Shown: piece after piece, positions 1 through 64,000 of the stretch
How the letters are laid out: every line of letters starts with the position of its first letter
How positions within the stretch are numbered: position 1 is the stretch's first letter
Assembly: GCF_000378965.1 (NCBI RefSeq)
Contig: NZ_KB900536.1
Location: 2,162,052-2,226,051 of the forward strand
Direction of reading: 5' to 3'
Length of the DNA stretch: 64,000 bases
Source of the DNA: Thioalkalivibrio thiocyanodenitrificans ARhD 1
GTDB taxonomy: Bacteria; Pseudomonadota; Gammaproteobacteria; Ectothiorhodospirales; Ectothiorhodospiraceae
The notes under the pieces: generated by a model
What the model was told of the DNA's origin: nothing
Databases searched by the model: none
What the model saw: the letters and a program-made list of their open reading frames with translations, nothing else
Position numbers and translations under genes: made by a program

Positions 1-253
1 CCCGCGCCCGCTCGCGGTCAAGGCGCACCACCAGGTGGTAGTGGTTGGACATCACCGCGTAGGCGCAGATATCGACCGCAAAGACAGCGGCCAGCGCCTC
101 CAGCCGCTCCAGCACCCAGCCCTTGCGGTGCTCGTAGCTCTTTCCCGAGAACGAATCCTGTCCGCACAGATAGGCCCGGCGCACGCAGCGCGCGATGCAG
201 TGGTAGTAGGGGGTGGTCTCCGGATCAACGAGTTCCCTTCTGGCTCGGGTCAT
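1..253 (-). CDS. Y1 (HUH) transposase, REP-associated type, cut by the window edge
   Basis: The reading frame starts at an ATG at 253-251 behind a strong AAGGAG site and runs off the left edge after 84 codons. It contains the HUH metal-binding signature NHYHLVV (His71 and His73) and the N-terminal pattern of IS200-like/TnpA-REP proteins, including TPYYHCIARC. These enzymes nick single-stranded DNA at hairpins through a tyrosine that lies further along and is not visible here. Short direct repeats sit just upstream of its start. Family assignment is from motifs; the catalytic tyrosine cannot be checked in this window. Confidence 0.85.
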   Translation of the reverse strand, partial: MTRARRELVDPETTPYYHCIARCVRRAYLCGQDSFSGKSYEHRKGWVLERLEALAAVFAVDICAYAVMSNHYHLVVRLDRERAR

Positions 254-330
254 AGGAATGCTCCTTATTCCTTGATTGGATTGACGGATCAGAGGCTAGG
301 CGGCTCGGGTGGGGGTGTCAACCAAATGAT

Positions 331-382
331 GGGTGTCCTCTTGATCCTGCTGGGTGTCCTCTTGTTCGTTCTCTTGTTCGTT
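331..382. repeat. Short direct repeats upstream of the Y1 transposase
   Basis: GGGTGTCCTCTTG occurs twice (331-343 and 352-364), followed by two copies of CTTGTTCGTT (361-370 and 373-382). The pairs lie between the transposase start and the last integron attC-like site. They may be part of the end structure of the transposase unit; that is inference. Confidence 0.5.
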
Positions 383-392
383 ATTCGACAGT

Positions 393-463
393 CTCAACGC
401 CGAGCTAAAGGGCACCAATGGCACGTAGCGGAATTGGCGTCCATTTTGAGCGTCGCGTTATGT
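393..463 (-). other. attC-like recombination site behind the second integron cassette
   Basis: Read on the minus strand, the segment begins TAACGC (460-455) and ends GGCGTTGAG (401-393). AACGC pairs with GCGTT at the outside. GCT-C-AAA pairs with TTTAGC leaving one unpaired base, and CCAAT pairs with ATTGG near the tip. This outer R''/R' pairing with an extrahelical base is the attC layout. It starts two bases beyond the stop-proximal end of the repeat-protein gene. Pairing was done by eye. Confidence 0.6.
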
Positions 464-465
464 GG

Positions 466-687
466 TTACGAGAAATCAAAAACAACGCAACCGTTCCCTG
501 CTGCGGCAATGCTACGAAGATCAGTTGTAGACTTTTTGCCGGCATTAGTAATTACGATTTGGGCTTGCTTGTTGCTTGCGGCAGAAGCGATGCTCCTTAA
601 GTCGGTAGTGGAATAATTTTCTGCATCAATAATCATCCCCCCACCTGCGGCTGCGATACTTCTTAGGTCTGTTGTTGACTTTCCCAT
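466..687 (-). CDS. Small protein of three helix-strand repeats (integron cassette)
   Basis: The 73-residue protein is almost entirely three copies of a repeat that starts with the identical nonapeptide STTDLRSIA at residues 4, 26 and 53. Each copy is followed by a short hydrophobic strand-like segment (GMIID, AQIVIT, CVVFDF). The DNA copies use different synonymous codons at most positions, so the protein sequence is being conserved. A TGGAGA ribosome site lies 8 bases before the ATG. The gene is AT-richer than its surroundings and sits between two attC-like sites, so it is an integron cassette. I do not recognise the family. It has no signal peptide or membrane segment. Function unknown. Confidence 0.75.
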   Translation of the reverse strand: MGKSTTDLRSIAAAGGGMIIDAENYSTTDLRSIASAASNKQAQIVITNAGKKSTTDLRSIAAAGNGCVVFDFS

Positions 688-716
688 GTTTCAGTCTCCA
701 TTAGTTTGTTTTAATC

Positions 717-764
717 ACATAACACCGCATTCACCAGCCGGTCCGGTGCAATGCCTTGTTAAAT
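717..764 (-). other. attC site behind the first integron cassette
   Basis: On the minus strand the site runs from TTTAAC (763-758) to GTTATG (723-718). GCATT-G-CACC pairs with GGTG-AATGC, leaving one extrahelical G, and the outer AACA pairs with TGTT. Length, imperfect symmetry and core triplets AAC/GTT fit attC. The last codons (ALHRTGW) and stop of the zinc-finger gene lie inside the site, as is common for cassettes. Confidence 0.8.
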
Positions 765-1108
765 TTTACTTTTTTGTACTTACTGTATGCACGATGCCCA
801 TGTTGTTTTTTTATATGCCTGCCTAACTTCTTCCGCCCGGTATGCGACTCATTGCATATAGGGCAAGCCATCAAGTTGTGACAGATAAAATGGTGCCTAC
901 CCATATTCTTTGGCAAGACCTTTTGTCCACATTTGTCACACGACTCTCTCAGGTCGGGCTTGCTGCGCGGAGCGGTCTCTTTCTTCAATGCCGACTTCAG
1001 AACCCCCCTAAATGTTCTCATCTCTGGAGCCGAACATATACCATGATTAGGCTGCTCTTTCTTGGCCCTATCCAATCTATTTTGCTTTTCGTGATCAAAT
1101 TTGGTCAT
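731..1108 (-). CDS. Tandem C2H2 zinc-finger small protein (integron cassette)
   Basis: The 125-residue basic protein has two consecutive C2H2 patterns. The first is CDKC with a later HHFICH (C-x2-C-x12-H-x3-H). The second is CPIC with a later HIKKQH (C-x2-C-x12-H-x4-H). The spacing is that of classical nucleic-acid-binding zinc fingers, unusual in bacteria outside the Ros/MucR type. The N-terminal half is charged and probably disordered. The ATG at 1108 has only a weak ribosome site, so the start is uncertain. The gene is the first cassette after the integrase, and its C-terminus is encoded by attC. DNA or RNA binding is inferred from the fingers; no target is known. Confidence 0.75.
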
Positions 1109-1109
1109 A

Positions 1110-1200
1110 GAAATTTAACTAGATTTCTGCCACAGATGTGGCGTGTTGTAACACGACAAAATCGCCGCACAATCTTCCACGCCGTTCGCAGCCCATTGAA
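1110..1200 (-). other. Probable attI region of the relic integron
   Basis: Between the integrase remnant and the first cassette, the minus strand carries GTTACAAC inside the 14-bp palindrome CGTGTTACAACACG, followed by GCCACATCTGTGGC. The GTT triplet is a plausible cassette junction near 1145. Assigned by position; attI sites have weak consensus. Confidence 0.35.
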
Positions 1201-1255
1201 TATCCAGAATGCAGGTTGCACAAACACTGCAATAATTCACGGAGGAAACACTGCC

Positions 1256-1438
1256 ATGGAGGCACCCCCTCAGCCGCGGCTGCTCGACCAGGTTCGGGAG
1301 CGTTGCCGCGTCAAGCATTACAACCTGTGTACCGAGCAGGAACTGCTGGGGCACAGCGTCGTGCGCACGACGCAGATCTACACCCACGTGCTCAACCGGG
1401 GCGGGCTGGCGGTGCGCAGCCCGCTGGATGCGGGCTGA
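1256..1438 (+). pseudogene. intI: Integron integrase remnant with in-frame internal deletion
   Basis: A GGAGGA site precedes an ATG opening a 60-codon frame. The first 28 residues ([17 protein letters not shown]) match the N-terminus of IntI tyrosine recombinases. The last 33 ([19 protein letters not shown], ending [13 protein letters not shown]) match the extreme C-terminus, including the catalytic tyrosine in QIYTHV. Roughly 250 residues between them are missing, with the join at TEQ/ELLGHS in frame. The catalytic Arg-His box is largely gone, so recombinase activity is not expected. It reads away from the two cassettes, the normal integron geometry. Confidence 0.85.
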
Positions 1439-1651
1439 ATGCGGTGCGGCTGTCGGGGGCATGAATAGGGCCACTCCCTGTGTGCCTTTTGTGAACTTTA
1501 GCCCTTCGGGCCCCGGGGTGGCAAACCGCATGCGGTGATCACTTCCTGATGCGGGCTAAAACGCCGGGCAGCTGGGGCTAACAGTTCATCCCTTGTTTCC
1601 CCGGCACGTAACGCAGGCGCGCTGGGTAAGGGGGCTATCGGGCATGTGCGT

Positions 1652-1678
1652 TCGCCCAGAGGACTGGGCTCCTACGGG
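1652..1678 (-). repeat. REP-like GTAGGAGCCC element
   Basis: On the minus strand this reads CCCGTAGGAGCCCAGTCCTC followed by TGGGCGA. It matches elements at 32293 and 44672. It is the only structure seen in the otherwise gene-free 1439-1721. Confidence 0.5.
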
Positions 1679-1721
1679 TGTGGTTTTGTGCCAAGTTTGC
1701 TGGAGAGGGGAGCGCTCAGGC

Positions 1722-2369
1722 TCAGTCCTCCTCTCCATAGTTGATCACCGCGAGAAAGCGGATGGGCACCTTGATCAGGCGCTCGGGTCCGTGGGGGATA
1801 CTGCCCTTGAAGGTGAGTGAGTCGCCCGGTTCCAAGATGTAGGTGTTGCGCCCGTGCCGATACTCGATCTTTCCCTCCAGCATGTAGATGAACTCCACGC
1901 CGGGATGGGTGAAGGTGGGGAACACCTCGCTGGCGTCGTCCATGGTGATGAGGAAGGGTTCCACCTGCTTGCGCGGGCCCTGGTCGTAGGCGAGCAGATG
2001 ATACGTGTGGCCGCGCCGGGTGCCGCGGCGCACCACTTCGAGACCCTCGCCGGCCTTGACGTGCTGGGCGCCGCCTTCGGGGACGTCGAGGTTCTTGAAA
2101 AGCTGCGCCAGTGTCATGCCGAGTGCGGCGGCGAGGCGGCGCAGGGTGTCGAGGCTGGGGGAGACCTGGCCGTTCTCGATCTTGGAGAGCATGCCGCGGC
2201 TGACACCGGCAAGCCCCGCAACGTCGGCGATGGTGAGCGACTGGGCCTGGCGCCTTTCGCGCAGCACGAGGCCGATGTAGCGATCGAGGCCGCTGTCGCC
2301 GGCCTGGGGGACTTCGGGCGGCACCGTCACCGGTTGCACGACTTCGATCTTGCGTTTGGCGCGGGTCAC
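1722..2369 (-). CDS. XRE-family regulator with C-terminal cupin domain
   Basis: The 215-residue protein has a helix-turn-helix of the XRE/Cro type at about residues 31-91 (ending in the IENGQVSPSLDTL recognition region) and a cupin_2 barrel at about 140-210. The architecture is that of small-molecule-sensing repressors such as PuuR. It starts with GTG ten bases after mgsC and is the last gene of the N-methylglutamate operon, so it probably controls that operon in response to methylamine or a pathway intermediate. The palindrome at 13378-13394 is a candidate operator. The ligand is unknown. Confidence 0.85.
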   Translation of the reverse strand: MTRAKRKIEVVQPVTVPPEVPQAGDSGLDRYIGLVLRERRQAQSLTIADVAGLAGVSRGMLSKIENGQVSPSLDTLRRLAAALGMTLAQLFKNLDVPEGGAQHVKAGEGLEVVRRGTRRGHTYHLLAYDQGPRKQVEPFLITMDDASEVFPTFTHPGVEFIYMLEGKIEYRHGRNTYILEPGDSLTFKGSIPHGPERLIKVPIRFLAVINYGEED

Positions 2370-2379
2370 GGTTCTGCGC

Positions 2380-3738
2380 TCAATAGCCGCTGTGTCCGGG
2401 GATCCAGTCGGTGCCGGCCAGCGGGATCTTCGCCATGGCGGCCGCCTCGATGGTGAGCGCGGCCAGGTCCTCGCGCTCCAGGTTGTGCACGTTGGACTTG
2501 CCGCAGGCGCGCGCCAGCGTGGTGAGTTCCATGGTGAGCGTTTGCAGGTAGTTCTTCACCCGGCGCGCGCCCCAGTCCACGTCCAGACGCTGCTCGAGCT
2601 CGGGCGTCTGGGTGGCGATGCCCACCGGGCACAGGCCCGTGTGGCAGTGATGGCAGTAGCCGGGGGCCGTGCCGATGGCGGCGTAGTCATCCGTGGCGTC
2701 CACCAGTTGGCCGTTCATGTGGTAGTGCCGGGCGTTGCAGCCCAGCGCCATCATGGCGGCCTGTCCGATGGACACGGCGTCGGCGCCCATGGCGAGCGCC
2801 TTGGCCACATCCGCGCCGCTGCGGATACCGCCGGAGATGATGAGCTGCACCTCGCCCACCTTGTCGATCTCCTCCAGGGCCTCCACGGCCTGGCGCAGGG
2901 CGGCGAGCGTGGGGATGCCGGCGTGTTCGATGAACACCTGCTGGGTGGCGGCGGTGCCGCCCTGCATGCCGTCCACCACCACCACGTCGGCGCCGGCGGC
3001 GACGGCCAGCTTCACGTCGTTCTTCACGCGCGTGGCCCCGATCTTCACGTAGACGGGCAGCTGCCAGTCGGTGAGTTCGCGAAGCTCGGAGAGCTTGATG
3101 GCGAGATCGTCGGAGCCGGTCCAGTCCGGGTGTCGGCAGGCGGAGCGCTGGTCGATACCTTCGGGCAGCGTGCGCATGCCGGCCACGCGCGGGCTGATCT
3201 TCTGGCCCAGCAGCATGCCCCCGCCGCCGGGCTTGGCGCCCTGCCCGACCACCAGCTCGATGGCGTCGGCCTGCCGCAGGTCATCGGGATTGAAGCCGTA
3301 GCGCGACGGCAGGCACTGGTAGACCAGCGTCTTTGACGAGCGGCGCTCTTCCGGGGTCATGCCGCCATCGCCGGTGGTGGTGGAGGTGCCCATCTCGCCC
3401 GCGGCGCGGCCGAGCGCGTCCTTGGCCTGGGCGGTGAGCGCGCCGAAGCTCATGCCGGCGATGGTGATGGGGATGCCGAGCTCGATGGGCTTCTTCGCGA
3501 AGCGGGTGCCGAGCACCGTCTTCGTCTCGCACTTCTCCCGGTAGCCCTCCAGCGGATAGCGCGAGGCCGATGCGGTGAGGAAGGTGAGATCGTCGAAGGT
3601 GGGCACGCGGCGCTTGGCGCCCAGCCCGCGGATCTCGTAGAGCCCGTGCTCGGCGGCCTGCTGGATGTAGTGCAGCGTGGCGTCGCCGTAGGTGTAGTTG
3701 GGCTCGATGTAGACGGGCTTGTCGGTGGGCTTGGACAT
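2380..3738 (-). CDS. mgsC: N-methylglutamate synthase subunit C (FMN/Fe-S glutamate-synthase domain)
   Basis: The 452-residue protein belongs to the glutamate-synthase large-subunit FMN domain family. It has the flavin barrel motif SGGIRSGADVAKALAMGADA and the cysteine cluster CHHCHTGLCPVGI for an iron-sulfur centre. With MgsA and MgsB it makes N-methylglutamate from gamma-glutamylmethylamide and 2-oxoglutarate (family knowledge). The ATG at 3738 gives the usual start MSKPTDKP and follows mgsB by four bases. A longer upstream frame overlaps mgsB and is not plausible. Confidence 0.9.
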   Translation of the reverse strand: MSKPTDKPVYIEPNYTYGDATLHYIQQAAEHGLYEIRGLGAKRRVPTFDDLTFLTASASRYPLEGYREKCETKTVLGTRFAKKPIELGIPITIAGMSFGALTAQAKDALGRAAGEMGTSTTTGDGGMTPEERRSSKTLVYQCLPSRYGFNPDDLRQADAIELVVGQGAKPGGGGMLLGQKISPRVAGMRTLPEGIDQRSACRHPDWTGSDDLAIKLSELRELTDWQLPVYVKIGATRVKNDVKLAVAAGADVVVVDGMQGGTAATQQVFIEHAGIPTLAALRQAVEALEEIDKVGEVQLIISGGIRSGADVAKALAMGADAVSIGQAAMMALGCNARHYHMNGQLVDATDDYAAIGTAPGYCHHCHTGLCPVGIATQTPELEQRLDVDWGARRVKNYLQTLTMELTTLARACGKSNVHNLEREDLAALTIEAAAMAKIPLAGTDWIPGHSGY

Positions 3739-3742
3739 GGGA

Positions 3743-4453
3743 TCAGTACTCCTGGTGATGATCGGCGTTCCAGTGGTACAGGGTGCGCGCGGAGGCGACG
3801 CGCCTGAACGCCTTCGGATCGTGATCGAAACCGGCCTTGTCCAGCAGGGCCGCCACGCGGGCGTAGTCCTCCTCGCCCATGGGCTCCTCCTGGGCATCGG
3901 CGCCGAGACCGCGGATCTCGCCGCGCACGTAGATCACGGCCTCGTAGAGCGAATCCCCCAGGCCCGCGTCCGCGTCGCCGCAGACCACCAGCGTGCCGAG
4001 CTGGGCCATGAACGCGGACATGTGCCCGACGCTGCCTCCCACCACGATGTCGCAGCCCTTCATGGAGATGCCGCAGCGCGAGGAGGCATCGCCCTCGATG
4101 ACCACCAGGCCGCCGTGGCCCGAGGCCCCCGCGCACTCGGAGGCGTTGCCCTTCACGCGGATGCTGCCGGACATGATGTTCTCGCCCACGCTCCAGCCCA
4201 CGTTGCCGTGCACGGTGATACGCGCCTGCTTGTTCATGCCGCCGATGAAGTAGCCGGCGTGGCCGCGGATGTCCACGGTCACCGGTGCATCCATGCCCAC
4301 GGCGATGTTGTGGCGGCCGTTGGGGTTGAGCACCTCGATGTGTTCGACGCCGCTTGCGGCGAGATCGTGGTGCAGGAACTGGTTCAGGTCGCGCACCGTC
4401 GACTCGTCCAGGTCGAAGCGCACGGCCTTGTCGGTGTCGGTTATCGTCTCCAC
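3743..4453 (-). CDS. mgsB: N-methylglutamate synthase subunit B (GXGXG domain)
   Basis: The 236-residue protein is a free-standing version of the C-terminal beta-helix (GXGXG) domain of glutamate synthase, with repeating glycine-rich turns such as GMDAPVTVDIRGHAGYFIGG. It structures the ammonia/methylamine transfer complex with MgsA and MgsC. The likely start is GTG at 4453, which overlaps the end of mgsA by 13 bases with GAGGAG eight bases upstream. This start gives VETITDTDKAVRFDLD. Tight coupling to both neighbours supports one complex. Confidence 0.9.
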   Translation of the reverse strand: METITDTDKAVRFDLDESTVRDLNQFLHHDLAASGVEHIEVLNPNGRHNIAVGMDAPVTVDIRGHAGYFIGGMNKQARITVHGNVGWSVGENIMSGSIRVKGNASECAGASGHGGLVVIEGDASSRCGISMKGCDIVVGGSVGHMSAFMAQLGTLVVCGDADAGLGDSLYEAVIYVRGEIRGLGADAQEEPMGEEDYARVAALLDKAGFDHDPKAFRRVASARTLYHWNADHHQEY

Positions 4454-5331
4454 GTGTAGATCTCCTCGGGCCGGGGCTCGAACAGGGCCGCCTCCTTCAC
4501 CCCGGGCAGGTGGGCAAGCGCGCGGTACTCGGAACCGATGGCCACGTAGTCGTCGGTCTCGGCCACCACGGCGGGCTTGCAGGCGAACGAGTCGCGCACC
4601 AGGGCGAGTTCGTCGCGGGTGGCCATGAGCAGGGTGTAGAAACCGTCCAGCACGGAGAAGCCCTCCGCGAGCGCGGTCTCCAGGCCGTCGCCCTCGCGCA
4701 GGCGCCATTCCAGGAAACGGCAGGCGGCCTCGGTGTCGTTGTCGGTCTCGAAGCGGATGCCCTTGCGCTCCAGCCTGCGGCGGATCTTGTAGGGGTTGGA
4801 CAGCGAGCCGTTGTGCACCAGGCAGAAGTCCTCGCCCGCGGTGAAGGGATGGGCGTGGGCCGGGGTGATGGCCGACTCCGTGGCCATGCGCGTGTGGCCC
4901 ACGGCGTGGCTGCCGGTGAGCGCCGGGAAGTCATAACGCCCGGCGATCTCCGCCGGGTGGCCGGCGTCCTTGTAGATGTCCATGAAACGCCCGGCCGAGA
5001 GCACGTGCAGTTGCGGGAAGTGCTCGGCCATCCAGCGGCGCAGGGTGTCCGGGCCCACGTCCAGGTAGAGGCGCGCGTAGCGGCCCCGGGACTCGATGCG
5101 CGGCGTGGGCACCAGGGCCTCGTCCAGGGCGCGCTCGAGCGCATCCCAGTCGAACTGCGCATCCTCGGCGAACAGGCTGTACTTCTCGCCCCGGTCCCGG
5201 TCCGCGAACACGGCCAGCCCGGCGGAGTCCGGCCCGCGCTCGGCCATGCTCACCAGCATGGGCGTCACCAGCGTGCCGAGACCGTCCTTGAGCGCCGGGT
5301 TCTTGAGCAACAATCCTACGATCCCACACAT
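4441..5331 (-). CDS. mgsA: N-methylglutamate synthase subunit A (class II glutamine amidotransferase)
   Basis: The start at 5331 gives MCGIVGLLLKNP, so Cys2 becomes the N-terminal nucleophile after methionine removal, the defining feature of Ntn-type class II amidotransferases. HNGSLSNPYKIRR is the matching Asn/Gly active-site segment. In this pathway it acts on gamma-glutamylmethylamide instead of glutamine, releasing methylamine to the synthase partners (family knowledge). The protein is 296 residues long. It lies between gmaS and mgsB in the operon. Confidence 0.92.
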   Translation of the reverse strand: MCGIVGLLLKNPALKDGLGTLVTPMLVSMAERGPDSAGLAVFADRDRGEKYSLFAEDAQFDWDALERALDEALVPTPRIESRGRYARLYLDVGPDTLRRWMAEHFPQLHVLSAGRFMDIYKDAGHPAEIAGRYDFPALTGSHAVGHTRMATESAITPAHAHPFTAGEDFCLVHNGSLSNPYKIRRRLERKGIRFETDNDTEAACRFLEWRLREGDGLETALAEGFSVLDGFYTLLMATRDELALVRDSFACKPAVVAETDDYVAIGSEYRALAHLPGVKEAALFEPRPEEIYTWRR

Positions 5332-5348
5332 GGGGGAAATCTCCTCGA

Positions 5349-6683
5349 TCAGTAAAATTCCACGTAGCGGCTGAGTTCCCAGTCGGACACATGGCGGGAA
5401 TACTCCACCCACTCCATGTTCTTCAGCTCGACGAACTCGTCGATGAACGCCTGTCCGAGTTGCTCGGCAAACAGCGTGTCCTTGCGCAGGGTCTCGATGG
5501 CCTCGTGCAGACTCTGCGGCAGGGTCTCGATGCCCTTCTCGGCAAGCTCCGTGGGGCTGAAGTCGTAGAAGTTGAAGTTCTGCGGCTCGCCCGGCTCCAG
5601 CTTGCGGTCCACGCCGTCGAGACCGGCGGCGATCACGGCAGCGGCGGCCAGGTAGGGGTTGCAGGCGCCGTCACCCAGGCGCAGTTCCAGACGCCCCTGG
5701 GGCACGCGCACCATGGAGGTGCGGTTGTTGTCGCCGTAGGAGATGAACGCCGGGGCCCAGGTGGCGCCGGAGAGTGCGCGGCCCACCACAAGGCGCTTGT
5801 AGGAATTGACGCTGGGCGCCATGAGCGCGGTGAGCGCCGGGGCGTGTTCCATCAGGCCCGCCATGAAGTGATAGGCGGTCTTCGACAGCGACAGCCCGCG
5901 CGGGTCGGACGGCTCCTCGAAGATGTTGGGGTTGGTCTCGTCGGCGATGGAGATGTGCATGTGCATGCCGTTGCCCGTGCGGTTGGAGAAGGGCTTGGGC
6001 ATGAAGGAGCAGATGAGTCCCAGCTGGTTTGCGATCTCGCCGGCGGCCATGCGGAAGAACACGTAGCGGTCGGCGGAGGTCATGCAGTCGGAGTAGGTGT
6101 AGTTGATCTCGAACTGACCGTTGGCGTCCTCGTGGTCCACCTGGTAAACGTCGAAGTCCACCGCCTGCAGCGACTCCACCAGGCGCTCCAGGAACTCCCG
6201 GGAGCGGGACAGGCCCTTGTAGTCGTAGCAGGGCTTGTCCAGGCGATCGGAATCATCGGCGGGCACGACGCCGCCGTTGCCGTCGCGGCGCAGCAGGCTG
6301 AACTCGGGTTCCAGGCCGGTGTTCATGGTCCAGCCGCGTTCTTTCAGGCGCTTGACCTGCGCGGCGAGGATGTTGCGCGTATCCATCATGTAGGGCTCGC
6401 CGTTGACGAAGCCGTCGCACACGATGCGCGCGTAGCCCGGCTGCCAGGGCACGATGGACAAGGTGCCCAGATCACCGCGCGCCATGTAGTCCGCCTCGTG
6501 GGGGCCCATGCGCAGGCCCCATACGGCAAAGCCCGCAAACCCGGCGCCGTCGGTGAGCACGTCTTCCAGGTGGCTCACTGGCACGGACTTGGTCTTGGCC
6601 ACGCCGTGGATGTCCACGAACTGGGCCAGGATGTACTTCACGTCGTGGCTCTCGAGGTAGGTCTTCGCTTCCTGTGGTGTCAT
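5349..6683 (-). CDS. gmaS: Gamma-glutamylmethylamide synthetase
   Basis: The 444-residue protein belongs to the glutamine synthetase superfamily, type III-like (GlnT/GmaS). The N-terminal beta-grasp ends near [20 protein letters not shown]. The catalytic domain has [18 protein letters not shown] and the ATP/phosphate segment [20 protein letters not shown]. It joins methylamine to glutamate using ATP. The surrounding mgs and mgd genes make GmaS far more likely than a nitrogen-assimilating synthetase. Its ATG overlaps the end of mgdD by four bases. Confidence 0.93.
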
Positions 6684-7324
6684 TGTGGATCCTCCCGGAT
6701 GGTGTAGAAATCGGAAAAGCCGATGACTTCCCCCTGCATTTCACGGACCCCGTGCATAAGGGTCTCGAATAGGAATTCGCCGTAACTGGGTTCGCAGCCC
6801 ATGCGGTAGACAGGCCCCGTTTCCACCCGAAGCCAGACGCCCACGCCGGCCACGCGGGTGTAGAGCAGCGCGTCGTCCGCGGCGGAGAGATCCAGCGCGC
6901 AGAACTCCGCCATGAGCATGGCGGCGTGTTCGCCGCCAAGAGCGATCTCCTGATCGTCGCGCGCGAGTATGCGGGTGCCCTTCTCCAGGCCTTCGGGCAG
7001 CGGGCCGAGCCGCTCGGCGAGACCCCCGTCGGGACCGTCGTGGAGCAGATACTCGGCGTTCCCGGTGCGCGCGACGAAACAATCCCGCCCAAGGTCCGGC
7101 AGATCGCGGCAGACGAACCACTCGTCCGGCACGGTCAGGCCGCGGCCCGCGAGCCAGCCGGCGGCATCGCCGCCCTTGACCAGCACCCGGGTCAGCGGAC
7201 TCAGGTCGGCGAGCCAGGTTCCCGGCATGCGCGGCGCCTGGAGCGGTGTGGTCATCTCCATGGCCTTGCCCCAACGAAAACCGTTTCGGGGAAGGATGTC
7301 GTGGGCGGGGCTAAGACGGGTCAT
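6680..7324 (-). CDS. mgdD: N-methylglutamate dehydrogenase subunit D (sarcosine oxidase gamma-like)
   Basis: The 214-residue protein matches the gamma subunit of heterotetrameric sarcosine oxidase, a GcvT-like fold without its own catalytic centre. It starts at 7324 within an ATGA overlap with mgdC. This family is poorly conserved, so assignment rests partly on position between mgdC and gmaS and on the YLLHDGP and [12 protein letters not shown] segments. It would be the structural fourth subunit of the cytoplasmic dehydrogenase. Confidence 0.85.
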
Positions 7325-10230
7325 GCGCTCACCTCCCGCACCTCCGGTTCCCGGACCGTTTCCGGTTTCTGCCGCAGGCCCTCCGGGTCGTAGAACGGCG
7401 TGGGCACCACGGGCGCGTCGATCATCACCGCGCCGGCCACGCGGATGGACAGCGTGTCGGCGCTCTCGAGGACGCGATCCACCATGGCCAGCCCCACCCA
7501 GGCATCCAGCGACGGGCTGTAGCCGATGCTGGTGACGCGCCCGGCGATGTCGCCGTCGTGGATCACGAGATGGCATTCCTCCGGCACCGGGCCAGAATGA
7601 TTGCCCGGCAGCCGGAAACCCAGCAGGCGGTTGGACGCGCGCTCCTTCAGGATCTCCAGGCTGCGCCTGCCCTGGAAGAACGGCTTGTCGAACTTCACCG
7701 CCCAGTTCATATTGGCGTCGAAGGGGCTGGAGGTGCCGTCGGTATCCTGCCCCACGATCAGGTGCGCCTTCTCCAGGCGCAACTGGCGCTGGGCCTCCAC
7801 GCCGAAGGGCCGGATGCCGTACGCGTCGCCCGCCGCCATGAGCGACGCCCATACCTGGCGCGCCTGTGCGGCGGGTACGTGTATCTCGTAACCCAGTTCG
7901 CCCACGAAGCCCACGCGGAACAGCCATGCGGGCACGCCGGCCACCGCCGCCCGGCGCGCGCCCAGATAGGGAAAGGCCTCCTGCGAGAGATCCAGATCGG
8001 TGAGCGGCTCCAGGACCTCCCGCGTCAAGGGGCCGGCGATGTTCATGGAGGCCATCTGGTGGGTGCGGTTGATCACGTCCACGTTCAGTTGCCACTCGCC
8101 GATCAGGCGCTGCATGTGGCGGAAGATGATCTCGGCGCCGGTAGTGGTGGTCGTCACATAGAAATGGTCATCGGCCCAGCGGGCGCACACGCCGTCGTCG
8201 ATGATCACGCCGGCCTCGTCCACCATGAGCGCGTAGCGGGTCCGGCCGATCTTCACGGTGGAAAGCTTCAGCGTGTAGAGCTGATCCATGAAGCGGGCGG
8301 CATCGGGGCCGATGACCTCCACCTTGCCCAGCGTGGAGACATCCACCATAGCCACGCCCTCGCGTACCGCAAGCACCTCGGCGCGGATGGCCTCTTCCTC
8401 CGGACCGGGGCCGTAATACCTGGGCCGCAGCCAATGTCCGGCGGGCATGAACACGGCGCCGTGCGCCTTGTGCCAGCCGTGCATGGCGGTGCGCCGCTCC
8501 GGACGCAGGCGGCGCCCCGCCAGATGGCCCATGGGCACCGGATGATGGAACGGGCGCGCGGTGGTGGTGCCGGTCTCGTCGATGTCGCGCCCGTTCAGGC
8601 GCGCGAGGATGCGCACCCCGTTCATGTTGGCGTGCTTGCCCTGGCTCGGACCCATGCCCACGGTGGAGTAGCGCTTGAGCAGTTCGATGTTGTCGAAGCC
8701 CTCGGCGGCGGCACGCTCCAGGTCCTTGAGCTGCAGGTCCTCGTCCAGGTCCACGAACACCTTTCCTTTTGGATGCGGGAACACGGGCCAGGGATGGGAC
8801 ATGCGTTCGCTTCCACGGCCGGGGCGCGCGTGCTGCCTGCTGTCCCTGCCCAGATACGCCAGTGCCTCGCCGGCCGCGGCCATGCCGTCGTCCATGCGCG
8901 CCTGAGCGCCGAACACGCCGTTGACCCGCCCGCAGGCAAACACGCCGGGCGAAAGCGCCTCCGGGACAAACTGGCCGGGCGTCCCGGCGAACACCATGCG
9001 CGCGCCGGACTGATACAACAGGGCGGCGGCAGGCGCATAGCCCACGGACATGAGCAGGCCGTCGCAGTCGATGCGCCGGGCGGTGTCCGGCCTCGCGCGG
9101 CCCTCGCCGTCCAGTTCGCAGACCGTCACCCCGTTCAGGAGGCCGTTGCCTTCCGCGCTGTAGACGGCGCTGCGTCCGAAAACGGGGATGGCCGCCGCCT
9201 GAACATCGGCCAACAGGTCGCCCCGTGTCCCGGGATCCTCCAGATCCACCAACGCGCGGATGGCGACGCCGGCGGCCTGCAGTTCCAGCGCCGTGCGATA
9301 GGCATCGCCGTTGCCGGCCAGGATCACCGCGGACTCGCACGGGGCGACACCGTAGCGATGCACCAGGCGCCGGGCCGCGCTTGCCAGCATCACGCCCGGG
9401 AGATCGTTGTTGCGAAACACGGCGGGCTGCTCGTAGACGCCGCCGGCGACGATGACCGCGCGGGCGCGCAGGCGGATCAGACCTTCGGGGGTTACCAGTG
9501 GGATGTAATGGTCCGCGTACCAGCCGGCGGCGACCGTGTCGGTCAGGATCGTGAGGTTTTCCAGTGCATGCGCCCGGCCCAGCAGTTCGTCGCACTGCAG
9601 ATTGGCCTCCTGATCGTTGAAGCTGCCGCCGGGGCGCGCATTCTCGTCCGCCAGCCAGACACTGGCGCCGGCCTCGGCAGCCGTGACGGCCGCGGACAGA
9701 CCGGACGGGCCCGCGCCCACCACCAGCAGATCGCAGAAAGCGTGCCGTGCGGGCGCGCGCCTGTCGTCGGGCCACGCGGCGTCCACGCGCCCCAGACCCG
9801 CCATCCGGCGGATGCGGTTCTCCCAGAAGGGAAGCAGCGCGCGGGGTCGGTGGAAGGTCTTGTAGTAGAAGCCCACCGGCAGCATGGGCGAGAGACGGTC
9901 CATGATGCGCCCGCGGTCCTTTTCCAGTCCGCCGGCCGTGTTGACGGCGGCGAGCTTCATGCCGTGCTCGACCGTGGTGACATCGCCGCGGATGTTGAAG
10001 TCGGTCTCCGACTGGAGCAGGACGTTGGTGTCGTGGTTGGCCGCCGAGAACACGCCCCGCGGACGGTGGTACTTGAAGCTGCGCCCCAGCACGCGCACGC
10101 CGTTGGCGAGCAGCGCTGACGTGATGGTGTCGCCCGCGAAGGCCGTGTACTTGCGCCCCTCGAAGGTGAAAGGCATCGTGCGCTCCCGGTCGATCCATTC
10201 CCCAGGCTGGGGCGGCAGGCGCCTAGCCAT
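7321..10230 (-). CDS. mgdC: N-methylglutamate dehydrogenase subunit C (sarcosine oxidase alpha-like)
   Basis: The 969-residue protein has the layout of the sarcosine oxidase alpha subunit. An N-terminal 2Fe-2S-ferredoxin-like fold contains FAGDTITSALLANGV. An NAD/FAD-binding domain has VVGAGPSGLSAAV at about 171-183. A C-terminal aminomethyltransferase (GcvT) domain from about residue 580 binds tetrahydrofolate and passes on the one-carbon unit. It begins at 10230, overlapping mgdB by eight bases. Substrate assignment to N-methylglutamate comes from the flanking gmaS and mgs genes. Confidence 0.92.
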   Translation of the reverse strand: MARRLPPQPGEWIDRERTMPFTFEGRKYTAFAGDTITSALLANGVRVLGRSFKYHRPRGVFSAANHDTNVLLQSETDFNIRGDVTTVEHGMKLAAVNTAGGLEKDRGRIMDRLSPMLPVGFYYKTFHRPRALLPFWENRIRRMAGLGRVDAAWPDDRRAPARHAFCDLLVVGAGPSGLSAAVTAAEAGASVWLADENARPGGSFNDQEANLQCDELLGRAHALENLTILTDTVAAGWYADHYIPLVTPEGLIRLRARAVIVAGGVYEQPAVFRNNDLPGVMLASAARRLVHRYGVAPCESAVILAGNGDAYRTALELQAAGVAIRALVDLEDPGTRGDLLADVQAAAIPVFGRSAVYSAEGNGLLNGVTVCELDGEGRARPDTARRIDCDGLLMSVGYAPAAALLYQSGARMVFAGTPGQFVPEALSPGVFACGRVNGVFGAQARMDDGMAAAGEALAYLGRDSRQHARPGRGSERMSHPWPVFPHPKGKVFVDLDEDLQLKDLERAAAEGFDNIELLKRYSTVGMGPSQGKHANMNGVRILARLNGRDIDETGTTTARPFHHPVPMGHLAGRRLRPERRTAMHGWHKAHGAVFMPAGHWLRPRYYGPGPEEEAIRAEVLAVREGVAMVDVSTLGKVEVIGPDAARFMDQLYTLKLSTVKIGRTRYALMVDEAGVIIDDGVCARWADDHFYVTTTTTGAEIIFRHMQRLIGEWQLNVDVINRTHQMASMNIAGPLTREVLEPLTDLDLSQEAFPYLGARRAAVAGVPAWLFRVGFVGELGYEIHVPAAQARQVWASLMAAGDAYGIRPFGVEAQRQLRLEKAHLIVGQDTDGTSSPFDANMNWAVKFDKPFFQGRRSLEILKERASNRLLGFRLPGNHSGPVPEECHLVIHDGDIAGRVTSIGYSPSLDAWVGLAMVDRVLESADTLSIRVAGAVMIDAPVVPTPFYDPEGLRQKPETVREPEVREVSA

Positions 10231-10498
10231 CGGCCGCCTCCCTCATGGCCTCGGCCACGGTCATGGTGTGCAGCAACTCGTCCTTCATCGTGTCGCGCTC
10301 GGCCACAAACCACATGCCCGTGGGCGCATGGCACCACCACTCCCTCTGTACCCCGGGGGCACCGTCCCGGTGGAAGACGTAGTGGCACCATTCGGTATCC
10401 GAACAGGCGTCCGGATCCGGCATGGGGCGCCAAAGGCCGCCGTAGACGAACTCGGACGCGGGGCGGGTGCCGACTTTGGGGCAGTGGATGAGTTTCAT
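10223..10498 (-). CDS. mgdB: N-methylglutamate dehydrogenase subunit B (sarcosine oxidase delta-like)
   Basis: The 91-residue protein resembles the small zinc-binding delta subunit of heterotetrameric sarcosine oxidase: an N-terminal CPxxGxRxxxEFxYGG segment, then WCHYVFHRDG and a WWCH motif. The second cysteine of the usual CPxCG pair is replaced here (CPKVG). The start at 10498 gives MKLIHCPKVG. The same frame stays open upstream into the repeat block, but no upstream start is credible. It is the first gene after the 770-bp repeat region that splits the operon. Confidence 0.88.
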   Translation of the reverse strand: MKLIHCPKVGTRPASEFVYGGLWRPMPDPDACSDTEWCHYVFHRDGAPGVQREWWCHAPTGMWFVAERDTMKDELLHTMTVAEAMREAADG

Positions 10499-10506
10499 TG
10501 GGTTAA

Positions 10507-11258
10507 CCGCGACGCAAAGGCGCCAAGACGCAAAGGGACGCAAAGGTAATTGATGTAAAAGCAGAAGCTGGCATAGGGCTATAACGGCCACAGCAACAAA
10601 ATATGGCCACAGCAAACGAACAAACATTCATTAACTTTGCGTCCCTTTGCGTCATGGCGTCTTTGCGTCGAGTGCCTTGCTTTTCAAACTTACAAACCTA
10701 CCGCGGCGCAAAGACGCAAAGGCGCGAAGGGACGCAAAGATGATCGGTGTAAAAGCAGAAGATCGCATGGGGCTGTAGCGGCCACAGCAACAGAGCCGAA
10801 CCACCGCGCTCAAACAAGCATTCATTAACTTCGCGTCCCTTTGCGTCATGGCGTCTTTGCGTCGAGTGCCTTGCTTTTCAAACTTACAAACCTACCGCGA
10901 CGCAAAGACGCTAAGGCGCGAAGGGACGCAAAGATGATCGGTGTAAAAGCAGAAGATGGCATAGGGCTGCGACGGCCACAGCAACAGAGCCTGGCCATCG
11001 CGCTCAAACAAGCATTCATTAACTTCGCGTCCCTTTGCGTCATGGCGTCTTTGCGTCGAGTGCTTTGCTTTCTGAACTTACAAACCTACCGCGACGCAAA
11101 GACGCTAAGACGCAAAGGGACGCAAAGTAGATGAATAGTTGTTTGAGCACTGGAGCCACGGTTCGCTACACCTGCGGCCGAAGCAGTGTGTCTTCTCTTG
11201 CTTTTACCTCCATCGTCTTTGCGTCCCTTTGCGTCTTTGCGCCTTCGCGTCGAATGGT
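10507..11258. repeat. 194-bp tandem repeat block inside the N-methylglutamate operon
   Basis: The motif CCGCGACGCAAAG (CCGCGGCGCAAAG in the second copy) recurs at 10507, 10701, 10895 and 11089, an exact 194-bp period. Copies two and three are nearly identical and the outer ones are more diverged. One end of each unit is tandem GACGCAAAG words and the other is their complement (CTTTGCGTC), so each unit can fold on itself. The block fills 10499-11268 between mgdA and mgdB. Only repeat-derived open frames of 65 codons are present. Confidence 0.95.
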
Positions 11259-11268
11259 TTTAAAACCC

Positions 11269-12507
11269 TCAATGCCCAACCGAAGCCGCCCCCCGCTCGC
11301 CGACCAGTTCGAAGCGGTCGAAGCGGGCGAGGCTGAAGGGTTCGATGAGTTCGTGGTCGCGGTCGTTGGCCACGGTCCAGGCCATGGTCTTGCCGGAGAC
11401 GGGCGTGGCCTTGAAGCCCCAGGTACCCCAGCCGGCGTCGATGTAGAAACCGTCGATCGCCGTCCTGCCCATGATGGGTGCGAAGTCCGGCGTCATGTCC
11501 GCCATGCCCGCCCACTGGCGCATCACTTTGGCGCGCGACAGGAAGGGGAAGAGATCCAGCATCTGGTCGGCCAGCCCCTCCACGAAGTCCAGCGTGGAGC
11601 GCGTGGAATGCAGGATGGCGGGATCCAGCGCCGCGCCCATGACCAGCTCGCCGCGCGAGGACTGCGAGACGTACACGTGCAGGCTGCCCGAGACGATGAT
11701 GGTATCCAGCCACGGCTTCATGGGTTCGGTCACGCAGGCCTGCAGGGGATGGATGACGATCGGCGTGGTGATGCCCACCATGTCGGTGATGCGCGGCGTG
11801 GAGCCGGCCACCATGGAGATCACCCGGCCCGTCTTCACGAAGCCCTTGTCGGTCTCGACACCGGTGACCCTGCCCTGCTCCACGCGGATGCCGGTGACCC
11901 GGGTCTTCTGGTGGATCTCCACGCCGCGCCGGTCGGCGCCGCGCCCGTACCCCCAGGCCACGGCATCGTGACGCACCACCGCGCCGGGTACGTGGTAAAG
12001 GGCGCCCAGCACCGGATGCTCGCCGCCGCAGTCCAGGTCCAGCATGGGCACGGCGTCGGCGATGAACTCCCGGTCCACCAGCTCGCTGTCGATGCCGAAG
12101 TGCTTGTTCACCTCGGCGCGCCAGCGCATGGTGCGCACGGCGGCATCCGTGTGGGCGAGGGTGAAGTGGCCGCGCTCGGAATAGAAAATGTTGAGGTCGA
12201 AATCCTCGGCAAGATCCCTGAAAAGACGGATGCTCTCGTCGTAGAACTTCACGCCCTCGGGGGTGAGGTAGTTGGAGCGCACGATGGTGGTGTTGCGCCC
12301 GGTGTTGCCGCCGCCGATGTAGCCCTGCTCCAGCACCGCCACGTTGGTGATGCCATGATCCCGGGCCAGGTAGTACGCGCAGGCGAGGCCGTGCCCGCCG
12401 CCGCCGATGATGACCACGTCGTAGCTGTCGCGAAGGGACTTGGGCGTTGTAAAGAAACGCGGGTCCGGCGCATCGCTGAACGCGTTCTTCAGCAGGCGCA
12501 ACGGCAT
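11269..12507 (-). CDS. mgdA: N-methylglutamate dehydrogenase subunit A (sarcosine oxidase beta-like)
   Basis: The 412-residue FAD-dependent oxidoreductase (DAO family) has the dinucleotide-binding motif DVVIIGGGGHGLACAYYLAR at residues 30-49. Its C-terminal segment APIMGRTAIDGFYIDAGWGT closes the FAD site. It corresponds to the catalytic beta subunit that oxidises the N-methyl group. The ATG at 12507 overlaps the purU stop by one base, so the two are translationally coupled. The other dehydrogenase subunits follow after the repeat block. Confidence 0.92.
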   Translation of the reverse strand: MPLRLLKNAFSDAPDPRFFTTPKSLRDSYDVVIIGGGGHGLACAYYLARDHGITNVAVLEQGYIGGGNTGRNTTIVRSNYLTPEGVKFYDESIRLFRDLAEDFDLNIFYSERGHFTLAHTDAAVRTMRWRAEVNKHFGIDSELVDREFIADAVPMLDLDCGGEHPVLGALYHVPGAVVRHDAVAWGYGRGADRRGVEIHQKTRVTGIRVEQGRVTGVETDKGFVKTGRVISMVAGSTPRITDMVGITTPIVIHPLQACVTEPMKPWLDTIIVSGSLHVYVSQSSRGELVMGAALDPAILHSTRSTLDFVEGLADQMLDLFPFLSRAKVMRQWAGMADMTPDFAPIMGRTAIDGFYIDAGWGTWGFKATPVSGKTMAWTVANDRDHELIEPFSLARFDRFELVGERGAASVGH

Positions 12508-13364
12508 CAGTCGAACACCACCGTCTTGTTGCCGTGGACCAGTACCCGGTCCTCCAGATGATAGCGAAGCCCCCGGGCCAGCACGGCCTTCTCCACGTCA
12601 CGTCCGAGGCGGATCAGTTCCTCGATGGAATCGTCGTGGCGCACGCGGATCACGTCCTGCTCGATAATGGGACCGGCATCCAGTTCCTCGGTCACGTAGT
12701 GGCAGGTGGCGCCGATCAGTTTCACGCCGCGCTCGAAGGCCTTGTGATACGGCTTCGCGCCCACGAAGGATGGCAGGAAGCTGTGATGGATGTTGATGAT
12801 GCGCCCCGGATAGCGTTCGCACATGTCGGGCGGAAGGATCTGCATGTAACGGGCGAGCACCACGGCATCCGCCTCGCATGCCTCCACCAGGCGCATGACC
12901 TCGGCGAAGGCCGGCGCCTTGTCGTTTCGGTCCACCGGCACATGGTGGTAGGGAATACCGTGCCACTCCACGTAGTCGCGCATATCCTCGTGGTTGGAGA
13001 TCACGCAGGGGATGTCGAAGAACGTCTCCCGGCTGCGCCAGCGGTAGAGCAGGTCCGTGAGACAGTGATCCAGCCTGCTGACCATGACGACCACGCGCTT
13101 CGGCACCTGCGCGTCGGTCACCTGCCACTGCATGCCGAACTCCTTGGCGATGGGGGCGAAGGCCTCGCGCAGGCCCTGCTCGTCGAAGGGCAGCGAGTCG
13201 GCTCGGATCTCGTAGCGCATGAAGAACCAGCCCAGGCCCTGGTCCGCGTGCTGGCTGGCCTCCGTGATCCAGCCCCCGTGGCTGGAGAGGAAACCGCTCA
13301 CGGCGGCGACGATGCCCACCCGGTCGGGGCAGGACACGATGAGGCGGTACGTGTGCTGGCTCAC
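12507..13364 (-). CDS. purU: Formyltetrahydrofolate deformylase
   Basis: The protein hydrolyses 10-formyltetrahydrofolate to formate and tetrahydrofolate. It has an N-terminal ACT domain (YRLIVSCPDRVGIVAAVSGF) and a formyltransferase domain with the folate-site segment NIHHSFLPSF and the later TEELDAGPIIEQD. The chosen GTG at 13364 gives 285 residues, the family length. The upstream promoter places transcription start about 24 bases before it, which excludes longer versions. As first gene of the methylamine operon it would complete the one-carbon route to formate. Confidence 0.9.
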   Translation of the reverse strand: MSQHTYRLIVSCPDRVGIVAAVSGFLSSHGGWITEASQHADQGLGWFFMRYEIRADSLPFDEQGLREAFAPIAKEFGMQWQVTDAQVPKRVVVMVSRLDHCLTDLLYRWRSRETFFDIPCVISNHEDMRDYVEWHGIPYHHVPVDRNDKAPAFAEVMRLVEACEADAVVLARYMQILPPDMCERYPGRIINIHHSFLPSFVGAKPYHKAFERGVKLIGATCHYVTEELDAGPIIEQDVIRVRHDDSIEELIRLGRDVEKAVLARGLRYHLEDRVLVHGNKTVVFD

Positions 13365-13377
13365 GGGAATTCTCAAA

Positions 13378-13394
13378 GGGAAACTTTGTTTCCC
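13378..13394. promoter_or_regulatory. Operator-like palindrome at the purU transcription start
   Basis: GGGAAAC-TTT-GTTTCCC is a perfect 7-bp inverted repeat directly downstream of the -10 element, covering the expected start point. The position suits a repressor site. The XRE-cupin protein encoded at the end of the operon is the obvious candidate (inference). Confidence 0.6.
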
Positions 13395-13423
13395 ATTAGG
13401 AATTATCCGGGGAGCCTTGTCAA
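13395..13423 (-). promoter_or_regulatory. Sigma70-like promoter of the N-methylglutamate operon
   Basis: On the minus strand TTGACA (13423-13418) is followed after exactly 17 bases by CCTAAT (13400-13395). The -35 is perfect and the -10 matches four of six. It lies 31 bases before the purU GTG. Confidence 0.7.
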
Positions 13424-13508
13424 GCGGGCATTGCGGTTGCCATAGGGGCTCATCCATGGCTCCGCGGGTTCCCGCTTGCGGGTCTCCCCATGCCAACCTC
13501 CAACCGCC

Positions 13509-13542
13509 CATGCCGGCACGGCGCAGGCGCCGTGCCGGCATG
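13509..13542. repeat. Perfect 34-bp palindromic hairpin
   Basis: CATGCCGGCACGGCGC, two loop bases, then its exact complement. It lies downstream of the broken MBL-fold gene and upstream of the purU promoter. It has no T tract, so it is only a possible transcription barrier. Confidence 0.6.
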
Positions 13543-13576
13543 CTTCAGCCTGCGGGACGATCCCTGAACGCCCCCA

Positions 13577-13810
13577 TCACCTGTGCCCGGATCCGGGCCT
13601 CGTCGCCCGTGTGGCGGGCAGAGGAATGAAGTGATCCATGTGGGCATGGGAGACGAACACATCGCTCAGGCGCGGGATGCGCCGGGGCTCCAGGCGGCTC
13701 ACGTCCCCCAGATCGAACATCAGGGCGCGGCGGCGGAACTGTAAGTCGATATACAGCGCGGGGCCTCCGCGAGTGCCGTTGACAAGCCGGGTATGAAAGA
13801 GCGGCTTCAT
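13577..13810 (-). pseudogene. Truncated metallo-beta-lactamase-fold (RNase Z-like) gene
   Basis: The first 62 residues (MKPLFHTRLVNG, later FVSHAHMDHF) are the N-terminus of an MBL-fold hydrolase of the RNase Z-like group, with the HxHxDH metal motif intact. Full members run to about 300 residues. Here the homologous part stops directly after the motif and the frame ends at 13577 with an unrelated tail. It starts ten bases after the rtcA stop, so it was probably the second gene of an RNA-processing operon. The missing later histidines make it inactive. Confidence 0.7.
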
Positions 13811-13820
13811 GGCACGGTTT

Positions 13821-14855
13821 TCACGGCTTCACGTGCACCGTGCCCGGCTCCCCCAGCTCGCCGTCGATGCGGATCGTCACCGGCAGGAAGCGGCGGATCA
13901 CCTCCGCGTGGGTCAACAGATGCAGGGTCACCTCACTGGTGCGGAATGCAGATGGCCCGCCGGCGCACGCAAGGGGCAACAGCAGCTGATCGGCAAGCCA
14001 GCGATCCACGGCCCCGCCGGTGGCCAGAAAGCCGAGCAGTTCGTCCACGGCCTCGTCGGCCACCCGCTCCGCGCGTTTCCCCCGCGCACCGAGCGCAAAG
14101 AAGCAGGCCTGGCCGTGTTCGAAACGGGCCAGCAACACCAGCACCGTCCCCTGTGAACGGGCGGGCATGCTTTCAAGCACGATCCGCGCGGGACAGTCCA
14201 GCTCCCGCAACCGTCGAAGTGCACGGCCTCGCTGACGTTGGGCAATCTCCTCCGGCAGGTTGGCCACCGCGGAGAGGCCATGCACTTCGAGCAGCCTCCC
14301 CCGGTGGCACAGATTCAGCGCGTCGATGCGTGCGCCACCGGGAATCGCGGCATGGATCTCACCGCCGCCCTGGGGATAGAACCCGGCCGTGATCATCCCG
14401 AGGTCGAAACTCAGGCCCAGGCGCGAGAGCATGACCCGCCAGTGCCAGTCCAGGTAGTGAAAGCACGGGCTCAGGGGCACATGGGTGCCGCCCGTCACGC
14501 CGACGGTCGACGGGCCCCGCGCCAATGCCAGGGGCAGCAATACGGTCTGCAGCACCAGGGAGGTGTTGCCGGCCGTGCCGATATCGAAGTGATAGTCGCC
14601 GGGGACCACCGGGCCGGGGACGAACTCGAGGTCCTGCGAGCCGACCCGGTCGCCCTCCACCCGCGCACTGCTGATACGCGCCGCCGCATGCACCGCCATG
14701 CGGTGCTGAAAACCCAGTCCGGGCCGGTCCCGGCGGGCACGAATGCGGGTGAGACGGACCGCACGACCGGACAGCAGGGCGAGCGTCAGTGAACCGCGCA
14801 GCACCTGGCCGCCGCCCTCGCCCATGGTGCCGTCGATGTGGATCATCTCTGCCAT
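13821..14855 (-). CDS. rtcA: RNA 3'-terminal phosphate cyclase
   Basis: The 344-residue protein carries out ATP-dependent conversion of an RNA 3'-phosphate to a 2',3'-cyclic phosphate. It opens with IHIDGTMGEGGGQVLRGSLT, the family signature, has GTHVPLSPCFHYL, and has the nucleotidyl-accepting histidine in THAEVIRRF (His316). Length agrees with the E. coli enzyme. The start at 14855 was chosen over a longer frame that runs into the neighbouring gene. No rtcB or rtcR is visible in this window. Confidence 0.93.
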   Translation of the reverse strand: MAEMIHIDGTMGEGGGQVLRGSLTLALLSGRAVRLTRIRARRDRPGLGFQHRMAVHAAARISSARVEGDRVGSQDLEFVPGPVVPGDYHFDIGTAGNTSLVLQTVLLPLALARGPSTVGVTGGTHVPLSPCFHYLDWHWRVMLSRLGLSFDLGMITAGFYPQGGGEIHAAIPGGARIDALNLCHRGRLLEVHGLSAVANLPEEIAQRQRGRALRRLRELDCPARIVLESMPARSQGTVLVLLARFEHGQACFFALGARGKRAERVADEAVDELLGFLATGGAVDRWLADQLLLPLACAGGPSAFRTSEVTLHLLTHAEVIRRFLPVTIRIDGELGEPGTVHVKP

Positions 14856-14967
14856 GACCTGTGCCTCCGGCCGCAGGCGGTGTTCCGGGTTCCCGGCACT
14901 GCGCGACTGGCGAAACCGGACGTACCATCTTTCAATATCCGTCTTCGCCCGCCCGCCCGCAACCGGC

Positions 14968-15783
14968 TCACGGTTTGCGATAGAGGGCGAGCCGTTCCGA
15001 GATGACCGAGAAACCCGGCCCGCCCTCCGGAACCCGTTCATGCACGCCCAGCACAAGCACGCCACCGGGCAGCAGGCGGTCATGGAGCGCCTGAGCGGCC
15101 TGGAGCTGAAGGTCGTGCTCAAAATAGGTGAAGGCCAGATTGCGGCAGCAGATCAGGTCGAAACATCCCTCGTCCAGAGGCGTACGCAGGTCGTGGGACC
15201 GGAACCGGACCGCTGTCCTGAACTCCGGCTTGAGACAGTAGCGCTCGTCATGCAGCCGGAAGGCCCGGGCAAGCCAGTCCGGCGGCAGGTTGCGCACGGC
15301 GCTCCAGGCATAACAGCCTTCCGATGCCCGCGACAGCAGGTCGTCATCGGCATCCGTGGCGAGGATATCAAGGACGAGGCCCGGGAATCGTCGGGCGAGC
15401 TGGAGCTGCCATCCGATGGCCAGCGTGTACGGTTCCTCACCGGAGCCGCATCCGGCACACCAGACCCGAAGCGTCCGGTCGGAACGCGCCAGCGCCGCCC
15501 GGGCCAGTTCCGGCAGAACATCGTCCATGAGCGTCTGGAAGACCCGCCTGTCGCGGTAGAACCGGGTGACGGTGATACGGCAGAACGCGTCCAGACTGGC
15601 CCACTCCCCGGGATGTTCGTCCAGATACAACCGATAGGCTGCCACGTCCGGACAGGACAGGGCAGTCATGCGCCGCTGTATGCGCTTGCACGCCTGTTTA
15701 CGCACCCGCCGGAAACCCGGCCAGCGCAGCTTCAGCCGGGGCAGCGCCCACTGCAGAAAAGCGACACATTCCGCATCCTTCAC
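14968..15783 (-). CDS. CheR-type S-adenosylmethionine methyltransferase (orphan)
   Basis: The 271-residue protein matches the CheR family. An N-terminal helical region is followed by TRFYRDRRVF (73-82), the SAM-binding motif VWCAGCGSGEEPYT (107-120) and FDLICCRNLAFTYFEHDLQ. CheR methylates glutamates on chemoreceptors, but no chemotaxis gene lies nearby. The usual DLIFCRNV/Y motif is modified, so the substrate could be something else. It lies 112 bases upstream of rtcA on the same strand. Confidence 0.8.
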   Translation of the reverse strand: MKDAECVAFLQWALPRLKLRWPGFRRVRKQACKRIQRRMTALSCPDVAAYRLYLDEHPGEWASLDAFCRITVTRFYRDRRVFQTLMDDVLPELARAALARSDRTLRVWCAGCGSGEEPYTLAIGWQLQLARRFPGLVLDILATDADDDLLSRASEGCYAWSAVRNLPPDWLARAFRLHDERYCLKPEFRTAVRFRSHDLRTPLDEGCFDLICCRNLAFTYFEHDLQLQAAQALHDRLLPGGVLVLGVHERVPEGGPGFSVISERLALYRKP

Positions 15784-15865
15784 GCCACCCCCTCCTGATT
15801 CCCAATTCCCGAAAGCGTGTCACCGCCTACACTGAAATGGAATCCACGCTGCCGGGAGATCTGCC

Positions 15866-17014
15866 ATGGAGCACGCGGTTCGGGCCCGCAGGTCCGACAT
15901 GCCGGACGACGCCGTGACCCTGTTCGTCTGCGGAGACGTCATGACCGGGCGGGGCATCGATCAGGCATTGCCTCACCCGGGCAGCCCCGAACTCTACGAA
16001 TCCTTTGTACGGGACGCCCGGGACTATGTGGCCCTGGCGGAAGCCGCCAGCGGCGCATTTGCCCGGCCCCTGGGCTTCGCCGGCATCTGGGGGGCCGCCC
16101 TGGACGAACTGGCGCGCTTCGATCCGGCGGTGCGGCTCATCAACCTGGAAACCGGCATCACCCGCCATGACGCGCCCTGGCCCGGGAAGGGCATCCACTA
16201 CCGCATGCATCCGGATAACGCCCCCTGCCTGCAGGCGGCACGTATCAACTGCTGCGCCCTGGCCAACAATCACGTGCTCGATTGGGGCCGGGAAGGCCTC
16301 CGGGAGACCTGCCGGGTGCTGGACGAACTGGGGATCGCCCGTTGCGGTGCCGGGGAGGACGGACCGGCGGCGGCACGACCGGCGTGCCTGAAAGCTGCTC
16401 CGGGCGTGCGGGTGCTCATCTGGAGCATCGGTCTCTCGGACAGCGGCATCCCGGCCGACTGGAGGGCGGATACCGGCCGGCCCGGCGTGTGGCTGGCGCG
16501 CAAGGCATCGGGGCGCGGCGCGGAACCCCTGGCCGAAAGAATCGAGTCGGAGAAGCGGCCCGGTGACCTCGCCGTGGTCTCCATCCACTGGGGCGGCAAC
16601 TGGGGATACCGGATTCCGGCGGGGCACCGCGCCTTTGCGCACCGCCTGGTGGACGCCGGCGCCGACCTCGTCCACGGGCACTCCTCCCACCATCCGCGGG
16701 GCATGGAGCTCTACCGGGGCCGGCCGATCCTCTACGGCTGCGGTGACTTCATCAACGACTACGAGGGCATCCGCGGCTACGAGGAATTCCGACCGGATCT
16801 GACACTCATGTACTTCCTGCGCCTTGCGCCGTCCACGGGAACACTCCTGGACCTCTGGATGACGCCGCTTCGCATGGCCCGCTTCACGCTGCACCGGGCC
16901 GACACGGACGACGCCCGCTGGCTGTTGGACCTGATCAACCGGGAGCGTCATCGCGACATGCCGCTCTTCAGCCTGGACGCGGAGGACCGGCTGTTCCTCC
17001 GACCCGGTCACTGA
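15866..17014 (+). CDS. CapA-family metallophosphoesterase-like protein
   Basis: The 382-residue protein belongs to the CapA/PgsA poly-gamma-glutamate family of calcineurin-like enzymes. It has an N-terminal metal motif CGDVMTGRGID (22-32), then INLETGIT, ALANNHVLDWG, SIHWGGNWGY and GHSSHHPRGMELY. No signal peptide or membrane anchor is evident, unlike capsule CapA, and no capB/capC is next to it. A cytoplasmic phosphoesterase role is therefore as likely as capsule synthesis. GGAG lies seven bases before the ATG. It is divergent from the cheR-like gene. Confidence 0.8.
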   Translation: MEHAVRARRSDMPDDAVTLFVCGDVMTGRGIDQALPHPGSPELYESFVRDARDYVALAEAASGAFARPLGFAGIWGAALDELARFDPAVRLINLETGITRHDAPWPGKGIHYRMHPDNAPCLQAARINCCALANNHVLDWGREGLRETCRVLDELGIARCGAGEDGPAAARPACLKAAPGVRVLIWSIGLSDSGIPADWRADTGRPGVWLARKASGRGAEPLAERIESEKRPGDLAVVSIHWGGNWGYRIPAGHRAFAHRLVDAGADLVHGHSSHHPRGMELYRGRPILYGCGDFINDYEGIRGYEEFRPDLTLMYFLRLAPSTGTLLDLWMTPLRMARFTLHRADTDDARWLLDLINRERHRDMPLFSLDAEDRLFLRPGH

Positions 17015-17136
17015 CTCACCGGCCTTGTGTCCCGATCACACCGCTTCGATACGCCACCATGGGCATGTGAGCAGACATCAACCGCCTTCGGTCCAGCGTC
17101 CCATCGAGGCACTTGAACCATCCTGTGCCTCACTCC

Positions 17137-17162
17137 AAAAAAGCGGGCGCCGAAGCGCCCGC
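17137..17162 (-). terminator. Rho-independent terminator of the glnK-amtB operon
   Basis: On the minus strand GCGGGCGC-TTCG-GCGCCCGC is followed by six T residues. It lies 58 bases beyond the amtB stop. Confidence 0.9.
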
Positions 17163-17219
17163 AACAGACCACACCTTGTGTGAGAGGTGCTGGCGGCCCG
17201 CGAACGGGCCCGGTAAACC

Positions 17220-18464
17220 CTATTTGACGGTGAACTCCGGGTAGGCCTCCAGTCCGCACTCGGACTGGTCCACACCCTGGTATTCCTCGTCCTCGCTGAT
17301 CCGGATGCCCATCAGGGCCTTGAGGATCGCCCAGACGATGAGGCTCGCCACGAACACGAACACGAAGATCGCCACGATGCCGATCAGCTGATTGATGAAG
17401 GTGGCATCCGGGTTGGACAGCAGCACCGCAAACACACCCCAGATACCGGCCGTGCCGTGCACGGAGATGGCACCCACCGGGTCGTCGATCCGCAGCTTGT
17501 CCAGACCGATGATGGAGAACACCACGATGGCACCGCCGATGGCGCCGATGATCACCGCCAGCAGCGGCGAAGGCATCAGCGGTTCGGCGGTAATGGACAC
17601 CAGACCCGCGAGGGCGCCGTTGAGCCCCATGGTGAGGTCGGTCTTGCCGTAGACGAGGCGGGTGATGATCAGCGCGGCGAGCACACCGCCGGTAGCGGCC
17701 AGGTTGGTGTTGGTGAACACCTGGGCCACGGCGTTGGCGGACTCGATGTCGGAGACCTTCAACTCGGATCCGCCGTTGAACCCGAACCAGCCCATCCACA
17801 GGATGAAGGTACCGAGCGTCGCCAGCGGCAGGTTTGAGCCGGGAATGGCATTGACCTCACCCCTGGGACCGTACTTGCCCTTGCGCGCCCCGAGCAGCAA
17901 CACACCGGCAAGGGCCGCCACGGCACCGGTCATGTGCACGATGCCGGAACCGGCGTAATCCAGGTAACCGATCTGGTCCAGCCAGCCTTCGCCCCAGCTC
18001 CAGTAGCCCTGGAAGGGATAGATGACGCCGGTCATGAACACCGCGAAGGCCAGGAAGGCCCAAAGCTTCATGCGCTCGGCCACGGCACCGGAGACGATGG
18101 ACATGGCAGTGGCCACGAACACCACCTGGAAGAAGAAATCGGACATGCCGGAGTAGTAGATCTCGCCGTCGCTGGCGAGTACTTCCTCGACGGTGTTGTC
18201 GCCGCCGATGAAGAAACTGAGTCCCGGAATGACAGAGTTCAGGCCGTCGCCGTACATGATGTTGTAGCCGATGAACATGTACATGATGCAGGCGAGCGAG
18301 TAGAGCGCGACGTTCTTGGTGAGAATCTCGACCGTGCTCTTGCTGCGGACAAGACCGGCCTCCAGCATGGAGAAACCCGCGGCCATCCACATGACCAGCG
18401 CGCCGGATACCAGGAAATAGAAGGTATCGAGCGCGTAGGCAACTTCAATGACTTGACTTTCCAC
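17220..18464 (-). CDS. amtB: Ammonium transporter
   Basis: The 414-residue membrane protein has about eleven transmembrane helices. It has the two pore histidines in GSGIVHMTGAVAAL and GAISVHGTAGIWG, and the family signature around FILWMGWFGFNGGS. It imports ammonium and is gated by the PII protein encoded 37 bases upstream. No cleavable signal is obvious. The C-terminal tail (SEDEEYQGVDQSECG) is the PII-binding segment. Confidence 0.95.
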   Translation of the reverse strand: MESQVIEVAYALDTFYFLVSGALVMWMAAGFSMLEAGLVRSKSTVEILTKNVALYSLACIMYMFIGYNIMYGDGLNSVIPGLSFFIGGDNTVEEVLASDGEIYYSGMSDFFFQVVFVATAMSIVSGAVAERMKLWAFLAFAVFMTGVIYPFQGYWSWGEGWLDQIGYLDYAGSGIVHMTGAVAALAGVLLLGARKGKYGPRGEVNAIPGSNLPLATLGTFILWMGWFGFNGGSELKVSDIESANAVAQVFTNTNLAATGGVLAALIITRLVYGKTDLTMGLNGALAGLVSITAEPLMPSPLLAVIIGAIGGAIVVFSIIGLDKLRIDDPVGAISVHGTAGIWGVFAVLLSNPDATFINQLIGIVAIFVFVFVASLIVWAILKALMGIRISEDEEYQGVDQSECGLEAYPEFTVK

Positions 18465-18501
18465 TTGTGTGTCCTCCGCTAACGCTTGTCAGCTTTGTGA
18501 T

Positions 18502-19568
<1,067 letters not shown>

Positions 19569-19629
19569 CGTGTTGCTCTCCTGGATTCGGGATTCTCGGT
19601 ATGCAATCAGACGTTGCCGGCTTCACTGA

Positions 19630-19645
19630 TGCACAGCGTGTGCCA
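19630..19645 (-). promoter_or_regulatory. Sigma54 (-24/-12) promoter for torF-like/glnK/amtB
   Basis: TGGCAC-ACGCT-GTGCA on the minus strand has the invariant GG and GC at the right spacing. It lies 62 bases before the porin ATG. Nitrogen control by NtrC fits the operon content. Confidence 0.8.
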
Positions 19646-19843
19646 CAACTTTTTTCGCTTTGCATACAAATGGTTATGGGGAAGCCGGCAGAGACCGGAC
19701 GGATGGCGCACCAATGGAGAGCGCCCTGCGCACGGATTTGCACCATATCCGTGCGCGCGACCGGCTGGTCTGGGGCACCGGGTCGGGGGCACAATGAATC
19801 GAACCCAAGACACCCCGTCGAACCGCAGCCAGGGAGGATCCCC

Positions 19844-20137
19844 ATGCCCACCACAACCCAGCCCCTCGATGACCTGGTCCGGCGCCTGGCGGAGATGATG
19901 CCGGCGTCGGTCCGTCACGTTCAGGAGGACGTGGAGAAGAACCTCAAGGCGGGGCTCGCCGGTGCCCTGCAGCGCATGGATCTGGTCACGCGGGAGGAGT
20001 ACGAGGTGCAGGCGAAACTCCTGGCCCGCAGCCGGGAGCGGCTGCAGGAACTGGAGGCCCGCGTTGTCGCCCTGGAGCAGGCGCTCTGGGCCGCGCGCGC
20101 CAGGGGATCACAGGGAAAGCCTCCGCCCGGGGAATAA
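19844..20137 (+). CDS. ubiK: Ubiquinone biosynthesis accessory factor UbiK (BMFP/YqiC family)
   Basis: The 97-residue protein has an amphipathic N-terminal half (LDDLVRRLAEMMPASVRHVQ) and a C-terminal coiled coil (LQELEARVVALEQAL), the layout of YqiC/UbiK. It helps the soluble ubiquinone-synthesis complex by binding lipids. The chosen ATG has GGGAGGA seven bases upstream. It stands alone, divergent from the nitrogen operon. Confidence 0.85.
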   Translation: MPTTTQPLDDLVRRLAEMMPASVRHVQEDVEKNLKAGLAGALQRMDLVTREEYEVQAKLLARSRERLQELEARVVALEQALWAARARGSQGKPPPGE

Positions 20138-20338
20138 ACCCCGCCAACCCCGCATCTTCCTTGACAGGGTCCAAGGAAGGACTATGAGGATAGGGTCGGG
20201 AATTTAGAATCTGTCTAAGTTCTTCGGCCTGCCACGTTGTGCTTGAGCACCTGAGACGCGAACATCCGGGCGACCGTTGCCGGCGCCCGATTCACCTTTC
20301 GCGTGACACATCGATAACGATGCTGGAGGGGTAGGAAC

Positions 20339-21691
20339 ATGAAAAAAACGGATAACGGCACCTGGGAATGGCTGCGGGGCTATACCCGCGATCATGGCGC
20401 GAGCCCTCAGGACCTGGAAATCTTCGACGAGGTATCGTCCCGTCGCCAGTTCTTCGGCCAGGTGGGCAAGGGGGGCGCCGCCCTTGCCCTGCTCGGCTTC
20501 GGCGCCGGCACCGAGGCGGCCCTGCAGGGTCTGTTCGGCCGCGGCATGATCCCCGCCGCCTGGGCGAACACGGGGGCCGATATCACCGACGAGCAGGCCA
20601 GGCACATGATTGCCGACGCCGGCAAGGAAGGCCTGATCGTCTACAACGAACGTCCCATGAACGCGGAGACCCCGCCGCACCTGCTGGCCGACGCGGTCAC
20701 CCCCGCCAAGCGCCACTTCATTCGCAACAACGACATGATCTCCGATCGGGCCATGCGCAAGGACCCCCAGGGCTGGAAGCTGGAGATCGAGGGGGAGGTA
20801 CACAACACGGTCTCCTTCAGCCTGGACGACCTGAAGGGCATGCGCACGGTCTCTTATCGCGTACCCATCGAGTGCGGCGGCAACGGTCGTGCCCGTTTCG
20901 ATCCCTCTCCTCGGGGCAACCAGTGGAAGTATGGCGCCATCGGTAATGCCGAGTGGACCGGTGTACCCCTGGCCGAATTACTGAAGGCCGCTGGACTCAA
21001 GGACACCGCCGTGTACACCGCTCACTATGGTGAAGAGCCGATCCTGGGCGACCGCCCCCGTTTCTCCAGGGGCATCCCCATCGAGAAGGCGATGGAGCCG
21101 CACACCCTGGTTGCCTTCCAGATGAACGGTCACGACATCCCCGCTGCTCACGGCTATCCCGTCCGTCTGGTGGTACCAGGCTGGGTGGGCAGCTGCTCCC
21201 ATAAGTGGCTCAACAAAGTCGTGGTTCGGGATCGCGAGCATGACGGTCGTGGTATGACCGGTTACTCCTATCGCATGCCCAGATATCCCGTGCGCCCCGG
21301 GGATCGCCCGCCCGAGGAGGATATGGTGGTGGCCACTTCCTGGGTGGTTAAGTCACTGATCACGGGGCCTGCCGAGGACAGCGAGTTCAAGGTCGGTGAG
21401 ACCATCAAGGTCACCGGCCACGCCTGGGCCGGCGAGAACGATGTCAAGGAGATGTGGGTGTCCACCGACTTCGGCCTGAACTGGAATAAGGCCAAGCTCG
21501 GCAGCCCCCACAACAAATATTCCTGGCAGCAGTGGGAGACCGACCTGAAGTTCGACGGAAAGGGCTACTACGAGATCTGGGCCCGGGCCGTGGACGACGA
21601 AGGCAACACCCAGCCCATCATCGAGGGCTGGAATCCCCGGGGTTATCTCGGCCACAAGGTGCACCGCGTGCCGGTGGTGATCCAGGCCTGA
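20339..21691 (+). CDS. sorA: Sulfite dehydrogenase, molybdopterin subunit (SorA/SoxC family)
   Basis: The 450-residue protein oxidises sulfite to sulfate in the periplasm. A twin-arginine signal (SRRQFF, Arg35-Arg36) follows an unusually long n-region. The molybdenum-ligating cysteine is Cys179 in VPIECGGNGR. The C-terminal dimerisation domain contains AWAGENDVKEMWVSTD. The next gene is a monoheme cytochrome c, matching SorAB. SoxC of SoxCD is the closest alternative, but no other sox gene is present. In a sulfur oxidiser it feeds electrons to the respiratory chain. Confidence 0.88.
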   Translation: MKKTDNGTWEWLRGYTRDHGASPQDLEIFDEVSSRRQFFGQVGKGGAALALLGFGAGTEAALQGLFGRGMIPAAWANTGADITDEQARHMIADAGKEGLIVYNERPMNAETPPHLLADAVTPAKRHFIRNNDMISDRAMRKDPQGWKLEIEGEVHNTVSFSLDDLKGMRTVSYRVPIECGGNGRARFDPSPRGNQWKYGAIGNAEWTGVPLAELLKAAGLKDTAVYTAHYGEEPILGDRPRFSRGIPIEKAMEPHTLVAFQMNGHDIPAAHGYPVRLVVPGWVGSCSHKWLNKVVVRDREHDGRGMTGYSYRMPRYPVRPGDRPPEEDMVVATSWVVKSLITGPAEDSEFKVGETIKVTGHAWAGENDVKEMWVSTDFGLNWNKAKLGSPHNKYSWQQWETDLKFDGKGYYEIWARAVDDEGNTQPIIEGWNPRGYLGHKVHRVPVVIQA

Positions 21692-21715
21692 AGGCAGAAA
21701 AACCTCAGGCACGAG

Positions 21716-21746
21716 AAGCGGCGGTCCGGTCATCGGGCCGCCGCTT
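21716..21746 (+). terminator. Attenuator-like hairpin between sorA and sorB
   Basis: AAGCGGCGGTCCG pairs with CGGGCCGCCGCTT and is followed by a short TCTCT. The weak T tract suggests partial termination or mRNA end protection, giving unequal SorA and SorB output (inference). Confidence 0.55.
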
Positions 21747-21786
21747 TCTCTGTCAACGACAACAATCCCGACGAGGAAGGAACAAG

Positions 21787-22107
21787 ATGTTCAAGCGACA
21801 CCGTCTCTCCCTGTGGCTGACCGCCCCCGCGCTGCTGACCGCATGGCTGGTGGGCCTTCCCGTTTCGCAGGGCGCCCTGACGACCGACGCCCGGGCGGAC
21901 GAGATGACCCCGAAACAGCTTTTCGAAGTGCACTGCGCGGCCTGTCACTCCATCGAGCTGCCCATGACCCAGCGCCTGGCCCGCCATGACTGGGAATGGG
22001 TTCTCGACGACATGGAGGACTACGGCATGACCTGGCTCACAGACGAGCAACGCGAGCAGATCGTGGATTACCTGACCGAGAACTACGGGCGCGACACGCC
22101 GCGCTAG
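21787..22107 (+). CDS. sorB: Sulfite dehydrogenase cytochrome c subunit
   Basis: The 106-residue protein has a signal peptide (about residues 1-38, ending ARA) and one CAACH heme site (Cys50, Cys53, His54). A later methionine in DYGMTWL is the likely axial ligand. It accepts electrons from SorA in the periplasm. AAGGAA precedes the ATG at 21787. It is 95 bases from sorA and followed by a strong terminator, so the two form one unit. Confidence 0.88.
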   Translation: MFKRHRLSLWLTAPALLTAWLVGLPVSQGALTTDARADEMTPKQLFEVHCAACHSIELPMTQRLARHDWEWVLDDMEDYGMTWLTDEQREQIVDYLTENYGRDTPR

Positions 22108-22134
22108 CGGAAGTCGGGTCTTCCCTTGACGACG

Positions 22135-22163
22135 AAAGCAGACACTCCGGTGTCTGCTTTTTT
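22135..22163 (+). terminator. Rho-independent terminator of sorAB
   Basis: AAAGCAGACAC-TCCG-GTGTCTGCTTTTTT: a perfect stem with a T tract, 28 bases after the sorB stop. Confidence 0.92.
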
Positions 22164-22262
22164 ACATCCATCACCGGTATACGCCGCCGGCGCATGCGTC
22201 CCCCGGTCCGCCCTGATCCCGCCTGTCGCGGTGGGGTGGCGCTTCGGCAGGGCCGCAACGCC

Positions 22263-23321
22263 TCAGGCGTCGCGCCGATACCACTGCGCCTCGTCGCCTT
22301 CCCCCGGGTCGCCCGGGCGCACCACGTAGGAGCGCTGCTGCCCCGATTCGAAATAGGTGCGCGTCATCAGCTCGCTCAGTACCCCGGTGGTAATCAGCTG
22401 CACCGAGACCAGCATGCACATCACGCCCACAAACAGCAACGGACGGGTACCGATGTCCGAGCCCATGAAGACCTTGATCACGAACAGGTAACCCAGGATC
22501 ACGGAACCGATGGCGCCGAACACCAGGCCGATGGAACCGAAGAAATGGCCGGGCCGCGCCTTGAAGCGCATGAAGAAATAGACCGACAGCAGGTCAAGGA
22601 TCACGCGGAAGGTGCGGGAAATGCCGTACTTGGACGTACCGTGCGCGCGGGCATGGTGCTGCACCACGTGTTCGCGTATCCGCCGGGGGGAGGTCTGGGT
22701 GGCGAACCAGGCCGGGATGAACCGGTGCATCTCCCCGTACAGGCGCACCCCCTTGAGGACGTGGGCGCGAAACACCTTCAGGCTGCAGCCGTAATCGTGC
22801 AGGTTCACACCCGTAATGGACCGGATCAGCCTGTTGGCGATGCGTGACGGGATCTTGCGCCGCCAGAAGTCATCCTGGCGGTTCTTGCGCCAGCCCGCCA
22901 CCATGTCCAGGTCCTCGTCGATCAGGCGCTGCACCATGTCGGGGATGTCGGCCGGGTCGTTCTGCAGATCGCCATCGAGCAGCGCCACCACGCTGCCCCG
23001 GGCGCAGTCGATGCCCGCCTGCATGGCGGCGGTCTGGCCGAAGTTGCGCTGCAGGGTGAGCACCCGCACGTGAGGCCCGAAACGCTCGCGCTGGGCGCGC
23101 ATACGTTCGTTGGTGGCATCCGCGCTTCCGTCGTCCACGAGGACAATCTCCCAGGGATGGGGATAGTCGCCCAGCACCTCGTGGATCCGCGCCAGCATGG
23201 GCGCGACGTTCTCCTCCTCGTTGTACATGGGCACCACCAGCGAAAGACTCAGGCCGGCGGCCGTCCCCGGCGGCCGGGGCATCTCGTTCATCGCGGGCGT
23301 GTCGGTCGCACTCATGGGCAT
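22263..23321 (-). CDS. Family 2 glycosyltransferase (polyprenyl-phosphate sugar type)
   Basis: The 352-residue protein has a GT-A domain with VVPMYNEEENV, LVDDGSADAT and the metal motif LLDGDLQNDP (Asp116, Asp118). Two C-terminal membrane helices follow (around GSIGLVFGAIGSVILGYL and LFVGVMCMLVSVQLI). This is the ArnC/GtrB/DPM1-like layout that loads a sugar onto undecaprenyl phosphate at the inner membrane. It lies five bases from a flippase-like gene and beside an ArnT-like transferase, so lipid or cell-surface modification is the likely role. The sugar is unknown. Confidence 0.88.
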   Translation of the reverse strand: MPMSATDTPAMNEMPRPPGTAAGLSLSLVVPMYNEEENVAPMLARIHEVLGDYPHPWEIVLVDDGSADATNERMRAQRERFGPHVRVLTLQRNFGQTAAMQAGIDCARGSVVALLDGDLQNDPADIPDMVQRLIDEDLDMVAGWRKNRQDDFWRRKIPSRIANRLIRSITGVNLHDYGCSLKVFRAHVLKGVRLYGEMHRFIPAWFATQTSPRRIREHVVQHHARAHGTSKYGISRTFRVILDLLSVYFFMRFKARPGHFFGSIGLVFGAIGSVILGYLFVIKVFMGSDIGTRPLLFVGVMCMLVSVQLITTGVLSELMTRTYFESGQQRSYVVRPGDPGEGDEAQWYRRDA

Positions 23322-23326
23322 GCATT

Positions 23327-24247
23327 CTAGCCGTTTTGGAGGGCATCGCGCCCGCCCGGCAGGGTGAAAGTCAGCAGGCCACCGAACACCGCCGAGCCCA
23401 GCAGGAACAGGTGCAGGTTCACGGCCGCGGCCAGGGCGGCATCGGCGGTCACGCCAAAGGGCAGCAGTGCGGCCACCACGCCGGCTTCATAGGTGCCGGC
23501 CCCGGCCACACCGTGGACGGGCAGCACGCTGGTGAGATCGCCGGCAATCACCGCCAGCCATGCCGCAGCACCCGGGACCTCCAGGAACAACCCGAGCACC
23601 CAGACGAATACCGCCAGTTTCAGGAGCCAGTTGGCGAACGTCCAGGCCCAGGCGCGCCAGAACGTGCGGGGGGAATCGGGCAGCGCATCGAAGGCCCGGT
23701 ACAGGAGCGCGCGCACGCGCCCCCCCTGCGGGTCCCCAAGCCGGTCGCGAAGCCGCGGCGCGAGCCGTTGCGCCACGGGCAGCAGGGCGAGCCACACGGC
23801 GGCGCCGGACAGGGCCGCCCATGGCCCCAGCAGGGACGCGCCCGCCGCAACCCAGGCGAACAGACCCAGGGTGTGCAGATCCATGAGCCGGAACCAGAGC
23901 AGCACGGGTACCGAATGGGTGGGCGGCACCTGGAAGTGGCGCGCCATCAGTACGGGAAAACTTAACTCCCCGGTGCGCATGGGCAGCAGATTATTGAGCA
24001 GATTGTGAACCAGCGTGAGGCGCAGGCAGACGAGAAAGCGCCCCCGCATCCCGTGGCGATAATAGTCGTAGACGCGCAGCGCGCGCAGCCAGTAGGTGAA
24101 CAGGGTCAGCGCCACGGCGGCGGCAACCCCCGGGAGCGCCACATCTCGCCACGGCGACAGCAGCGCGCGCCAACCGAACCAGGCCTCCACGAACACCACG
24201 AAGGCTATGAAGATGACGGCGGAAAGCAGTGATCGCAGGTTCGGCAT
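23327..24247 (-). CDS. Lysylphosphatidylglycerol-synthase-like membrane protein (UPF0104)
   Basis: The 306-residue protein has about eight transmembrane helices and matches the LPG-synthase transmembrane/UPF0104 family. NLLNNLLPMRTGELSFPVL and LPVHGVAGAGTYEAG are the family's conserved loops. It lacks a soluble aminoacyl-transferase domain. Such proteins are proposed flippases or regulators of glycolipid export. It is translated just before the glycosyltransferase. Confidence 0.82.
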   Translation of the reverse strand: MPNLRSLLSAVIFIAFVVFVEAWFGWRALLSPWRDVALPGVAAAVALTLFTYWLRALRVYDYYRHGMRGRFLVCLRLTLVHNLLNNLLPMRTGELSFPVLMARHFQVPPTHSVPVLLWFRLMDLHTLGLFAWVAAGASLLGPWAALSGAAVWLALLPVAQRLAPRLRDRLGDPQGGRVRALLYRAFDALPDSPRTFWRAWAWTFANWLLKLAVFVWVLGLFLEVPGAAAWLAVIAGDLTSVLPVHGVAGAGTYEAGVVAALLPFGVTADAALAAAVNLHLFLLGSAVFGGLLTFTLPGGRDALQNG

Positions 24248-24321
24248 GGCGATAGGCGCGCCGCACTGGTGGGGGCCGGTGCGGACGGTTAGACTGTGCC
24301 ACTTTCCAGAAAGGCCCCGGC

Positions 24322-25890
24322 ATGACCCACACAGATCCCGGCGGGCACGGCCTGCGGACAGTCCCGGAGCGTTGGCTCGGCGTGGCGCTGGGCGTCGCGG
24401 TGTTTGCCGCGTTCTTTTTCAATCTGCACGGTTTCCCGCTGTTCGACCTGGACGAGGGCGCATTCAGCGAGGCGACCCGCGACATGCTGGCGCGGGGAGA
24501 CTACATCGCCACCTACCTGTATGGCGAGCCGCGTTATGATAAGCCCATCCTCATCTACTGGCTACAGGCGGCCTCGGTCAGCCTGTTCGGGCTGAACGAG
24601 TTTGCCCTGCGCCTGCCCTCGGCGCTGGCCGCCACGGGCTGGATGCTCGCGCTCTACGCGTTCGCGGCCCGCGTATGCGACCGGCGCACCGGACTGCTGG
24701 CGGCGATCATCGGCGCCACCACGCTCGAGGTCGGCGTCATCGGCAAGGCGGCCATCGCCGACGCGCTGCTCAATCTCATGATTGCCGCGAGCCTGTTCTC
24801 CATCTATCTGCACTACCATGACGGACGGCGGCGATGGATCTACGCGGCCTTCCTGTGCATGGGCCTCGGCTTTCTCACCAAGGGCCCGGTCGCCGTGGCC
24901 ATCCCGTTTGTCACGAGCCTGCTGTTCTTCGCATTCAAGGGGCGCATTCGCGACTGGCTGCGCGCCGTGTTCAACCCGCCGGGCATTGCCCTGTTTCTGC
25001 TCATCGTGCTGCCCTGGTATCTGGCGATCACGGTCCGGGAGGGCCCCGGTTTTCTGCTGGGTTTTCTGCTGGAACACAACCTGGGCCGCTTCCGGGAACC
25101 CATGGAGGGCCACAGCGGACCGATCTTCTATTACCTGCCCGTACTGCTGATCGGCACCCTGCCGTGGACTGCGATTCTGATCGCCGCCCTGTGGCGCGCG
25201 CGCGGGCAACTGCGCGACGACCTGGCGCTCTTCCTGCTCATCTGGTTCGGCTTCACATTCGTGCTCTTCTCCCTGGCAGCCACCAAGCTGCCCCACTACC
25301 TGCTCTACGGCATGACGCCGCTGTTCATCCTCATGGCCCTGGAACTGCCCCGGATGCGATCCGCATTCTGGTCGGCACTGCCGGCGGCGCTGTTCTTCGC
25401 CTTCATGCTGGCCTTCCCGGCCATCGTCGCCGCGATCAAGCCCACGGTGCGCGATCCGTTCACCGTCGCCCTGCTCACCGACGTGGACCGGCACTTCGGA
25501 GTGCTCTGGTACGGCGGCTTCGGCATCGCCCTTGCCGTCAGCCTGTGGTTCATGTTCGAGCGGCGCATTCACACCGCCTGGCGCATGATCGCGCTGGGCG
25601 TGCTGGTCACGGTGGGCGTGACGGGCCTGCTGCTGCCGACCGTAGCCGCTGTGCAGCAGGGGCCCGTTCGCGATGCGGGCATGGCCGCGCGGGACAGGCC
25701 CGAAACGGTGGTCATGTGGGGCCTGAACAACCCCAGCTTCAATGTCTACGCCGATCGGCACGTGGAACGCCGCGAGCCCCGGCCCGGGGAAGTGGCGGTA
25801 ACCCGCTTCAACCGGCTGGACCCTGGTGTCGATTACGAGGTGCTTTTCGAGCGCAACGGGGTGATGCTGGTGAAGGTGGCGGAGGAGTGA
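24322..25890 (+). CDS. ArnT-like glycosyltransferase (GT39/GT83)
   Basis: The 522-residue integral membrane protein has about a dozen helices and the catalytic acidic pair in FDLDEGAFSEATRDML (Asp44-Glu45), first periplasmic loop of the PMT/ArnT superfamily. YDKPILIYWLQ and LTKGPVA are also typical. It would move a sugar from undecaprenyl phosphate to lipid A or another acceptor on the periplasmic face. It is divergent from the GT2/flippase pair, which could supply its donor. Confidence 0.88.
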   Translation: MTHTDPGGHGLRTVPERWLGVALGVAVFAAFFFNLHGFPLFDLDEGAFSEATRDMLARGDYIATYLYGEPRYDKPILIYWLQAASVSLFGLNEFALRLPSALAATGWMLALYAFAARVCDRRTGLLAAIIGATTLEVGVIGKAAIADALLNLMIAASLFSIYLHYHDGRRRWIYAAFLCMGLGFLTKGPVAVAIPFVTSLLFFAFKGRIRDWLRAVFNPPGIALFLLIVLPWYLAITVREGPGFLLGFLLEHNLGRFREPMEGHSGPIFYYLPVLLIGTLPWTAILIAALWRARGQLRDDLALFLLIWFGFTFVLFSLAATKLPHYLLYGMTPLFILMALELPRMRSAFWSALPAALFFAFMLAFPAIVAAIKPTVRDPFTVALLTDVDRHFGVLWYGGFGIALAVSLWFMFERRIHTAWRMIALGVLVTVGVTGLLLPTVAAVQQGPVRDAGMAARDRPETVVMWGLNNPSFNVYADRHVERREPRPGEVAVTRFNRLDPGVDYEVLFERNGVMLVKVAEE

Positions 25891-25926
25891 AGGGGGAAGG
25901 GGGAAGGGGGAAGGATGAAGGTTGAA

Positions 25927-27239
25927 GGGACTGTAATTAAATCTGTGTAACTGCTTGTTTCTGTTTATGGTAGCTGAAACGGGAGGCAAGCAGATGCAAG
26001 AACAAGAGAAGAAGGAGTTGGCGGCGCGCCTGGCCAAGGGGATCAAGACGGAGAAGGATCTCAGTGATTTCAGCGCTGAGCTGATGAAGCTGGTGGTGGA
26101 AACCGCGCTGGGCGCGGAGATGGAGGCGCACCTGGGCTATGCCAAGCACGACCCGGCTGGGCACCACAGCGGCAACAGTCGCAACGGATTCAGCCGCAAG
26201 ACGCTCAAGGGCAGTCACGGGGAGGTCGAGATTGCCACGCCCCGGGATCGCAACGGCAGCTTCGAGCCGCGGCTGGTGGGCAAGGGCCAGACGCGGCTGA
26301 CACAGTTTGATGATCAGATCCTGGCGCTCTATGCCCGGGGCATGAGCACGCGCGACATTGTCTCGGCCTTTGAGCAGATGTACGGGGCGCAAGTGTCTGC
26401 GAACCTGGTCTCGCGGGTCACCGAGGCGGTGATCGAGCAGGTTGAGGCCTGGCAGAACCGGGTGCTCGACGAGGTCTATCCCATTGTTTTTCTGGATTGT
26501 GTGGTGCTCAAGGTGCGCCAGGACCGGCGCATGGTGAATAAATCGATGTACCTGGCGCTGGGCATCAACACCGAGGGCGAGAAGGAGTTGCTGGGGCTGT
26601 GGCTGGCCGAAACCGAGGGGGCGAAGTTCTGGCTCTCGGTGCTCACCGAGCTTCAGAACCGGGGGGTCAAGGAGATCTTCATCGCCTGCGTGGACGGGCT
26701 GAGCGGCTTCCCCGATGCCATCGAGGCGGCCTTCCCCCATGCGCGGGTGCAGCTGTGCATGGTGCACATGGTGAGAAACAGCGTGCGCTACGTCTCCTGG
26801 AAGGAGCGCAAGGCGGTGTGCCGGGACCTGCGCCAGATCTACCACAGCGCGAGCGCCGAGCAGGCCGAGGCGCAGCTTGCTGCCTTTGAGGCCGTCTGGG
26901 GCGAGCGCTATCCCAGCATTGGGCCGATCTGGCGCCGGCACTGGGCACAGGTGATCCCGCTGTTTGATTATCCGCCCGAGATCCGCAAGGTGACCTACAC
27001 CACCAACGCCATCGAATCGCTCAACAGCGTCATCCGCAAGGCCACCAAGAACCGGCGTGTCTTCCCCAGCGATGCCTCGGCGATGAAGGTGGTATTCTTG
27101 GCCGTGCAGAGCGCCTCAAAGCGCTGGACCCGGCCCATCCAGAACTGGAAGGCCGCCATGCATCGATTCGAAATCGAACATGGCGAGCGAATCCGGGCCA
27201 CTCAGGGATAGGCAGTTACACAAAAAGAATTACAGACTC
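25927..27239 (+). mobile_element. IS256-family (Mutator-type) insertion sequence, complete
   Basis: The 1313-bp element has imperfect terminal inverted repeats (GGGACTGTAATTAAATC at the left, GAGTCTGTAATTCTTTT read inward at the right, both continuing into GTGTAACTGC). It is flanked by an 8-bp target duplication AGGTTGAA at 25919-25926 and 27240-27247. It carries one intact transposase. It landed in the GAAGG-type simple repeats after the ArnT-like gene. Confidence 0.93.
25994..27211 (+). CDS. IS256-family transposase
   Basis: The 405-residue DDE transposase starts at the ATG behind GGGAGG, giving MQEQEKKELAARLAKG. The acidic residues lie in VFLDCVVLKV, IACVDGLSGFPDAIEAAF and NAIESLNSVIRK, and the conserved Cys-His pair is in QLCMVHMVRN. 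All are present and uninterrupted, so the element may be active. A second in-frame start 13 codons upstream lies close to the left inverted repeat and is less likely. Confidence 0.93.
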   Translation: MQEQEKKELAARLAKGIKTEKDLSDFSAELMKLVVETALGAEMEAHLGYAKHDPAGHHSGNSRNGFSRKTLKGSHGEVEIATPRDRNGSFEPRLVGKGQTRLTQFDDQILALYARGMSTRDIVSAFEQMYGAQVSANLVSRVTEAVIEQVEAWQNRVLDEVYPIVFLDCVVLKVRQDRRMVNKSMYLALGINTEGEKELLGLWLAETEGAKFWLSVLTELQNRGVKEIFIACVDGLSGFPDAIEAAFPHARVQLCMVHMVRNSVRYVSWKERKAVCRDLRQIYHSASAEQAEAQLAAFEAVWGERYPSIGPIWRRHWAQVIPLFDYPPEIRKVTYTTNAIESLNSVIRKATKNRRVFPSDASAMKVVFLAVQSASKRWTRPIQNWKAAMHRFEIEHGERIRATQG

Positions 27240-27260
27240 AGGTTGAAGGATGAGGCTGGT

Positions 27261-27318
27261 CTTACGCCTATCGCCTATCGCCTTACGCCTTACGCCTTAC
27301 GCCTACCACCTATCGCCT
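27261..27318. repeat. Low-complexity CTTACGCC/TATCGCC words
   Basis: Tandem 7-8 base words (TTACGCC, TATCGCC) fill the gap between the IS and comM. They resemble one arm of the word-repeat elements seen elsewhere in the window, but no complementary arm is visible here. Confidence 0.6.
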
Positions 27319-27400
27319 CACCCCCCTTCCCGCCCTTGAGCCCCCCGCCGCGCGCGGCTACCCTGTAACTACCCAAGGACGAACCCCAGTGGACGGATCC

Positions 27401-28912
27401 ATGAACCTGGCCATCGTGCATGCCCGGGCACTCTCGGGCATCGACGCCCCGCCGGTACAAATCGAGGTGCATCTGGCCAACGGCCTGCCCGCCTTCGCCA
27501 TCGTCGGTCTTCCCGAAGCCGCCGTGCGCGAGAGCCGCGAGCGGGTACGCGCCGCCCTGATCACCAGCGGCTTCGAGTTTCCCGCACGGCGCATCACCGT
27601 CAACCTCGCCCCGGCGGACCTGCCCAAGGACGGCGGACGCTTCGACCTGGGCATCGCACTGGGCCTGCTGGCGGCCTCAGCGCAGTTGCCCGTCCAGGCC
27701 CTGGAGGGTCACGAGTTCCTGGGCGAACTGGGCCTGAACGGCGAACTGCGCCCGGTGCGCGGCGTACTGCCGGCGGCCCTGGCCGCCCGGGCGGCGGGCC
27801 GGAGCCTGGTGGTGGCACAGGCGGACGCCGACGAGGCCGCGCTTGCCCGGGGGTGCCGCGTGCTGGCCGCCGACCAACTGCTGGCCGTCTGCGCCCACCT
27901 GCGCGGCGTGGAGCCCCTGGCCGGACACCCCGAACCGCAACCCTGCCGGATCTCCCCGGCCGGACCGGACATGGCGGAGGTCAGGGGCCAGCCCCAGGCA
28001 AGGCGCGTCCTGGAACTCGCAGCGGCCGGCGCCCATCACCTGCTCATGATCGGCCCGCCCGGCACCGGCAAGACCATGCTCGCCAGCCGCCTGCCGGGCC
28101 TGTTGCCCGACATGGACGACGACGAGGCCCTCGTCACGGCCGCGGTTCACGCGGTGAGCGGACAACCTCTGGACGTAGAGCGCTGGCGCCAGCGGCCGTT
28201 TCGCGCGCCGCACCACACCGCCTCCGGTGTGGCACTGGTGGGCGGCGGTTCCTACCCGCGGCCCGGCGAGGTGTCCCTGGCCCACAACGGAGTGCTGTTT
28301 CTGGATGAGCTGGCGGAGTTCGACCGCCGGGTGCTGGACGTGCTGCGCGAGCCGCTGGAGAGCGGCCGCATCACCATCTCCCGGGCCGCCCGTCAGGCGG
28401 AGTTTCCGGCGCGGTTCCAGTTGGTGGCCGCCATGAACCCGTGTCCCCAGGGCTATGACTGCGACCTGGCGGAAAACTGCCGGTGCAGCGCCGAGCAGCA
28501 CCGGCGCCAGCGGGCCCGGCTTTCAGCACCCCTGCTCGACCGTATCGACCTCTCCGTGCAGGTGCCGCGGCTGCCCAGGGGCGCGCTGTTCGAGGACCAC
28601 GGTCCGCCCCCCGAGGACAGCACCACCGTGCGCGGGCGCGTGCGGGAATGCCGCGAACTGCAGATGGAACGCCAGGGATGTGTCAACGCCAGGCTGGACG
28701 GACAGGACATCCATCGCCACTGCGCGCTGGATGGCACCACCCGGCAGACACTCGAGCAGGCCATGGACCGGTTCAGGCTGTCCGCCCGCTCCGCCCACCG
28801 CATCCTGCGCGTGGCGCGCACCATCGCCGATCTGGCGGAAAGTGAACACATCTCCCCGGCGCACCTCGCCGAATCCCTCAGCTACCGGGTGCTGGATCGA
28901 TGGCGGTTGTAA
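27401..28912 (+). CDS. comM: ComM-like AAA+ magnesium-chelatase family protein
   Basis: The 503-residue protein starts MNLAIVHARALSG, matching the family start. A GTG four codons upstream is the alternative. It has an N-terminal Lon-like fold, the Walker A motif GPPGTGKT (218-225), LFLDELAEFDRRVLD as Walker B and a C-terminal Mg-chelatase region. ComM is a hexameric helicase that promotes branch migration during natural transformation. Together with the pilus operon at 46.4-53.4 kb it suggests competence, although no DNA-uptake channel gene is in the window. Confidence 0.92.
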   Translation: MNLAIVHARALSGIDAPPVQIEVHLANGLPAFAIVGLPEAAVRESRERVRAALITSGFEFPARRITVNLAPADLPKDGGRFDLGIALGLLAASAQLPVQALEGHEFLGELGLNGELRPVRGVLPAALAARAAGRSLVVAQADADEAALARGCRVLAADQLLAVCAHLRGVEPLAGHPEPQPCRISPAGPDMAEVRGQPQARRVLELAAAGAHHLLMIGPPGTGKTMLASRLPGLLPDMDDDEALVTAAVHAVSGQPLDVERWRQRPFRAPHHTASGVALVGGGSYPRPGEVSLAHNGVLFLDELAEFDRRVLDVLREPLESGRITISRAARQAEFPARFQLVAAMNPCPQGYDCDLAENCRCSAEQHRRQRARLSAPLLDRIDLSVQVPRLPRGALFEDHGPPPEDSTTVRGRVRECRELQMERQGCVNARLDGQDIHRHCALDGTTRQTLEQAMDRFRLSARSAHRILRVARTIADLAESEHISPAHLAESLSYRVLDRWRL

Positions 28913-28924
28913 AGCAGTGGCTTG

Positions 28925-29082
28925 AAGGCAGTGGCAAGTGGCAAGTCTCAAGTGGCAAGGGAACCCACCCTCACCCCGGCCCTCTCCCTGAGGGAGAGGG
29001 AGTAAAGCCCCCTCCCCCGCTTGCGGGGGAGGGTTGGGGAGGGGGCCCTTGCCACTTGAGACTTGCCACTTGCCACTGCCTT
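28925..29082. repeat. Inverted-repeat element with 37-bp perfect arms
   Basis: The left arm (28925-28961) and right arm (29046-29082) are exact complements built from GGCAAGT words. Two G/C-rich nested hairpins fill the centre (CCCTCTCC-CTGA-GGGAGAGGG and CCTCCCCCGCTTGCGGGGGAGG). It separates the convergent comM and cytochrome genes and could stop transcription from both sides. Confidence 0.92.
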
Positions 29083-29104
29083 TCAGGTGGACTGATCGAA
29101 ACCC

Positions 29105-29923
29105 TTAAAGGGTTTCGATATAAGCGGCCAGGTTGGCGATGTCCTCGTCGGACAGGGTCACGGCCTGCGGGGCCATCAGCGGCGTGTTTGGACCCACGGT
29201 CTCGCCGGCGCGGTATCTCGTGAGCAGGTCCACGATCTCCTCGGCGGTATGACCGGCCAGCTTGGGGAAGATCCCCATACCCTGGCCCTGTGCCCCGTGG
29301 CAGGCGATGCAGGTGGCAAACTTGGCCTGACCGGCGGTGGGGTCACCAGCCACAGCCTCGGCCTCCGGCTCTGCGGGGACATCCGGCTCCGCTTCGGCGT
29401 CGGCCTCCGCAACGGCCTCGGGCGCCCCGTTGTCCACGGTCTGCCCGCTCTCTTCCAGCAGGTAGACCACCGCGGCGCGCACTTCCTCGTCACTGAGGCT
29501 GGCGCCGCCCCGTGCCGGCATGGCGCCGATACCCTCGATGGCGTGCTGAACCACCGTATCCAGCCCCTGACCCAGGCGATCCGCCCAGATGCCCTCGTCA
29601 CCCTTGAGGGGGGCTTCCGCGGCACCCGTATCGTGGCAAGCGGCACACACGGCGCGGTAGATATCCGATGCCGAGCGGCGCGCGGGCTCACCGTTCTCCG
29701 GCGCGTCTTCTTCGACATCGTCGGCTGTGGCCACCCGCCCGATAGGCCGGATACGCTCCTCCACGCGGGCCTGCGCGGCGGCGGCGAGGTCGTCCGGCAG
29801 GGCCGTGCGCTGCGCCACGGACACCAGCCGGGCAGCCAGGAAGAATACGGCCGCAAGCAGGACCAGTACGCTCAGTACCACCACGAACCGGGTCATGAAA
29901 TCTTTGTCTTCTTGGGACGCCAC
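29105..29923 (-). CDS. Membrane-anchored diheme cytochrome c
   Basis: The 272-residue protein has an N-terminal transmembrane anchor (about residues 12-35), then two cytochrome c domains with CAACH (93-97) and CIACH (205-209). An acidic Ala/Glu/Pro linker at about 168-195 joins them. Methionines in GIGAMPARGG and TPLMAPQAV are probable axial ligands. The first domain resembles cytochrome c5. It is likely an inner-membrane-tethered periplasmic electron carrier for respiration. No partner gene is adjacent. Confidence 0.9.
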   Translation of the reverse strand: MASQEDKDFMTRFVVVLSVLVLLAAVFFLAARLVSVAQRTALPDDLAAAAQARVEERIRPIGRVATADDVEEDAPENGEPARRSASDIYRAVCAACHDTGAAEAPLKGDEGIWADRLGQGLDTVVQHAIEGIGAMPARGGASLSDEEVRAAVVYLLEESGQTVDNGAPEAVAEADAEAEPDVPAEPEAEAVAGDPTAGQAKFATCIACHGAQGQGMGIFPKLAGHTAEEIVDLLTRYRAGETVGPNTPLMAPQAVTLSDEDIANLAAYIETL

Positions 29924-30231
29924 AGTTTCCTCCCGCTTCTAGCGTAAGTGCGTTGACTCCCATCGGCACGATCCCGCCGCTCCTGCAGATCGCATGGGTC
30001 TTCTGCCTCGGCAGCAGGCGCGGATTATAGGGCATCGAACCGGTCGAGACCACTCGGGCAGCGATCGTGCCAAATGACAATGCGGGTGTGTCCAATGCCG
30101 CACCCACACCGGCCGCCGCGCCCCCCCTCTGACGCCAAGCCATTGAACCGACGAACGCTACCGGCTCTGGCACCGGGCTTGCTTGGCGATCACGTTATCC
30201 GGCTCATTAACCTCCTGGGAGTTCGCCAATA
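29924..30231. other. Gene-free interval between cytochrome c and copper receptor
   Basis: The only structure I see in these 308 bases is the sigma54-type promoter at 30168-30183. The remainder has no credible start, hairpin with T tract, or riboswitch-like fold. Confidence 0.6.
30168..30183 (+). promoter_or_regulatory. Sigma54 (-24/-12) promoter before the copper-type receptor
   Basis: TGGCAC-CGGGC-TTGCT matches the sigma54 consensus at every conserved position. It lies 48 bases before the receptor ATG. No enhancer-binding protein gene is adjacent. Confidence 0.75.
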
Positions 30232-32238
30232 ATGACAACTATCAGATTCGTGCGGCGTGTCGCGCCGCTATCCGCCCTGCTGCCCGCCATGGCCCTGGCC
30301 CAGGGGACCACCCTGGAGCAGGTCATCATCACCGCGCCGCAGATGGCGGACCCGCTCACCGTGATCACCGATCCGAAGGCCCCGCGCCAGCCGCTGCCGG
30401 CCCACGACGGTGCGGACTATCTCAAGACCATCCCCGGCTTCAACGTCATCCGCAAGGGGGGCACCGACGGCGACCCGGTGTTTCGCGGCATGGCCGCCTC
30501 ACGCCTTAACATCGTGCTGGACGGCGAGCACATCTTCGGCGGCTGCGGCGGGCGCATGGACCCACCCACCGCCTATGTCTACCCCGAATCCTACGACCGG
30601 GTGACCGTCATCAAGGGCCCGCAGACGGTGCTGCACGGCCCCGGCAACTCCGCCGCCACGGTGCTGTTCGAGCGTGATCCGCCGCGTTTCGACGAGCCGG
30701 GCCGGGAGGGCTACGGCAGTGCCCTCCTGGGCAGCTTCGGGCGAAACGACCAGGTCCTCGGCCTCAGCGCCGGCGACGAGTCCTACTATGTGCGCGGGGG
30801 CGCGACCCGCTCCGACATGAACGACTACCGGGACGGCGACGGCACCAGGGTCCACTCCCGCTACACCCGCTGGAGCGCGGACCTGGCCGTGGGCTGGACC
30901 CCCGACGCGGACACCCTGATCGAGCTGTCCACCGCCCGCAGCGACGGGGAGGCAGCCTACGCCGATCGCATGATGGACGGCACCCTGTTCGAGCGCACCA
31001 ACTGGGGCCTCAAGGCCGAACGGCGCAATCTCTCGGCGCTGATCGACAAGGTGGAGGGACAGGTCTACTACAACTACGTGGACCACGTCATGGACAACTA
31101 TTCGATGCGCTCCCTGCCTCCGATGGGCATGATGGCCAACAAGCGCGTGGGCAATCCCGATCGCGAAACCACGGGCCTGCGCATGACCGCCGAGCTGTTG
31201 CCCGGCGGGGCCACCCTGGCGACCATCGGCGTGGATCACCGCCGCGACGTCCACTCCGCGCGCAGCAGCCAGAACCAGGACATGGATCCCTACCAGCTCA
31301 AACCCCGGATGGAGGATGCCCGCTTCTCCCAGACGGGGCTGTTCGGCGAGGTGGAGCATGACCTGAACGCGCGCAACCGCATCATCGGCGGTCTGCGCGT
31401 GGACTGGTGGGAAGCGGAGGACCGGCGCCGCTCCGGCCCCACGGCGGGCGAGACGCGCGACAAGACGCTGACCGGCGGCTTTGTGCGCCAGGAGCATGAT
31501 CTCGGCACAGCCACGCTGCTGTACGCCGGGCTCGGCCACGTGCAGCGCTTCCCCGACTACTGGGAGCTGATCTCCCAGGGCCGCGAGAGCGAGACCACCG
31601 GCAGCGCCTTCCACACCCGCCCCGAACACACCACCCAGATCGACGTGGGGCTGATCCACGCCTCGGGCCCGTGGCACACATCCGTATCGGGCTTCATCAA
31701 CCGCATCGATGACTTCATCCTCATCGACACGCGGTTCCCGGGCAAGGAGGGCACCATGGTCAGCCGCAACATCGACGCCAGCACCTGGGGCGCGGAGGCG
31801 GGGCTCGCCTGGTCCTCCGGACCCTGGAAGCTGGACGGCACGCTGGCATACGTACGTGGCGAGAACGACACGGACAACGTGCCGCTGGCGCAGATCCCGC
31901 CGCTGGAGGTGCGTCTGGGGGCCGAGTACACCACCGGTGCCTGGTCCCTTGGCGCCCTGGTGCGCGTCGTAGCCGACCAGAACCGGGTGGATGTGGGCGC
32001 CGGCAACATCGTCGGCCAGGACATCGACGAGACCGACGGCTTCACCGTGGTCTCCATCAATGGCAGCTACAGGCTGCGCCCCAACATGCTGCTCGCCGCC
32101 GGCATCGACAACCTGTTCGACGAGACCTACGCGGAACACATCAGCCGCGCCGGTTTCGCCGTGCCGGGCTTCGAGCAGACCACCCGGGTCAACGAGCCCG
32201 GCCGCAACCTGTGGGCCAGCCTCAAGGTGGATTTCTGA
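30232..32238 (+). CDS. TonB-dependent outer-membrane receptor, copper type (OprC/NosA-like)
   Basis: The 668-residue protein has a signal peptide (about residues 1-24), a plug domain and a 22-strand barrel ending in WASLKVDF with a terminal aromatic. The plug contains FGGCGGRMDPPTAYVYPESY and VTVIKGPQTVLHGPGNSAAT, the signature of TonB-dependent copper receptors. A methionine-rich loop (MRSLPPMGMM) could ligate copper. It would bring copper in for cuproenzymes such as oxidases or N2O reductase. Control by sigma54 is suggested by the promoter upstream. Confidence 0.88.
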   Translation: MTTIRFVRRVAPLSALLPAMALAQGTTLEQVIITAPQMADPLTVITDPKAPRQPLPAHDGADYLKTIPGFNVIRKGGTDGDPVFRGMAASRLNIVLDGEHIFGGCGGRMDPPTAYVYPESYDRVTVIKGPQTVLHGPGNSAATVLFERDPPRFDEPGREGYGSALLGSFGRNDQVLGLSAGDESYYVRGGATRSDMNDYRDGDGTRVHSRYTRWSADLAVGWTPDADTLIELSTARSDGEAAYADRMMDGTLFERTNWGLKAERRNLSALIDKVEGQVYYNYVDHVMDNYSMRSLPPMGMMANKRVGNPDRETTGLRMTAELLPGGATLATIGVDHRRDVHSARSSQNQDMDPYQLKPRMEDARFSQTGLFGEVEHDLNARNRIIGGLRVDWWEAEDRRRSGPTAGETRDKTLTGGFVRQEHDLGTATLLYAGLGHVQRFPDYWELISQGRESETTGSAFHTRPEHTTQIDVGLIHASGPWHTSVSGFINRIDDFILIDTRFPGKEGTMVSRNIDASTWGAEAGLAWSSGPWKLDGTLAYVRGENDTDNVPLAQIPPLEVRLGAEYTTGAWSLGALVRVVADQNRVDVGAGNIVGQDIDETDGFTVVSINGSYRLRPNMLLAAGIDNLFDETYAEHISRAGFAVPGFEQTTRVNEPGRNLWASLKVDF

Positions 32239-32292
32239 CCGGCAGACCTCCCCGCCGCCCGTCGCGGCGGCGATACACGCGTTTGAGCAACC

Positions 32293-32372
32293 CCCCGTAG
32301 GAGCCCGGGGCACCGGGCGATCGGCCCTCCGGCGTTCCGACCGATCGCCCGGGGGACCGGGCTCCTACGGGG
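32293..32372. repeat. Paired REP-like elements forming a long hairpin
   Basis: Left arm 32293-32324 (CCCCGTAGGAGCCCGG onward) and right arm 32341-32372 are complementary except for a few central bases. It is a head-to-head pair of the GTAGGAGCCC element and lies 54 bases after the receptor stop, where it may end transcription. Confidence 0.8.
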
Positions 32373-32461
32373 CGGGGCGGCAACCCGGCCCGCCGCATTC
32401 GCTTCGCCAGGGCCGGAACATATTCTATCCCCGCACCCGAAGCTGGTATCATGCGCCCGAT

Positions 32462-32538
<77 letters not shown>

Positions 32539-32644
32539 TTCACTCACGTTCGTGTCGCTTCCGGTCGGATTGCCGGCCCCTCGGCACAGCCTCGCGGCGC
32601 TCGGCTCGTGCGAAGCGGTGCTTCGCGCAGATCACTCGCCTCGC

Positions 32645-32665
32645 CCTCTCGGGCGCGCCATTCAC
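32645..32665 (+). repeat. Duplicated tRNA-Arg 3' end (att-like scar)
   Basis: The 21 bases CCTCTCGGGCGCGCCATTCAC repeat the end of tRNA-Arg plus its flank (32523-32543) exactly, 122 bp away. A third degenerate copy (CTCCCGGGCACGCC) follows near 32678. The 104-bp gap has no gene. The layout resembles the attL/attR remains of an excised integrative element. Confidence 0.65.
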
Positions 32666-32743
32666 CCTCCTCGCCCTCCCGGGCACGCCCTGTCAGCTCC
32701 TGCTACGATCTGCGACCTGCTCCCTGCATCGTGACCGTTCGCC

Positions 32744-33187
32744 GTGGATCTGCTCTGGCACTACACACTGGTCTTCCTGGCCGCCGCCACGCCCTGGATC
32801 GAGATCCTGATCGTGATCCCCGTCGCCATCGGCGCCGGGCTGGCGCCCGTGCCGGTAGCCCTACTGAGTTTCGTGGGCAACGGACTGCCGGTACTGGCCA
32901 TCGTGGTCCTGTTTCGCTGGTGGGAGCGGCGCAGGGGCCCGGTGCGGCGGCGCTGGAACCGCCGGGCGGTGCGCGTCTGGACCCGTTGGGGGCTGCCGGG
33001 CCTGGCACTGCTCGGACCGCTGGTCACGGGCATTCACCTGGCGGCGGTGATGGCCCTGGCCCTGCATGCGGAGCGCCGTGCCACAATCTGGTGGATGACC
33101 GCGAGCCTGGCCGCCTGGACCGTGGGCACGACCCTCGCCACGGTGGCCGGGCTGGAGGGTCTGCGGCAGCTGCTCGGCCGGGAATGA
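32744..33187 (+). CDS. Small multi-drug export family membrane protein (COG2426)
   Basis: The 147-residue protein has four hydrophobic segments and begins with the family motif ATPWIEILIVIPVAIGAG. The start is GTG at 32744; no ATG is available in that region. The family is annotated as small multidrug export proteins, but its transport activity is not well established. A basic loop (RRRGPVRRRWNRRAVR) separates the helix pairs. It stands alone between tRNA-Arg and a minus-strand terminator. Confidence 0.75.
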   Translation: MDLLWHYTLVFLAAATPWIEILIVIPVAIGAGLAPVPVALLSFVGNGLPVLAIVVLFRWWERRRGPVRRRWNRRAVRVWTRWGLPGLALLGPLVTGIHLAAVMALALHAERRATIWWMTASLAAWTVGTTLATVAGLEGLRQLLGRE

Positions 33188-33241
33188 GCAAGGGAAGCCG
33201 CGGGCGGCTGGTACCTGCCTGCAGGTCTGCGACCAACGGTC

Positions 33242-33277
33242 AAAAAAAAAGACCCCGCTTCCTCACGAAAGCGGGGT
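33242..33277 (-). terminator. Rho-independent terminator of the DsrC-like gene
   Basis: On the minus strand ACCCCGCTTTCGTGAGGAAGCGGGGT is followed by CTTTTTTTTT. It is 84 bases beyond the gene stop. Confidence 0.92.
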
Positions 33278-33360
33278 ACGGGGCCTCGATGGCCCGCGGC
33301 ACTTCACCCATGTACTCGATTCATCTGCCCGGCCCGCTCCCGGCGGTCGGACCGTCGACC

Positions 33361-33699
33361 TCAGCCGGTGCTCCACGCCCGCGGACGCCGCATGCCGGCG
33401 ATCTTGCACACCTGCTGCATGTAGCCGTAGGGAAAGAGTTCGTAGAGGCGCTGGCGGGCCCGGTCTCCGTAGCCCAGTTCCTCGGCGATGTACTTGATGA
33501 CAAACCGGGCATCGATGGCCACATGCTGGGTCTCGAAGTGCTCGCGAATGTACTCCAGCACCTTGCGATGCTCCTCGGTGAGCACCACGCCTTCACGGTC
33601 CGCGATGGTCTCGGCCACCTTCTCGTCCCATGCCTCGGGGTCGATCAGATAGCCCTCGTCGTCGGTCTCGATACGCATGCTGTTGACTTGTATGCTCAT
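33361..33699 (-). CDS. DsrC/TusE-family sulfur-carrier homologue lacking the terminal cysteine
   Basis: The 112-residue protein aligns with DsrC/TusE (DEGYLIDPEAWDEKVAE, LTEEHRKVLEYIREHF). DsrC proteins carry two C-terminal cysteines and TusE keeps only the last. Here the inner one is present (Cys98 in QVCKIAGM), but the terminal position, eleven residues later, is Trp109 and the chain ends WSTG. It therefore cannot form the usual trisulfide/persulfide arm in the usual way. A regulatory role has been suggested for such variants in the family. GGGAGA precedes the ATG. It is divergent from a LysR regulator. Confidence 0.88.
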   Translation of the reverse strand: MSIQVNSMRIETDDEGYLIDPEAWDEKVAETIADREGVVLTEEHRKVLEYIREHFETQHVAIDARFVIKYIAEELGYGDRARQRLYELFPYGYMQQVCKIAGMRRPRAWSTG

Positions 33700-33835
33700 G
33701 GAAATCTCCCGTCCGGTTTCACCTGTCAGGGGTTGCATCACGGCCCCGGTGCACTGTGGCGACAGGGCGCCGGGGACGGCTTTGATTTCCACTATAGGGA
33801 TGATTTAGCCAAAGGCAAACGAAAGTTATTGCACT

Positions 33836-33860
33836 TTAATATCGTTATGACAGATATTAA
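33836..33860. promoter_or_regulatory. Inverted repeat between the DsrC-like gene and lysR
   Basis: TTAATATC-N9-GATATTAA is a perfect 8-bp inverted repeat ending five bases before the LysR ATG. It contains the T-N11-A form of a LysR-type binding site, suggesting autoregulation of the divergent pair. Confidence 0.6.
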
Positions 33861-33865
33861 TACCC

Positions 33866-34759
33866 ATGCCTCTGGATACGGACCAGATTCGAACCTTCCT
33901 GGCGGTGGCGGCCCACGGCAGCTTCGTGGAGGCCGGCGAACGGCTGCATGTCACCCAGTCCACGGTGAGCGCCCGCATCCAGAAGCTGGAAGCCGACCTG
34001 GGCGCCCGATTGTTCGTGCGCAACCGCTCGGGCGCCAACCTCACAACGGCCGGCCGGCGCTTCATGCGTCATGCCAAGGCCCTGATGCTGACCCTGGAGC
34101 AGGCCCGCCACGACGTGGGTCTGCCGGGCCGGTTTCGCGCCAGCATCACCGTGGGGGCCCGCATCGCCCTGTGGGAGGGGTTTTTCCTGCCGCGGTGGCT
34201 GGACCGTCTGCGCCGCAGTGCGCCGCATATCGCGGTGAGCAGCGAGATCGGCTTCGAGGAGGACCTGATGCGGCGGCTGGTGGAGGGCACGCTGGACATC
34301 GGCCTGATGTACACCCCCCAGCACAGCCCGGGGCTGGTGGTGGAACACCTGTTCGACGAGACCCTGGTGCTGCTCACCACGGACCCGGAGCGGCCCTGGC
34401 CCGACGACGGGTACGTGCACGTGGACTGGGGCCCGGCGTTCCATGCCCGGCATGCCAACCATTACCCGGACATGGAACGCCCGGCGCTGCACGCCAACCT
34501 CGGCTGGCTGGGCATCCAGATCATCCTCTGCAGCGGCGGATCCTGCTTCATGCCAATTCGCGTGGCGCGGCCGTTGGTGGACGCGGGGCAGCTCTTTCTG
34601 GTGCCCGACAGTCCGCGCTTTTCACTGCCCGCGTACATGGTCTTCGCGCGCGAGCGGGATGCATCGGCGGTGGCGTACGCGCTCGAGACACTGCGCGAGG
34701 TGGCGGCCGCCGAAGCGGCGCACGGTGCCCGGGAGAGCGCGTCTGCTCCGGTGGCGTAG
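33866..34759 (+). CDS. LysR-family transcriptional regulator
   Basis: The 297-residue protein has an N-terminal winged helix-turn-helix (residues 1-60, IRTFLAVAAHGSFVEAGERL then VSARIQKLEADLGARLF) and a LysR substrate-binding domain. The effector is unknown. It is transcribed away from the DsrC-like gene across an AT-rich 166-bp gap containing a palindrome, so that gene is the first candidate target. Confidence 0.92.
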   Translation: MPLDTDQIRTFLAVAAHGSFVEAGERLHVTQSTVSARIQKLEADLGARLFVRNRSGANLTTAGRRFMRHAKALMLTLEQARHDVGLPGRFRASITVGARIALWEGFFLPRWLDRLRRSAPHIAVSSEIGFEEDLMRRLVEGTLDIGLMYTPQHSPGLVVEHLFDETLVLLTTDPERPWPDDGYVHVDWGPAFHARHANHYPDMERPALHANLGWLGIQIILCSGGSCFMPIRVARPLVDAGQLFLVPDSPRFSLPAYMVFARERDASAVAYALETLREVAAAEAAHGARESASAPVA

Positions 34760-34762
34760 GGG

Positions 34763-35107
34763 TCAGTCCAGGCCCGCGTCGTGGCCGTAGCGCAACACAC
34801 GCACGTTCTCCAGTGTCACCAGGGCGCTGCCCAGCATGGGGACGAGCCGCTCCAGAAAGCCCTTGATGCGCGCCTCGGCGTCGACCATCTCGATCACGAC
34901 GGGGAGATCCTCGGACAGGCGCAGGATCTTCGCCGTGTGCAGCCGGCTGGAGCGCCCGTAACCCATGGGCCCGCGCAGCAACGTGGCGCCGGCCAGGCCC
35001 TGCTCGCGGGCCTCGAGCACGATGGCCTCGTGCAGGGGCCTGCCCTCGAACTCGTCCGATTCGCCGATGAAGATGCGCAGCAGGGTCGCCTGGACGTAGT
35101 CGGTCAT
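34763..35107 (-). CDS. DUF190 family protein
   Basis: The 114-residue protein matches DUF190, a small PII-like ferredoxin fold (LLRIFIGESDEFEGRPLHEAIV, GATLLRGPMGYG, LPVVIEMVDAE). It overlaps the fluC gene upstream by four bases, an association common for this family. A regulatory link to fluoride export is inferred from the pairing; biochemical function is unknown. Confidence 0.88.
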   Translation of the reverse strand: MTDYVQATLLRIFIGESDEFEGRPLHEAIVLEAREQGLAGATLLRGPMGYGRSSRLHTAKILRLSEDLPVVIEMVDAEARIKGFLERLVPMLGSALVTLENVRVLRYGHDAGLD

Positions 35108-35523
35108 GAATCACTCCGCCTGAGCCGGTTCAAGCGCATGCCCGCGGCGTGTCCGGCCCACACGGCCGCGAGCCAGGCGGCGAGCGAGACGCCCACATAA
35201 AGCAGCGCCACACCGCTTCGCCCCTCACCGAACAGTAGCAGGGTTTCCAGGCTGAAGATGGAGAAGGTGGTAAACCCGCCGCAGAACCCGCCCAGCACGA
35301 ACTGGCGCGCGGCGGGTCGAGCCATGAGTCTGCCGCCCGGTTCCGTGAGCGCCGCGTACAGGCCGATCAGCCAGGAGCCCAGCACGTTGGCGATCAAGGT
35401 GCCCCAGGCAAAGGCGGGGCCCAGGGCGACGAGCGCCGCCACGGATACCAGGTGCCGGGTGACGGCCCCCAGCGCACTGCCCAGGGCCACGGCCAGGTAG
35501 ATGCGACCCGCACCCCCCTTCAT
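35104..35523 (-). CDS. crcB: Fluoride channel subunit FluC/CrcB (second of two)
   Basis: The 139-residue protein has four membrane helices with the pore motif GGFCGGFTTFSIFSLE and the N-terminal GSALGAVTRHLVS. It exports fluoride through a double-barrelled dimer. The start at 35523 makes an ATGA overlap with the other crcB gene and gives the usual family length. The basic extension upstream in the same frame is not used. Confidence 0.9.
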   Translation of the reverse strand: MKGGAGRIYLAVALGSALGAVTRHLVSVAALVALGPAFAWGTLIANVLGSWLIGLYAALTEPGGRLMARPAARQFVLGGFCGGFTTFSIFSLETLLLFGEGRSGVALLYVGVSLAAWLAAVWAGHAAGMRLNRLRRSDS

Positions 35524-35951
35524 GGTCCGCCTCCGAGAAGCGTCAGGGTCAGCGCGTGGCCGGCGGCGGCGGCGCCGAGGCACAGCGATACCGAGAGGAT
35601 CACGTTGGCGGCCGCGCGTCGTCGCTCACCCTCGCGCAACAGGGCAAGGGTCTGGAGGCTGAACGAGGATACCGTGGTGTAGCTGCCGAGCACCCCCACC
35701 ACCAGGGCCGCCCACAATGACACCGTGAGCCCGTGTCCGTCTCCCGGAGGCAGCAGGGCCGCGAGCACACCGATGCAGAGGGCGCCGCTCACGTTCACGG
35801 CCATGGTGCCCCAGGGGAAGGTCTCGCCGACGGCGCGCCCCACCACCCCCGAGAGCCAGTAGCGGGTCAGCCCGCCGACAAATCCGCCCAGGGCGATCAT
35901 CGCGAGCAGCGCGGGACTCAATCCCGGCACCGGCAGCGGACCCTCCATCAC
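35520..35951 (-). CDS. crcB: Fluoride channel subunit FluC/CrcB (first of two)
   Basis: The 143-residue, four-helix protein has GGFVGGLTRYWLS and GVLGSYTTVSSFSLQ, the diverged pore motif of a FluC paralogue. Two neighbouring, non-identical crcB genes usually specify opposite membrane orientations that assemble as an antiparallel heterodimer. I saw no convincing fluoride riboswitch in the 300 bases upstream. Confidence 0.9.
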   Translation of the reverse strand: MMEGPLPVPGLSPALLAMIALGGFVGGLTRYWLSGVVGRAVGETFPWGTMAVNVSGALCIGVLAALLPPGDGHGLTVSLWAALVVGVLGSYTTVSSFSLQTLALLREGERRRAAANVILSVSLCLGAAAAGHALTLTLLGGGP

Positions 35952-36130
35952 CGGCCCCGACGCGCCGCGGGGGCGGTGACGCGAAGCCGCGCTTCCGCCC
36001 GACTCACGGGGGACCGGCCGTCAGTTGGCAGCAGAACGTGCGTCATGGGCGTCCATTGATAGCAGAAGTCGCGCCGCAAAACCCGTCGTTCCTGTGCCTG
36101 CTGTTGAGTTCGAAGTTCAAGGTTCAATGT

Positions 36131-36235
36131 TCAAGGTTCAAAGTTCAAAGGGAGAGGCGGGAACCGAATGCGGCTTCTCACCCGCGAGTCCGTTGCATTT
36201 CCTTTGAGCATTGAACTTTGAACTTTGAACCTTGA
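36131..36235. repeat. Inverted-repeat element of GTTCAAA words
   Basis: TCAAGGTTCAAAGTTCAAAG (36131-36150) is the exact complement of 36216-36235. Further GTTCAA words extend the left arm to about 36107. It sits between the crcB promoter region and the CPBP protease gene. Confidence 0.9.
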
Positions 36236-36277
36236 TTTCCAAGCCCGTCGGACAAACGAGGCGGGGCGCCCCCGATC

Positions 36278-37705
36278 TCAGCGATAGAACAGCATCAACG
36301 TGGATACCGCCAGCGCGTTGCCGATGGCATGCGCCGCCATGCCCGGCAGCAGGCTGCGGAAACGCTCGAAGCTCCAGGCGAGCACCAGGCCGCTCCAGAA
36401 CACCGACAGCATGGCGGTCATGGAATACAGGTGCAGGCCGCTGAACAGGGCGGCGGAGAGCACGATGGCCAGCCAGGGCCGCATCACGCTCCTGAGCGTC
36501 ACATAGACCAGACCCCGGAAGGCGATCTCCTCGATCACCGCGGCCCACACCACCGCGTTGAACCCCGTGATCAGCGTATTGCGCAGGGAGCCGAACAGGG
36601 CCAGTTCGTGTATGCCGTGGGACCAGTGGCCCTCCAGCCCGGCGGCCCACCCGAGCCAGGCAATGACCATGTTGCCGCCCCACTGGATGGCCAGCACCAC
36701 GAGGGTCACTGCGGCGAGGGCGCGCAGTCCCACACCGGAAAGGCTCAGCCCGAAGGCCTGCACATAGCCGATGCCCCGCGGGCGCAGCAGGTGCCGGTGG
36801 ATGAGCCACAGCATGGGCAGGGCGACCACCAGCGTGCTCCACATGGAGAGGATGCCGGGGCGGAAGTAATGCTGCTGAAACAGGCTCAGACCCAGGGCGA
36901 TGAGTACCGCGTAGAGGGCCGCACGCACCCCCACGGCAAGACCCTGGAGCGGCGCCCAGGGTTGATCCAGCACCGCCGCGCGCCAGGGCGGCGGCCGGGT
37001 GAACACCCGGGCCCGCACCAGCAGGATGATCCCCGCGCCAAGGGTGCCCGCCACGAATGCGGCGAGCCAGCGCAGGCGCTCGCGCATCTCTGTACCCCGT
37101 ACCGCGAGGGCGGTGCGGAAGGCCCCGGCGGTCTCCAGGTCCCCCGCCCGCTCGGCCAGACGCATGCGCAGATGGTCGCGCCCCCAGCCGCCGGGCACCA
37201 TGCGTGCGCCATAACGCAGCTCGGCTGGGATGAGCGTCTCACCTTCCACCCCGTAGGCATGGGCCAGGGTGGCCCGGAGCACGTCCTCCTCCGGCCCGCT
37301 GCCCAGGGTCTGCAATCCCTCGACGAAGGCCTCGACCCGGCCGGTCTCGGCCAGCGCGATCAGCCAGCGTGCGCGGGTGTTCTGTTCATTCCAGGGGCGG
37401 GTGCGGGACGGGTTGCGGGCGAACCATTCCAGCGTCTCCGCGTAGATATCGATGGACTTGCGCTCCACCGCCTCCCGGGGGCCGAACAGCATCCGGTGCA
37501 TGGCGCGTTCCCACGCGGGCACGGTCTCGTAGCCGCCATAGAAATACAGGTGCCGGTCGGCCTTACGGCCCGCGGACTCGCCCACGAAGCGCAACCCCGA
37601 GGGGCCCTCACTGATCGCGGCCGGGTACAAGGTGAACACCATGACACCGGCCACCAGCAACGCCAACAGGCCGGTGAACCATGGATTGGGTCGGGTTTCC
37701 CCCAT
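36278..37705 (-). CDS. CPBP-family intramembrane metalloprotease
   Basis: The C-terminal 230 residues form the CAAX-protease/bacteriocin-processing domain. It has the glutamate pair in AVIEEIAFRGLVYV and histidines in FSGLHLYS and HAIGNAL. Before it lies a soluble, probably periplasmic region of about 200 residues between an N-terminal helix (TGLLALLVAGVMVFTLY) and a second one (LAAFVAGTLGAGIILLV). The start at 37705 follows GAGG; 37714 is the alternative. Substrate unknown. The extra domain is unlike the compact members of the family. Confidence 0.85.
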   Translation of the reverse strand: MGETRPNPWFTGLLALLVAGVMVFTLYPAAISEGPSGLRFVGESAGRKADRHLYFYGGYETVPAWERAMHRMLFGPREAVERKSIDIYAETLEWFARNPSRTRPWNEQNTRARWLIALAETGRVEAFVEGLQTLGSGPEEDVLRATLAHAYGVEGETLIPAELRYGARMVPGGWGRDHLRMRLAERAGDLETAGAFRTALAVRGTEMRERLRWLAAFVAGTLGAGIILLVRARVFTRPPPWRAAVLDQPWAPLQGLAVGVRAALYAVLIALGLSLFQQHYFRPGILSMWSTLVVALPMLWLIHRHLLRPRGIGYVQAFGLSLSGVGLRALAAVTLVVLAIQWGGNMVIAWLGWAAGLEGHWSHGIHELALFGSLRNTLITGFNAVVWAAVIEEIAFRGLVYVTLRSVMRPWLAIVLSAALFSGLHLYSMTAMLSVFWSGLVLAWSFERFRSLLPGMAAHAIGNALAVSTLMLFYR

Positions 37706-37861
37706 GAGCCTCATGGACCGTGGCGCGATCCGCAGGTTCCCGGGCCCGGTTGGTGCGCCGCGGAGCCGGCGGATGCGTCGACGCGACCGGCGGGTCACAA
37801 AGCCCCCGGGTTTGGTTTAAGGTTAGGAGAGTATTCTTCACCGGTCGAGCGGAGGACAACC

Positions 37862-38347
37862 ATGGCTCAGTCGGATTACCGGGTCACACTCACCGGACCC
37901 TCGGCCTCCGGCGTGCCGCCGGACCAGGCCCGGGCGGCGCTGGCGCGGCTGTTCAAGCTGCCTGACGACCGGGTGCAGGCGCTGCTGGCCGAGCTCCCGG
38001 TGGTGATCAAGAAGGGCCTGGACGAGGCCACCGCCCGCAAGTACCAGGCCGTCCTGCAGCAGGCCGGCTGGCGCGCGGAGATCAGTGCACCCGGATCATC
38101 CTCCACCTACGCTCCGCCGGGCGGAGGGGCGGCGGGCACGGCCCTGGAGGCCACCCTGGCACCGCCAGGCGCGCTCATGGCCGACCCCCGGGATGTCCCG
38201 CCGCTGGAGGTGGACCTTTCCGGTCTGACCCTGGCCGAGCCCGGCGCGCAGATCGGGGAATCCCGCGAGGCGGCCCCGCTGCGGGTGGACCTCTCCGGCC
38301 TCACCCTGGCCGAGCCCGGCGCCCGCCTGGACAAGGATCCGTCCTGA
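37862..38347 (+). CDS. L7/L12-like domain protein with tandem C-terminal repeats
   Basis: In this 161-residue protein residues 1-75 resemble the ribosomal L7/L12 C-terminal fold: ARLFKLPDDRVQALLAELP, VIKKGLDEATARKYQAVLQQAGW. After a glycine-rich linker come two copies of the unit (V)DLSGLTLAEPGA, at about residues 118 and 143, with a weaker preceding version ending ATLAPPGAL. No signal peptide is seen. I do not know a function; the fold suggests a protein-protein adaptor. Confidence 0.75.
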   Translation: MAQSDYRVTLTGPSASGVPPDQARAALARLFKLPDDRVQALLAELPVVIKKGLDEATARKYQAVLQQAGWRAEISAPGSSSTYAPPGGGAAGTALEATLAPPGALMADPRDVPPLEVDLSGLTLAEPGAQIGESREAAPLRVDLSGLTLAEPGARLDKDPS

Positions 38348-38566
38348 CGCGCCGGGTTCCACCCGTTTGCCGGGCAACCCGGATCCGCGCGCGGCGGGGA
38401 CGACCGCGACCGCGTTGAACACCTGCGGGCAATGGGCGCCGGATCACCTTCACGCTTCGCGGCACCCGCGCCAACTTCCCCGGGGAACTCCGCCCGCCCG
38501 CCGGACACGAAAGGTGCATGAGGCCTGTGACGGCCGCCACCGGTCGGTTTTCAACGGGAGACGCCC

Positions 38567-39697
38567 ATGACTCATCGCAGCCACTTGAGCCTGGCATTCG
38601 CCGTACTCGCCTTCGGCCTTGCCGCCGCCTGCGCCGCCGACACCCGCTTCGACACCCGGGAGCACGTGGTGCGCATGGTGGAGGTCGCCGACAACCTGGA
38701 ACATCCCTGGTCCCTGGCCTTTCTGCCCGGCGGCGACATGCTGATCACGGAACGGCCCGGCCGGTTGCGGATCCTGCGCGACGGTGTACTGCTGGCGGAC
38801 CCGGTACCCGGTCTTCCGGAGATCCGCGCCATCCGCCAGGGCGGACTGCTGGACCTGGCCGTCCATCCGGAGTTCGAGGCCAATCGCCTCCTGTACTGGT
38901 CCTACTCCGCCGACCACGGGCGCGGCGTGACCACCCATGTGGCCCGGGGGCGCCTCGAGAACGATGCGCTGCACGACGTGGAGGTCCTGTTCATCGCCGA
39001 GCCGGCTTCCGACGGCGGCCGCCACTTCGGCTCCCGGCTGCTGTTCGACCGCGTGGGTTATCTCTACATCACCGTGGGTGACCGCGGCGAGATGGAGCGC
39101 GCCCAGGCGCTGGACGACCACGCCGGCACCACCATCCGCCTGCACGACGACGGGCGCACTCCCGGGGACAACCCGTTCACGGACCGTGACGACGCCCGGC
39201 CGGAGATCTACACTTACGGCAACCGCAACGCCCAAGGCATGGCCCTCCACCCGGAGACCGGCGCCGTCTGGCAGAACGAGCATGGCCCCCGGGGTGGCGA
39301 CGAGGTCAATCTCATCCGCCCCGGTGTGAATTACGGCTGGCCGGTGATCACCCACGGGATCGACTATTCCGGCGCCACCATCGGCGAAGGCATCACCGAG
39401 AAAGAAGGCATGGCGCAACCGGTACACCACTGGACGCCGTCCATCGCGCCTTCCGGCATGGCCTTCTATACCGGCGACAGATTTCCGCGCTGGCGGGGCG
39501 ACCTGTTCGTGGGCGCCCTCGCCCGCACCCATGTGGCCCGGCTGGTGATGGAGGGTGATCGCGTGGTGGACGAGGAACCGCTCTTCCGGGAGCTGGGCCA
39601 GCGAATCCGCGACGTACGCCAGGGGCCCGACGGCTACCTGTGGCTGCTGACAGACCATCGCAACGGCCGGCTGCTGCGCCTGGAGCCGGCAGACTGA
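38567..39697 (+). CDS. PQQ-dependent sugar dehydrogenase (soluble aldose dehydrogenase type)
   Basis: The 376-residue protein has a signal peptide (about residues 1-24) and a six-bladed propeller of the GdhB/YliI family. Motifs are [61 protein letters not shown] and [19 protein letters not shown]. It would oxidise aldoses in the periplasm if PQQ is available; no pqq gene is in the window. It is 25 bases upstream of msrA. Confidence 0.88.
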
Positions 39698-39722
39698 ACC
39701 CGCTTCCGGGAGGACACGATCC

Positions 39723-40382
39723 ATGTTCGGATTCATGAAGCCCGCCCTGATGCCCCGTCCGGAAGAGGCGCTCCCCGGCCGGGCGGACGCCATGCCCGTG
39801 CCGGAACGCCACGCGGTGCTCGGCACACCGCTCACCCCGCCCTGGCCCGAGGGCTTCGAGGAGGCTGTCTTCGGGCTGGGCTGTTTCTGGGGCGCGGAGA
39901 AGGCCTTCTGGGCACTACCCGGCGTGTACACCACGGCGGTGGGCTACGCGGCGGGCTTCACCCCGAACCCCACCTACCGGGAGGTATGCAGCGGTCGTAC
40001 CGGCCACAACGAGGTGGTGCGCGTGGTCTACGACCCTGCGAAGATCACGTTTGCGGACCTGCTCAGGGTGTTCTTGGAAACCCACGACCCCACCCAGGGG
40101 ATGCGCCAGGGCAACGACGTGGGCACCCAGTACCGCTCGGGCATCTACGTGAGCGGGCCGGACCGGCAGGCCGAGGCGAAGGCCTCCATGCACGCCTACG
40201 CGGCCGCGCTTGCCGACCGGGGCCTCGGACCCGTCACCACGGAGATCCGCGACGCCGCGGAATTCTACTACGCCGAGGACTACCATCAGCAGTACCTGGC
40301 CAGGAACCCGGGTGGCTACTGCGGCCTGGGCGGCACCGGTGTAACCTGCCCCGACTGGAGCCCGCGGGATGCCGGTGCCTGA
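39723..40382 (+). CDS. msrA: Peptide methionine-S-sulfoxide reductase
   Basis: The 219-residue protein has the catalytic GCFWG motif (Cys54) and [19 protein letters not shown]. The end [16 protein letters not shown] carries resolving cysteines. It repairs oxidised methionine (S-isomer). An N-terminal stretch of about 40 residues precedes the core, as in E. coli MsrA, with no export signal. It shares an operon with the sugar dehydrogenase and a DUF924 gene. Confidence 0.95.
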
Positions 40383-40938
40383 GGCGGACCCCGCCGCGGG
40401 GGCGGCGCAGATCCTGGAGTTCTGGTTCGCCGGGCGCATCCGTTCCCGCTGGTTTCATTCCACCCCGCAACTGGACCGGGAGATCCGGGAACGCTTCGAG
40501 CCCCTGTGGCGGCAGGCGGCCGCGGGGGATCTGGATCACTGGGGCGACACCGCCGAGGGTGCCCTGGCCCTGGCCATCCTGCTGGACCAGTTTCCCCTGA
40601 ACATGTTTCGCGGCACGCCCGAGTCCTTCTCCACGGAGGCCGCCGCACGCGCAGTGGCCGACGCCGCCATCGCCCGGGGCCTCGACCGGGAACTGAGCCC
40701 GGATCAGAAAGCCTTCCTGTACATGCCCTTCATGCACAGCGAGTCCCTGACGGATCAGGAGCGTTCCCTGGAACTGTTCTCCCGGCCGGGCCTGGAACAC
40801 AACCGCCAATGGGCCGGACATCACCGGGACATCATTGCCCGCTTCGGGCGATTCCCTCACCGCAACGCCATCCTAGGCCGGGAAAACACCGCCGGGGAGC
40901 AGGCCTGGCTCGACAGCGACGACGCCTACCGCGGTTGA
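40369..40938 (+). CDS. DUF924 family protein
   Basis: The 189-residue protein matches DUF924, an all-helical fold with TPR-like repeats: [70 protein letters not shown]. Its ATG overlaps the msrA end by 14 bases. Function is unknown; it is widespread and usually cytoplasmic. Confidence 0.9.
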
Positions 40939-41295
40939 TCGGGCGCAAGGACCTTGGGCGGGATTGTCTAGTTCACGGACCCCGATCCCGGACCTGATGT
41001 GTCTCGGGAAGTAAAGGCGGATTTGCCACAGAGGGCACAGAGGAAAAGACCTGAACGACTGCAGATCAGGCGCATCATCATCCCGCCTGCAAAGCCCCGG
41101 CCCATCGGCAACGCCTCGCTTTCGCATTAAACCTCTGTGACCTCTGTGCCCTCTGTGGCTGATCATTTCTGATACTGAAACCTCTGTGGCCGACCCTGGC
41201 CGATCCTGAATGGCTTCACGCCCCATTGCATCCTGCGCGGTTCGCCGTGCCAATCGCCTGTTTATTCCCGCACCGCCCGGGCCTAATATGGACCC
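40939..41295. other. Gene-free interval between DUF924 gene and lutA
   Basis: It holds the CACAGAGG inverted-repeat element (41025-41159) and an additional half-copy (CCTCTGTGGCC, near 41182). No coding region is supported. Confidence 0.7.
41025..41159. repeat. Inverted-repeat element of CACAGAGG words (copy 1)
   Basis: GCCACAGAGGGCACAGAGG (41025-41043) is exactly complementary to 41141-41159. The 97-bp centre has no gene. Confidence 0.92.
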
Positions 41296-42069
41296 ATGAC
41301 CACGACACCCGCCCCGCGCCATGTCGGCCTGTTCGTCACCTGCCTGGTGGATCTGTACAGACCCTCGGTGGGTTTCTCCGCGGTGAAGCTGCTGGAGCAG
41401 GCCGGCTGCCGGATGGAGGTGCCACCCGCCCAGACGTGCTGCGGGCAGCCCGCCTACAACAGCGGCGACAACCCCACCGCCGCCGACCTGGCCCGACAGG
41501 TGATCGAGGCCTTCGAACACTGCGACCACGTCGTGCTGCCTTCCGGCTCGTGTGCGGGCATGGTGCATGACTACCCGCGGCTGTTCGAAACCGAGCCCGA
41601 CTGGCAGATCCGCGCCAGGGCACTGGCGGACAAGACCTTCGAACTCACCAGCTTTCTCACCGACGTATGCGGCATGACCTCCGTCGACGCGCGCTATGCC
41701 GGCACCGTGACCTACCATGACAGCTGCTCCGGCCTGCGCCAGCTGGGCGTGAAGCGCCAGCCCCGCGACCTGCTGGCCACAGTGGACGGTCTGCAGCTCG
41801 ACGAGATGGCGGACGCCGAGGTGTGCTGCGGCTTCGGCGGCACATTCTGCGTCAAGTATCCGGAGATCTCCCGGCGCATGGTGTCCGACAAGTCCGACGC
41901 CATCACCGCCACCGGCGCGGACACGGTGCTGGGCGGCGACCTCGGCTGTCTGCTCAACATCGCCGGCCGGCTCAAGGCCGTGGACAGCCCGGTGAAGGTC
42001 TACCATGTGGCCGAGGTGCTGGCCGGTATGACGGATCATCCGGGTCTTGGGGAGCCCGAGATCAAATGA
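41296..42069 (+). CDS. lutA: Lactate utilization protein LutA (CCG-domain Fe-S subunit)
   Basis: The 257-residue protein has two CCG domains: TCCGQPAYNSGD with GSCAGMV, and HDSCSGLRQLG with VCCGFGGTFCVKYPEIS. It is the LutA/YkgE subunit of the LutABC system that oxidises L-lactate to pyruvate in the cytoplasm. The ATG lies 136 bases after the word-repeat element. Confidence 0.92.
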   Translation: MTTTPAPRHVGLFVTCLVDLYRPSVGFSAVKLLEQAGCRMEVPPAQTCCGQPAYNSGDNPTAADLARQVIEAFEHCDHVVLPSGSCAGMVHDYPRLFETEPDWQIRARALADKTFELTSFLTDVCGMTSVDARYAGTVTYHDSCSGLRQLGVKRQPRDLLATVDGLQLDEMADAEVCCGFGGTFCVKYPEISRRMVSDKSDAITATGADTVLGGDLGCLLNIAGRLKAVDSPVKVYHVAEVLAGMTDHPGLGEPEIK

Positions 42070-42077
42070 AAAGGCAA

Positions 42078-42210
42078 TTTGCCACAGAGGTCACAGAGGT
42101 CACAGAGGTCACAGAGGCAAGAGACAACAACCCGGCTGAGCACCTCCCACATGTGGATGTATACAAGCGCGCTTCATGACATTGTTTTTCTCTGTGCCCT
42201 CTGTGGCAAA
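42078..42210. repeat. Inverted-repeat element of CACAGAGG words (copy 2)
   Basis: Left arm TTTGCCACAGAGGTCACAGAG (given in two parts: TTTGCCACAGAGG and TCACAGAG, 42078-42098) and right arm 42190-42210 pair with one mismatch. The left side has extra GTCACAGAG words. It separates lutA from lutB inside the operon. Confidence 0.92.
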
Positions 42211-42227
42211 AAAGGTTTTCCGACAAC

Positions 42228-43655
42228 ATGACCCAGCCCCGTAGCCAGGAATTCAAGACCCGCGCCGTGGAAGCCCTTCGCGACGAGACGCTGCGCAGCG
42301 CGCTCGCGCGCGCAAAGGACGGGTTCGTGCTCAAGCGCCGGGTGGCCTTCGAGGCCCTGCCCGAGTACGAGGCGCTGCGCGATCGCGCCGTGGTCATCAA
42401 GAACCACGCCCTGGAAAACCTGGATTATTACCTGGAGCGCTACGAGGAGGCCGTCACCCGCCAGGGCGGGCACGTGCACTGGGCCGCCACCCCGGAGGAC
42501 GCCTGCCGCATCGTGGTGGAGATCTGCCGGGACGCCGGCGCCCGCAGCGTCACCAAGGGCAAGTCCATGGTGGGCGAGGAGGTGAACGTCAACGAGGCCC
42601 TGGAGGCCGCGGGGATGGAAGCGGTGGAGACGGACCTGGGCGAATACATCATCCAGCTGGCCGGGGAACTGCCCAGTCACATCATCGCCCCCGCCGTGCA
42701 CAAGACCCGGGGGCAGATCTCGGATCTCTTCCAGGAACACCACGCGAAATACGGCCTGACGGAGAGGCTCACCGAGATCCCGGACCTCGTCAACGAGGCC
42801 CGCCAGGTGCTGCGCCAGAAGTATCTGGATGCGGACGTGGGCATCACCGGCGCCAACTTCCTGATCGCCGAAACCGGCTCCAGCATCATCGTCACCAACG
42901 AGGGCAACGGTGATCTCACCAACACCCTGCCGAGAGTGCATGTCGTCACGGCGGGCATCGAGAAGGTGGTGCCCACCCTGGAGGATGCCACCACCCTGCT
43001 CCGCCTGCTGCCGCGCAGCGCCACGGGCCAGCAGATCACCAGCTACACCACCCTGTCCACCGGCCCGCGGCGCACCGATGATCCGGACGGCCCGGACCAG
43101 TACCACGTGGTGCTGGTGGACAACTGCCGTTCCGCCATGCTGAAGGACGAGTTCCGGGAGATGCTCCGCTGCATCCGCTGCGGGGCCTGTCTGAATCACT
43201 GTCCGGTATACGGGGCGGTCGGCGGACATGCCTATGGCTGGGTGTATCCCGGCCCCATGGGTTCGGTGCTCACGCCGCTCACACTGGGGCTTCGGGAAGC
43301 GCAGGACCTGCCCAACGCCTGCACGCTCAACGGCCGCTGCCGCGAAGTCTGTCCGGTGCGCATCCCCCTGCCGGACCTGTTGCGCACCTTGCGCCATCGG
43401 CAGTTCGAGCATCACCTGGGTACTCGCCGTGCCCGCTGGGCGCTGGCTGCCTGGGGCTGGCTGGCCCGCCGCCCGGGGCTCTATCGGCAGGTGACGGCCC
43501 TGCAGGCGCGCGCGCTCGCATTCCTTGCCGGACGGCGCGGCCGCCTCGACGCCCTGCCGCTGGCCCGTGCCTGGTTCCGGGGCGGGCGCGTCTTGCCCGC
43601 GCCCCAGGGCGACACCTTCATGGCCGCCTGGAAACGCAGGGAGAAGGACCAATGA
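42228..43655 (+). CDS. lutB: Lactate utilization protein LutB (ferredoxin-type Fe-S subunit)
   Basis: The 475-residue protein has an N-terminal LUD domain (GASITK-like RSVTKGKSMVGEEVNVNEAL, ETGSSIIVTNEGNGDL). It also has two 4Fe-4S motifs, CIRCGACLNHCPVYG and CTLNGRCREVCPVRIP. It is the central electron-transfer subunit of LutABC. It ends in an ATGA overlap with lutC. Confidence 0.93.
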   Translation: MTQPRSQEFKTRAVEALRDETLRSALARAKDGFVLKRRVAFEALPEYEALRDRAVVIKNHALENLDYYLERYEEAVTRQGGHVHWAATPEDACRIVVEICRDAGARSVTKGKSMVGEEVNVNEALEAAGMEAVETDLGEYIIQLAGELPSHIIAPAVHKTRGQISDLFQEHHAKYGLTERLTEIPDLVNEARQVLRQKYLDADVGITGANFLIAETGSSIIVTNEGNGDLTNTLPRVHVVTAGIEKVVPTLEDATTLLRLLPRSATGQQITSYTTLSTGPRRTDDPDGPDQYHVVLVDNCRSAMLKDEFREMLRCIRCGACLNHCPVYGAVGGHAYGWVYPGPMGSVLTPLTLGLREAQDLPNACTLNGRCREVCPVRIPLPDLLRTLRHRQFEHHLGTRRARWALAAWGWLARRPGLYRQVTALQARALAFLAGRRGRLDALPLARAWFRGGRVLPAPQGDTFMAAWKRREKDQ

Positions 43656-44347
43656 GCGGGGCGCGTGACCACATCCTCGCCGCCATCCGGCGGGGGCTCG
43701 GACGCGGTCCCCTGTCGGCGGCGTCCCGGGAGGCCCTGGATGCGCGCCTGCGCCCCGGCGCGGGCGCGCAAGACAACCTCCGGCCCCGCCTGCCGGTAGG
43801 TGACCTGACCACGCTGTTCCGCTCGCGCCTGGAGGCGGCGGCAGGCTCGCTCGAGCCGCTGGACGCCGAGACCGGGGTGCCCGCGCGCGTGGCCACCTAC
43901 ATGACCGGGCGGGGACTGGCCGGTCCCGTCGCCGTGGCGCCGTCGCTGGAAACGCTGGATTGGCGGAGCGCAGAGCTCGAGCCGCGCTTCGGCCGAAGCT
44001 TCGGCGAGGAACCGTTGTGCGTGAGCCGCGCGTTCTGCGCCGTGGCCGAGACGGGCAGCCTCGTCCTGCTCTCCGGACCGGAGAATCCCACCACGCTCAA
44101 CTTCCTGCCGGACCATCACCTGGTGGTCCTTCACGCGGCCGATCTGGTCAGCCATCTGGAGGACGCATGGGACCGCATCCGCGCACGGGATGCCGTCTGG
44201 CCGCGCACGGTGAATCTCATCACGGGACCGTCACGCACCGCGGACGTGGAACAGACGATCCAGCTCGGGGCCCATGGGCCGAGAAGCCTGCACGTGCTAT
44301 GGGTCGAGTCCGACGTTCCGGAGTCGGTCGCCTCGCAGACCGGGTGA
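43652..44347 (+). CDS. lutC: Lactate utilization protein LutC
   Basis: The 231-residue protein has a C-terminal LUD domain with the typical AVAETGSLVLLSGPENPTTL and FLPDHHLVVLHAADLV, and TVNLITGPSRTADVEQTIQ. It is the third subunit of the L-lactate oxidation complex. A 16-bp copy of its 3' end (GACCGGGTGAAGGCGC) recurs at about 44571, beyond the MITE. Confidence 0.92.
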   Translation: MSGARDHILAAIRRGLGRGPLSAASREALDARLRPGAGAQDNLRPRLPVGDLTTLFRSRLEAAAGSLEPLDAETGVPARVATYMTGRGLAGPVAVAPSLETLDWRSAELEPRFGRSFGEEPLCVSRAFCAVAETGSLVLLSGPENPTTLNFLPDHHLVVLHAADLVSHLEDAWDRIRARDAVWPRTVNLITGPSRTADVEQTIQLGAHGPRSLHVLWVESDVPESVASQTG

Positions 44348-44417
44348 AGGCGCAGCCGTAGCCGGCAATGGCGCAATGCCCGTCCGGCAGGGAAAGGACA
44401 GACGGGATGCGCAGGGT

Positions 44418-44563
44418 TAGCAGGCTGTTGAAAAACCCTCGGGCGGCGCCATGCTGCGTTGGAAAGCGGCTCAAAATGCTCATGTACTCCCGTGTACACT
44501 GCGCTTTTTCGCCACTTTCCGCCTTGCCTGGCATCCGCCGGAGACTTTTTCAACAGCCTGCTA
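44418..44563. mobile_element. 146-bp MITE with 18-bp terminal inverted repeats
   Basis: Perfect ends TAGCAGGCTGTTGAAAAA and complement at 44546-44563 bracket a non-coding centre containing ATGCTCATGTACTCCCGTG. No transposase gene with these ends is in the window. The type is widespread in proteobacteria. Confidence 0.85.
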
Positions 44564-44671
44564 GGGGCCTGACCGGGTGAAGGCGCTTCAATCGGTTCTT
44601 CGACGTTTCGAGTGGAATGCCTTCGTTGGCGACAGCCGGAACATGCACGTCCCGTTGTAGATGGATACACA

Positions 44672-44696
44672 CGTAGGAGCCCGGTCCTCCGGGCGA
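44672..44696 (+). repeat. REP-like GTAGGAGCCC element
   Basis: CGTAGGAGCCCGGTCCTCCG then GGCGA; same family as 1652-1678 and 32293-32372. Confidence 0.6.
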
Positions 44697-44803
44697 TGCG
44701 CCCCTGACCGGGGACAACCATGAATTCCCGGACGTCGTCAAATCCACTCGAAACGGCGAAGGGCGCTTCGGCGGCCGTAGCCGAGGGTAGAGGGATCTGC
44801 GGG

Positions 44804-45103
44804 TCAGAACCGGGACCAGCGGATCTCGATGATGTGCCCGCCGCTGACCCGGATGGTGTAGTTCAGGTCATTGTGCCGATAGAACCAGGTCTCCTGTTGC
44901 TGCCAGCGCTCGCAGCCGTACACGCCCCGCCGCACGCACACATCCTCCCGGCTGCGATACAGGGGTTCCCCCAGATGTTCCAGCAGCAGGTAGGCGGGGC
45001 TGCCCTCGCGGATCAGCACCCCGTCAAAACGCAGGCTGGAGGCCGCAGCCGTGCCGGCGGCGATCAGCAGAATGAGTACCGCGATGCGTGACATCCTGTT
45101 CAT
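44804..45103 (-). CDS. DUF2845-like secreted protein
   Basis: The 99-residue protein has a signal peptide (about residues 1-21, ending TAAAS), then SLRFDGVLIREGSP and a pair of cysteines in EDVCVRRGVYGCERW that could form a disulfide. It resembles the DUF2845 family of small periplasmic proteins. GGGAGAAGG precedes the ATG at 45103. Function unknown. Confidence 0.7.
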   Translation of the reverse strand: MNRMSRIAVLILLIAAGTAAASSLRFDGVLIREGSPAYLLLEHLGEPLYRSREDVCVRRGVYGCERWQQQETWFYRHNDLNYTIRVSGGHIIEIRWSRF

Positions 45104-45179
45104 GACCTTCTCCCTGGCCGGCATGAGGGGCCGGTGGATTCAGGTGTCGACTCAACCCGCATATTGCACCAAAACGGAT

Positions 45180-45509
45180 TCAACGACCCGATGCCGGCTC
45201 CGGAACTTCCGACTCGAAGGGGTTGAGCACGACAACCTGATCCAGGGTCTGACCATGCTGCAAATCTTCACTCAGCAGATAGCGGCATCCTGCCCGGCTT
45301 GCCGCCGCGACGATCAGTGCGTCCCACCATGAGAGATGATAACGGGCTTCCAGTGTCCAGGCCACCTCCAGGACCAGGCTGTCGGCAGACACTGGCCGCC
45401 AGGACATGAGGTCTCGGACATCCGAACGCGCTGACTCCACATCCATTCCCGGTGTCAATTTTCTGGTAACGACCTGGTAGTACTCCTGCAACACCTGATA
45501 GCTAAGGAA
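45180..45509 (-). pseudogene. PIN-domain (VapC-like) toxin, 5' end lost to a RAYT unit
   Basis: Homology starts at LSYQVLQEYYQVVTRKL and continues through the catalytic region YHLSWWDALIVAAA and RYLLSEDLQHGQ to the stop. The first roughly 40 residues with the initial Asp are missing. The frame breaks exactly where the 54-bp hairpin of the neighbouring RAYT unit begins (45509). A GTG at 45494 could still start a 104-residue fragment. No antitoxin gene remains beside it. Confidence 0.75.
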
Positions 45510-45562
45510 ATCAAGGGGTCAGAGTTGTTGAAGTTGGTTTCAACAACTCTGACCCCTTGATT
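45509..45562. repeat. 54-bp RAYT-associated hairpin (copy A)
   Basis: Perfect 24-bp arms (AATCAAGGGGTCAGAGTTGT plus TGAA) around the six-base loop GTTGGT, at the 3' side of the RAYT gene. Confidence 0.93.
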
Positions 45563-45569
45563 CGTTCTG

Positions 45570-46298
45570 TCATGTTTGGTGGGGACACGCCGGCTTGCGC
45601 TGGCGATACGCCTTGCTGCGCCGATCACCCCCATGGTTCAGTCGTGTCACCGGTCGGCGCAGTACCGCTTCGACCTCCTTCCGAAAGCGCTTGCCACCCA
45701 GAATCGTTCCGGCATGTGTCGCGTCCCGGATTTCCCGCAGGGTTCGAGATTCAAGGTGGCCGTCGAACAATGCCCTGTAGGCCGCCTCCCGCTCCGCAAT
45801 GGTCGGCCCCAATGCACGATAGATGGGATGCGGCGTAGTCAGGTTGTCTGCGAGGCCTCGGGCATTGCACCCGTAACTTGACCAGGAGTACTCACCGGGG
45901 TGCGCCACCATCCCGGCGCGCACCGGATTGAGTTCGATATAGCGGCTGCATACCAGCAGGTAGTTCTCGGAATCCACCACCACCGACTTATAGCGCCCTT
46001 CCCATAACGTACCCGTTCGACCGTGACGCGTATTCACATAGCGGACGTAGCGCCGGCCAACGGCCTGCATCATGCGCGCAGGCCCCTGCTCATCCTCGGG
46101 GGTCAGAAGCAAGTGCACGTGGTTGGTCATCAGCACGTAGGCATGAATGGCGCAGCCATGGCGCTTGGCAGCATCACGCAGGTCGTTCAGGTAACGCGGA
46201 TAATCGCAGCGCTCAAAGAAGACATCCCCACGATTATTGCCACGCTGGATGATATGTAACGGCTGACCCGGGATCACGATCCGTGGCATCCGTGCCAT
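45570..46298 (-). CDS. REP-associated tyrosine transposase (RAYT)
   Basis: The 242-residue Y1 transposase has IIQRGNNRGDVFF, the HUH motif TNHVHLLL and the tyrosine-bearing region YVRYVNTRHGRTGTLWEGRYKS. The family start MARMPRIVIPGQPLHIIQRG is present. It is intact and bounded by matching hairpin sequences at 45509-45562 and 46415-46441. The same hairpin occurs alone at 54089, as expected for a RAYT that moves or spreads its own REP. The unit lies between a truncated toxin gene and the pilE stop. Confidence 0.92.
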   Translation of the reverse strand: MARMPRIVIPGQPLHIIQRGNNRGDVFFERCDYPRYLNDLRDAAKRHGCAIHAYVLMTNHVHLLLTPEDEQGPARMMQAVGRRYVRYVNTRHGRTGTLWEGRYKSVVVDSENYLLVCSRYIELNPVRAGMVAHPGEYSWSSYGCNARGLADNLTTPHPIYRALGPTIAEREAAYRALFDGHLESRTLREIRDATHAGTILGGKRFRKEVEAVLRRPVTRLNHGGDRRSKAYRQRKPACPHQT

Positions 46299-46414
46299 GG
46301 ACGACTCCTTATCTCCTTAACTCAAAAAAAATGGGCCGGTGGGCAATCAGCTTTCCAATCGTCCGAACCCGATCCCAACGACGTCCGGTTACCAGCAAGT
46401 CAGCCGACTCGGGT

Positions 46415-46441
46415 GGATCAACGACTCTGACCCCTTGATCC
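46415..46441. repeat. Half hairpin at the right end of the RAYT unit
   Basis: GGATCAACGACTCTGACCCC then TTGATCC is one diverged arm of the 54-bp hairpin. It ends four bases before the pilE stop codon. Confidence 0.75.
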
Positions 46442-46444
46442 GGG

Positions 46445-46852
46445 TCAGCGCCAGCAATCGTTCTCCGCAGCCGTGCGCTGCCCGGCCTGGTCGAGCGACA
46501 GGGCGCCGCATCGATGGCCCGCCTGCGGGCCCGTGGGGGTGGCGGTCAGGGTGAACGTGGTGGCGGTCACGTTGCCCAGGGCGATGTTGTAGGCGGTGGT
46601 GGAGTTCGGGTTCCGCGGAGAGATGGAGAAGGGCAGGTTCGCGGTGGTGATGCCGGCATAGGAATTGTTCAGTGAATAGCGCCGCTCCACCCACTGGGCC
46701 AGTTCCATCAGGTCCCCCTGCACGGTGGCCACCCGACTGTCCTGGATGTGGCGCGTGTAAGCGCCGTAGGCGATCGTCCCCAGGATGGCGACGATCACCA
46801 CGACGATCATCACCTCGATCAGTGTAAAACCCCTGTTCCTGTCCATTTGCAT
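46445..46852 (-). CDS. pilE: Type IV pilin, PilE-like
   Basis: The 135-residue protein has the class III signal and N-terminal helix RGFTLIEVMIVVVIVAILG with Glu5. A globular domain ends in a disulfide pair (Cys near 118 and 132: HRCGALSLD, NDCWR). The cleavage peptide is only eight residues (or six from the second ATG at 46846). It is the last gene of the minor-pilin operon. AAGGA precedes the ATG. Confidence 0.9.
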   Translation of the reverse strand: MQMDRNRGFTLIEVMIVVVIVAILGTIAYGAYTRHIQDSRVATVQGDLMELAQWVERRYSLNNSYAGITTANLPFSISPRNPNSTTAYNIALGNVTATTFTLTATPTGPQAGHRCGALSLDQAGQRTAAENDCWR

Positions 46853-46923
46853 GGTTTCCTTTCGTTCCAGGCGACTTGCCTCTTCAAGACCGGTTGACGC
46901 ACGGGCCGGGCATCATGCCGCCG

Positions 46924-49900
46924 TCACGAGCCCGCCGGGGTGATGTCGATCCACGAACGCCGGCCCGGGCGGAAGTTGGGGCCCAGGGCGGGGCTCAGGT
47001 CCTCCGAGGCGTCCACCACGTCGGCGGGCGTGCCGTCCTCGCTCACCCGGTCGATATCCAGCAGGTGCTGATCGGGCACCAGGCCGGGGGCGTAACCCCG
47101 ATACTGATGGTATTGCTCCAGTTCCGGGCTTTCCGCGAACAGCTCATGCAGTTCCAGCATGATCTGCTCGATGGCGTCCTCATCCATGATCTCCATGGCC
47201 TGATGCAACCGTTCCAGAAGAGCGCCGTACTCCGCGATCAGTGTCGCGGCGTTGTCGAAGTCGATCAGCGCCGAATACTGGCCGAAGTTGATGCCCGCGG
47301 TCTCGTTGCGCAGCACGGCGCCGTAGTATGACACTCCGTAGCACGAGGGCGGGTGGCCCTGCTGCTGGAGGTCGTACATGTCACCCCAGTGCCAGAAGAT
47401 GCTGGATTCGTAGAGAAGGCCGCTATTGTTCTCCGCGGTCGCCCGGATGATGTCTTTCTTGTTTGCATGCCGCGCGAAGCCCTTCGCAAAGATGCCGCCG
47501 AATCCCAGACTCGCCCGTGCGTTGAGCCCCACCGGCAGTTCTTCGTCCTGCAGTTCATAGGCGGCGGTGCCATCAGGGTTGACCGCGAGCAGCTGCATGG
47601 TGAGCGCGCCGTTGCGCCAGCGGTAGCCGTGACCCTCGTTGTTCTCGGTGACATGCGGGTCAACCGAGTACAGATCCTCCAGCCCGGGGTCCTTGGGCGT
47701 GCCATCGTAACGATGGGTGTTGTTCACGCAGCCCGGCAGCGTGCCGTGCAGCACCCCGTCCCGGCCGACACGGTCGGTGATGGTGATGCGCAGCGTCGGG
47801 TTGTCGCAACCGGTGTCGTTGAGAATCCCGTTGAGCGTGAACACCAGGGACCCGCCGTTCTCGTCACGGAGATCACCGGGCGCCGTGCCATTACGCAGCT
47901 GCGGGGTGATCATCTGCTGGTAGTCATAGGTATTCCAGGTGCGGCAGCCGATCTGGAGCTCGGTGCCCTTGGACAGGTCCGCGTTGGTGAGGGTGACGAT
48001 GAACGGGGCATTCATGTCCAGCCCGTTCACTTGGGTCACCTTGTTGAGTTCACGCTGCACGGTGTACGGACTGGTGCCGATCAACAGGCTGGTCTTGCCC
48101 TCCCGCGGCTCCATGTCGAAGAAGTCCACGTACTGGACATCGTGCACCTTGTCGTAGGCATGGTGATGGGCATCGGTGCGGTTGCCGATGCCGTCCGCGT
48201 CCAGGAAACGGTTCATGTCATCGGGGTCGGGATAGTCGCCGCCCGGGACGATCATGTCGCCCAGCGGGCTGTCCGTATGCACGTCCACGTCTCCGGAGAA
48301 GGTACCGCCGCCCTGCGGCGGCAGCAGCAGGCCGTTGATGTAGAGGGCGTCCGTGCCCACGCCCAGCCGGGCGATGGCCGGCTGGGCGATGTTGCCCGGG
48401 CCCAGGTTCTGGCCGATGGGATGCTCCCCGTCCGGCAGGGCGTCGTCGTCGTCCAGCACGCCGTTGTGGTCGAAATCGAACAGCGCGCGGCCCGAGGTGC
48501 CGCCGGTCTCCATGTTGAGCTGCATCATCCAGCTCTCGCCGTTGACGTCGGCAATCGGATTGGTGGTGATGAACTGCAATCGCGCGGAACGGATCTGCGG
48601 ACGACCCACCAGCCGCTCGCCCTCCTTGGGCAGATCCACACGCCAGCCGAGATCCGTCGACCAGTCCGGCTCGTTGCCGCTGGCGTCGATGCGCACGATC
48701 CGCTCGTTGGTACCCCCGTCCCCGGTCTGCCAGGTATGGGTGCGCTCGGCGAGCGTCTGGGTCAGCAGTTGATTCCCCGGCACGCAGGCCGTCGTGGCCG
48801 AGCGGCACTCGCTTTCCTCATCGTCGTCGAAGCGGTCCCAGATGCCGTAGATGCTCTGGGTATCCCTGTTGCCGATATCCATGGCACTCAGGAGGCTGCC
48901 GGTGCCCACGTACACAATGAGTCCGCCGACCGCATGGCGGGTCGCGTCCGGTTCCACCGTGATGGGCTTGTCGATGCCGGCCGCAAACAGCCTGGCCCGG
49001 GAGTTGTCGTTGAAGCCGAATCGCCACAGATTGCCTTTGAGGTCCCCGGCATAGGCGTAGTCGGCCCGGGCGTTACCGTTGTAGTCCACCAGCGCCGGCG
49101 GCGACAGCCCGCCCGTGTTGCTCAGTCCGACGGACATCACGCGGATGGACCCGCCTCCACCCACGGGGTGCATGATCAGCTTGGCATCCCCGCCCTCGCG
49201 GCGATATCCGTTGCCGGTGACCATGTACCAGTTGCCGTCCGGCAGCCGGGCGAAGGTGGGCCGGCCGTGGATATGACCGACGTCGTTCCCCAGTTGCTCA
49301 TGATCGGGGCCCACCTCGATGAGCACGCGCGGGTTGTTCCTGTTGGTCACGTCCAGGACGAAGTAACCCTTGCCGCCGGCGCCGAGGCCCCCGGCCACCA
49401 GGTGCCGGCCGTCGGGGAGCGTGATGCCCCGAAGCTCGCCGTTGACAAAGTAGGTGTGCTCGTAAGGGGTTGCGGTCAGGGCACGCAGCTTGCCCAGGAC
49501 CATCGACGGCACGTACGCGAACACCTCCTCACCGTCAACCCTGTCGAAGGCATGCAGCTTGCCGTCGTTGGCGCCCACCAGCACCATATCGTTGATGAAC
49601 ACGGGCCGGGAATGGATGATGTCGCCAAGGACGCTGTAGCGCAGGCGCAGCGTACCGCCCGGCTGGTCACGCTCGTTGCTGCGATCGCCGCGCACGAAAT
49701 TCAGGATCGGGCTGGCATAGCTGCCGGTCGGCCCTGAGCCGTTGTCATAGGTGTCCGAATCCACCGCGGCCCGCTGATCGTCGCTGAGCTGATCCCAGAG
49801 GAAGGGGACCGTCGTGCCCTCGCGGGTGGTGATGATGTTGCGGTTCTGCGGCCAGCTGCCCTGCTGCCAGTAAGTGGCGTTGATACCCTCGCGCAAGGCG

Positions 49901-50220
49901 AAGGTCGCCCGGGCACTCCAGTTGTTGTGGCCGTTGGTCGGCGGATTCGCGCCCACGTCCACATCCGTGCTGCGGACGCCCTGCTCGGTGATGGTGTACT
50001 GGATGATGTCGCCCTGCCAGGCGCCGTTCTCGAACCAGGGCCGGTAGGCATAGGTGGGCCCGCGCGTGAGATCCTCGTTCTCGAGCACGTAGGGCGCCAG
50101 CGTCTTTGCGGGATGGGTCGAGGGATCCACGACGGCCTCCGCCATGGCGGTGCCGCCCAACAGCATTCCCGCCAGGAGCGCGGCACACCGCGACAGACAG
50201 GGCAGACTTGATTCCTTCAT
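46924..50220 (-). CDS. pilY1: Type IV pilus assembly/adhesion protein PilY1
   Basis: The 1098-residue protein has a signal peptide (about residues 1-28, ending TAMAE). The C-terminal PilY1 propeller shows GANDGKLHAFD and YVPSMVLG. YNGNARADYAYAGDLKGNLW is the calcium-binding loop region that controls pilus retraction in Pseudomonas. A second acidic EF-like loop (DFDHNGVLDDDDALPDG) follows. It lacks a clear N-terminal von Willebrand domain. The start at 50220 is preferred because GGAGGA is properly spaced; 50226 is the alternative. Confidence 0.92.
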   Translation of the reverse strand: MKESSLPCLSRCAALLAGMLLGGTAMAEAVVDPSTHPAKTLAPYVLENEDLTRGPTYAYRPWFENGAWQGDIIQYTITEQGVRSTDVDVGANPPTNGHNNWSARATFALREGINATYWQQGSWPQNRNIITTREGTTVPFLWDQLSDDQRAAVDSDTYDNGSGPTGSYASPILNFVRGDRSNERDQPGGTLRLRYSVLGDIIHSRPVFINDMVLVGANDGKLHAFDRVDGEEVFAYVPSMVLGKLRALTATPYEHTYFVNGELRGITLPDGRHLVAGGLGAGGKGYFVLDVTNRNNPRVLIEVGPDHEQLGNDVGHIHGRPTFARLPDGNWYMVTGNGYRREGGDAKLIMHPVGGGGSIRVMSVGLSNTGGLSPPALVDYNGNARADYAYAGDLKGNLWRFGFNDNSRARLFAAGIDKPITVEPDATRHAVGGLIVYVGTGSLLSAMDIGNRDTQSIYGIWDRFDDDEESECRSATTACVPGNQLLTQTLAERTHTWQTGDGGTNERIVRIDASGNEPDWSTDLGWRVDLPKEGERLVGRPQIRSARLQFITTNPIADVNGESWMMQLNMETGGTSGRALFDFDHNGVLDDDDALPDGEHPIGQNLGPGNIAQPAIARLGVGTDALYINGLLLPPQGGGTFSGDVDVHTDSPLGDMIVPGGDYPDPDDMNRFLDADGIGNRTDAHHHAYDKVHDVQYVDFFDMEPREGKTSLLIGTSPYTVQRELNKVTQVNGLDMNAPFIVTLTNADLSKGTELQIGCRTWNTYDYQQMITPQLRNGTAPGDLRDENGGSLVFTLNGILNDTGCDNPTLRITITDRVGRDGVLHGTLPGCVNNTHRYDGTPKDPGLEDLYSVDPHVTENNEGHGYRWRNGALTMQLLAVNPDGTAAYELQDEELPVGLNARASLGFGGIFAKGFARHANKKDIIRATAENNSGLLYESSIFWHWGDMYDLQQQGHPPSCYGVSYYGAVLRNETAGINFGQYSALIDFDNAATLIAEYGALLERLHQAMEIMDEDAIEQIMLELHELFAESPELEQYHQYRGYAPGLVPDQHLLDIDRVSEDGTPADVVDASEDLSPALGPNFRPGRRSWIDITPAGS

Positions 50221-50248
50221 GACCATTCTCCTCCAGGGCCGCCGCGCT

Positions 50249-50803
50249 TCACGGCGCCTCGAGCGTGACGTACACAGACTGGACGGTGCGCAATGCACCG
50301 CGGTCACCGTCGCCGCGCGCGGTGACCCTGAACACATGTACATGGCTGCCGGCGGCACCGCCCGGCAGTACCGCGGTCTCACCCGGCACCTCGTACTGGC
50401 CCAGGTACTCGATCACGAACTGGCCGGAGATCTCGTCCTTGCCCGCCTCGTCGACAAGGATCGTCAGGAGCTCGGCACCGGAGGGCCAGGTAAGGTCTTC
50501 CACGGGAAAGGGATCATCCCCCCCGTCCAGAGTCAGATCGTAGTAGTTGACCACCTTCTGTCCCAGCACCAGGGCCTCCACATCCAGCTCCCCTTCCCGC
50601 AGCACGACCTCGGCGCCCGACAGCGTCGTGGCCTGGGTCTGGTAACTGGTGGACATGAGCCCCTGCATGACGGACGAGTTCATGGCGGTGATGCCTATGA
50701 GCGTCATCACGAGCAGTAGCACCAGGCTGACCACCAGCGCCGTGCCTCGCTGTGCGCATGGCCTGCCGTGGTACGAATCCATGGGCATGGGCGTCGGCCT
50801 CAT
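50249..50803 (-). CDS. pilX: Minor pilin PilX
   Basis: The 184-residue protein has the PilX N-terminal helix QRGTALVVSLVLLLVMTLIG without Glu5, then MNSSVMQGLMSTSYQTQ typical of the family. Leader is about 18 residues. It lies between pilW and pilY1; its start codon shares a base with the pilW stop. It joins the priming complex at the pilus tip. Confidence 0.9.
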   Translation of the reverse strand: MRPTPMPMDSYHGRPCAQRGTALVVSLVLLLVMTLIGITAMNSSVMQGLMSTSYQTQATTLSGAEVVLREGELDVEALVLGQKVVNYYDLTLDGGDDPFPVEDLTWPSGAELLTILVDEAGKDEISGQFVIEYLGQYEVPGETAVLPGGAAGSHVHVFRVTARGDGDRGALRTVQSVYVTLEAP

Positions 50804-51762
50804 CAGTTGGTCCAGTTCCGCAGCATCACGGTTGCGACATAGAGCTGGCGCCGGAAGTCATCCGGCGCAGCCGGATAGTCGATGTCGCCCATGACATAGG
50901 TGGTGGTGTTGTTCAGACCCGGTTCGGGACATTCCGAGCGCATCAGCAGCCAGACACGCACGGCGGACACATCCGCCCAGTCGTCGTTGAGCGTGACGGT
51001 GTTTGCGTCCACATACTGGGCGCCGCCGGCCACCAGATAACGGACCTGCAGGTGCTCCACGCCGGGCACCAGTTCCTCATTCATCGGTACGCCGGTAGGC
51101 CCGACCCGAACACGGCGCAGCACCGGCACGGCACCCCCGGTGCGGGGACAGGTCACGCCCGTTGTGGTGTTGCCCACATAGTAGGCATTCGCCAGCAGCT
51201 CTCGGACCACGGGTTCATCGGCAGCGAACTGCACGATCTCGTTGTCGCCGATATTCGCATTGTTTCCACGCATGATGCGGCCGCTGAACAGGCTCGAACG
51301 CAAATAGATACGGTTCGCGTCGAGGGCAGTCTCGTCGGCCGGGTCGAACGCCGAGTGACGCATGGCCAGGATATCGCCACGCAGATAGCTGCCGGCACAG
51401 CCGTAACCTGTGGCGGCATTGTTCACCCCGAACACCCGCCGCTCCACCATACGCACCCACTCATCATTGTTGGTACAGGTACCGTCAGGGGCCACGCGCC
51501 CGGGGAAACCGGTGATCTGGGTGGCATCCGCGTTGCCGCCCCAGTAACCGGCCCGGCGCAGATCCTGTGTGATCAGGTCCATGGCGTACCGGCCATTCTC
51601 CTGCATGCGGGCGAGGTCCTCCTGGGCATGCGCGCTCTGCCGGCCACTCAGGTAGATCTGGAACACGCCGGCGAGCAGGACAAGCCCGATGAGCAGGGCC
51701 ACCATCAGCTCCACCAGAGACAGACCCTGCTGGCGGCGGGCACGGTCCATGGGCACGGGCAT
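50803..51762 (-). CDS. pilW: Minor pilin PilW
   Basis: The 319-residue protein has the prepilin motif QQGLSLVELMVALLIGLVLL with Glu5, followed by IYLSGRQSAHAQEDLARMQ and DLRRAGYWGG, both PilW hallmarks. The start at 51762 lies three bases after the pilV stop. It is part of the tip priming complex. Confidence 0.9.
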   Translation of the reverse strand: MPVPMDRARRQQGLSLVELMVALLIGLVLLAGVFQIYLSGRQSAHAQEDLARMQENGRYAMDLITQDLRRAGYWGGNADATQITGFPGRVAPDGTCTNNDEWVRMVERRVFGVNNAATGYGCAGSYLRGDILAMRHSAFDPADETALDANRIYLRSSLFSGRIMRGNNANIGDNEIVQFAADEPVVRELLANAYYVGNTTTGVTCPRTGGAVPVLRRVRVGPTGVPMNEELVPGVEHLQVRYLVAGGAQYVDANTVTLNDDWADVSAVRVWLLMRSECPEPGLNNTTTYVMGDIDYPAAPDDFRRQLYVATVMLRNWTN

Positions 51763-51764
51763 GC

Positions 51765-52250
51765 TCACAGGCGCACCCTCAGCTGATAGATCCATTCGGT
51801 CTCTCCCTGTTCCTCCGCCTGGGAGTCGGTCCATTCCACCGTCACCACGTAGTCACCGCCGGCCTCCTGGATCACCCGACCCAGCCCGGAGGGCAGATAG
51901 CAGGCGACGGCATTCAGCCAGTTATCCCGATCCGAGGTCCCCAGGGAGACGTCCTGGTCAAGGCTGTCACAGCCGAAGCCGGCCATGCTGCCGTCGTAGA
52001 GATAATTGCCCAGGCCGGCATCCAGCCGGTCCGCCGCGCGGATGCGGTCCGCCATGTCGTAGGCCATCAGGGTCGCCTGGGAACTCAGGTACGCATTGTG
52101 GCTGCTCTTCAGGCCCGCCACCTGCAGGGCGGCAAGGCCCAACAGCCCGATGGACAGCACCAGCAGGGCGATGAGGACTTCGAGGAGGGTGAATCCCCGT
52201 TGCCCCCGGCAAGCGCCGCAAACCGAATGAACGGGAGGGGACATCATCAT
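51765..52250 (-). CDS. pilV: Minor pilin PilV
   Basis: The 161-residue protein has the leader MMMSPPVHSVCGACRGQRG and helix FTLLEVLIALLVLSIGLLG, then AALQVAGLKSSHNAYL, a PilV signature. Three consecutive ATG codons open the frame, the first overlapping the stop of the upstream fimT-like gene. Internal starts cannot be excluded. Confidence 0.9.
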   Translation of the reverse strand: MMMSPPVHSVCGACRGQRGFTLLEVLIALLVLSIGLLGLAALQVAGLKSSHNAYLSSQATLMAYDMADRIRAADRLDAGLGNYLYDGSMAGFGCDSLDQDVSLGTSDRDNWLNAVACYLPSGLGRVIQEAGGDYVVTVEWTDSQAEEQGETEWIYQLRVRL

Positions 52251-52723
52251 GGGCAGTTCATCCGGTTGACATTGACCCGCCCGGTGACGCCGACGGTCAG
52301 TGCCCTGGCGCGGTTGATCGTGATCGGACCGCAACCCAGCGGGTAGATCTCCATGGCGACCTGGGCCCCGGCCAGTGCGCCCCGGGCGTTGAACGCCACC
52401 TGGGTGGCGCCGGTATCCACGACCATGCGATTCATCGCCGGGTAGACCCGAATGCGGTCATCGCCGGCACAGGCCGCCCCCTGGTGGACACACCACCCGT
52501 CGGCGAAATCCCCGCCCTCGGCCCGGACCGTCACCGTGACGCCGCGCTTGACCGCCTCGCTGCGCGCCAGGTTCAGAGCCGCGACGAGTTCGTTGGTCTG
52601 GCTGGTCGTGCGGCTGTTCTGCACCAGCGTCACCATGCCGGGCACGGCAATGGTCACGAGGATGGCCGCCACGGCCAGCGTGACCATCAACTCAATGAGG
52701 GTGAATCCGGCGGATCGGTTCAT
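52247..52723 (-). CDS. fimT: FimT/GspH-type pseudopilin (second in operon)
   Basis: The 158-residue protein has the prepilin start SAGFTLIELMVTLAVAAILV with Glu5, then NELVAALNLARSEAVKRGVT, the FimT family core. FimT is a minor pilin that binds DNA in some competent species. It overlaps pilV by four bases. The ribosome site is weak. Confidence 0.88.
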   Translation of the reverse strand: MNRSAGFTLIELMVTLAVAAILVTIAVPGMVTLVQNSRTTSQTNELVAALNLARSEAVKRGVTVTVRAEGGDFADGWCVHQGAACAGDDRIRVYPAMNRMVVDTGATQVAFNARGALAGAQVAMEIYPLGCGPITINRARALTVGVTGRVNVNRMNCP

Positions 52724-52837
52724 GGCAGCAAGTGTAGACAGCGGTTTACGGGCATGTCTCCCCGGATTCGATAAACGGGCGGGTTTCGGACGATGACCGG
52801 GGGGCGGATGTCCAAACACCCGATATCCGGACGGGAA

Positions 52838-53356
52838 TCAGCAGCCTGCGGTTTCCACCCGGGGCCGCCCCGTGCTGCTGATGATCACCCTGCGGGCCCG
52901 TTCCCCGCCACAGATTTCCACCGTGCCCATCTGCAGTGCCCCGCTCAGCCGGCGGGTTTCGCCCGTGCCCAGATAGGAGATGTAGCCGGGCACACCCTGG
53001 TTACCGATGACCGTCAGCGAAGGATGGCCGGAGAAGACGCGGATGACCTCTCCCGCGCCATCCACCAGTGAGCCCCCCGGGGCGGGCCCCTCCCGGACCA
53101 GCCAGCCGCCGGAGAAGTCGTCCGGCGAACTGCAGGTCTGTCCGTCGGTACTGGCGCAGAGCGTCACCCGGGTACCGCGCCTGACAGCCTCGGAGCGGGT
53201 CAGGTGCAGCGCGGTGACGAAGCGGTTGGTGGTGGTGATCACCCGCTGCTCCGCGACGAGCCCGGTCAGCCCCGGCACGGCGACGGTGACCAGAATGGCG
53301 GCCACGGCCAGCGTGACCATGAGATCAATCAGGGTAAAGCCATGCTCCCTTGGCAT
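52838..53356 (-). CDS. fimT: FimT/GspH-type pseudopilin (first in operon)
   Basis: The 172-residue protein is closely similar to the next gene in its first 30 residues (GFTLIDLMVTLAVAAILVTV). The conserved Glu5 is Asp5 here, a rare change that can affect pilin alignment during assembly. The rest has RFVTALHLTRSEAVRRGTRV and four cysteines. It opens the minor-pilin operon and probably arose by tandem duplication. Confidence 0.88.
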   Translation of the reverse strand: MPREHGFTLIDLMVTLAVAAILVTVAVPGLTGLVAEQRVITTTNRFVTALHLTRSEAVRRGTRVTLCASTDGQTCSSPDDFSGGWLVREGPAPGGSLVDGAGEVIRVFSGHPSLTVIGNQGVPGYISYLGTGETRRLSGALQMGTVEICGGERARRVIISSTGRPRVETAGC

Positions 53357-53395
53357 GATGCGCTCCTCGTCCGTGAGGGGGGATTAGAATAAAGG

Positions 53396-53430
53396 ATGAA
53401 GGATGAAGGATGAAGGATGAAGGATAAAGG
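53396..53430. repeat. Simple GAAGGAT repeat
   Basis: Four to five tandem GATGAAG words follow the operon's 5' end, the same words that flank the IS at 25.9 and 27.2 kb. Confidence 0.85.
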
Positions 53431-53523
53431 GTGAGCCGGGGGCTCCGCAGGTCGGGAGGCCCACCTTCTCATGGAGGCGGTGTCACGCGGGGGCCTCCCG
53501 ATCGCCGACTGCCGGCCGGGGAA

Positions 53524-53790
53524 TCAGCGGTATACCTGCCGACGGTGGGCGATACCCACCACCAGGACGACAAGCGTTTCGTCCCGCAGTTCGCAAATGA
53601 CCCGATAGTCGCCAACGCGGTAGCGCCAGAACTCGGAGAGGTGGCCCTTCAGAGGGCGACCGAAGCGACGCGGGTCCGGGGACCCCGCCACCCGGTCACG
53701 AAGAAAAGCCATGATCCGGCGGACCTCCGCATGCCCCAGTTTCCTGAGCGCCTTCTCCACATGCGGCGCAAACTCAATCGTCCAAGCCAA
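53524..53790 (-). CDS. RelE/ParE-family toxin
   Basis: The 88-residue basic protein has the RelE fold pattern: [43 protein letters not shown] and a terminal HRRQVYR. Members cleave mRNA on the ribosome. It overlaps the upstream antitoxin gene by 17 bases, as usual for such pairs. Confidence 0.92.
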
Positions 53791-54007
53791 GGCGTCGACT
53801 CATCTCATCCATGGTGATGGTCTTCTCTCGACCGGCGCGAATGTCCGCCAGCACCTGCTCCGCAAGATATATGTCCTCCAAATCATCCAACTGCGCCTCA
53901 ATGGCCTCGCGAATGTAGTACGTGGCGGTGCGGCCGGTGCGCGCGGCCAGCACTTGGAGACGCTCGTAGGTCTCGTCGGGGAGTCTGATGTTGGCCTGCT
54001 TGCTCAT
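53774..54007 (-). CDS. RelB-type ribbon-helix-helix antitoxin
   Basis: The 77-residue protein has an N-terminal ribbon-helix-helix ([38 protein letters not shown]) that binds DNA, and a C-terminal toxin-neutralising tail. The ATG at 54007 has GAGG seven bases upstream; a GTG three codons earlier is the alternative. A long palindrome immediately upstream is the probable autoregulatory operator. Confidence 0.9.
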
Positions 54008-54024
54008 AATGGGCACCTCGCAGC

Positions 54025-54052
54025 AATCCTGCTTTACACGTAAAGCAGGATT
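54025..54052. promoter_or_regulatory. Operator-like palindrome of the toxin-antitoxin operon
   Basis: AATCCTGCTTTA-CACG-TAAAGCAGGATT: perfect 12-bp arms, 18 bases before the antitoxin ATG. Confidence 0.75.
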
Positions 54053-54088
54053 ATGGGCCTAGCGGGCAGAAGGTGCAACAAGCGAAAG

Positions 54089-54142
54089 AATCAAGGGGTC
54101 AGAGTTGTTGAAGCGAACTTCAACAACTCTGACCCCTTGATT
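54089..54142. repeat. 54-bp RAYT-associated hairpin (copy B)
   Basis: Same perfect 24-bp arms as at 45509-45562, but loop GCGAAC. It is a solo copy, 8.5 kb from the RAYT gene. Confidence 0.93.
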
Positions 54143-54168
54143 CGGCGGGCCAGGCGTGGTTGTGGAGA

Positions 54169-54244
<76 letters not shown>

Positions 54245-54343
54245 ATTGCGGCGGGACGGCAAAGCATACGCCAAGCCCGGCACGGGCTCAATCGTGCCGG
54301 GCTTGGCGAGGAGAAAGGCGTCAGGCGCAACCCTTGAGACTTG

Positions 54344-54784
54344 CTACTGCGAAGCCCCGCTGCGCCTGACCCGGATGATCACGTCCACACCCTCCACGGC
54401 CACATCGGCAGGCAGATCCGGGAGACGGCCCACTTTGACCTGGTTCACAGGGACGTCCTCGAGGGTGCCGGTGTCCATGTGAAAGAGGTGGTGATGAGGA
54501 TCCAGGTTGCTGTCGTAGAAGACCCTGGCCGGGTCCACGATGACCTCGCGCACAAGGCCCTTTTCGGCAAACAGGCCCAGGGTGTTGTACACCGTGGCCT
54601 TGGACACGGTGGCATCCTTCCCGTTGACCCGCGCCAGGATCTGGTCGGCGGAGACGTGCTGATGGCGCTCGAAGAGCACGCGGGCAATCTCCACACGCTG
54701 CTGGGTGGGGGTGATGCCGTGGGCGCGCAGACGCTCGATGAGCGCATTGCGTGACTGTGACATGTTGTGAATGTCCGATGACAT
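54344..54784 (-). CDS. Fur-superfamily regulator, Irr-like
   Basis: The 146-residue protein has a Fur-type winged helix (THE region ITPTQQRVEIARVLFERHQHVSA, KATVYNTLGLFAEKGLV). The sensor region is DPHHHLFHMDTGTLEDVPV, with a three-histidine run but no CxxC zinc pairs at either position. The following LPADVAVEGVDVIIRVR is Irr-like. Irr proteins respond to heme status and iron. The start is 54784 or MSQSRN at 54763. The target genes are not evident here. Confidence 0.82.
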   Translation of the reverse strand: MSSDIHNMSQSRNALIERLRAHGITPTQQRVEIARVLFERHQHVSADQILARVNGKDATVSKATVYNTLGLFAEKGLVREVIVDPARVFYDSNLDPHHHLFHMDTGTLEDVPVNQVKVGRLPDLPADVAVEGVDVIIRVRRSGASQ

Positions 54785-54839
54785 GAATCACACTTTACCG
54801 GGCAGTTTAGACAAAGTCCAGATTCCGGCCCGGGTCGGA

Positions 54840-55943
54840 TCACCCGGGGGCATCGATGGGGCGATCCAACCGATAAGGGGCTGAGTCTATCACCACCGAC
54901 CCGGACCCGCACACCAGGTCCGCGGCCAGACGGCATGAGGCCAGGCTCATCACCACCCCGTTGCGGAAATGCCCGGCATTGACGAACAGGCCCGGACAAT
55001 CCGGGTGTTCGCCGATGTACGGCACCCCGGCAGGGGATCCCGGCCGCAGCCCCGCCCAGTGGTGTTCCACGGGGGCGTCTGCCAGCGCCGGCACCAGCGC
55101 CGCGGCTGCGGCCTGCAGGTCCTCCCGGGCCATGTCGGTGATTTCCTTGTCGAAACCCACGTATTCCAGGGTGCTGCCCATGAGAATGCGCCCGTCCCGG
55201 CGCGGGATCAGGTAGCGGCCGCCGCTCAGCAGGATGCGCTGCATCAGCCCGACCCTGGCGCGAAACAGGATGATCTGGCCACGCACCGGCATCACCGGCA
55301 GGTCCGGCCCGCCCGGCGGCATGAGGCCCGCGCTCCAGGCCCCGCCGGCAATCACCACCCGCCCGGCAGCCAGCGCACCGCTGGGAATGCGCACACCGGT
55401 GACACCCTGCCGGTTACGGCGCACTCCCAGCACCGGAGTCTGTTCGCGAACCGCGATTCCCCGCAGGGCCAGGCTTTCCCGCAGGGCCCGGACCAGGCGG
55501 GGATTGCGCACCTGGGCGATGCCGGGCATCCACAGGCCCAGGGTCGGCGCGTGGCCCAGGGCCGATTCGCAGGCCAGGGCCGCCGGTCCGGCAAGCTCCT
55601 CCAGCACCATGCCGTGGTGATCGGCCCAGGCGCGGGCCGCTGCGGACTCCCCGGCATCCAGCACCAGCATGCCGGAACGGGTCCATTCCGGGTCGATGCC
55701 GGTCTCGTCCAGCAGGGCGTCGGCGAAGGCCTGATAGCGGTCCTGGGTATGACGCGCAAGCGCCGTGACCGCATCCGGATAGCGCCAGGGATAGAGAGGG
55801 GAGAGAATGCCGCCGCCCGCCCAGGAGGCCTCCCGACCCGCCTGGCCCCGCTCCAGCACCGTCACCGACAGGCCGGCGTCGTGCAGGAAACGGGCGGTCA
55901 GCATGCCGATCAGGCCGCCGCCCACCACGATACAGTCGGTCAT
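54840..55943 (-). CDS. thiO: Glycine oxidase
   Basis: The 367-residue FAD enzyme begins MTDCIVVGGGLIGMLTARFL with the nucleotide-binding GGGLIG. It has WAGGGILSPLYPWRYP and ends with the ThiO-type HWAGLRPGSPAGVPYIG and GHFRNGVVMSLAS. It makes the dehydroglycine used to build the thiazole of thiamine. thiS and thiG lie on the other side of tRNA-Gly on the opposite strand. Confidence 0.93.
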   Translation of the reverse strand: MTDCIVVGGGLIGMLTARFLHDAGLSVTVLERGQAGREASWAGGGILSPLYPWRYPDAVTALARHTQDRYQAFADALLDETGIDPEWTRSGMLVLDAGESAAARAWADHHGMVLEELAGPAALACESALGHAPTLGLWMPGIAQVRNPRLVRALRESLALRGIAVREQTPVLGVRRNRQGVTGVRIPSGALAAGRVVIAGGAWSAGLMPPGGPDLPVMPVRGQIILFRARVGLMQRILLSGGRYLIPRRDGRILMGSTLEYVGFDKEITDMAREDLQAAAAALVPALADAPVEHHWAGLRPGSPAGVPYIGEHPDCPGLFVNAGHFRNGVVMSLASCRLAADLVCGSGSVVIDSAPYRLDRPIDAPG

Positions 55944-55987
55944 GCGCAGGTCCGGATGAAGACGGATACGCCCCTGGAGGGCGAAAG

Positions 55988-56061
55988 TGGAGCGGGTGAT
56001 GGGAATCGAACCCACGTCATCAGCTTGGGAAGCTGAGGTTCTACCATTGAACTACACCCGC
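55988..56061 (-). tRNA. tRNA-Gly (anticodon CCC)
   Basis: Acceptor GCGGGTG/CACCCGC, D-arm AGTTCAATGGTAGAAC, anticodon loop TTCCCAA, GGTTCGATTCC arm, CCA encoded. Reads GGG. Confidence 0.96.
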
Positions 56062-56212
56062 ATTAGCACGTCATTTTATCCAGCCCATGGCGGCAAAGGA
56101 AGCCGGAAGCGCCGGGCCGCGCGATCCGGAACGCCGTGTCGCCGGTTGTATCCTGTACATGGCTTCTGTCTTAAAATGGCTGTTCAACCTTTCTGACTCG
56201 CAGCAACCAACC

Positions 56213-56413
56213 ATGGAAATCACCCTCAACGGCGAAACCCGCACCGTCCCCGACGGGCTCACGGCCGCGGGATTGATCGACCACCTGGAGATGACCGGCC
56301 AGCGGCTGGCCATGGAGGTCAATGGCGAGATCGTCCCCCGCAGCCAGCATGATGCGCATACCCTCAACCCCAGCGACCGGGTGGAGATCGTGCGCGCCAT
56401 CGGCGGCGGCTGA
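56213..56413 (+). CDS. thiS: Thiamine sulfur-carrier protein
   Basis: The 66-residue ubiquitin-like protein ends in the Gly-Gly tail (AIGGG) that is adenylated and thiocarboxylated. The start [15 protein letters not shown] fits the family. It lies 22 bases before thiG. It donates sulfur to ThiG in thiazole synthesis. Confidence 0.94.
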
Positions 56414-56435
56414 ACCACCCGAAACCGGAATCCCG

Positions 56436-57242
56436 ATGCCCCAGACAGAACGCTCCCAAACCGCTGACGACAGCCTCACCATCGCCGGCCGCACCTGCCA
56501 CTCCCGGCTCCTGGTGGGCACCGGCAAATACAAGGATCTGGACGAGACCCGCCGCGCCGTGGAGGCGAGCGGCGCCGATATCGTCACCGTGGCCATCCGC
56601 CGCACCAACATCGGCCAGAACCCCGGCGAACCCAACCTGCTGGACGTGCTGCCGCCGGACCGCTACACCTACCTGCCCAACACCGCCGGGTGCTACAGCG
56701 CCGAAGACGCGGTGCGCACCTGCCGGCTGGCCCGGGAGCTGCTGGACGGGCACAGGCTGGTCAAGCTGGAGGTGCTGGGCGACGAAAAGACCCTCTACCC
56801 GGACGTGGTGCAGACACTCGAAGCGGCCGAAACCCTGGTGGCGGACGGCTTCGACGTGATGGTCTACACCAGCGACGACCCGATCCTCGCGAAGCGGCTG
56901 GAGGCCATCGGCTGCGTGGCGGTGATGCCCCTGGCGGCCCCCATCGGCTCGGGCCTCGGCATCCAGAACCGCTACAACATCCTGGAGATCGTGGAGAACG
57001 CCACCGTACCCATCCTGGTGGATGCGGGCGTGGGCACGGCCTCGGACGCCGCCATCGCCATGGAACTGGGTTGCGACGGCGTACTCATGAACACCGCCAT
57101 CGCCGCGGCGAGGGACCCGATACTCATGGCCGGTGCCATGAAAAAGGCCATCGAGGCCGGGCGCGAGGCCTTCCTCGCCGGGCGCATGCCCCGCAAGCGC
57201 TACGCTTCGGCCTCGTCACCGGTGGAAGGGACGTTCTTCTAG
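56436..57242 (+). CDS. thiG: Thiazole synthase
   Basis: The 268-residue TIM-barrel protein has [20 protein letters not shown], the Schiff-base lysine region [16 protein letters not shown], and the phosphate motif [20 protein letters not shown]. It forms the thiazole phosphate from 1-deoxyxylulose phosphate, ThiS thiocarboxylate and dehydroglycine. It forms an operon with thiS. Confidence 0.95.
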
Positions 57243-57322
57243 CGTCCTTTCATCACGCAGGGTGCAAAGGGCGCTTCAGAAATGTGCGCAGATCGGGGCA
57301 AGGAGCGAATCCCAACAGGTGC

Positions 57323-57410
57323 GTAGGTTGGGGTGAGCAAAGCGAATCCCAACACGGGGCGTGAATCCCGGCCAATCCTGTTGGGGTTCGCGTTGCTCAC
57401 CCCAACCTAC
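57323..57410. repeat. Intergenic hairpin with 32-bp arms (GTAGGTTGGGGTGAGC type)
   Basis: Arms 57323-57354 and 57379-57410 are complementary with two mismatches; a partial third copy (GAGCGAATCCCAACA) lies at 57303. This repeat type is common in bacterial intergenic DNA. Confidence 0.9.
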
Positions 57411-57500
57411 CGGATTCGGTATTTTCCCGGCGCGTCCTGCGTCTCCTGGCGAGAGAATGCATTGCCTTGCATCTATGCTCATGGTTGACAGGTCTTCTCC

Positions 57501-58193
57501 ATGACCGGATCCCCCCCGAAACACCACCGACCGATCCGCAGCTTCGTGCGCCGGGAGGGGCGGCTGACGGCGGGTCAGCAGCGGGCCCTGGACACGCTGT
57601 GGCCGCGCTTCGGGATCGAATACTCGGAGAAGATGCCGAATCTGGCATCGATATTCGGGCGATCGGCGCCGATCACCCTGGAAATCGGCTTTGGCAACGG
57701 GGAAAGCCTGGCGGCCATGGCCCAGGCGGCCCCGGAGCGGGACTTCCTCGGTATCGAAGTGCATCGCCCGGGGGTGGGACACCTGTTGCAGCGTATCGAG
57801 GCCCTGGGGCTCACCAATCTGCGGGTCATGTGCCATGACGCCGTGGAGGTGCTGAAACACCGGATCCCGCCCGGCAGCCTCGACACGGTGCAGATCTTCT
57901 TCCCCGACCCCTGGCACAAGAAGCGCCATCACAAGCGGCGCATCATCCAGCCAGCATTCGTGGCGTTGCTGGCCACCCGCATACGGCCGGGCGGCACCCT
58001 GCACCTGGCCACGGACTGGGAGGACTACGCACAGCACATGCTGGAGGTCATGCGGGGATCAGGGGCGTTCCGCAACACCGCCGAGGGCTTTGCCCCCCGC
58101 CCGGCCCACCGGCCGCCCACCAGATTCGAGCAGCGGGGGCAAAGGCTGGGGCACGGGGTATGGGACATCGTTGTTGAGAAGTGCGAACTGTGA
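57501..58193 (+). CDS. trmB: tRNA (guanine-N7)-methyltransferase
   Basis: The 230-residue protein has the SAM site LEIGFGNGESLAAMA, FLGIEVHRPGVGHLL, and the catalytic segment VQIFFPDPWHKKRHHKRRII. It forms m7G46 in tRNA. It ends 62 bases before the convergent uspA-like gene, across CTTCCTA repeats. Confidence 0.95.
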   Translation: MTGSPPKHHRPIRSFVRREGRLTAGQQRALDTLWPRFGIEYSEKMPNLASIFGRSAPITLEIGFGNGESLAAMAQAAPERDFLGIEVHRPGVGHLLQRIEALGLTNLRVMCHDAVEVLKHRIPPGSLDTVQIFFPDPWHKKRHHKRRIIQPAFVALLATRIRPGGTLHLATDWEDYAQHMLEVMRGSGAFRNTAEGFAPRPAHRPPTRFEQRGQRLGHGVWDIVVEKCEL

Positions 58194-58234
58194 ATTGGGA
58201 AGTGCGAAGCAAGGTTCTTCCTGCCTCCTGCCTT

Positions 58235-58262
58235 CTACTTCCTACTTCCTACTTCCTACTTC
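58235..58262. repeat. Simple CTACTTC repeat
   Basis: Four tandem CTACTTC words between trmB and the uspA-like gene, running into the last codons of the latter. Confidence 0.85.
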
Positions 58263-59098
58263 ACCACAAGTACGGCACACTCGGCCTGCCCGATCACCCG
58301 CTCCGAGACACTGCCCATCAGCAGCCGCTGCAGACCCGTGCGGCCGTGGCTGCCGATGACGATGAGATCGGCACCCTGGCGCTTGGCCACGTCGACGATC
58401 ACGTCGTCGGGGCGGCCTTCCTCCTGGACACCGGTGACCTCGATCTTCTCGTCCTTCAGCGCATCGCGAACACGTTCGATGGCGGCGCGCGCCTCCTTGC
58501 GCCGCTCCTCGCTATGACTGGGCACATCCACCGACACCACCGTCAGCGGAAGTTCGCAGGATCGCGCCAGGCTGGAGGCTGCCACGGCAGCTGTGTCGCC
58601 CAGACGTGACCCGTCGGTGGCCACCAGGATGCGCGCCTCCGGCATGCGCGCGGCGCGCGGTACCACGAACACGCTGCAGGGTGCATGGCCGATCACCTTG
58701 GCGGTGGAGTCACCCATCATCAGACGGGCCAGGTCGCTGCGGGTACGCCGGCCGATGACGATCACGTCCACCTTGGTGTCCTCAGCCGCCTCGACAATCT
58801 CCAGATACGGGTCCGGCCCATGGCGCAACAGGCCCTCGTATTCCAGGCCGGCATCGTCGGCACGCTGTTCCAGTTGCGCGAGGAACTCACGGGCCGCCTC
58901 GGCCTCCGCCTCCACCCGCTCCGGTGCCATGGCCTCGTACTCGGGATTGGTGAGCACCACCCGCAGCACGAACAGCTTGGCGCCGCAGCGCTGTGCCATG
59001 CTGAAGGCCGCCTGTTCGGCACCGGCGCTGTATTCCGTGCCGTCGGCGGCCAGCAGGATGCGTTCGAATCGGCCGACGGGAGAGAGACTGGATTCCAT
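58256..59098 (-). CDS. Tandem-domain universal stress protein
   Basis: The 280-residue protein is two fused UspA domains. The first starts RILLAADGTEYSAGAEQA and has VIGRRTRSDLARLMMGDSTAKV. The second starts ARILVATDGSRLGD and has VIGSHGRTGLQRLLMGSVSERV. Both keep the G-2x-G-9x-G(S/T) ATP-binding type. The ATG at 59098 is preceded by AGGAG; one six codons upstream overlaps the previous stop. It belongs to the tauE operon, suggesting a stress or energy sensor for that transporter. Confidence 0.92.
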   Translation of the reverse strand: MESSLSPVGRFERILLAADGTEYSAGAEQAAFSMAQRCGAKLFVLRVVLTNPEYEAMAPERVEAEAEAAREFLAQLEQRADDAGLEYEGLLRHGPDPYLEIVEAAEDTKVDVIVIGRRTRSDLARLMMGDSTAKVIGHAPCSVFVVPRAARMPEARILVATDGSRLGDTAAVAASSLARSCELPLTVVSVDVPSHSEERRKEARAAIERVRDALKDEKIEVTGVQEEGRPDDVIVDVAKRQGADLIVIGSHGRTGLQRLLMGSVSERVIGQAECAVLVVK

Positions 59099-59115
59099 TG
59101 GATGCTCCTGGACCA

Positions 59116-59538
59116 TCAGTGACCCACCACCAGCAGGCCGGACGCGGCGAGAATCAGTACCAGCGCCGTGGCCGCCGTGATGCCCGCGTACACCTTGTCC
59201 CCGGTCTTCAGGAACAGGGGAATGACACGAATGTAGCAGGCAATGGTGACCAGGGACAGAAAAGCGATGCCGAAAAAGTTCATGAAATCGCCCTTGTGGG
59301 CGAGCGCCAGCCAGGACCAGCCGGTGCCGACGCCGGCCGTGTCCAGATACTCCCGGGCGGACAGGCTCCAGACCTGCGGCAGATCGTTCACCGGCACATG
59401 GGGTTCGAAGACCCCCAGCAGGTAGGCGGCGAAGCTGGCCACCAGCATCAGGAAACCGATCCGCATGCCCCAGTCCAGCCAGTAGGCATAGATCTGCTGT
59501 TCCTCGGTGGCGTAGCGGTGTGGATCACGATCGGACAC
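59116..59538 (-). CDS. Three-helix membrane protein of the tauE operon
   Basis: The 140-residue protein starts with GTG (VSDRDPHRYATEEQQIYAYW) and has hydrophobic helices at about 24-42, 90-107 and 116-138. I do not recognise a named domain; DUF1634-type partners of TauE are the nearest idea. It lies 11 bases after tauE and ends in a TGATG junction with uspA. An accessory role in export is inferred from position. Confidence 0.75.
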   Translation of the reverse strand: MSDRDPHRYATEEQQIYAYWLDWGMRIGFLMLVASFAAYLLGVFEPHVPVNDLPQVWSLSAREYLDTAGVGTGWSWLALAHKGDFMNFFGIAFLSLVTIACYIRVIPLFLKTGDKVYAGITAATALVLILAASGLLVVGH

Positions 59539-59549
59539 GGTTGTCTCTC

Positions 59550-60500
59550 CTATTCCCAGATACCCAGGCCCTTGAGCAGGGCCCGGGAACCCGCCAACAG
59601 CAGCATGACGATGACGATGCGCCGCACCATGGCCGCCCGGGTGCGCTTGAGCAGCCGGACACCCACCAGCGATCCCAGCATGATGCCGATGATTGAGGGC
59701 ACGGCGATCATGGCCAGCACCGCACCCTGGTTGATGTAGACCCAGGCGGCGGAGGTGTCGACGATGGAAAGCAGGAACTTGGACGACGCCACCGACACCT
59801 TGAGCGGCGCGCCCATCATCAGATTCAGCACCGGCACGTTGGCCCAGCCGGCGCCCAGACCGAACATCCCCGCCAGCAGCCCGATGAAGAAGAACATCAC
59901 GAGCCCGAGCGGCGTACGGTGAACCTTCCAGTCGATGTCCTTCTGGGAGAAGGGTTCGTGGTAGATGCCGGTGATGCGCAGCGCCGTGGACAGCCGGTCG
60001 GCCTCCGGCACGTCCGGGTACTCGGACTTCCTGGCGATCCACATGAGCGCGACAATGGCCAGGATGGTCAGCCCCAGCAGGGTCTGCACCAGGTCAGTGG
60101 GCAGGGCGAGACCCACCATGGCGCCGATGATGGCCGAGGCCGCCGCGATCATGGCCAGCGGCAGCACCAGCCGAAGACTGGCCATGCCCGAGCGCAGCAG
60201 GCCCGGACCGGCCGCCAGGGCGCCGGCCAGGGCCACCAGCAGGCCCGCGCCACGGACGAAATCCAGATGAAAGGGGAAGAAACCGCCCACGATGGGGACG
60301 AAAAGGACCCCGCCACCCACCCCGCCGAGCACGGCAACGATACCCAGCAGGAAACTCACGATGAACAGGGCCAGGGGCCAGATCCACCAGGGCGTGTCGC
60401 CCCCCGCCTCGACGGGCATGGCCGCCCAGAGGGGGCCCACGGCCGCAAGACACAACAGTCCGATGACGACGTAGACGAACAGGCGCAAACGCGAAGGCAT
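59550..60500 (-). CDS. TauE/SafE-family anion exporter
   Basis: The 316-residue protein has about eight helices in two repeats with LGGVGGGVLFVPIV and LLAGMFGLGAGWANVPVLN, the paired TauE glycine motifs. Between them is a 50-residue cytoplasmic loop (ARKSEYPDVPEADRLS onward). The family exports sulfite or sulfoacetate; sulfite fits this sulfur oxidiser. Start at 60500 gives MPSRLRLFVYVVIG. Confidence 0.88.
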   Translation of the reverse strand: MPSRLRLFVYVVIGLLCLAAVGPLWAAMPVEAGGDTPWWIWPLALFIVSFLLGIVAVLGGVGGGVLFVPIVGGFFPFHLDFVRGAGLLVALAGALAAGPGLLRSGMASLRLVLPLAMIAAASAIIGAMVGLALPTDLVQTLLGLTILAIVALMWIARKSEYPDVPEADRLSTALRITGIYHEPFSQKDIDWKVHRTPLGLVMFFFIGLLAGMFGLGAGWANVPVLNLMMGAPLKVSVASSKFLLSIVDTSAAWVYINQGAVLAMIAVPSIIGIMLGSLVGVRLLKRTRAAMVRRIVIVMLLLAGSRALLKGLGIWE

Positions 60501-60878
60501 GTGGAGATCCCTGAACAAGCCAATCCATTGACCGCGGAGATACGGGCGCCCGCGGCCAGCCGCCCGCCGACCACGGCATGACCCCGGCCGAACCGGGATC
60601 GCGTGGGTCAGTGCGTCGATTTGTCGTTGTTGGAATTGGCGCACCGCCGGCGAGAGGCGCGCATTCTATACGCAATGGCCATCGGAGACAAAGCGACGGC
60701 CCGTCACGCATCACCCCGGTGCCTGCACCGCCGGCTGCATCCGCAGCCGCCGGGATTCGGCGCGGGGCAGGATCTCCGGCTGCCTGACGGGCGGCCAGCT
60801 TGGCTTTGGCAGGCCGCAATGGGATAATCTCGGCCTTTTTGCGACTTTACACCCCCTTGAAAGGCACCCTTTTCCGAC
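60501..60878. other. Divergent promoter region between tauE and the SLC13 permease
   Basis: These 378 bases have no supported gene. The right part holds the promoter at 60800-60828; a short hairpin-prone GC-rich stretch lies near the tauE side. Confidence 0.6.
60800..60828 (+). promoter_or_regulatory. Sigma70-like promoter of the permease-prk operon
   Basis: TTGGCT, 17 bases, GATAAT. The predicted start is about 44 bases before the permease ATG. Confidence 0.65.
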
Positions 60879-62720
60879 ATGCAAGAAACCGTCACGCTCA
60901 CCCCCGAAATGATGGTGGTCCTCGGACTGCTGGGCTTCACGATCTTCCTGTTCGTCTCCGAGATTGTCCGGGTGGACGTGGCCGCGGTGTCGGTCATGGT
61001 CCTGCTGGGACTGCTCAGCATGGTTCCGGGGCTGGGCGGGGTGGCCGACACCCATCAGTTGTTCGACGGGTTCGCCAGTAATGCGGTGATCTCCATCATC
61101 GCCGTGATGATCATCGGCGCGGGGCTCGACAAGACCGGCGTCATGAGCCGGGTGGCGTCCTTCATCATGCGCGTGGGCGGCTTAACCGAGCGGCGCATCA
61201 TCCCGCTCATCTCCGGCACCGTGGGGGTGATCTCCAGCTTCATGCAGAACGTGGGGGCGGCCGCCCTGTTCCTGCCGGTGGTCTCACGCATCTCGGCGCG
61301 TACCGGCCTGCCCATGTCCCGGCTGCTCATGCCCATGGGCTTCTGCGCGATCCTGGGCGGCACCATGACCATGGTGGGTTCCAGTCCGCTCATCCTGCTC
61401 AACGACCTGCTGCCCCAGGGCATGGAGCACTTCAACCTGTTCGACGTGACGCCCATCGGCCTGGCCCTGGTGGCCACCGGCATCGCCTACTTCGTGCTCA
61501 TGGGCCGCTACGTACTGCCCAAGACCAGCGGCGACGGGACGATGGGCGAGAGCGCCGTAGAGTACTTCCGACGCGTATACGGACTCGACTACACCATCCG
61601 GGAGTTCCGTGTGCCCGCCGACCACCCCCTGTCCGGCAGGACGGTGGGCGAGCTGGAGCGCGAGCATGGCGTCGTGGTGGCCGGCTCCATGCTGGGAGAC
61701 GACCTGCGCGTGGGGCCCTGGAGCGGCTACAAGCTCGATGGCAGCGCGCAACTGGCGCTGCTCGGCCGGGCCGAGCAGCTCGACGCATTCGCCGAGAACA
61801 CGGGTATCGAGCCCAAGGGACATCTGGACGTCTTCTCCGATGTGCTGGCGCACACCAAATCCGGCATTGGCGAGATCGTCATGCCGCCCAGTTCCGGGCT
61901 GCTGGGCAAGACCGTCACGGACCTGGCCATGCGCAAGACCTACGGCCTGTCCGTGCTGGCCATCCACCGGGGCGAGGAGACGTTCCGCGAAGGATTGCGG
62001 GACATTCCCCTGCAGGCCGGCGACACGCTGGTCAGCCATTGCAACTGGGATTCGCTGGCCCGCCTGGAGAAGGACCGGGACTTCGTGGTGGTCACCAGCG
62101 AATACCCCCACGAGGAGCTGCGTCCCCAGAAGGTGAGTTACGCACTGGTGTTCTTCGCCATCACCCTGAGCCTGATCCTGTTCACGGACCTGCGCCTGTC
62201 GGTGGCGCTGCTGGTGGGCGCGGTGGGCATGATCCTGACCGGTGTGCTCAACATGGATGAGGCCTACAAGGCCGTGAGTTGGAAGACGGTGTTCCTGCTG
62301 GCGAGCCTGATTCCCCTGGGGATGGCCGTGGAAGATACCGGCACCGCCGCCTGGATCGCCCAGCAGACCCTCGCGTTGCTGGGCGAAGTCCCGCCCTGGG
62401 TCCTGCAGGCGGCGATCGCTGTGCTCGCCACGTTCTTCACACTGGTCATGTCCAACGTGGGCGCCACGGTGCTGCTGGTGCCGCTTGCGGTGAACATCGC
62501 CATCGCGGCCCAGGGCCTGGGAATGGACGCGGATCCGCGCATCTTCGCCCTGACGGTGGCCATTGCCACGTCCAATTCCTTCCTGATCCCCACCCACCAG
62601 GTGAATGCCCTGATCATGGGACCGGGCGGTTACCGGGTGAAGGACTATATGAAGGCGGGCGGCATCATGACGGTGCTTTTCCTGATCGTTTCCCTGATCA
62701 TGCTGAATCTGATTTTCTAA
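60879..62720 (+). CDS. SLC13-type permease with two RCK_C (TrkA-C) domains
   Basis: The 613-residue protein has an N-terminal transporter half (about residues 10-215, helix hairpin motif SFMQNVGAAALFLPVV). Two cytosolic TrkA-C domains follow at about 235-410 (VPADHPLSGRTVGELERE, MPPSSGLLGKTVTDLAMRK). A C-terminal transporter half has MSNVGATVLLVPLAVNIAI and SNSFLIPTHQVNALI. This is the layout of SAC1/SLT-like sulfate or sulfur-compound permeases. It is 31 bases from prk. Confidence 0.9.
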   Translation: MQETVTLTPEMMVVLGLLGFTIFLFVSEIVRVDVAAVSVMVLLGLLSMVPGLGGVADTHQLFDGFASNAVISIIAVMIIGAGLDKTGVMSRVASFIMRVGGLTERRIIPLISGTVGVISSFMQNVGAAALFLPVVSRISARTGLPMSRLLMPMGFCAILGGTMTMVGSSPLILLNDLLPQGMEHFNLFDVTPIGLALVATGIAYFVLMGRYVLPKTSGDGTMGESAVEYFRRVYGLDYTIREFRVPADHPLSGRTVGELEREHGVVVAGSMLGDDLRVGPWSGYKLDGSAQLALLGRAEQLDAFAENTGIEPKGHLDVFSDVLAHTKSGIGEIVMPPSSGLLGKTVTDLAMRKTYGLSVLAIHRGEETFREGLRDIPLQAGDTLVSHCNWDSLARLEKDRDFVVVTSEYPHEELRPQKVSYALVFFAITLSLILFTDLRLSVALLVGAVGMILTGVLNMDEAYKAVSWKTVFLLASLIPLGMAVEDTGTAAWIAQQTLALLGEVPPWVLQAAIAVLATFFTLVMSNVGATVLLVPLAVNIAIAAQGLGMDADPRIFALTVAIATSNSFLIPTHQVNALIMGPGGYRVKDYMKAGGIMTVLFLIVSLIMLNLIF

Positions 62721-62751
62721 TGAGAGCAGAAATCCTGAAGGAGTAGAAACC

Positions 62752-63645
62752 ATGTCCAGAAAGCACCCGATCGTCGCGGTGACCGGCTCATCCGGGGCCG
62801 GCACCTCCACCGTCAAGCGCGCCTTTGAGCACATCTTCCTGCGCGAGAGCATCAGTCCGGTCATCATCGAGGGCGACAGCTTCCACCGATACAACCGCGC
62901 CGAGATGAAGGAGGCCATGAAGAAGGCCGCCGACGCAGGCAACAACCACTTCAGTCACTTCGGTCCGGAAGCCAACCTGTTCGACAAGATCGAGTCCCTG
63001 TTCAAGACCTATGGCGAGACGGGCGGCGGGAAGAAGCGCTATTACATCCACAGCGAGGACGAGGCGGCCCATCACAACAGCCGGCTGAGCACCAGCCTCA
63101 AGCCCGGTGAATTCACTCCCTGGGAGGACATCCCCGAGGGCACCGACCTCATGTTCTACGAAGGCCTGCACGGCCTGGCGGTCAACGGCAACGTCAATGT
63201 GGCCCAGCACGTTGACCTGGGAGTGGGCGTGGTGCCCATCGTCAACCTGGAGTGGATCCAGAAGATCTTCCGGGACAACGAGGAACGCGGCTATACCGCC
63301 GAGGCCATCGTGGACACCATCCTGCGCCGCATGCCGGACTACGTGAAGTACATTACGCCTCAGTTCTCGCTGACCGACATCAACTTCCAGCGGGTGCCCA
63401 CGGTGGATACGTCCAACCCCTTCATTGCCCGCGACATCCCCACCCCGGACGAGAGCATGGTGGTGATCCGCTTCAAGGACCCGAAAAAGTTCGGCGTGGA
63501 CTTCCCCTACCTGCTCAACATGCTGCACGACTCGTTCATGTCCCGGCGCAACAGCATCGTGGTGCCGGGGGGCAAGATGGGCCTCGCCATGGAGGTCATC
63601 CTCGCCCCGATCATCGGCGAGATGATCGACAACAGCCGGCGCTGA
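62752..63645 (+). CDS. prk: Phosphoribulokinase (class I)
   Basis: The 297-residue Calvin-cycle kinase makes ribulose 1,5-bisphosphate from ribulose 5-phosphate and ATP. It has the P-loop VAVTGSSGAGTSTVKRAF, IIEGDSFHRYNR and the Walker B-like LMFYEGLHGLAVNG. Length is that of the octameric bacterial enzyme. AAGGAG lies nine bases before the ATG. No RuBisCO gene is in the window. It demonstrates CO2-fixing capacity. Confidence 0.96.
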   Translation: MSRKHPIVAVTGSSGAGTSTVKRAFEHIFLRESISPVIIEGDSFHRYNRAEMKEAMKKAADAGNNHFSHFGPEANLFDKIESLFKTYGETGGGKKRYYIHSEDEAAHHNSRLSTSLKPGEFTPWEDIPEGTDLMFYEGLHGLAVNGNVNVAQHVDLGVGVVPIVNLEWIQKIFRDNEERGYTAEAIVDTILRRMPDYVKYITPQFSLTDINFQRVPTVDTSNPFIARDIPTPDESMVVIRFKDPKKFGVDFPYLLNMLHDSFMSRRNSIVVPGGKMGLAMEVILAPIIGEMIDNSRR

Positions 63646-63958
63646 GCATGACGTCCCCCATGCCGGCCCCGGCGGGGCCGGCATACCCGGCGCCCCGGAT
63701 GCCATCGGCGACGACCGGGGGCGGGCCGCCCCGCGGGTTGCTATTCTCATGGGGGACATGAATTCACAGGGTCCTCGCCCGCATTTCTTCCCCGGACATC
63801 TTCGGGATCCGACGCGGTTCCGCCGGCAATGTCTGAACGATATGGAGACGTGCCATCCCATGAAGCTGCCCACCATCCGTGATCGCCACCGTTTCCGTGG
63901 AGCGGGAACGGTCTTGCATGCCCATGACGCGTGGCCGGCGGAGAGGCACCCGCGGCCA
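63646..63958. other. Gene-free interval after prk
   Basis: It contains a GC-rich hairpin (ATGCCGGCCCC-GGCGG-GGCCGGCAT, about 63660-63686) without a T tract. It may end prk transcription. No other feature is supported. Confidence 0.55.
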
Positions 63959-64000
63959 TGAACCCTTCGGCCCCCTTCTCCGTTGCGACCGCCGAGGGCT
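63959..64000 (+). CDS. Possible start of a gene cut by the right edge
   Basis: An ATG opens a frame (MNPSAPFSVATAEG) with C/G at nearly all third positions, but only 14 codons are visible and the nearest GGAG is about 14 bases upstream. Identity cannot be judged. Confidence 0.3.

Follow-up and report, generated by a model that had tools for sequence, protein, structure and literature searches.

A hairpin array between mgdA and mgdB of Thioalkalivibrio thiocyanodenitrificans and its probable kinship with hairpins that carry GxxExxY genes

Why should the genes for two subunits of what appears to be one enzyme be parted by a block of tandemly repeated DNA? The question arises from a 64,000-nt stretch of the genome of Thioalkalivibrio thiocyanodenitrificans ARhD 1 (hereafter the window), where such a block lies between two sarcosine oxidase-like genes, which we take to be mgdA and mgdB. 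Profile searches place them in an operon on one strand that encodes SoxB-like, SoxD and SoxA-like subunits together with a type III glutamine synthetase (Table 1). Scores against the NCBIfam SoxB, SoxD and SoxA models lie below the cut-offs of those models, and the Pfam SoxD score lies above its own. The original reading of the genes was right in kind. The repeat block begins 7 nt upstream of the mgdB start codon (ATG, 10498-10496) and ends about 10 nt past the mgdA stop codon (11271-11269).

The block (10506-11258) consists of four hairpin units, three of them direct and the fourth, on the mgdA side, in register with the others but with its loop inverted. The predicted period of strictly 194 bp is confirmed by Tandem Repeats Finder (TRF; 10506-11127, 3.2 copies, 89% matches, score 978) as well as by the regular spacing of unit starts (10506, 10700 and 10894) and of the right-arm motif (10624, 10818, 11012 and 11206). 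The repeat is not, however, exact as had been claimed. Over 239 nt, copies two and three match the first at 87% and 86% identity, the loops of the three direct units are mutually 75-90% identical, and the loop of the fourth unit (u1, adjoining mgdA) is the reverse complement of the others, at 62-71% identity, although its arms remain in register. The unit arms, GACGCAAAG and CTTTGCGTC, are complementary and able to fold, each being made of four degenerate heptamers, C-R-C-R-R-A-G in most families, spaced 1-3 nt apart. The folding expected of these unit ends is borne out by the predicted energy of the junction RNA, -407 kcal/mol against a mean of -268 for 20 shuffles (z -16.6). At the threshold used, 15 arm pairs are found in the window and none in five first-order Markov shuffles of it; at Rfam gathering thresholds the whole window yields three tRNAs only.

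Table 1. Features of the mgd locus and related hairpins in the window.
Feature	Coordinates	Strand	Remarks
mgdC-like gene, sarcosine oxidase alpha family	7321..10230	(-)	profile matches
mgdB-like gene, sarcosine oxidase delta family, downstream of block	10223..10498	(-)	PF04267
Hairpin unit u4, mgdB-proximal	10506..10675	(.)	arms ~10510-10550 + 10630-10670
33-nt linkers between units	10671..10703, 10865-10897, 11059-11091	(.)	
Hairpin unit u3	10704..10864	(.)	arms 10704-10744 + 10824-10864
Hairpin unit u2	10898..11058	(.)	arms 10898-10938 + 11018-11058
Hairpin unit u1, mgdA-proximal	11092..11252	(.)	arms 11092-11133 + 11211-11252; loop inverted vs u2-u4 and vs u1 of congener G002
mgdA-like gene, sarcosine oxidase beta family, upstream of block	11269..12507	(-)	TIGR01373, 475 bits, below curated cut-off; PF01266
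Gene-less hairpin, CACAGAG arms	41025..41159	(.)	another arm family, like architecture
Gene-less hairpin, CACAGAG arms	42078..42210	(.)	

Comparison with relatives shows that the array is not ancestral, as judged from the sequenced junctions. Eighty mgdA loci were collected from named records and a recognisable mgdB lies downstream in 76. The two genes are separated by -1 to 60 nt in 75 of these 76 other loci and by 188 nt in one (L068, a metagenome-assembled genome titled Gammaproteobacteria, its MgdA 70% identical), where the gap holds a tandem-arm CACGGGG hairpin of its own, just after position 2784. The 60-nt gap of another locus, L070, contains a GGGTCAGACCC inverted repeat. Within the genus the picture is quite different: the genome of the window (G000) and all four congeners (G001-G004) have hairpins at this junction, four units in G000, two each in G002 and G003, and a single one in G001 and in G004; three kinds of arm can be told apart by eye. 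Unit number, for which a comparison of relatives had been proposed, is thus not identical but varies from one to four. The u1 loop of G000 matches the reverse complement of the u1 loop of G002 (90% identity; score 142, where shuffles reach at most 24), and u2 of G002 matches u4 of G000 at 91%; the array therefore differs between these two genomes both in the number of units and in the direction of one loop. No mgd loop of G001, G003 or G004 scores above the shuffle maximum against the G000 loops, a few lying at or just above the 95th percentile, and yet the 3' end of mgdA is there approximately 90-95% identical. As delimited, the ten junction loops of the five genus members measure 86-90 nt, though they are mostly unrelated in sequence.

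The mgd block has many relatives in its own genome. A search of G000 with the block returned 65 matches, the block itself included, many of which are paired arms, and 18 sites (e01-e18) were fetched and read. By eye their arms are alike and their loops mostly unrelated, and the arm ends (CCGCGACGC, AACGCA, CCACAG and similar) bear no GTAG tag. According to crude gene calls, none of the 18 is more than about 40 nt away from a stop codon; codirectional genes flank 14 of them, convergent genes four and divergent genes none, against a background of 64, 23 and 21 among 108. Similar structures occur in the window itself. Its two CACAGAG hairpins bracket a single gene, hairpins with other heptamer arms (CAAGTGG-like, TTCAAAG) occur at 28925-29082 and 36107-36235, and further direct arrays of period 7 (GAAGGGG, ACGCCTA, AAGGATG, CTTCCTA) at 25889-25929, 27261-27318, 53392-53434 and 58217-58262.

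One of the 18 sites, e09, carries a gene between its arms. The encoded protein belongs to the GxxExxY family (TIGR04256; PDDEXK_3, PF13366) of the PD-(D/E)XK superfamily and, from a reading of the open reading frames, its neighbours are presumably trpE and trpG. The arm type of the mgd block, CGACGCAAAG, is the same as that around the GxxExxY gene at G000:C1:1829489-1829839, and CACAGAG arms surround the genome's second GxxExxY gene. Some 7.7 kb beyond the end of the window there is a GxxExxY gene whose arms are of the CACAGAG type (G000:C1:2233726-2234070). Matches exceed the curated profile cut-off for the G000 genes, for 29 of 31 matches in the class and for all 16 in a search of the genus.

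The link between gene and arms extends well beyond this genome. GxxExxY is present in 19 of 143 genomes of the class, and 28 of the 31 matches could be compared with 89 control genes, namely 58 mgdA loci, 22 weaker relatives and nine Y1 transposase loci. Complementary tandem arms flank 22 of the 28 GxxExxY loci, as against none of the controls and one of 54 displaced windows. An earlier test with a narrower window had recovered 16 of 28; a wider window and a tandem threshold of 0.45 instead of 0.5, applied equally to cases and controls, produced the higher figure and left controls (0/89) and displaced windows (1/54) as they were. Six class loci lack arms by this rule, and within the genus 16 of 18 loci have them. 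On plasmids the gene is rare, being found with one query at E 1e-10 in three of 72,556 records, from Bacteroides, Sphingomonas and Bernardetia. Arms are visible by eye around GxxExxY in these three plasmid records and in one IMG/VR contig. In the Sphingomonas parapaucimobilis plasmid (L258) the GxxExxY gene, whose arms are CGCGAAG, lies between fabD and fabG. Five loci bore titles of other phyla, and their genomes yielded no GxxExxY gene.

In a GxxExxY alignment of 12 rows E71 and K73 are invariant and D61 is present in at least 90%; these are the PD-(D/E)XK residues, and nuclease activity is plausible on the strength of the conserved D, E and K. A predicted structure of the family member P0001 reached a pLDDT of only 39, PDB chains gave no match to the GxxExxY profiles at E<=1, and PADLOC and PHROGs gave weak matches only (E 0.005 and 0.003). 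In the literature retrieved by family name or accession, as far as its text was accessible, the family is named in passing and no description of its function or of a connection with hairpins was found.

The sequences of gene and arms correspond to a large extent. On a tree of 35 GxxExxY proteins, 31 of them with arm type assigned by eye, arm type changes nine times, compared to a shuffle mean of 21, and none of 5000 shuffles is as low. With near-duplicates removed (28 rows) the figures are nine against 19, again 0/5000, and for the 17 rows outside the genus eight against 11.1, with 17 of 5000 shuffles as low. Measured arm similarity is likewise correlated with protein similarity (Mantel r 0.57 over 30 loci, and 0.64 over the 18 loci from 13 genomes outside the genus; p 0.0001); both the shuffles and the Mantel tests correct for shared descent only in part, the outside-genus set being the cleaner. 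On these data arm sequence follows GxxExxY lineage, across genera as well. The pairing, though strong, is not one to one, since types F, C and K each turn up at more than one place, scattered over the tree of the proteins.

At the level of whole genomes, either arm pattern is present in 14 of the 19 GxxExxY genomes as opposed to 17 of the 124 others (p 2e-7), and tandem-heptamer arms of the CRCRRAG kind are seen in 31 of the 143 sampled genomes of the class. Among the 14 genomes with at least ten arm matches, six have no PDDEXK_3 match. One single-contig genome of this sort (G118) has arms only 39-64 nt apart, too close to enclose a gene, in 15 of 18 stretches (L260-L277), the other three being without a partner arm. 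The hairpins, then, can outlive the gene or do without it. In G003 and G004 there are gene-less hairpins whose arms are of type B (AACGCAAAG) or D (CCGCRGAG), and no GxxExxY gene with these arms was found in those two genomes.

How stable are the occupied sites? For the 18 sites of G000, both flanks could be located in 51 comparisons with G001-G004. A rule-based assessment finds the site occupied in 43 of the 51, against 5 of 67 junctions that are empty in G000 (5 of 44 where the gap is at least 60 nt); counts by eye are 48/51 and 10/73. Five of the eight cases missed by the rule show by eye a hairpin or, at one, an assembly break, and the remaining three, all in G001, do not. The occupants themselves are mostly dissimilar. 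Four comparisons show clearly the same element (similarity at least 0.6), nine are intermediate (0.28-0.54), so that some apparently exchanged elements may be old ones that have diverged, and the rest score 0.20 or less. By rough typing, only 10 of 49 typeable orthologous arms are of the G000 type, another arm family being usual, and there are intergenic sites at which a second species has repeats of quite another sort. That sites are shared is most simply accounted for if the permissive 3'-end positions are limited in number and are steadily invaded.

The clearest case of exchange is e09. By MgdA, G002 is nearer to G000 than is G003, but at e09 the G000 protein groups with that of G003, which has the same arms, and the G002 protein groups with one encoded at another site in G004 whose arms are those of G002. 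A single GxxExxY clade for the site is rejected (p-AU 0.002), as is a grouping of G000 with G002 (p-AU 6e-5). Since the proteins group by arms and not by site, the gene was exchanged there together with its arms, and in-place conversion of arms as a general cause of arm differences is disfavoured at this site. There is room for such conversion at e12, e17 and e05, where inner loop sequence is common to elements with different arms. Hairpins nested within hairpins of other arm families were noted by eye at L190, L193, L194, L201, L210 and G002:C28:10611-10931, an arrangement that also speaks for insertion. Neither a transposition event nor a duplicated target was seen, and among 12 cases there was no clean empty site, the flanks of filled and empty sites being too diverged. 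The suggestion of a recently expanded mobile palindrome is thus upheld as regards a dispersed hairpin family whose unit number and loop orientation vary among close relatives; movement as such was not seen.

The mgd block is probably, in our assessment, a local tandem amplification, with one member inverted, of a gene-less derivative of a hairpin element of the GxxExxY type, comparable to the REPIN/RAYT system but with another enzyme; that GxxExxY does the moving is something we infer. The GxxExxY protein would recognise its own arms as a hairpin or cruciform, and by cutting would bring about the spread of copies, both full and gene-less, to intergenic sites at 3' ends. Slippage or unequal exchange may then have multiplied the 194-bp units, and recombination between inverted arms may have flipped one loop. 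GxxExxY could nevertheless be a passenger. A broader proposal, for which we would claim somewhat less than an even chance, is that GxxExxY is a dedicated, lineage-matched class of PD-(D/E)XK enzymes that recognises tandem-heptamer hairpins and, in many bacterial phyla, moves or copies them, with or without their own gene, to intergenic sites at 3' ends; it would be a transposition system parallel to REPIN/RAYT on another enzyme fold that keeps re-colonising the same sites with new families.

The main competitor is a REPIN/RAYT-type or classical MITE system, in which a Y1 or DDE transposase moves the hairpins and the GxxExxY genes are passengers in permissive places. The hairpins are indeed REPIN-like in architecture and 3'-end placement, Y1 transposase profiles match nine times in G000, and some hairpin-rich genomes are without GxxExxY. 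However, none of the nine Y1 loci, those of G000 being the ones covered, has heptamer arms within 500 nt (11-base words). Three have repeated words at their flanks, all of other kinds (GGGGTCAG in two and GTAGGTTGGGG in one), and the correspondence of arm type with GxxExxY phylogeny also tells against this explanation, which we regard as unlikely. RAYT/Y1 as the mover is disfavoured by the want of matching repeats at those nine loci. The window contains GGGGTCAG palindromes and a GTAGGTTGGGG repeat as well as a match to a Y1 transposase (45509-45562, 54088-54143, 57323-57410 and 45933-46259), which fit published TIRtron/REP types.

Less probable again, and in our view improbable, is that selection keeps the hairpin as a regulator or terminator by which the MgdA:MgdBCD ratio is set, while its sequence drifts. 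All five genus members have junction hairpins, with loops of a narrow size range, and the junction RNA is very stable in G000 and also in G002 (z -10.3) and G003 (z -6.3). Stability is modest in G004 (z -2.8) and G001 (z -2.0), however, and neither promoter nor intrinsic terminator was found inside the block by consensus scan (for the latter, a GC hairpin followed by a T run), one terminator match of the scan lying outside it at 10330-10313. The compactness of 75 of the 76 junctions elsewhere, the variable unit number and the loops of G001, G003 and G004, unlike those of G000 beside a well conserved mgdA 3' end, also weigh against selection, as does the like turnover at most of the 17 other comparable sites. 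Differing unit numbers and three arm kinds in five genus members argue against a regulator that is conserved and sequence-specific. Congeners tolerate different hairpins here, and we see nothing that points to a selected role of the block in mgd. In the mgd mRNA the block would form a tolerated, highly structured spacer of 0.77 kb, and the lowered readthrough or altered subunit ratio originally envisaged, or a polar effect, is possible. Least probable, with a very small chance, is that arms arise in place by slippage and template switching at native quasi-palindromes such as terminators, with no mobile element, for although the e14 arm has one octamer more in G000 than in G001 and the inner terminator-like loop of e12 is common to G000, G002 and G003 although their arms there differ in part, identical arm sequences are met with at numerous unrelated sites and in further genomes, and gene and matching arms were exchanged as a unit at e09.

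Under the preferred reading of a GxxExxY-hairpin element, the array would exemplify such an element multiplying inside an operon for one enzyme. The pairing of arm sequence with GxxExxY lineage gives both arms and gene a testable role, and fixed sites with fast turnover of elements would help to explain why the intergenic regions of close relatives do not align. Among the top-listed literature matches, to which subscription papers contributed little, nothing was found that explains such heptamer arms, the listed matches to the heptamer words being unrelated.

Several known repeats invite comparison. The TAACTGA heptamer repeats of Beggiatoaceae, cyanobacteria and Bacteroidetes are also intergenic tandem heptamers, sporadic across phyla, but are nearly all direct arrays rather than paired inverted arms, and the text available mentions no linked gene (PMC4679880). 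CGTC REPs, as far as described in the accessible text, have stems of 8-9 bp and no linked enzyme (PMC3733652). As with MITEs in general, gene-less copies here have inverted ends in common with a gene-bearing relative, though the gene is GxxExxY and not a known transposase, and there is no conserved internal sequence, loops being by eye mostly unrelated between sites. The Porphyromonas MITE BrickBuilt, to judge from the portion of the paper available, is similarly intergenic with inverted ends and tandem repeats, in 19 forms in one genome; in our elements it is the arms that the tandem repeats form, and by eye the loops are mostly unrelated (PMC4596501). TIRtrons provide another parallel, a gene flanked by inverted repeats that also occur gene-less, but according to the available text they carry tyrosine transposases and several have the motif GGGGWSAS (PMC3733652).

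The closest system is that of REPINs and their RAYT (TnpA-REP) tyrosine transposases, as presented in the accessible parts of PMC3116915, PMC2817692 and PMC8266576. Common to both are short intergenic hairpins of two inverted arms, many gene-less copies and, for every family of hairpins, a linked gene that encodes a small enzyme. The arms described here are, in contrast, tandem degenerate heptamers, mostly 20-45 nt long, where REPINs are built from GTAG-tagged palindromes of 20-40 bp, and the partner is PD-(D/E)XK-like with its gene between the arms, where RAYTs are Y1/HUH enzymes. Of the two features that define REPIN/RAYT, a Y1 gene of their own accompanies the arms at 0/9 loci in G000 and the GTAG tag is absent. 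The hairpins, and the like arms around GxxExxY genes, suggest from their sequences a hitherto undescribed kind of bacterial mobile element.
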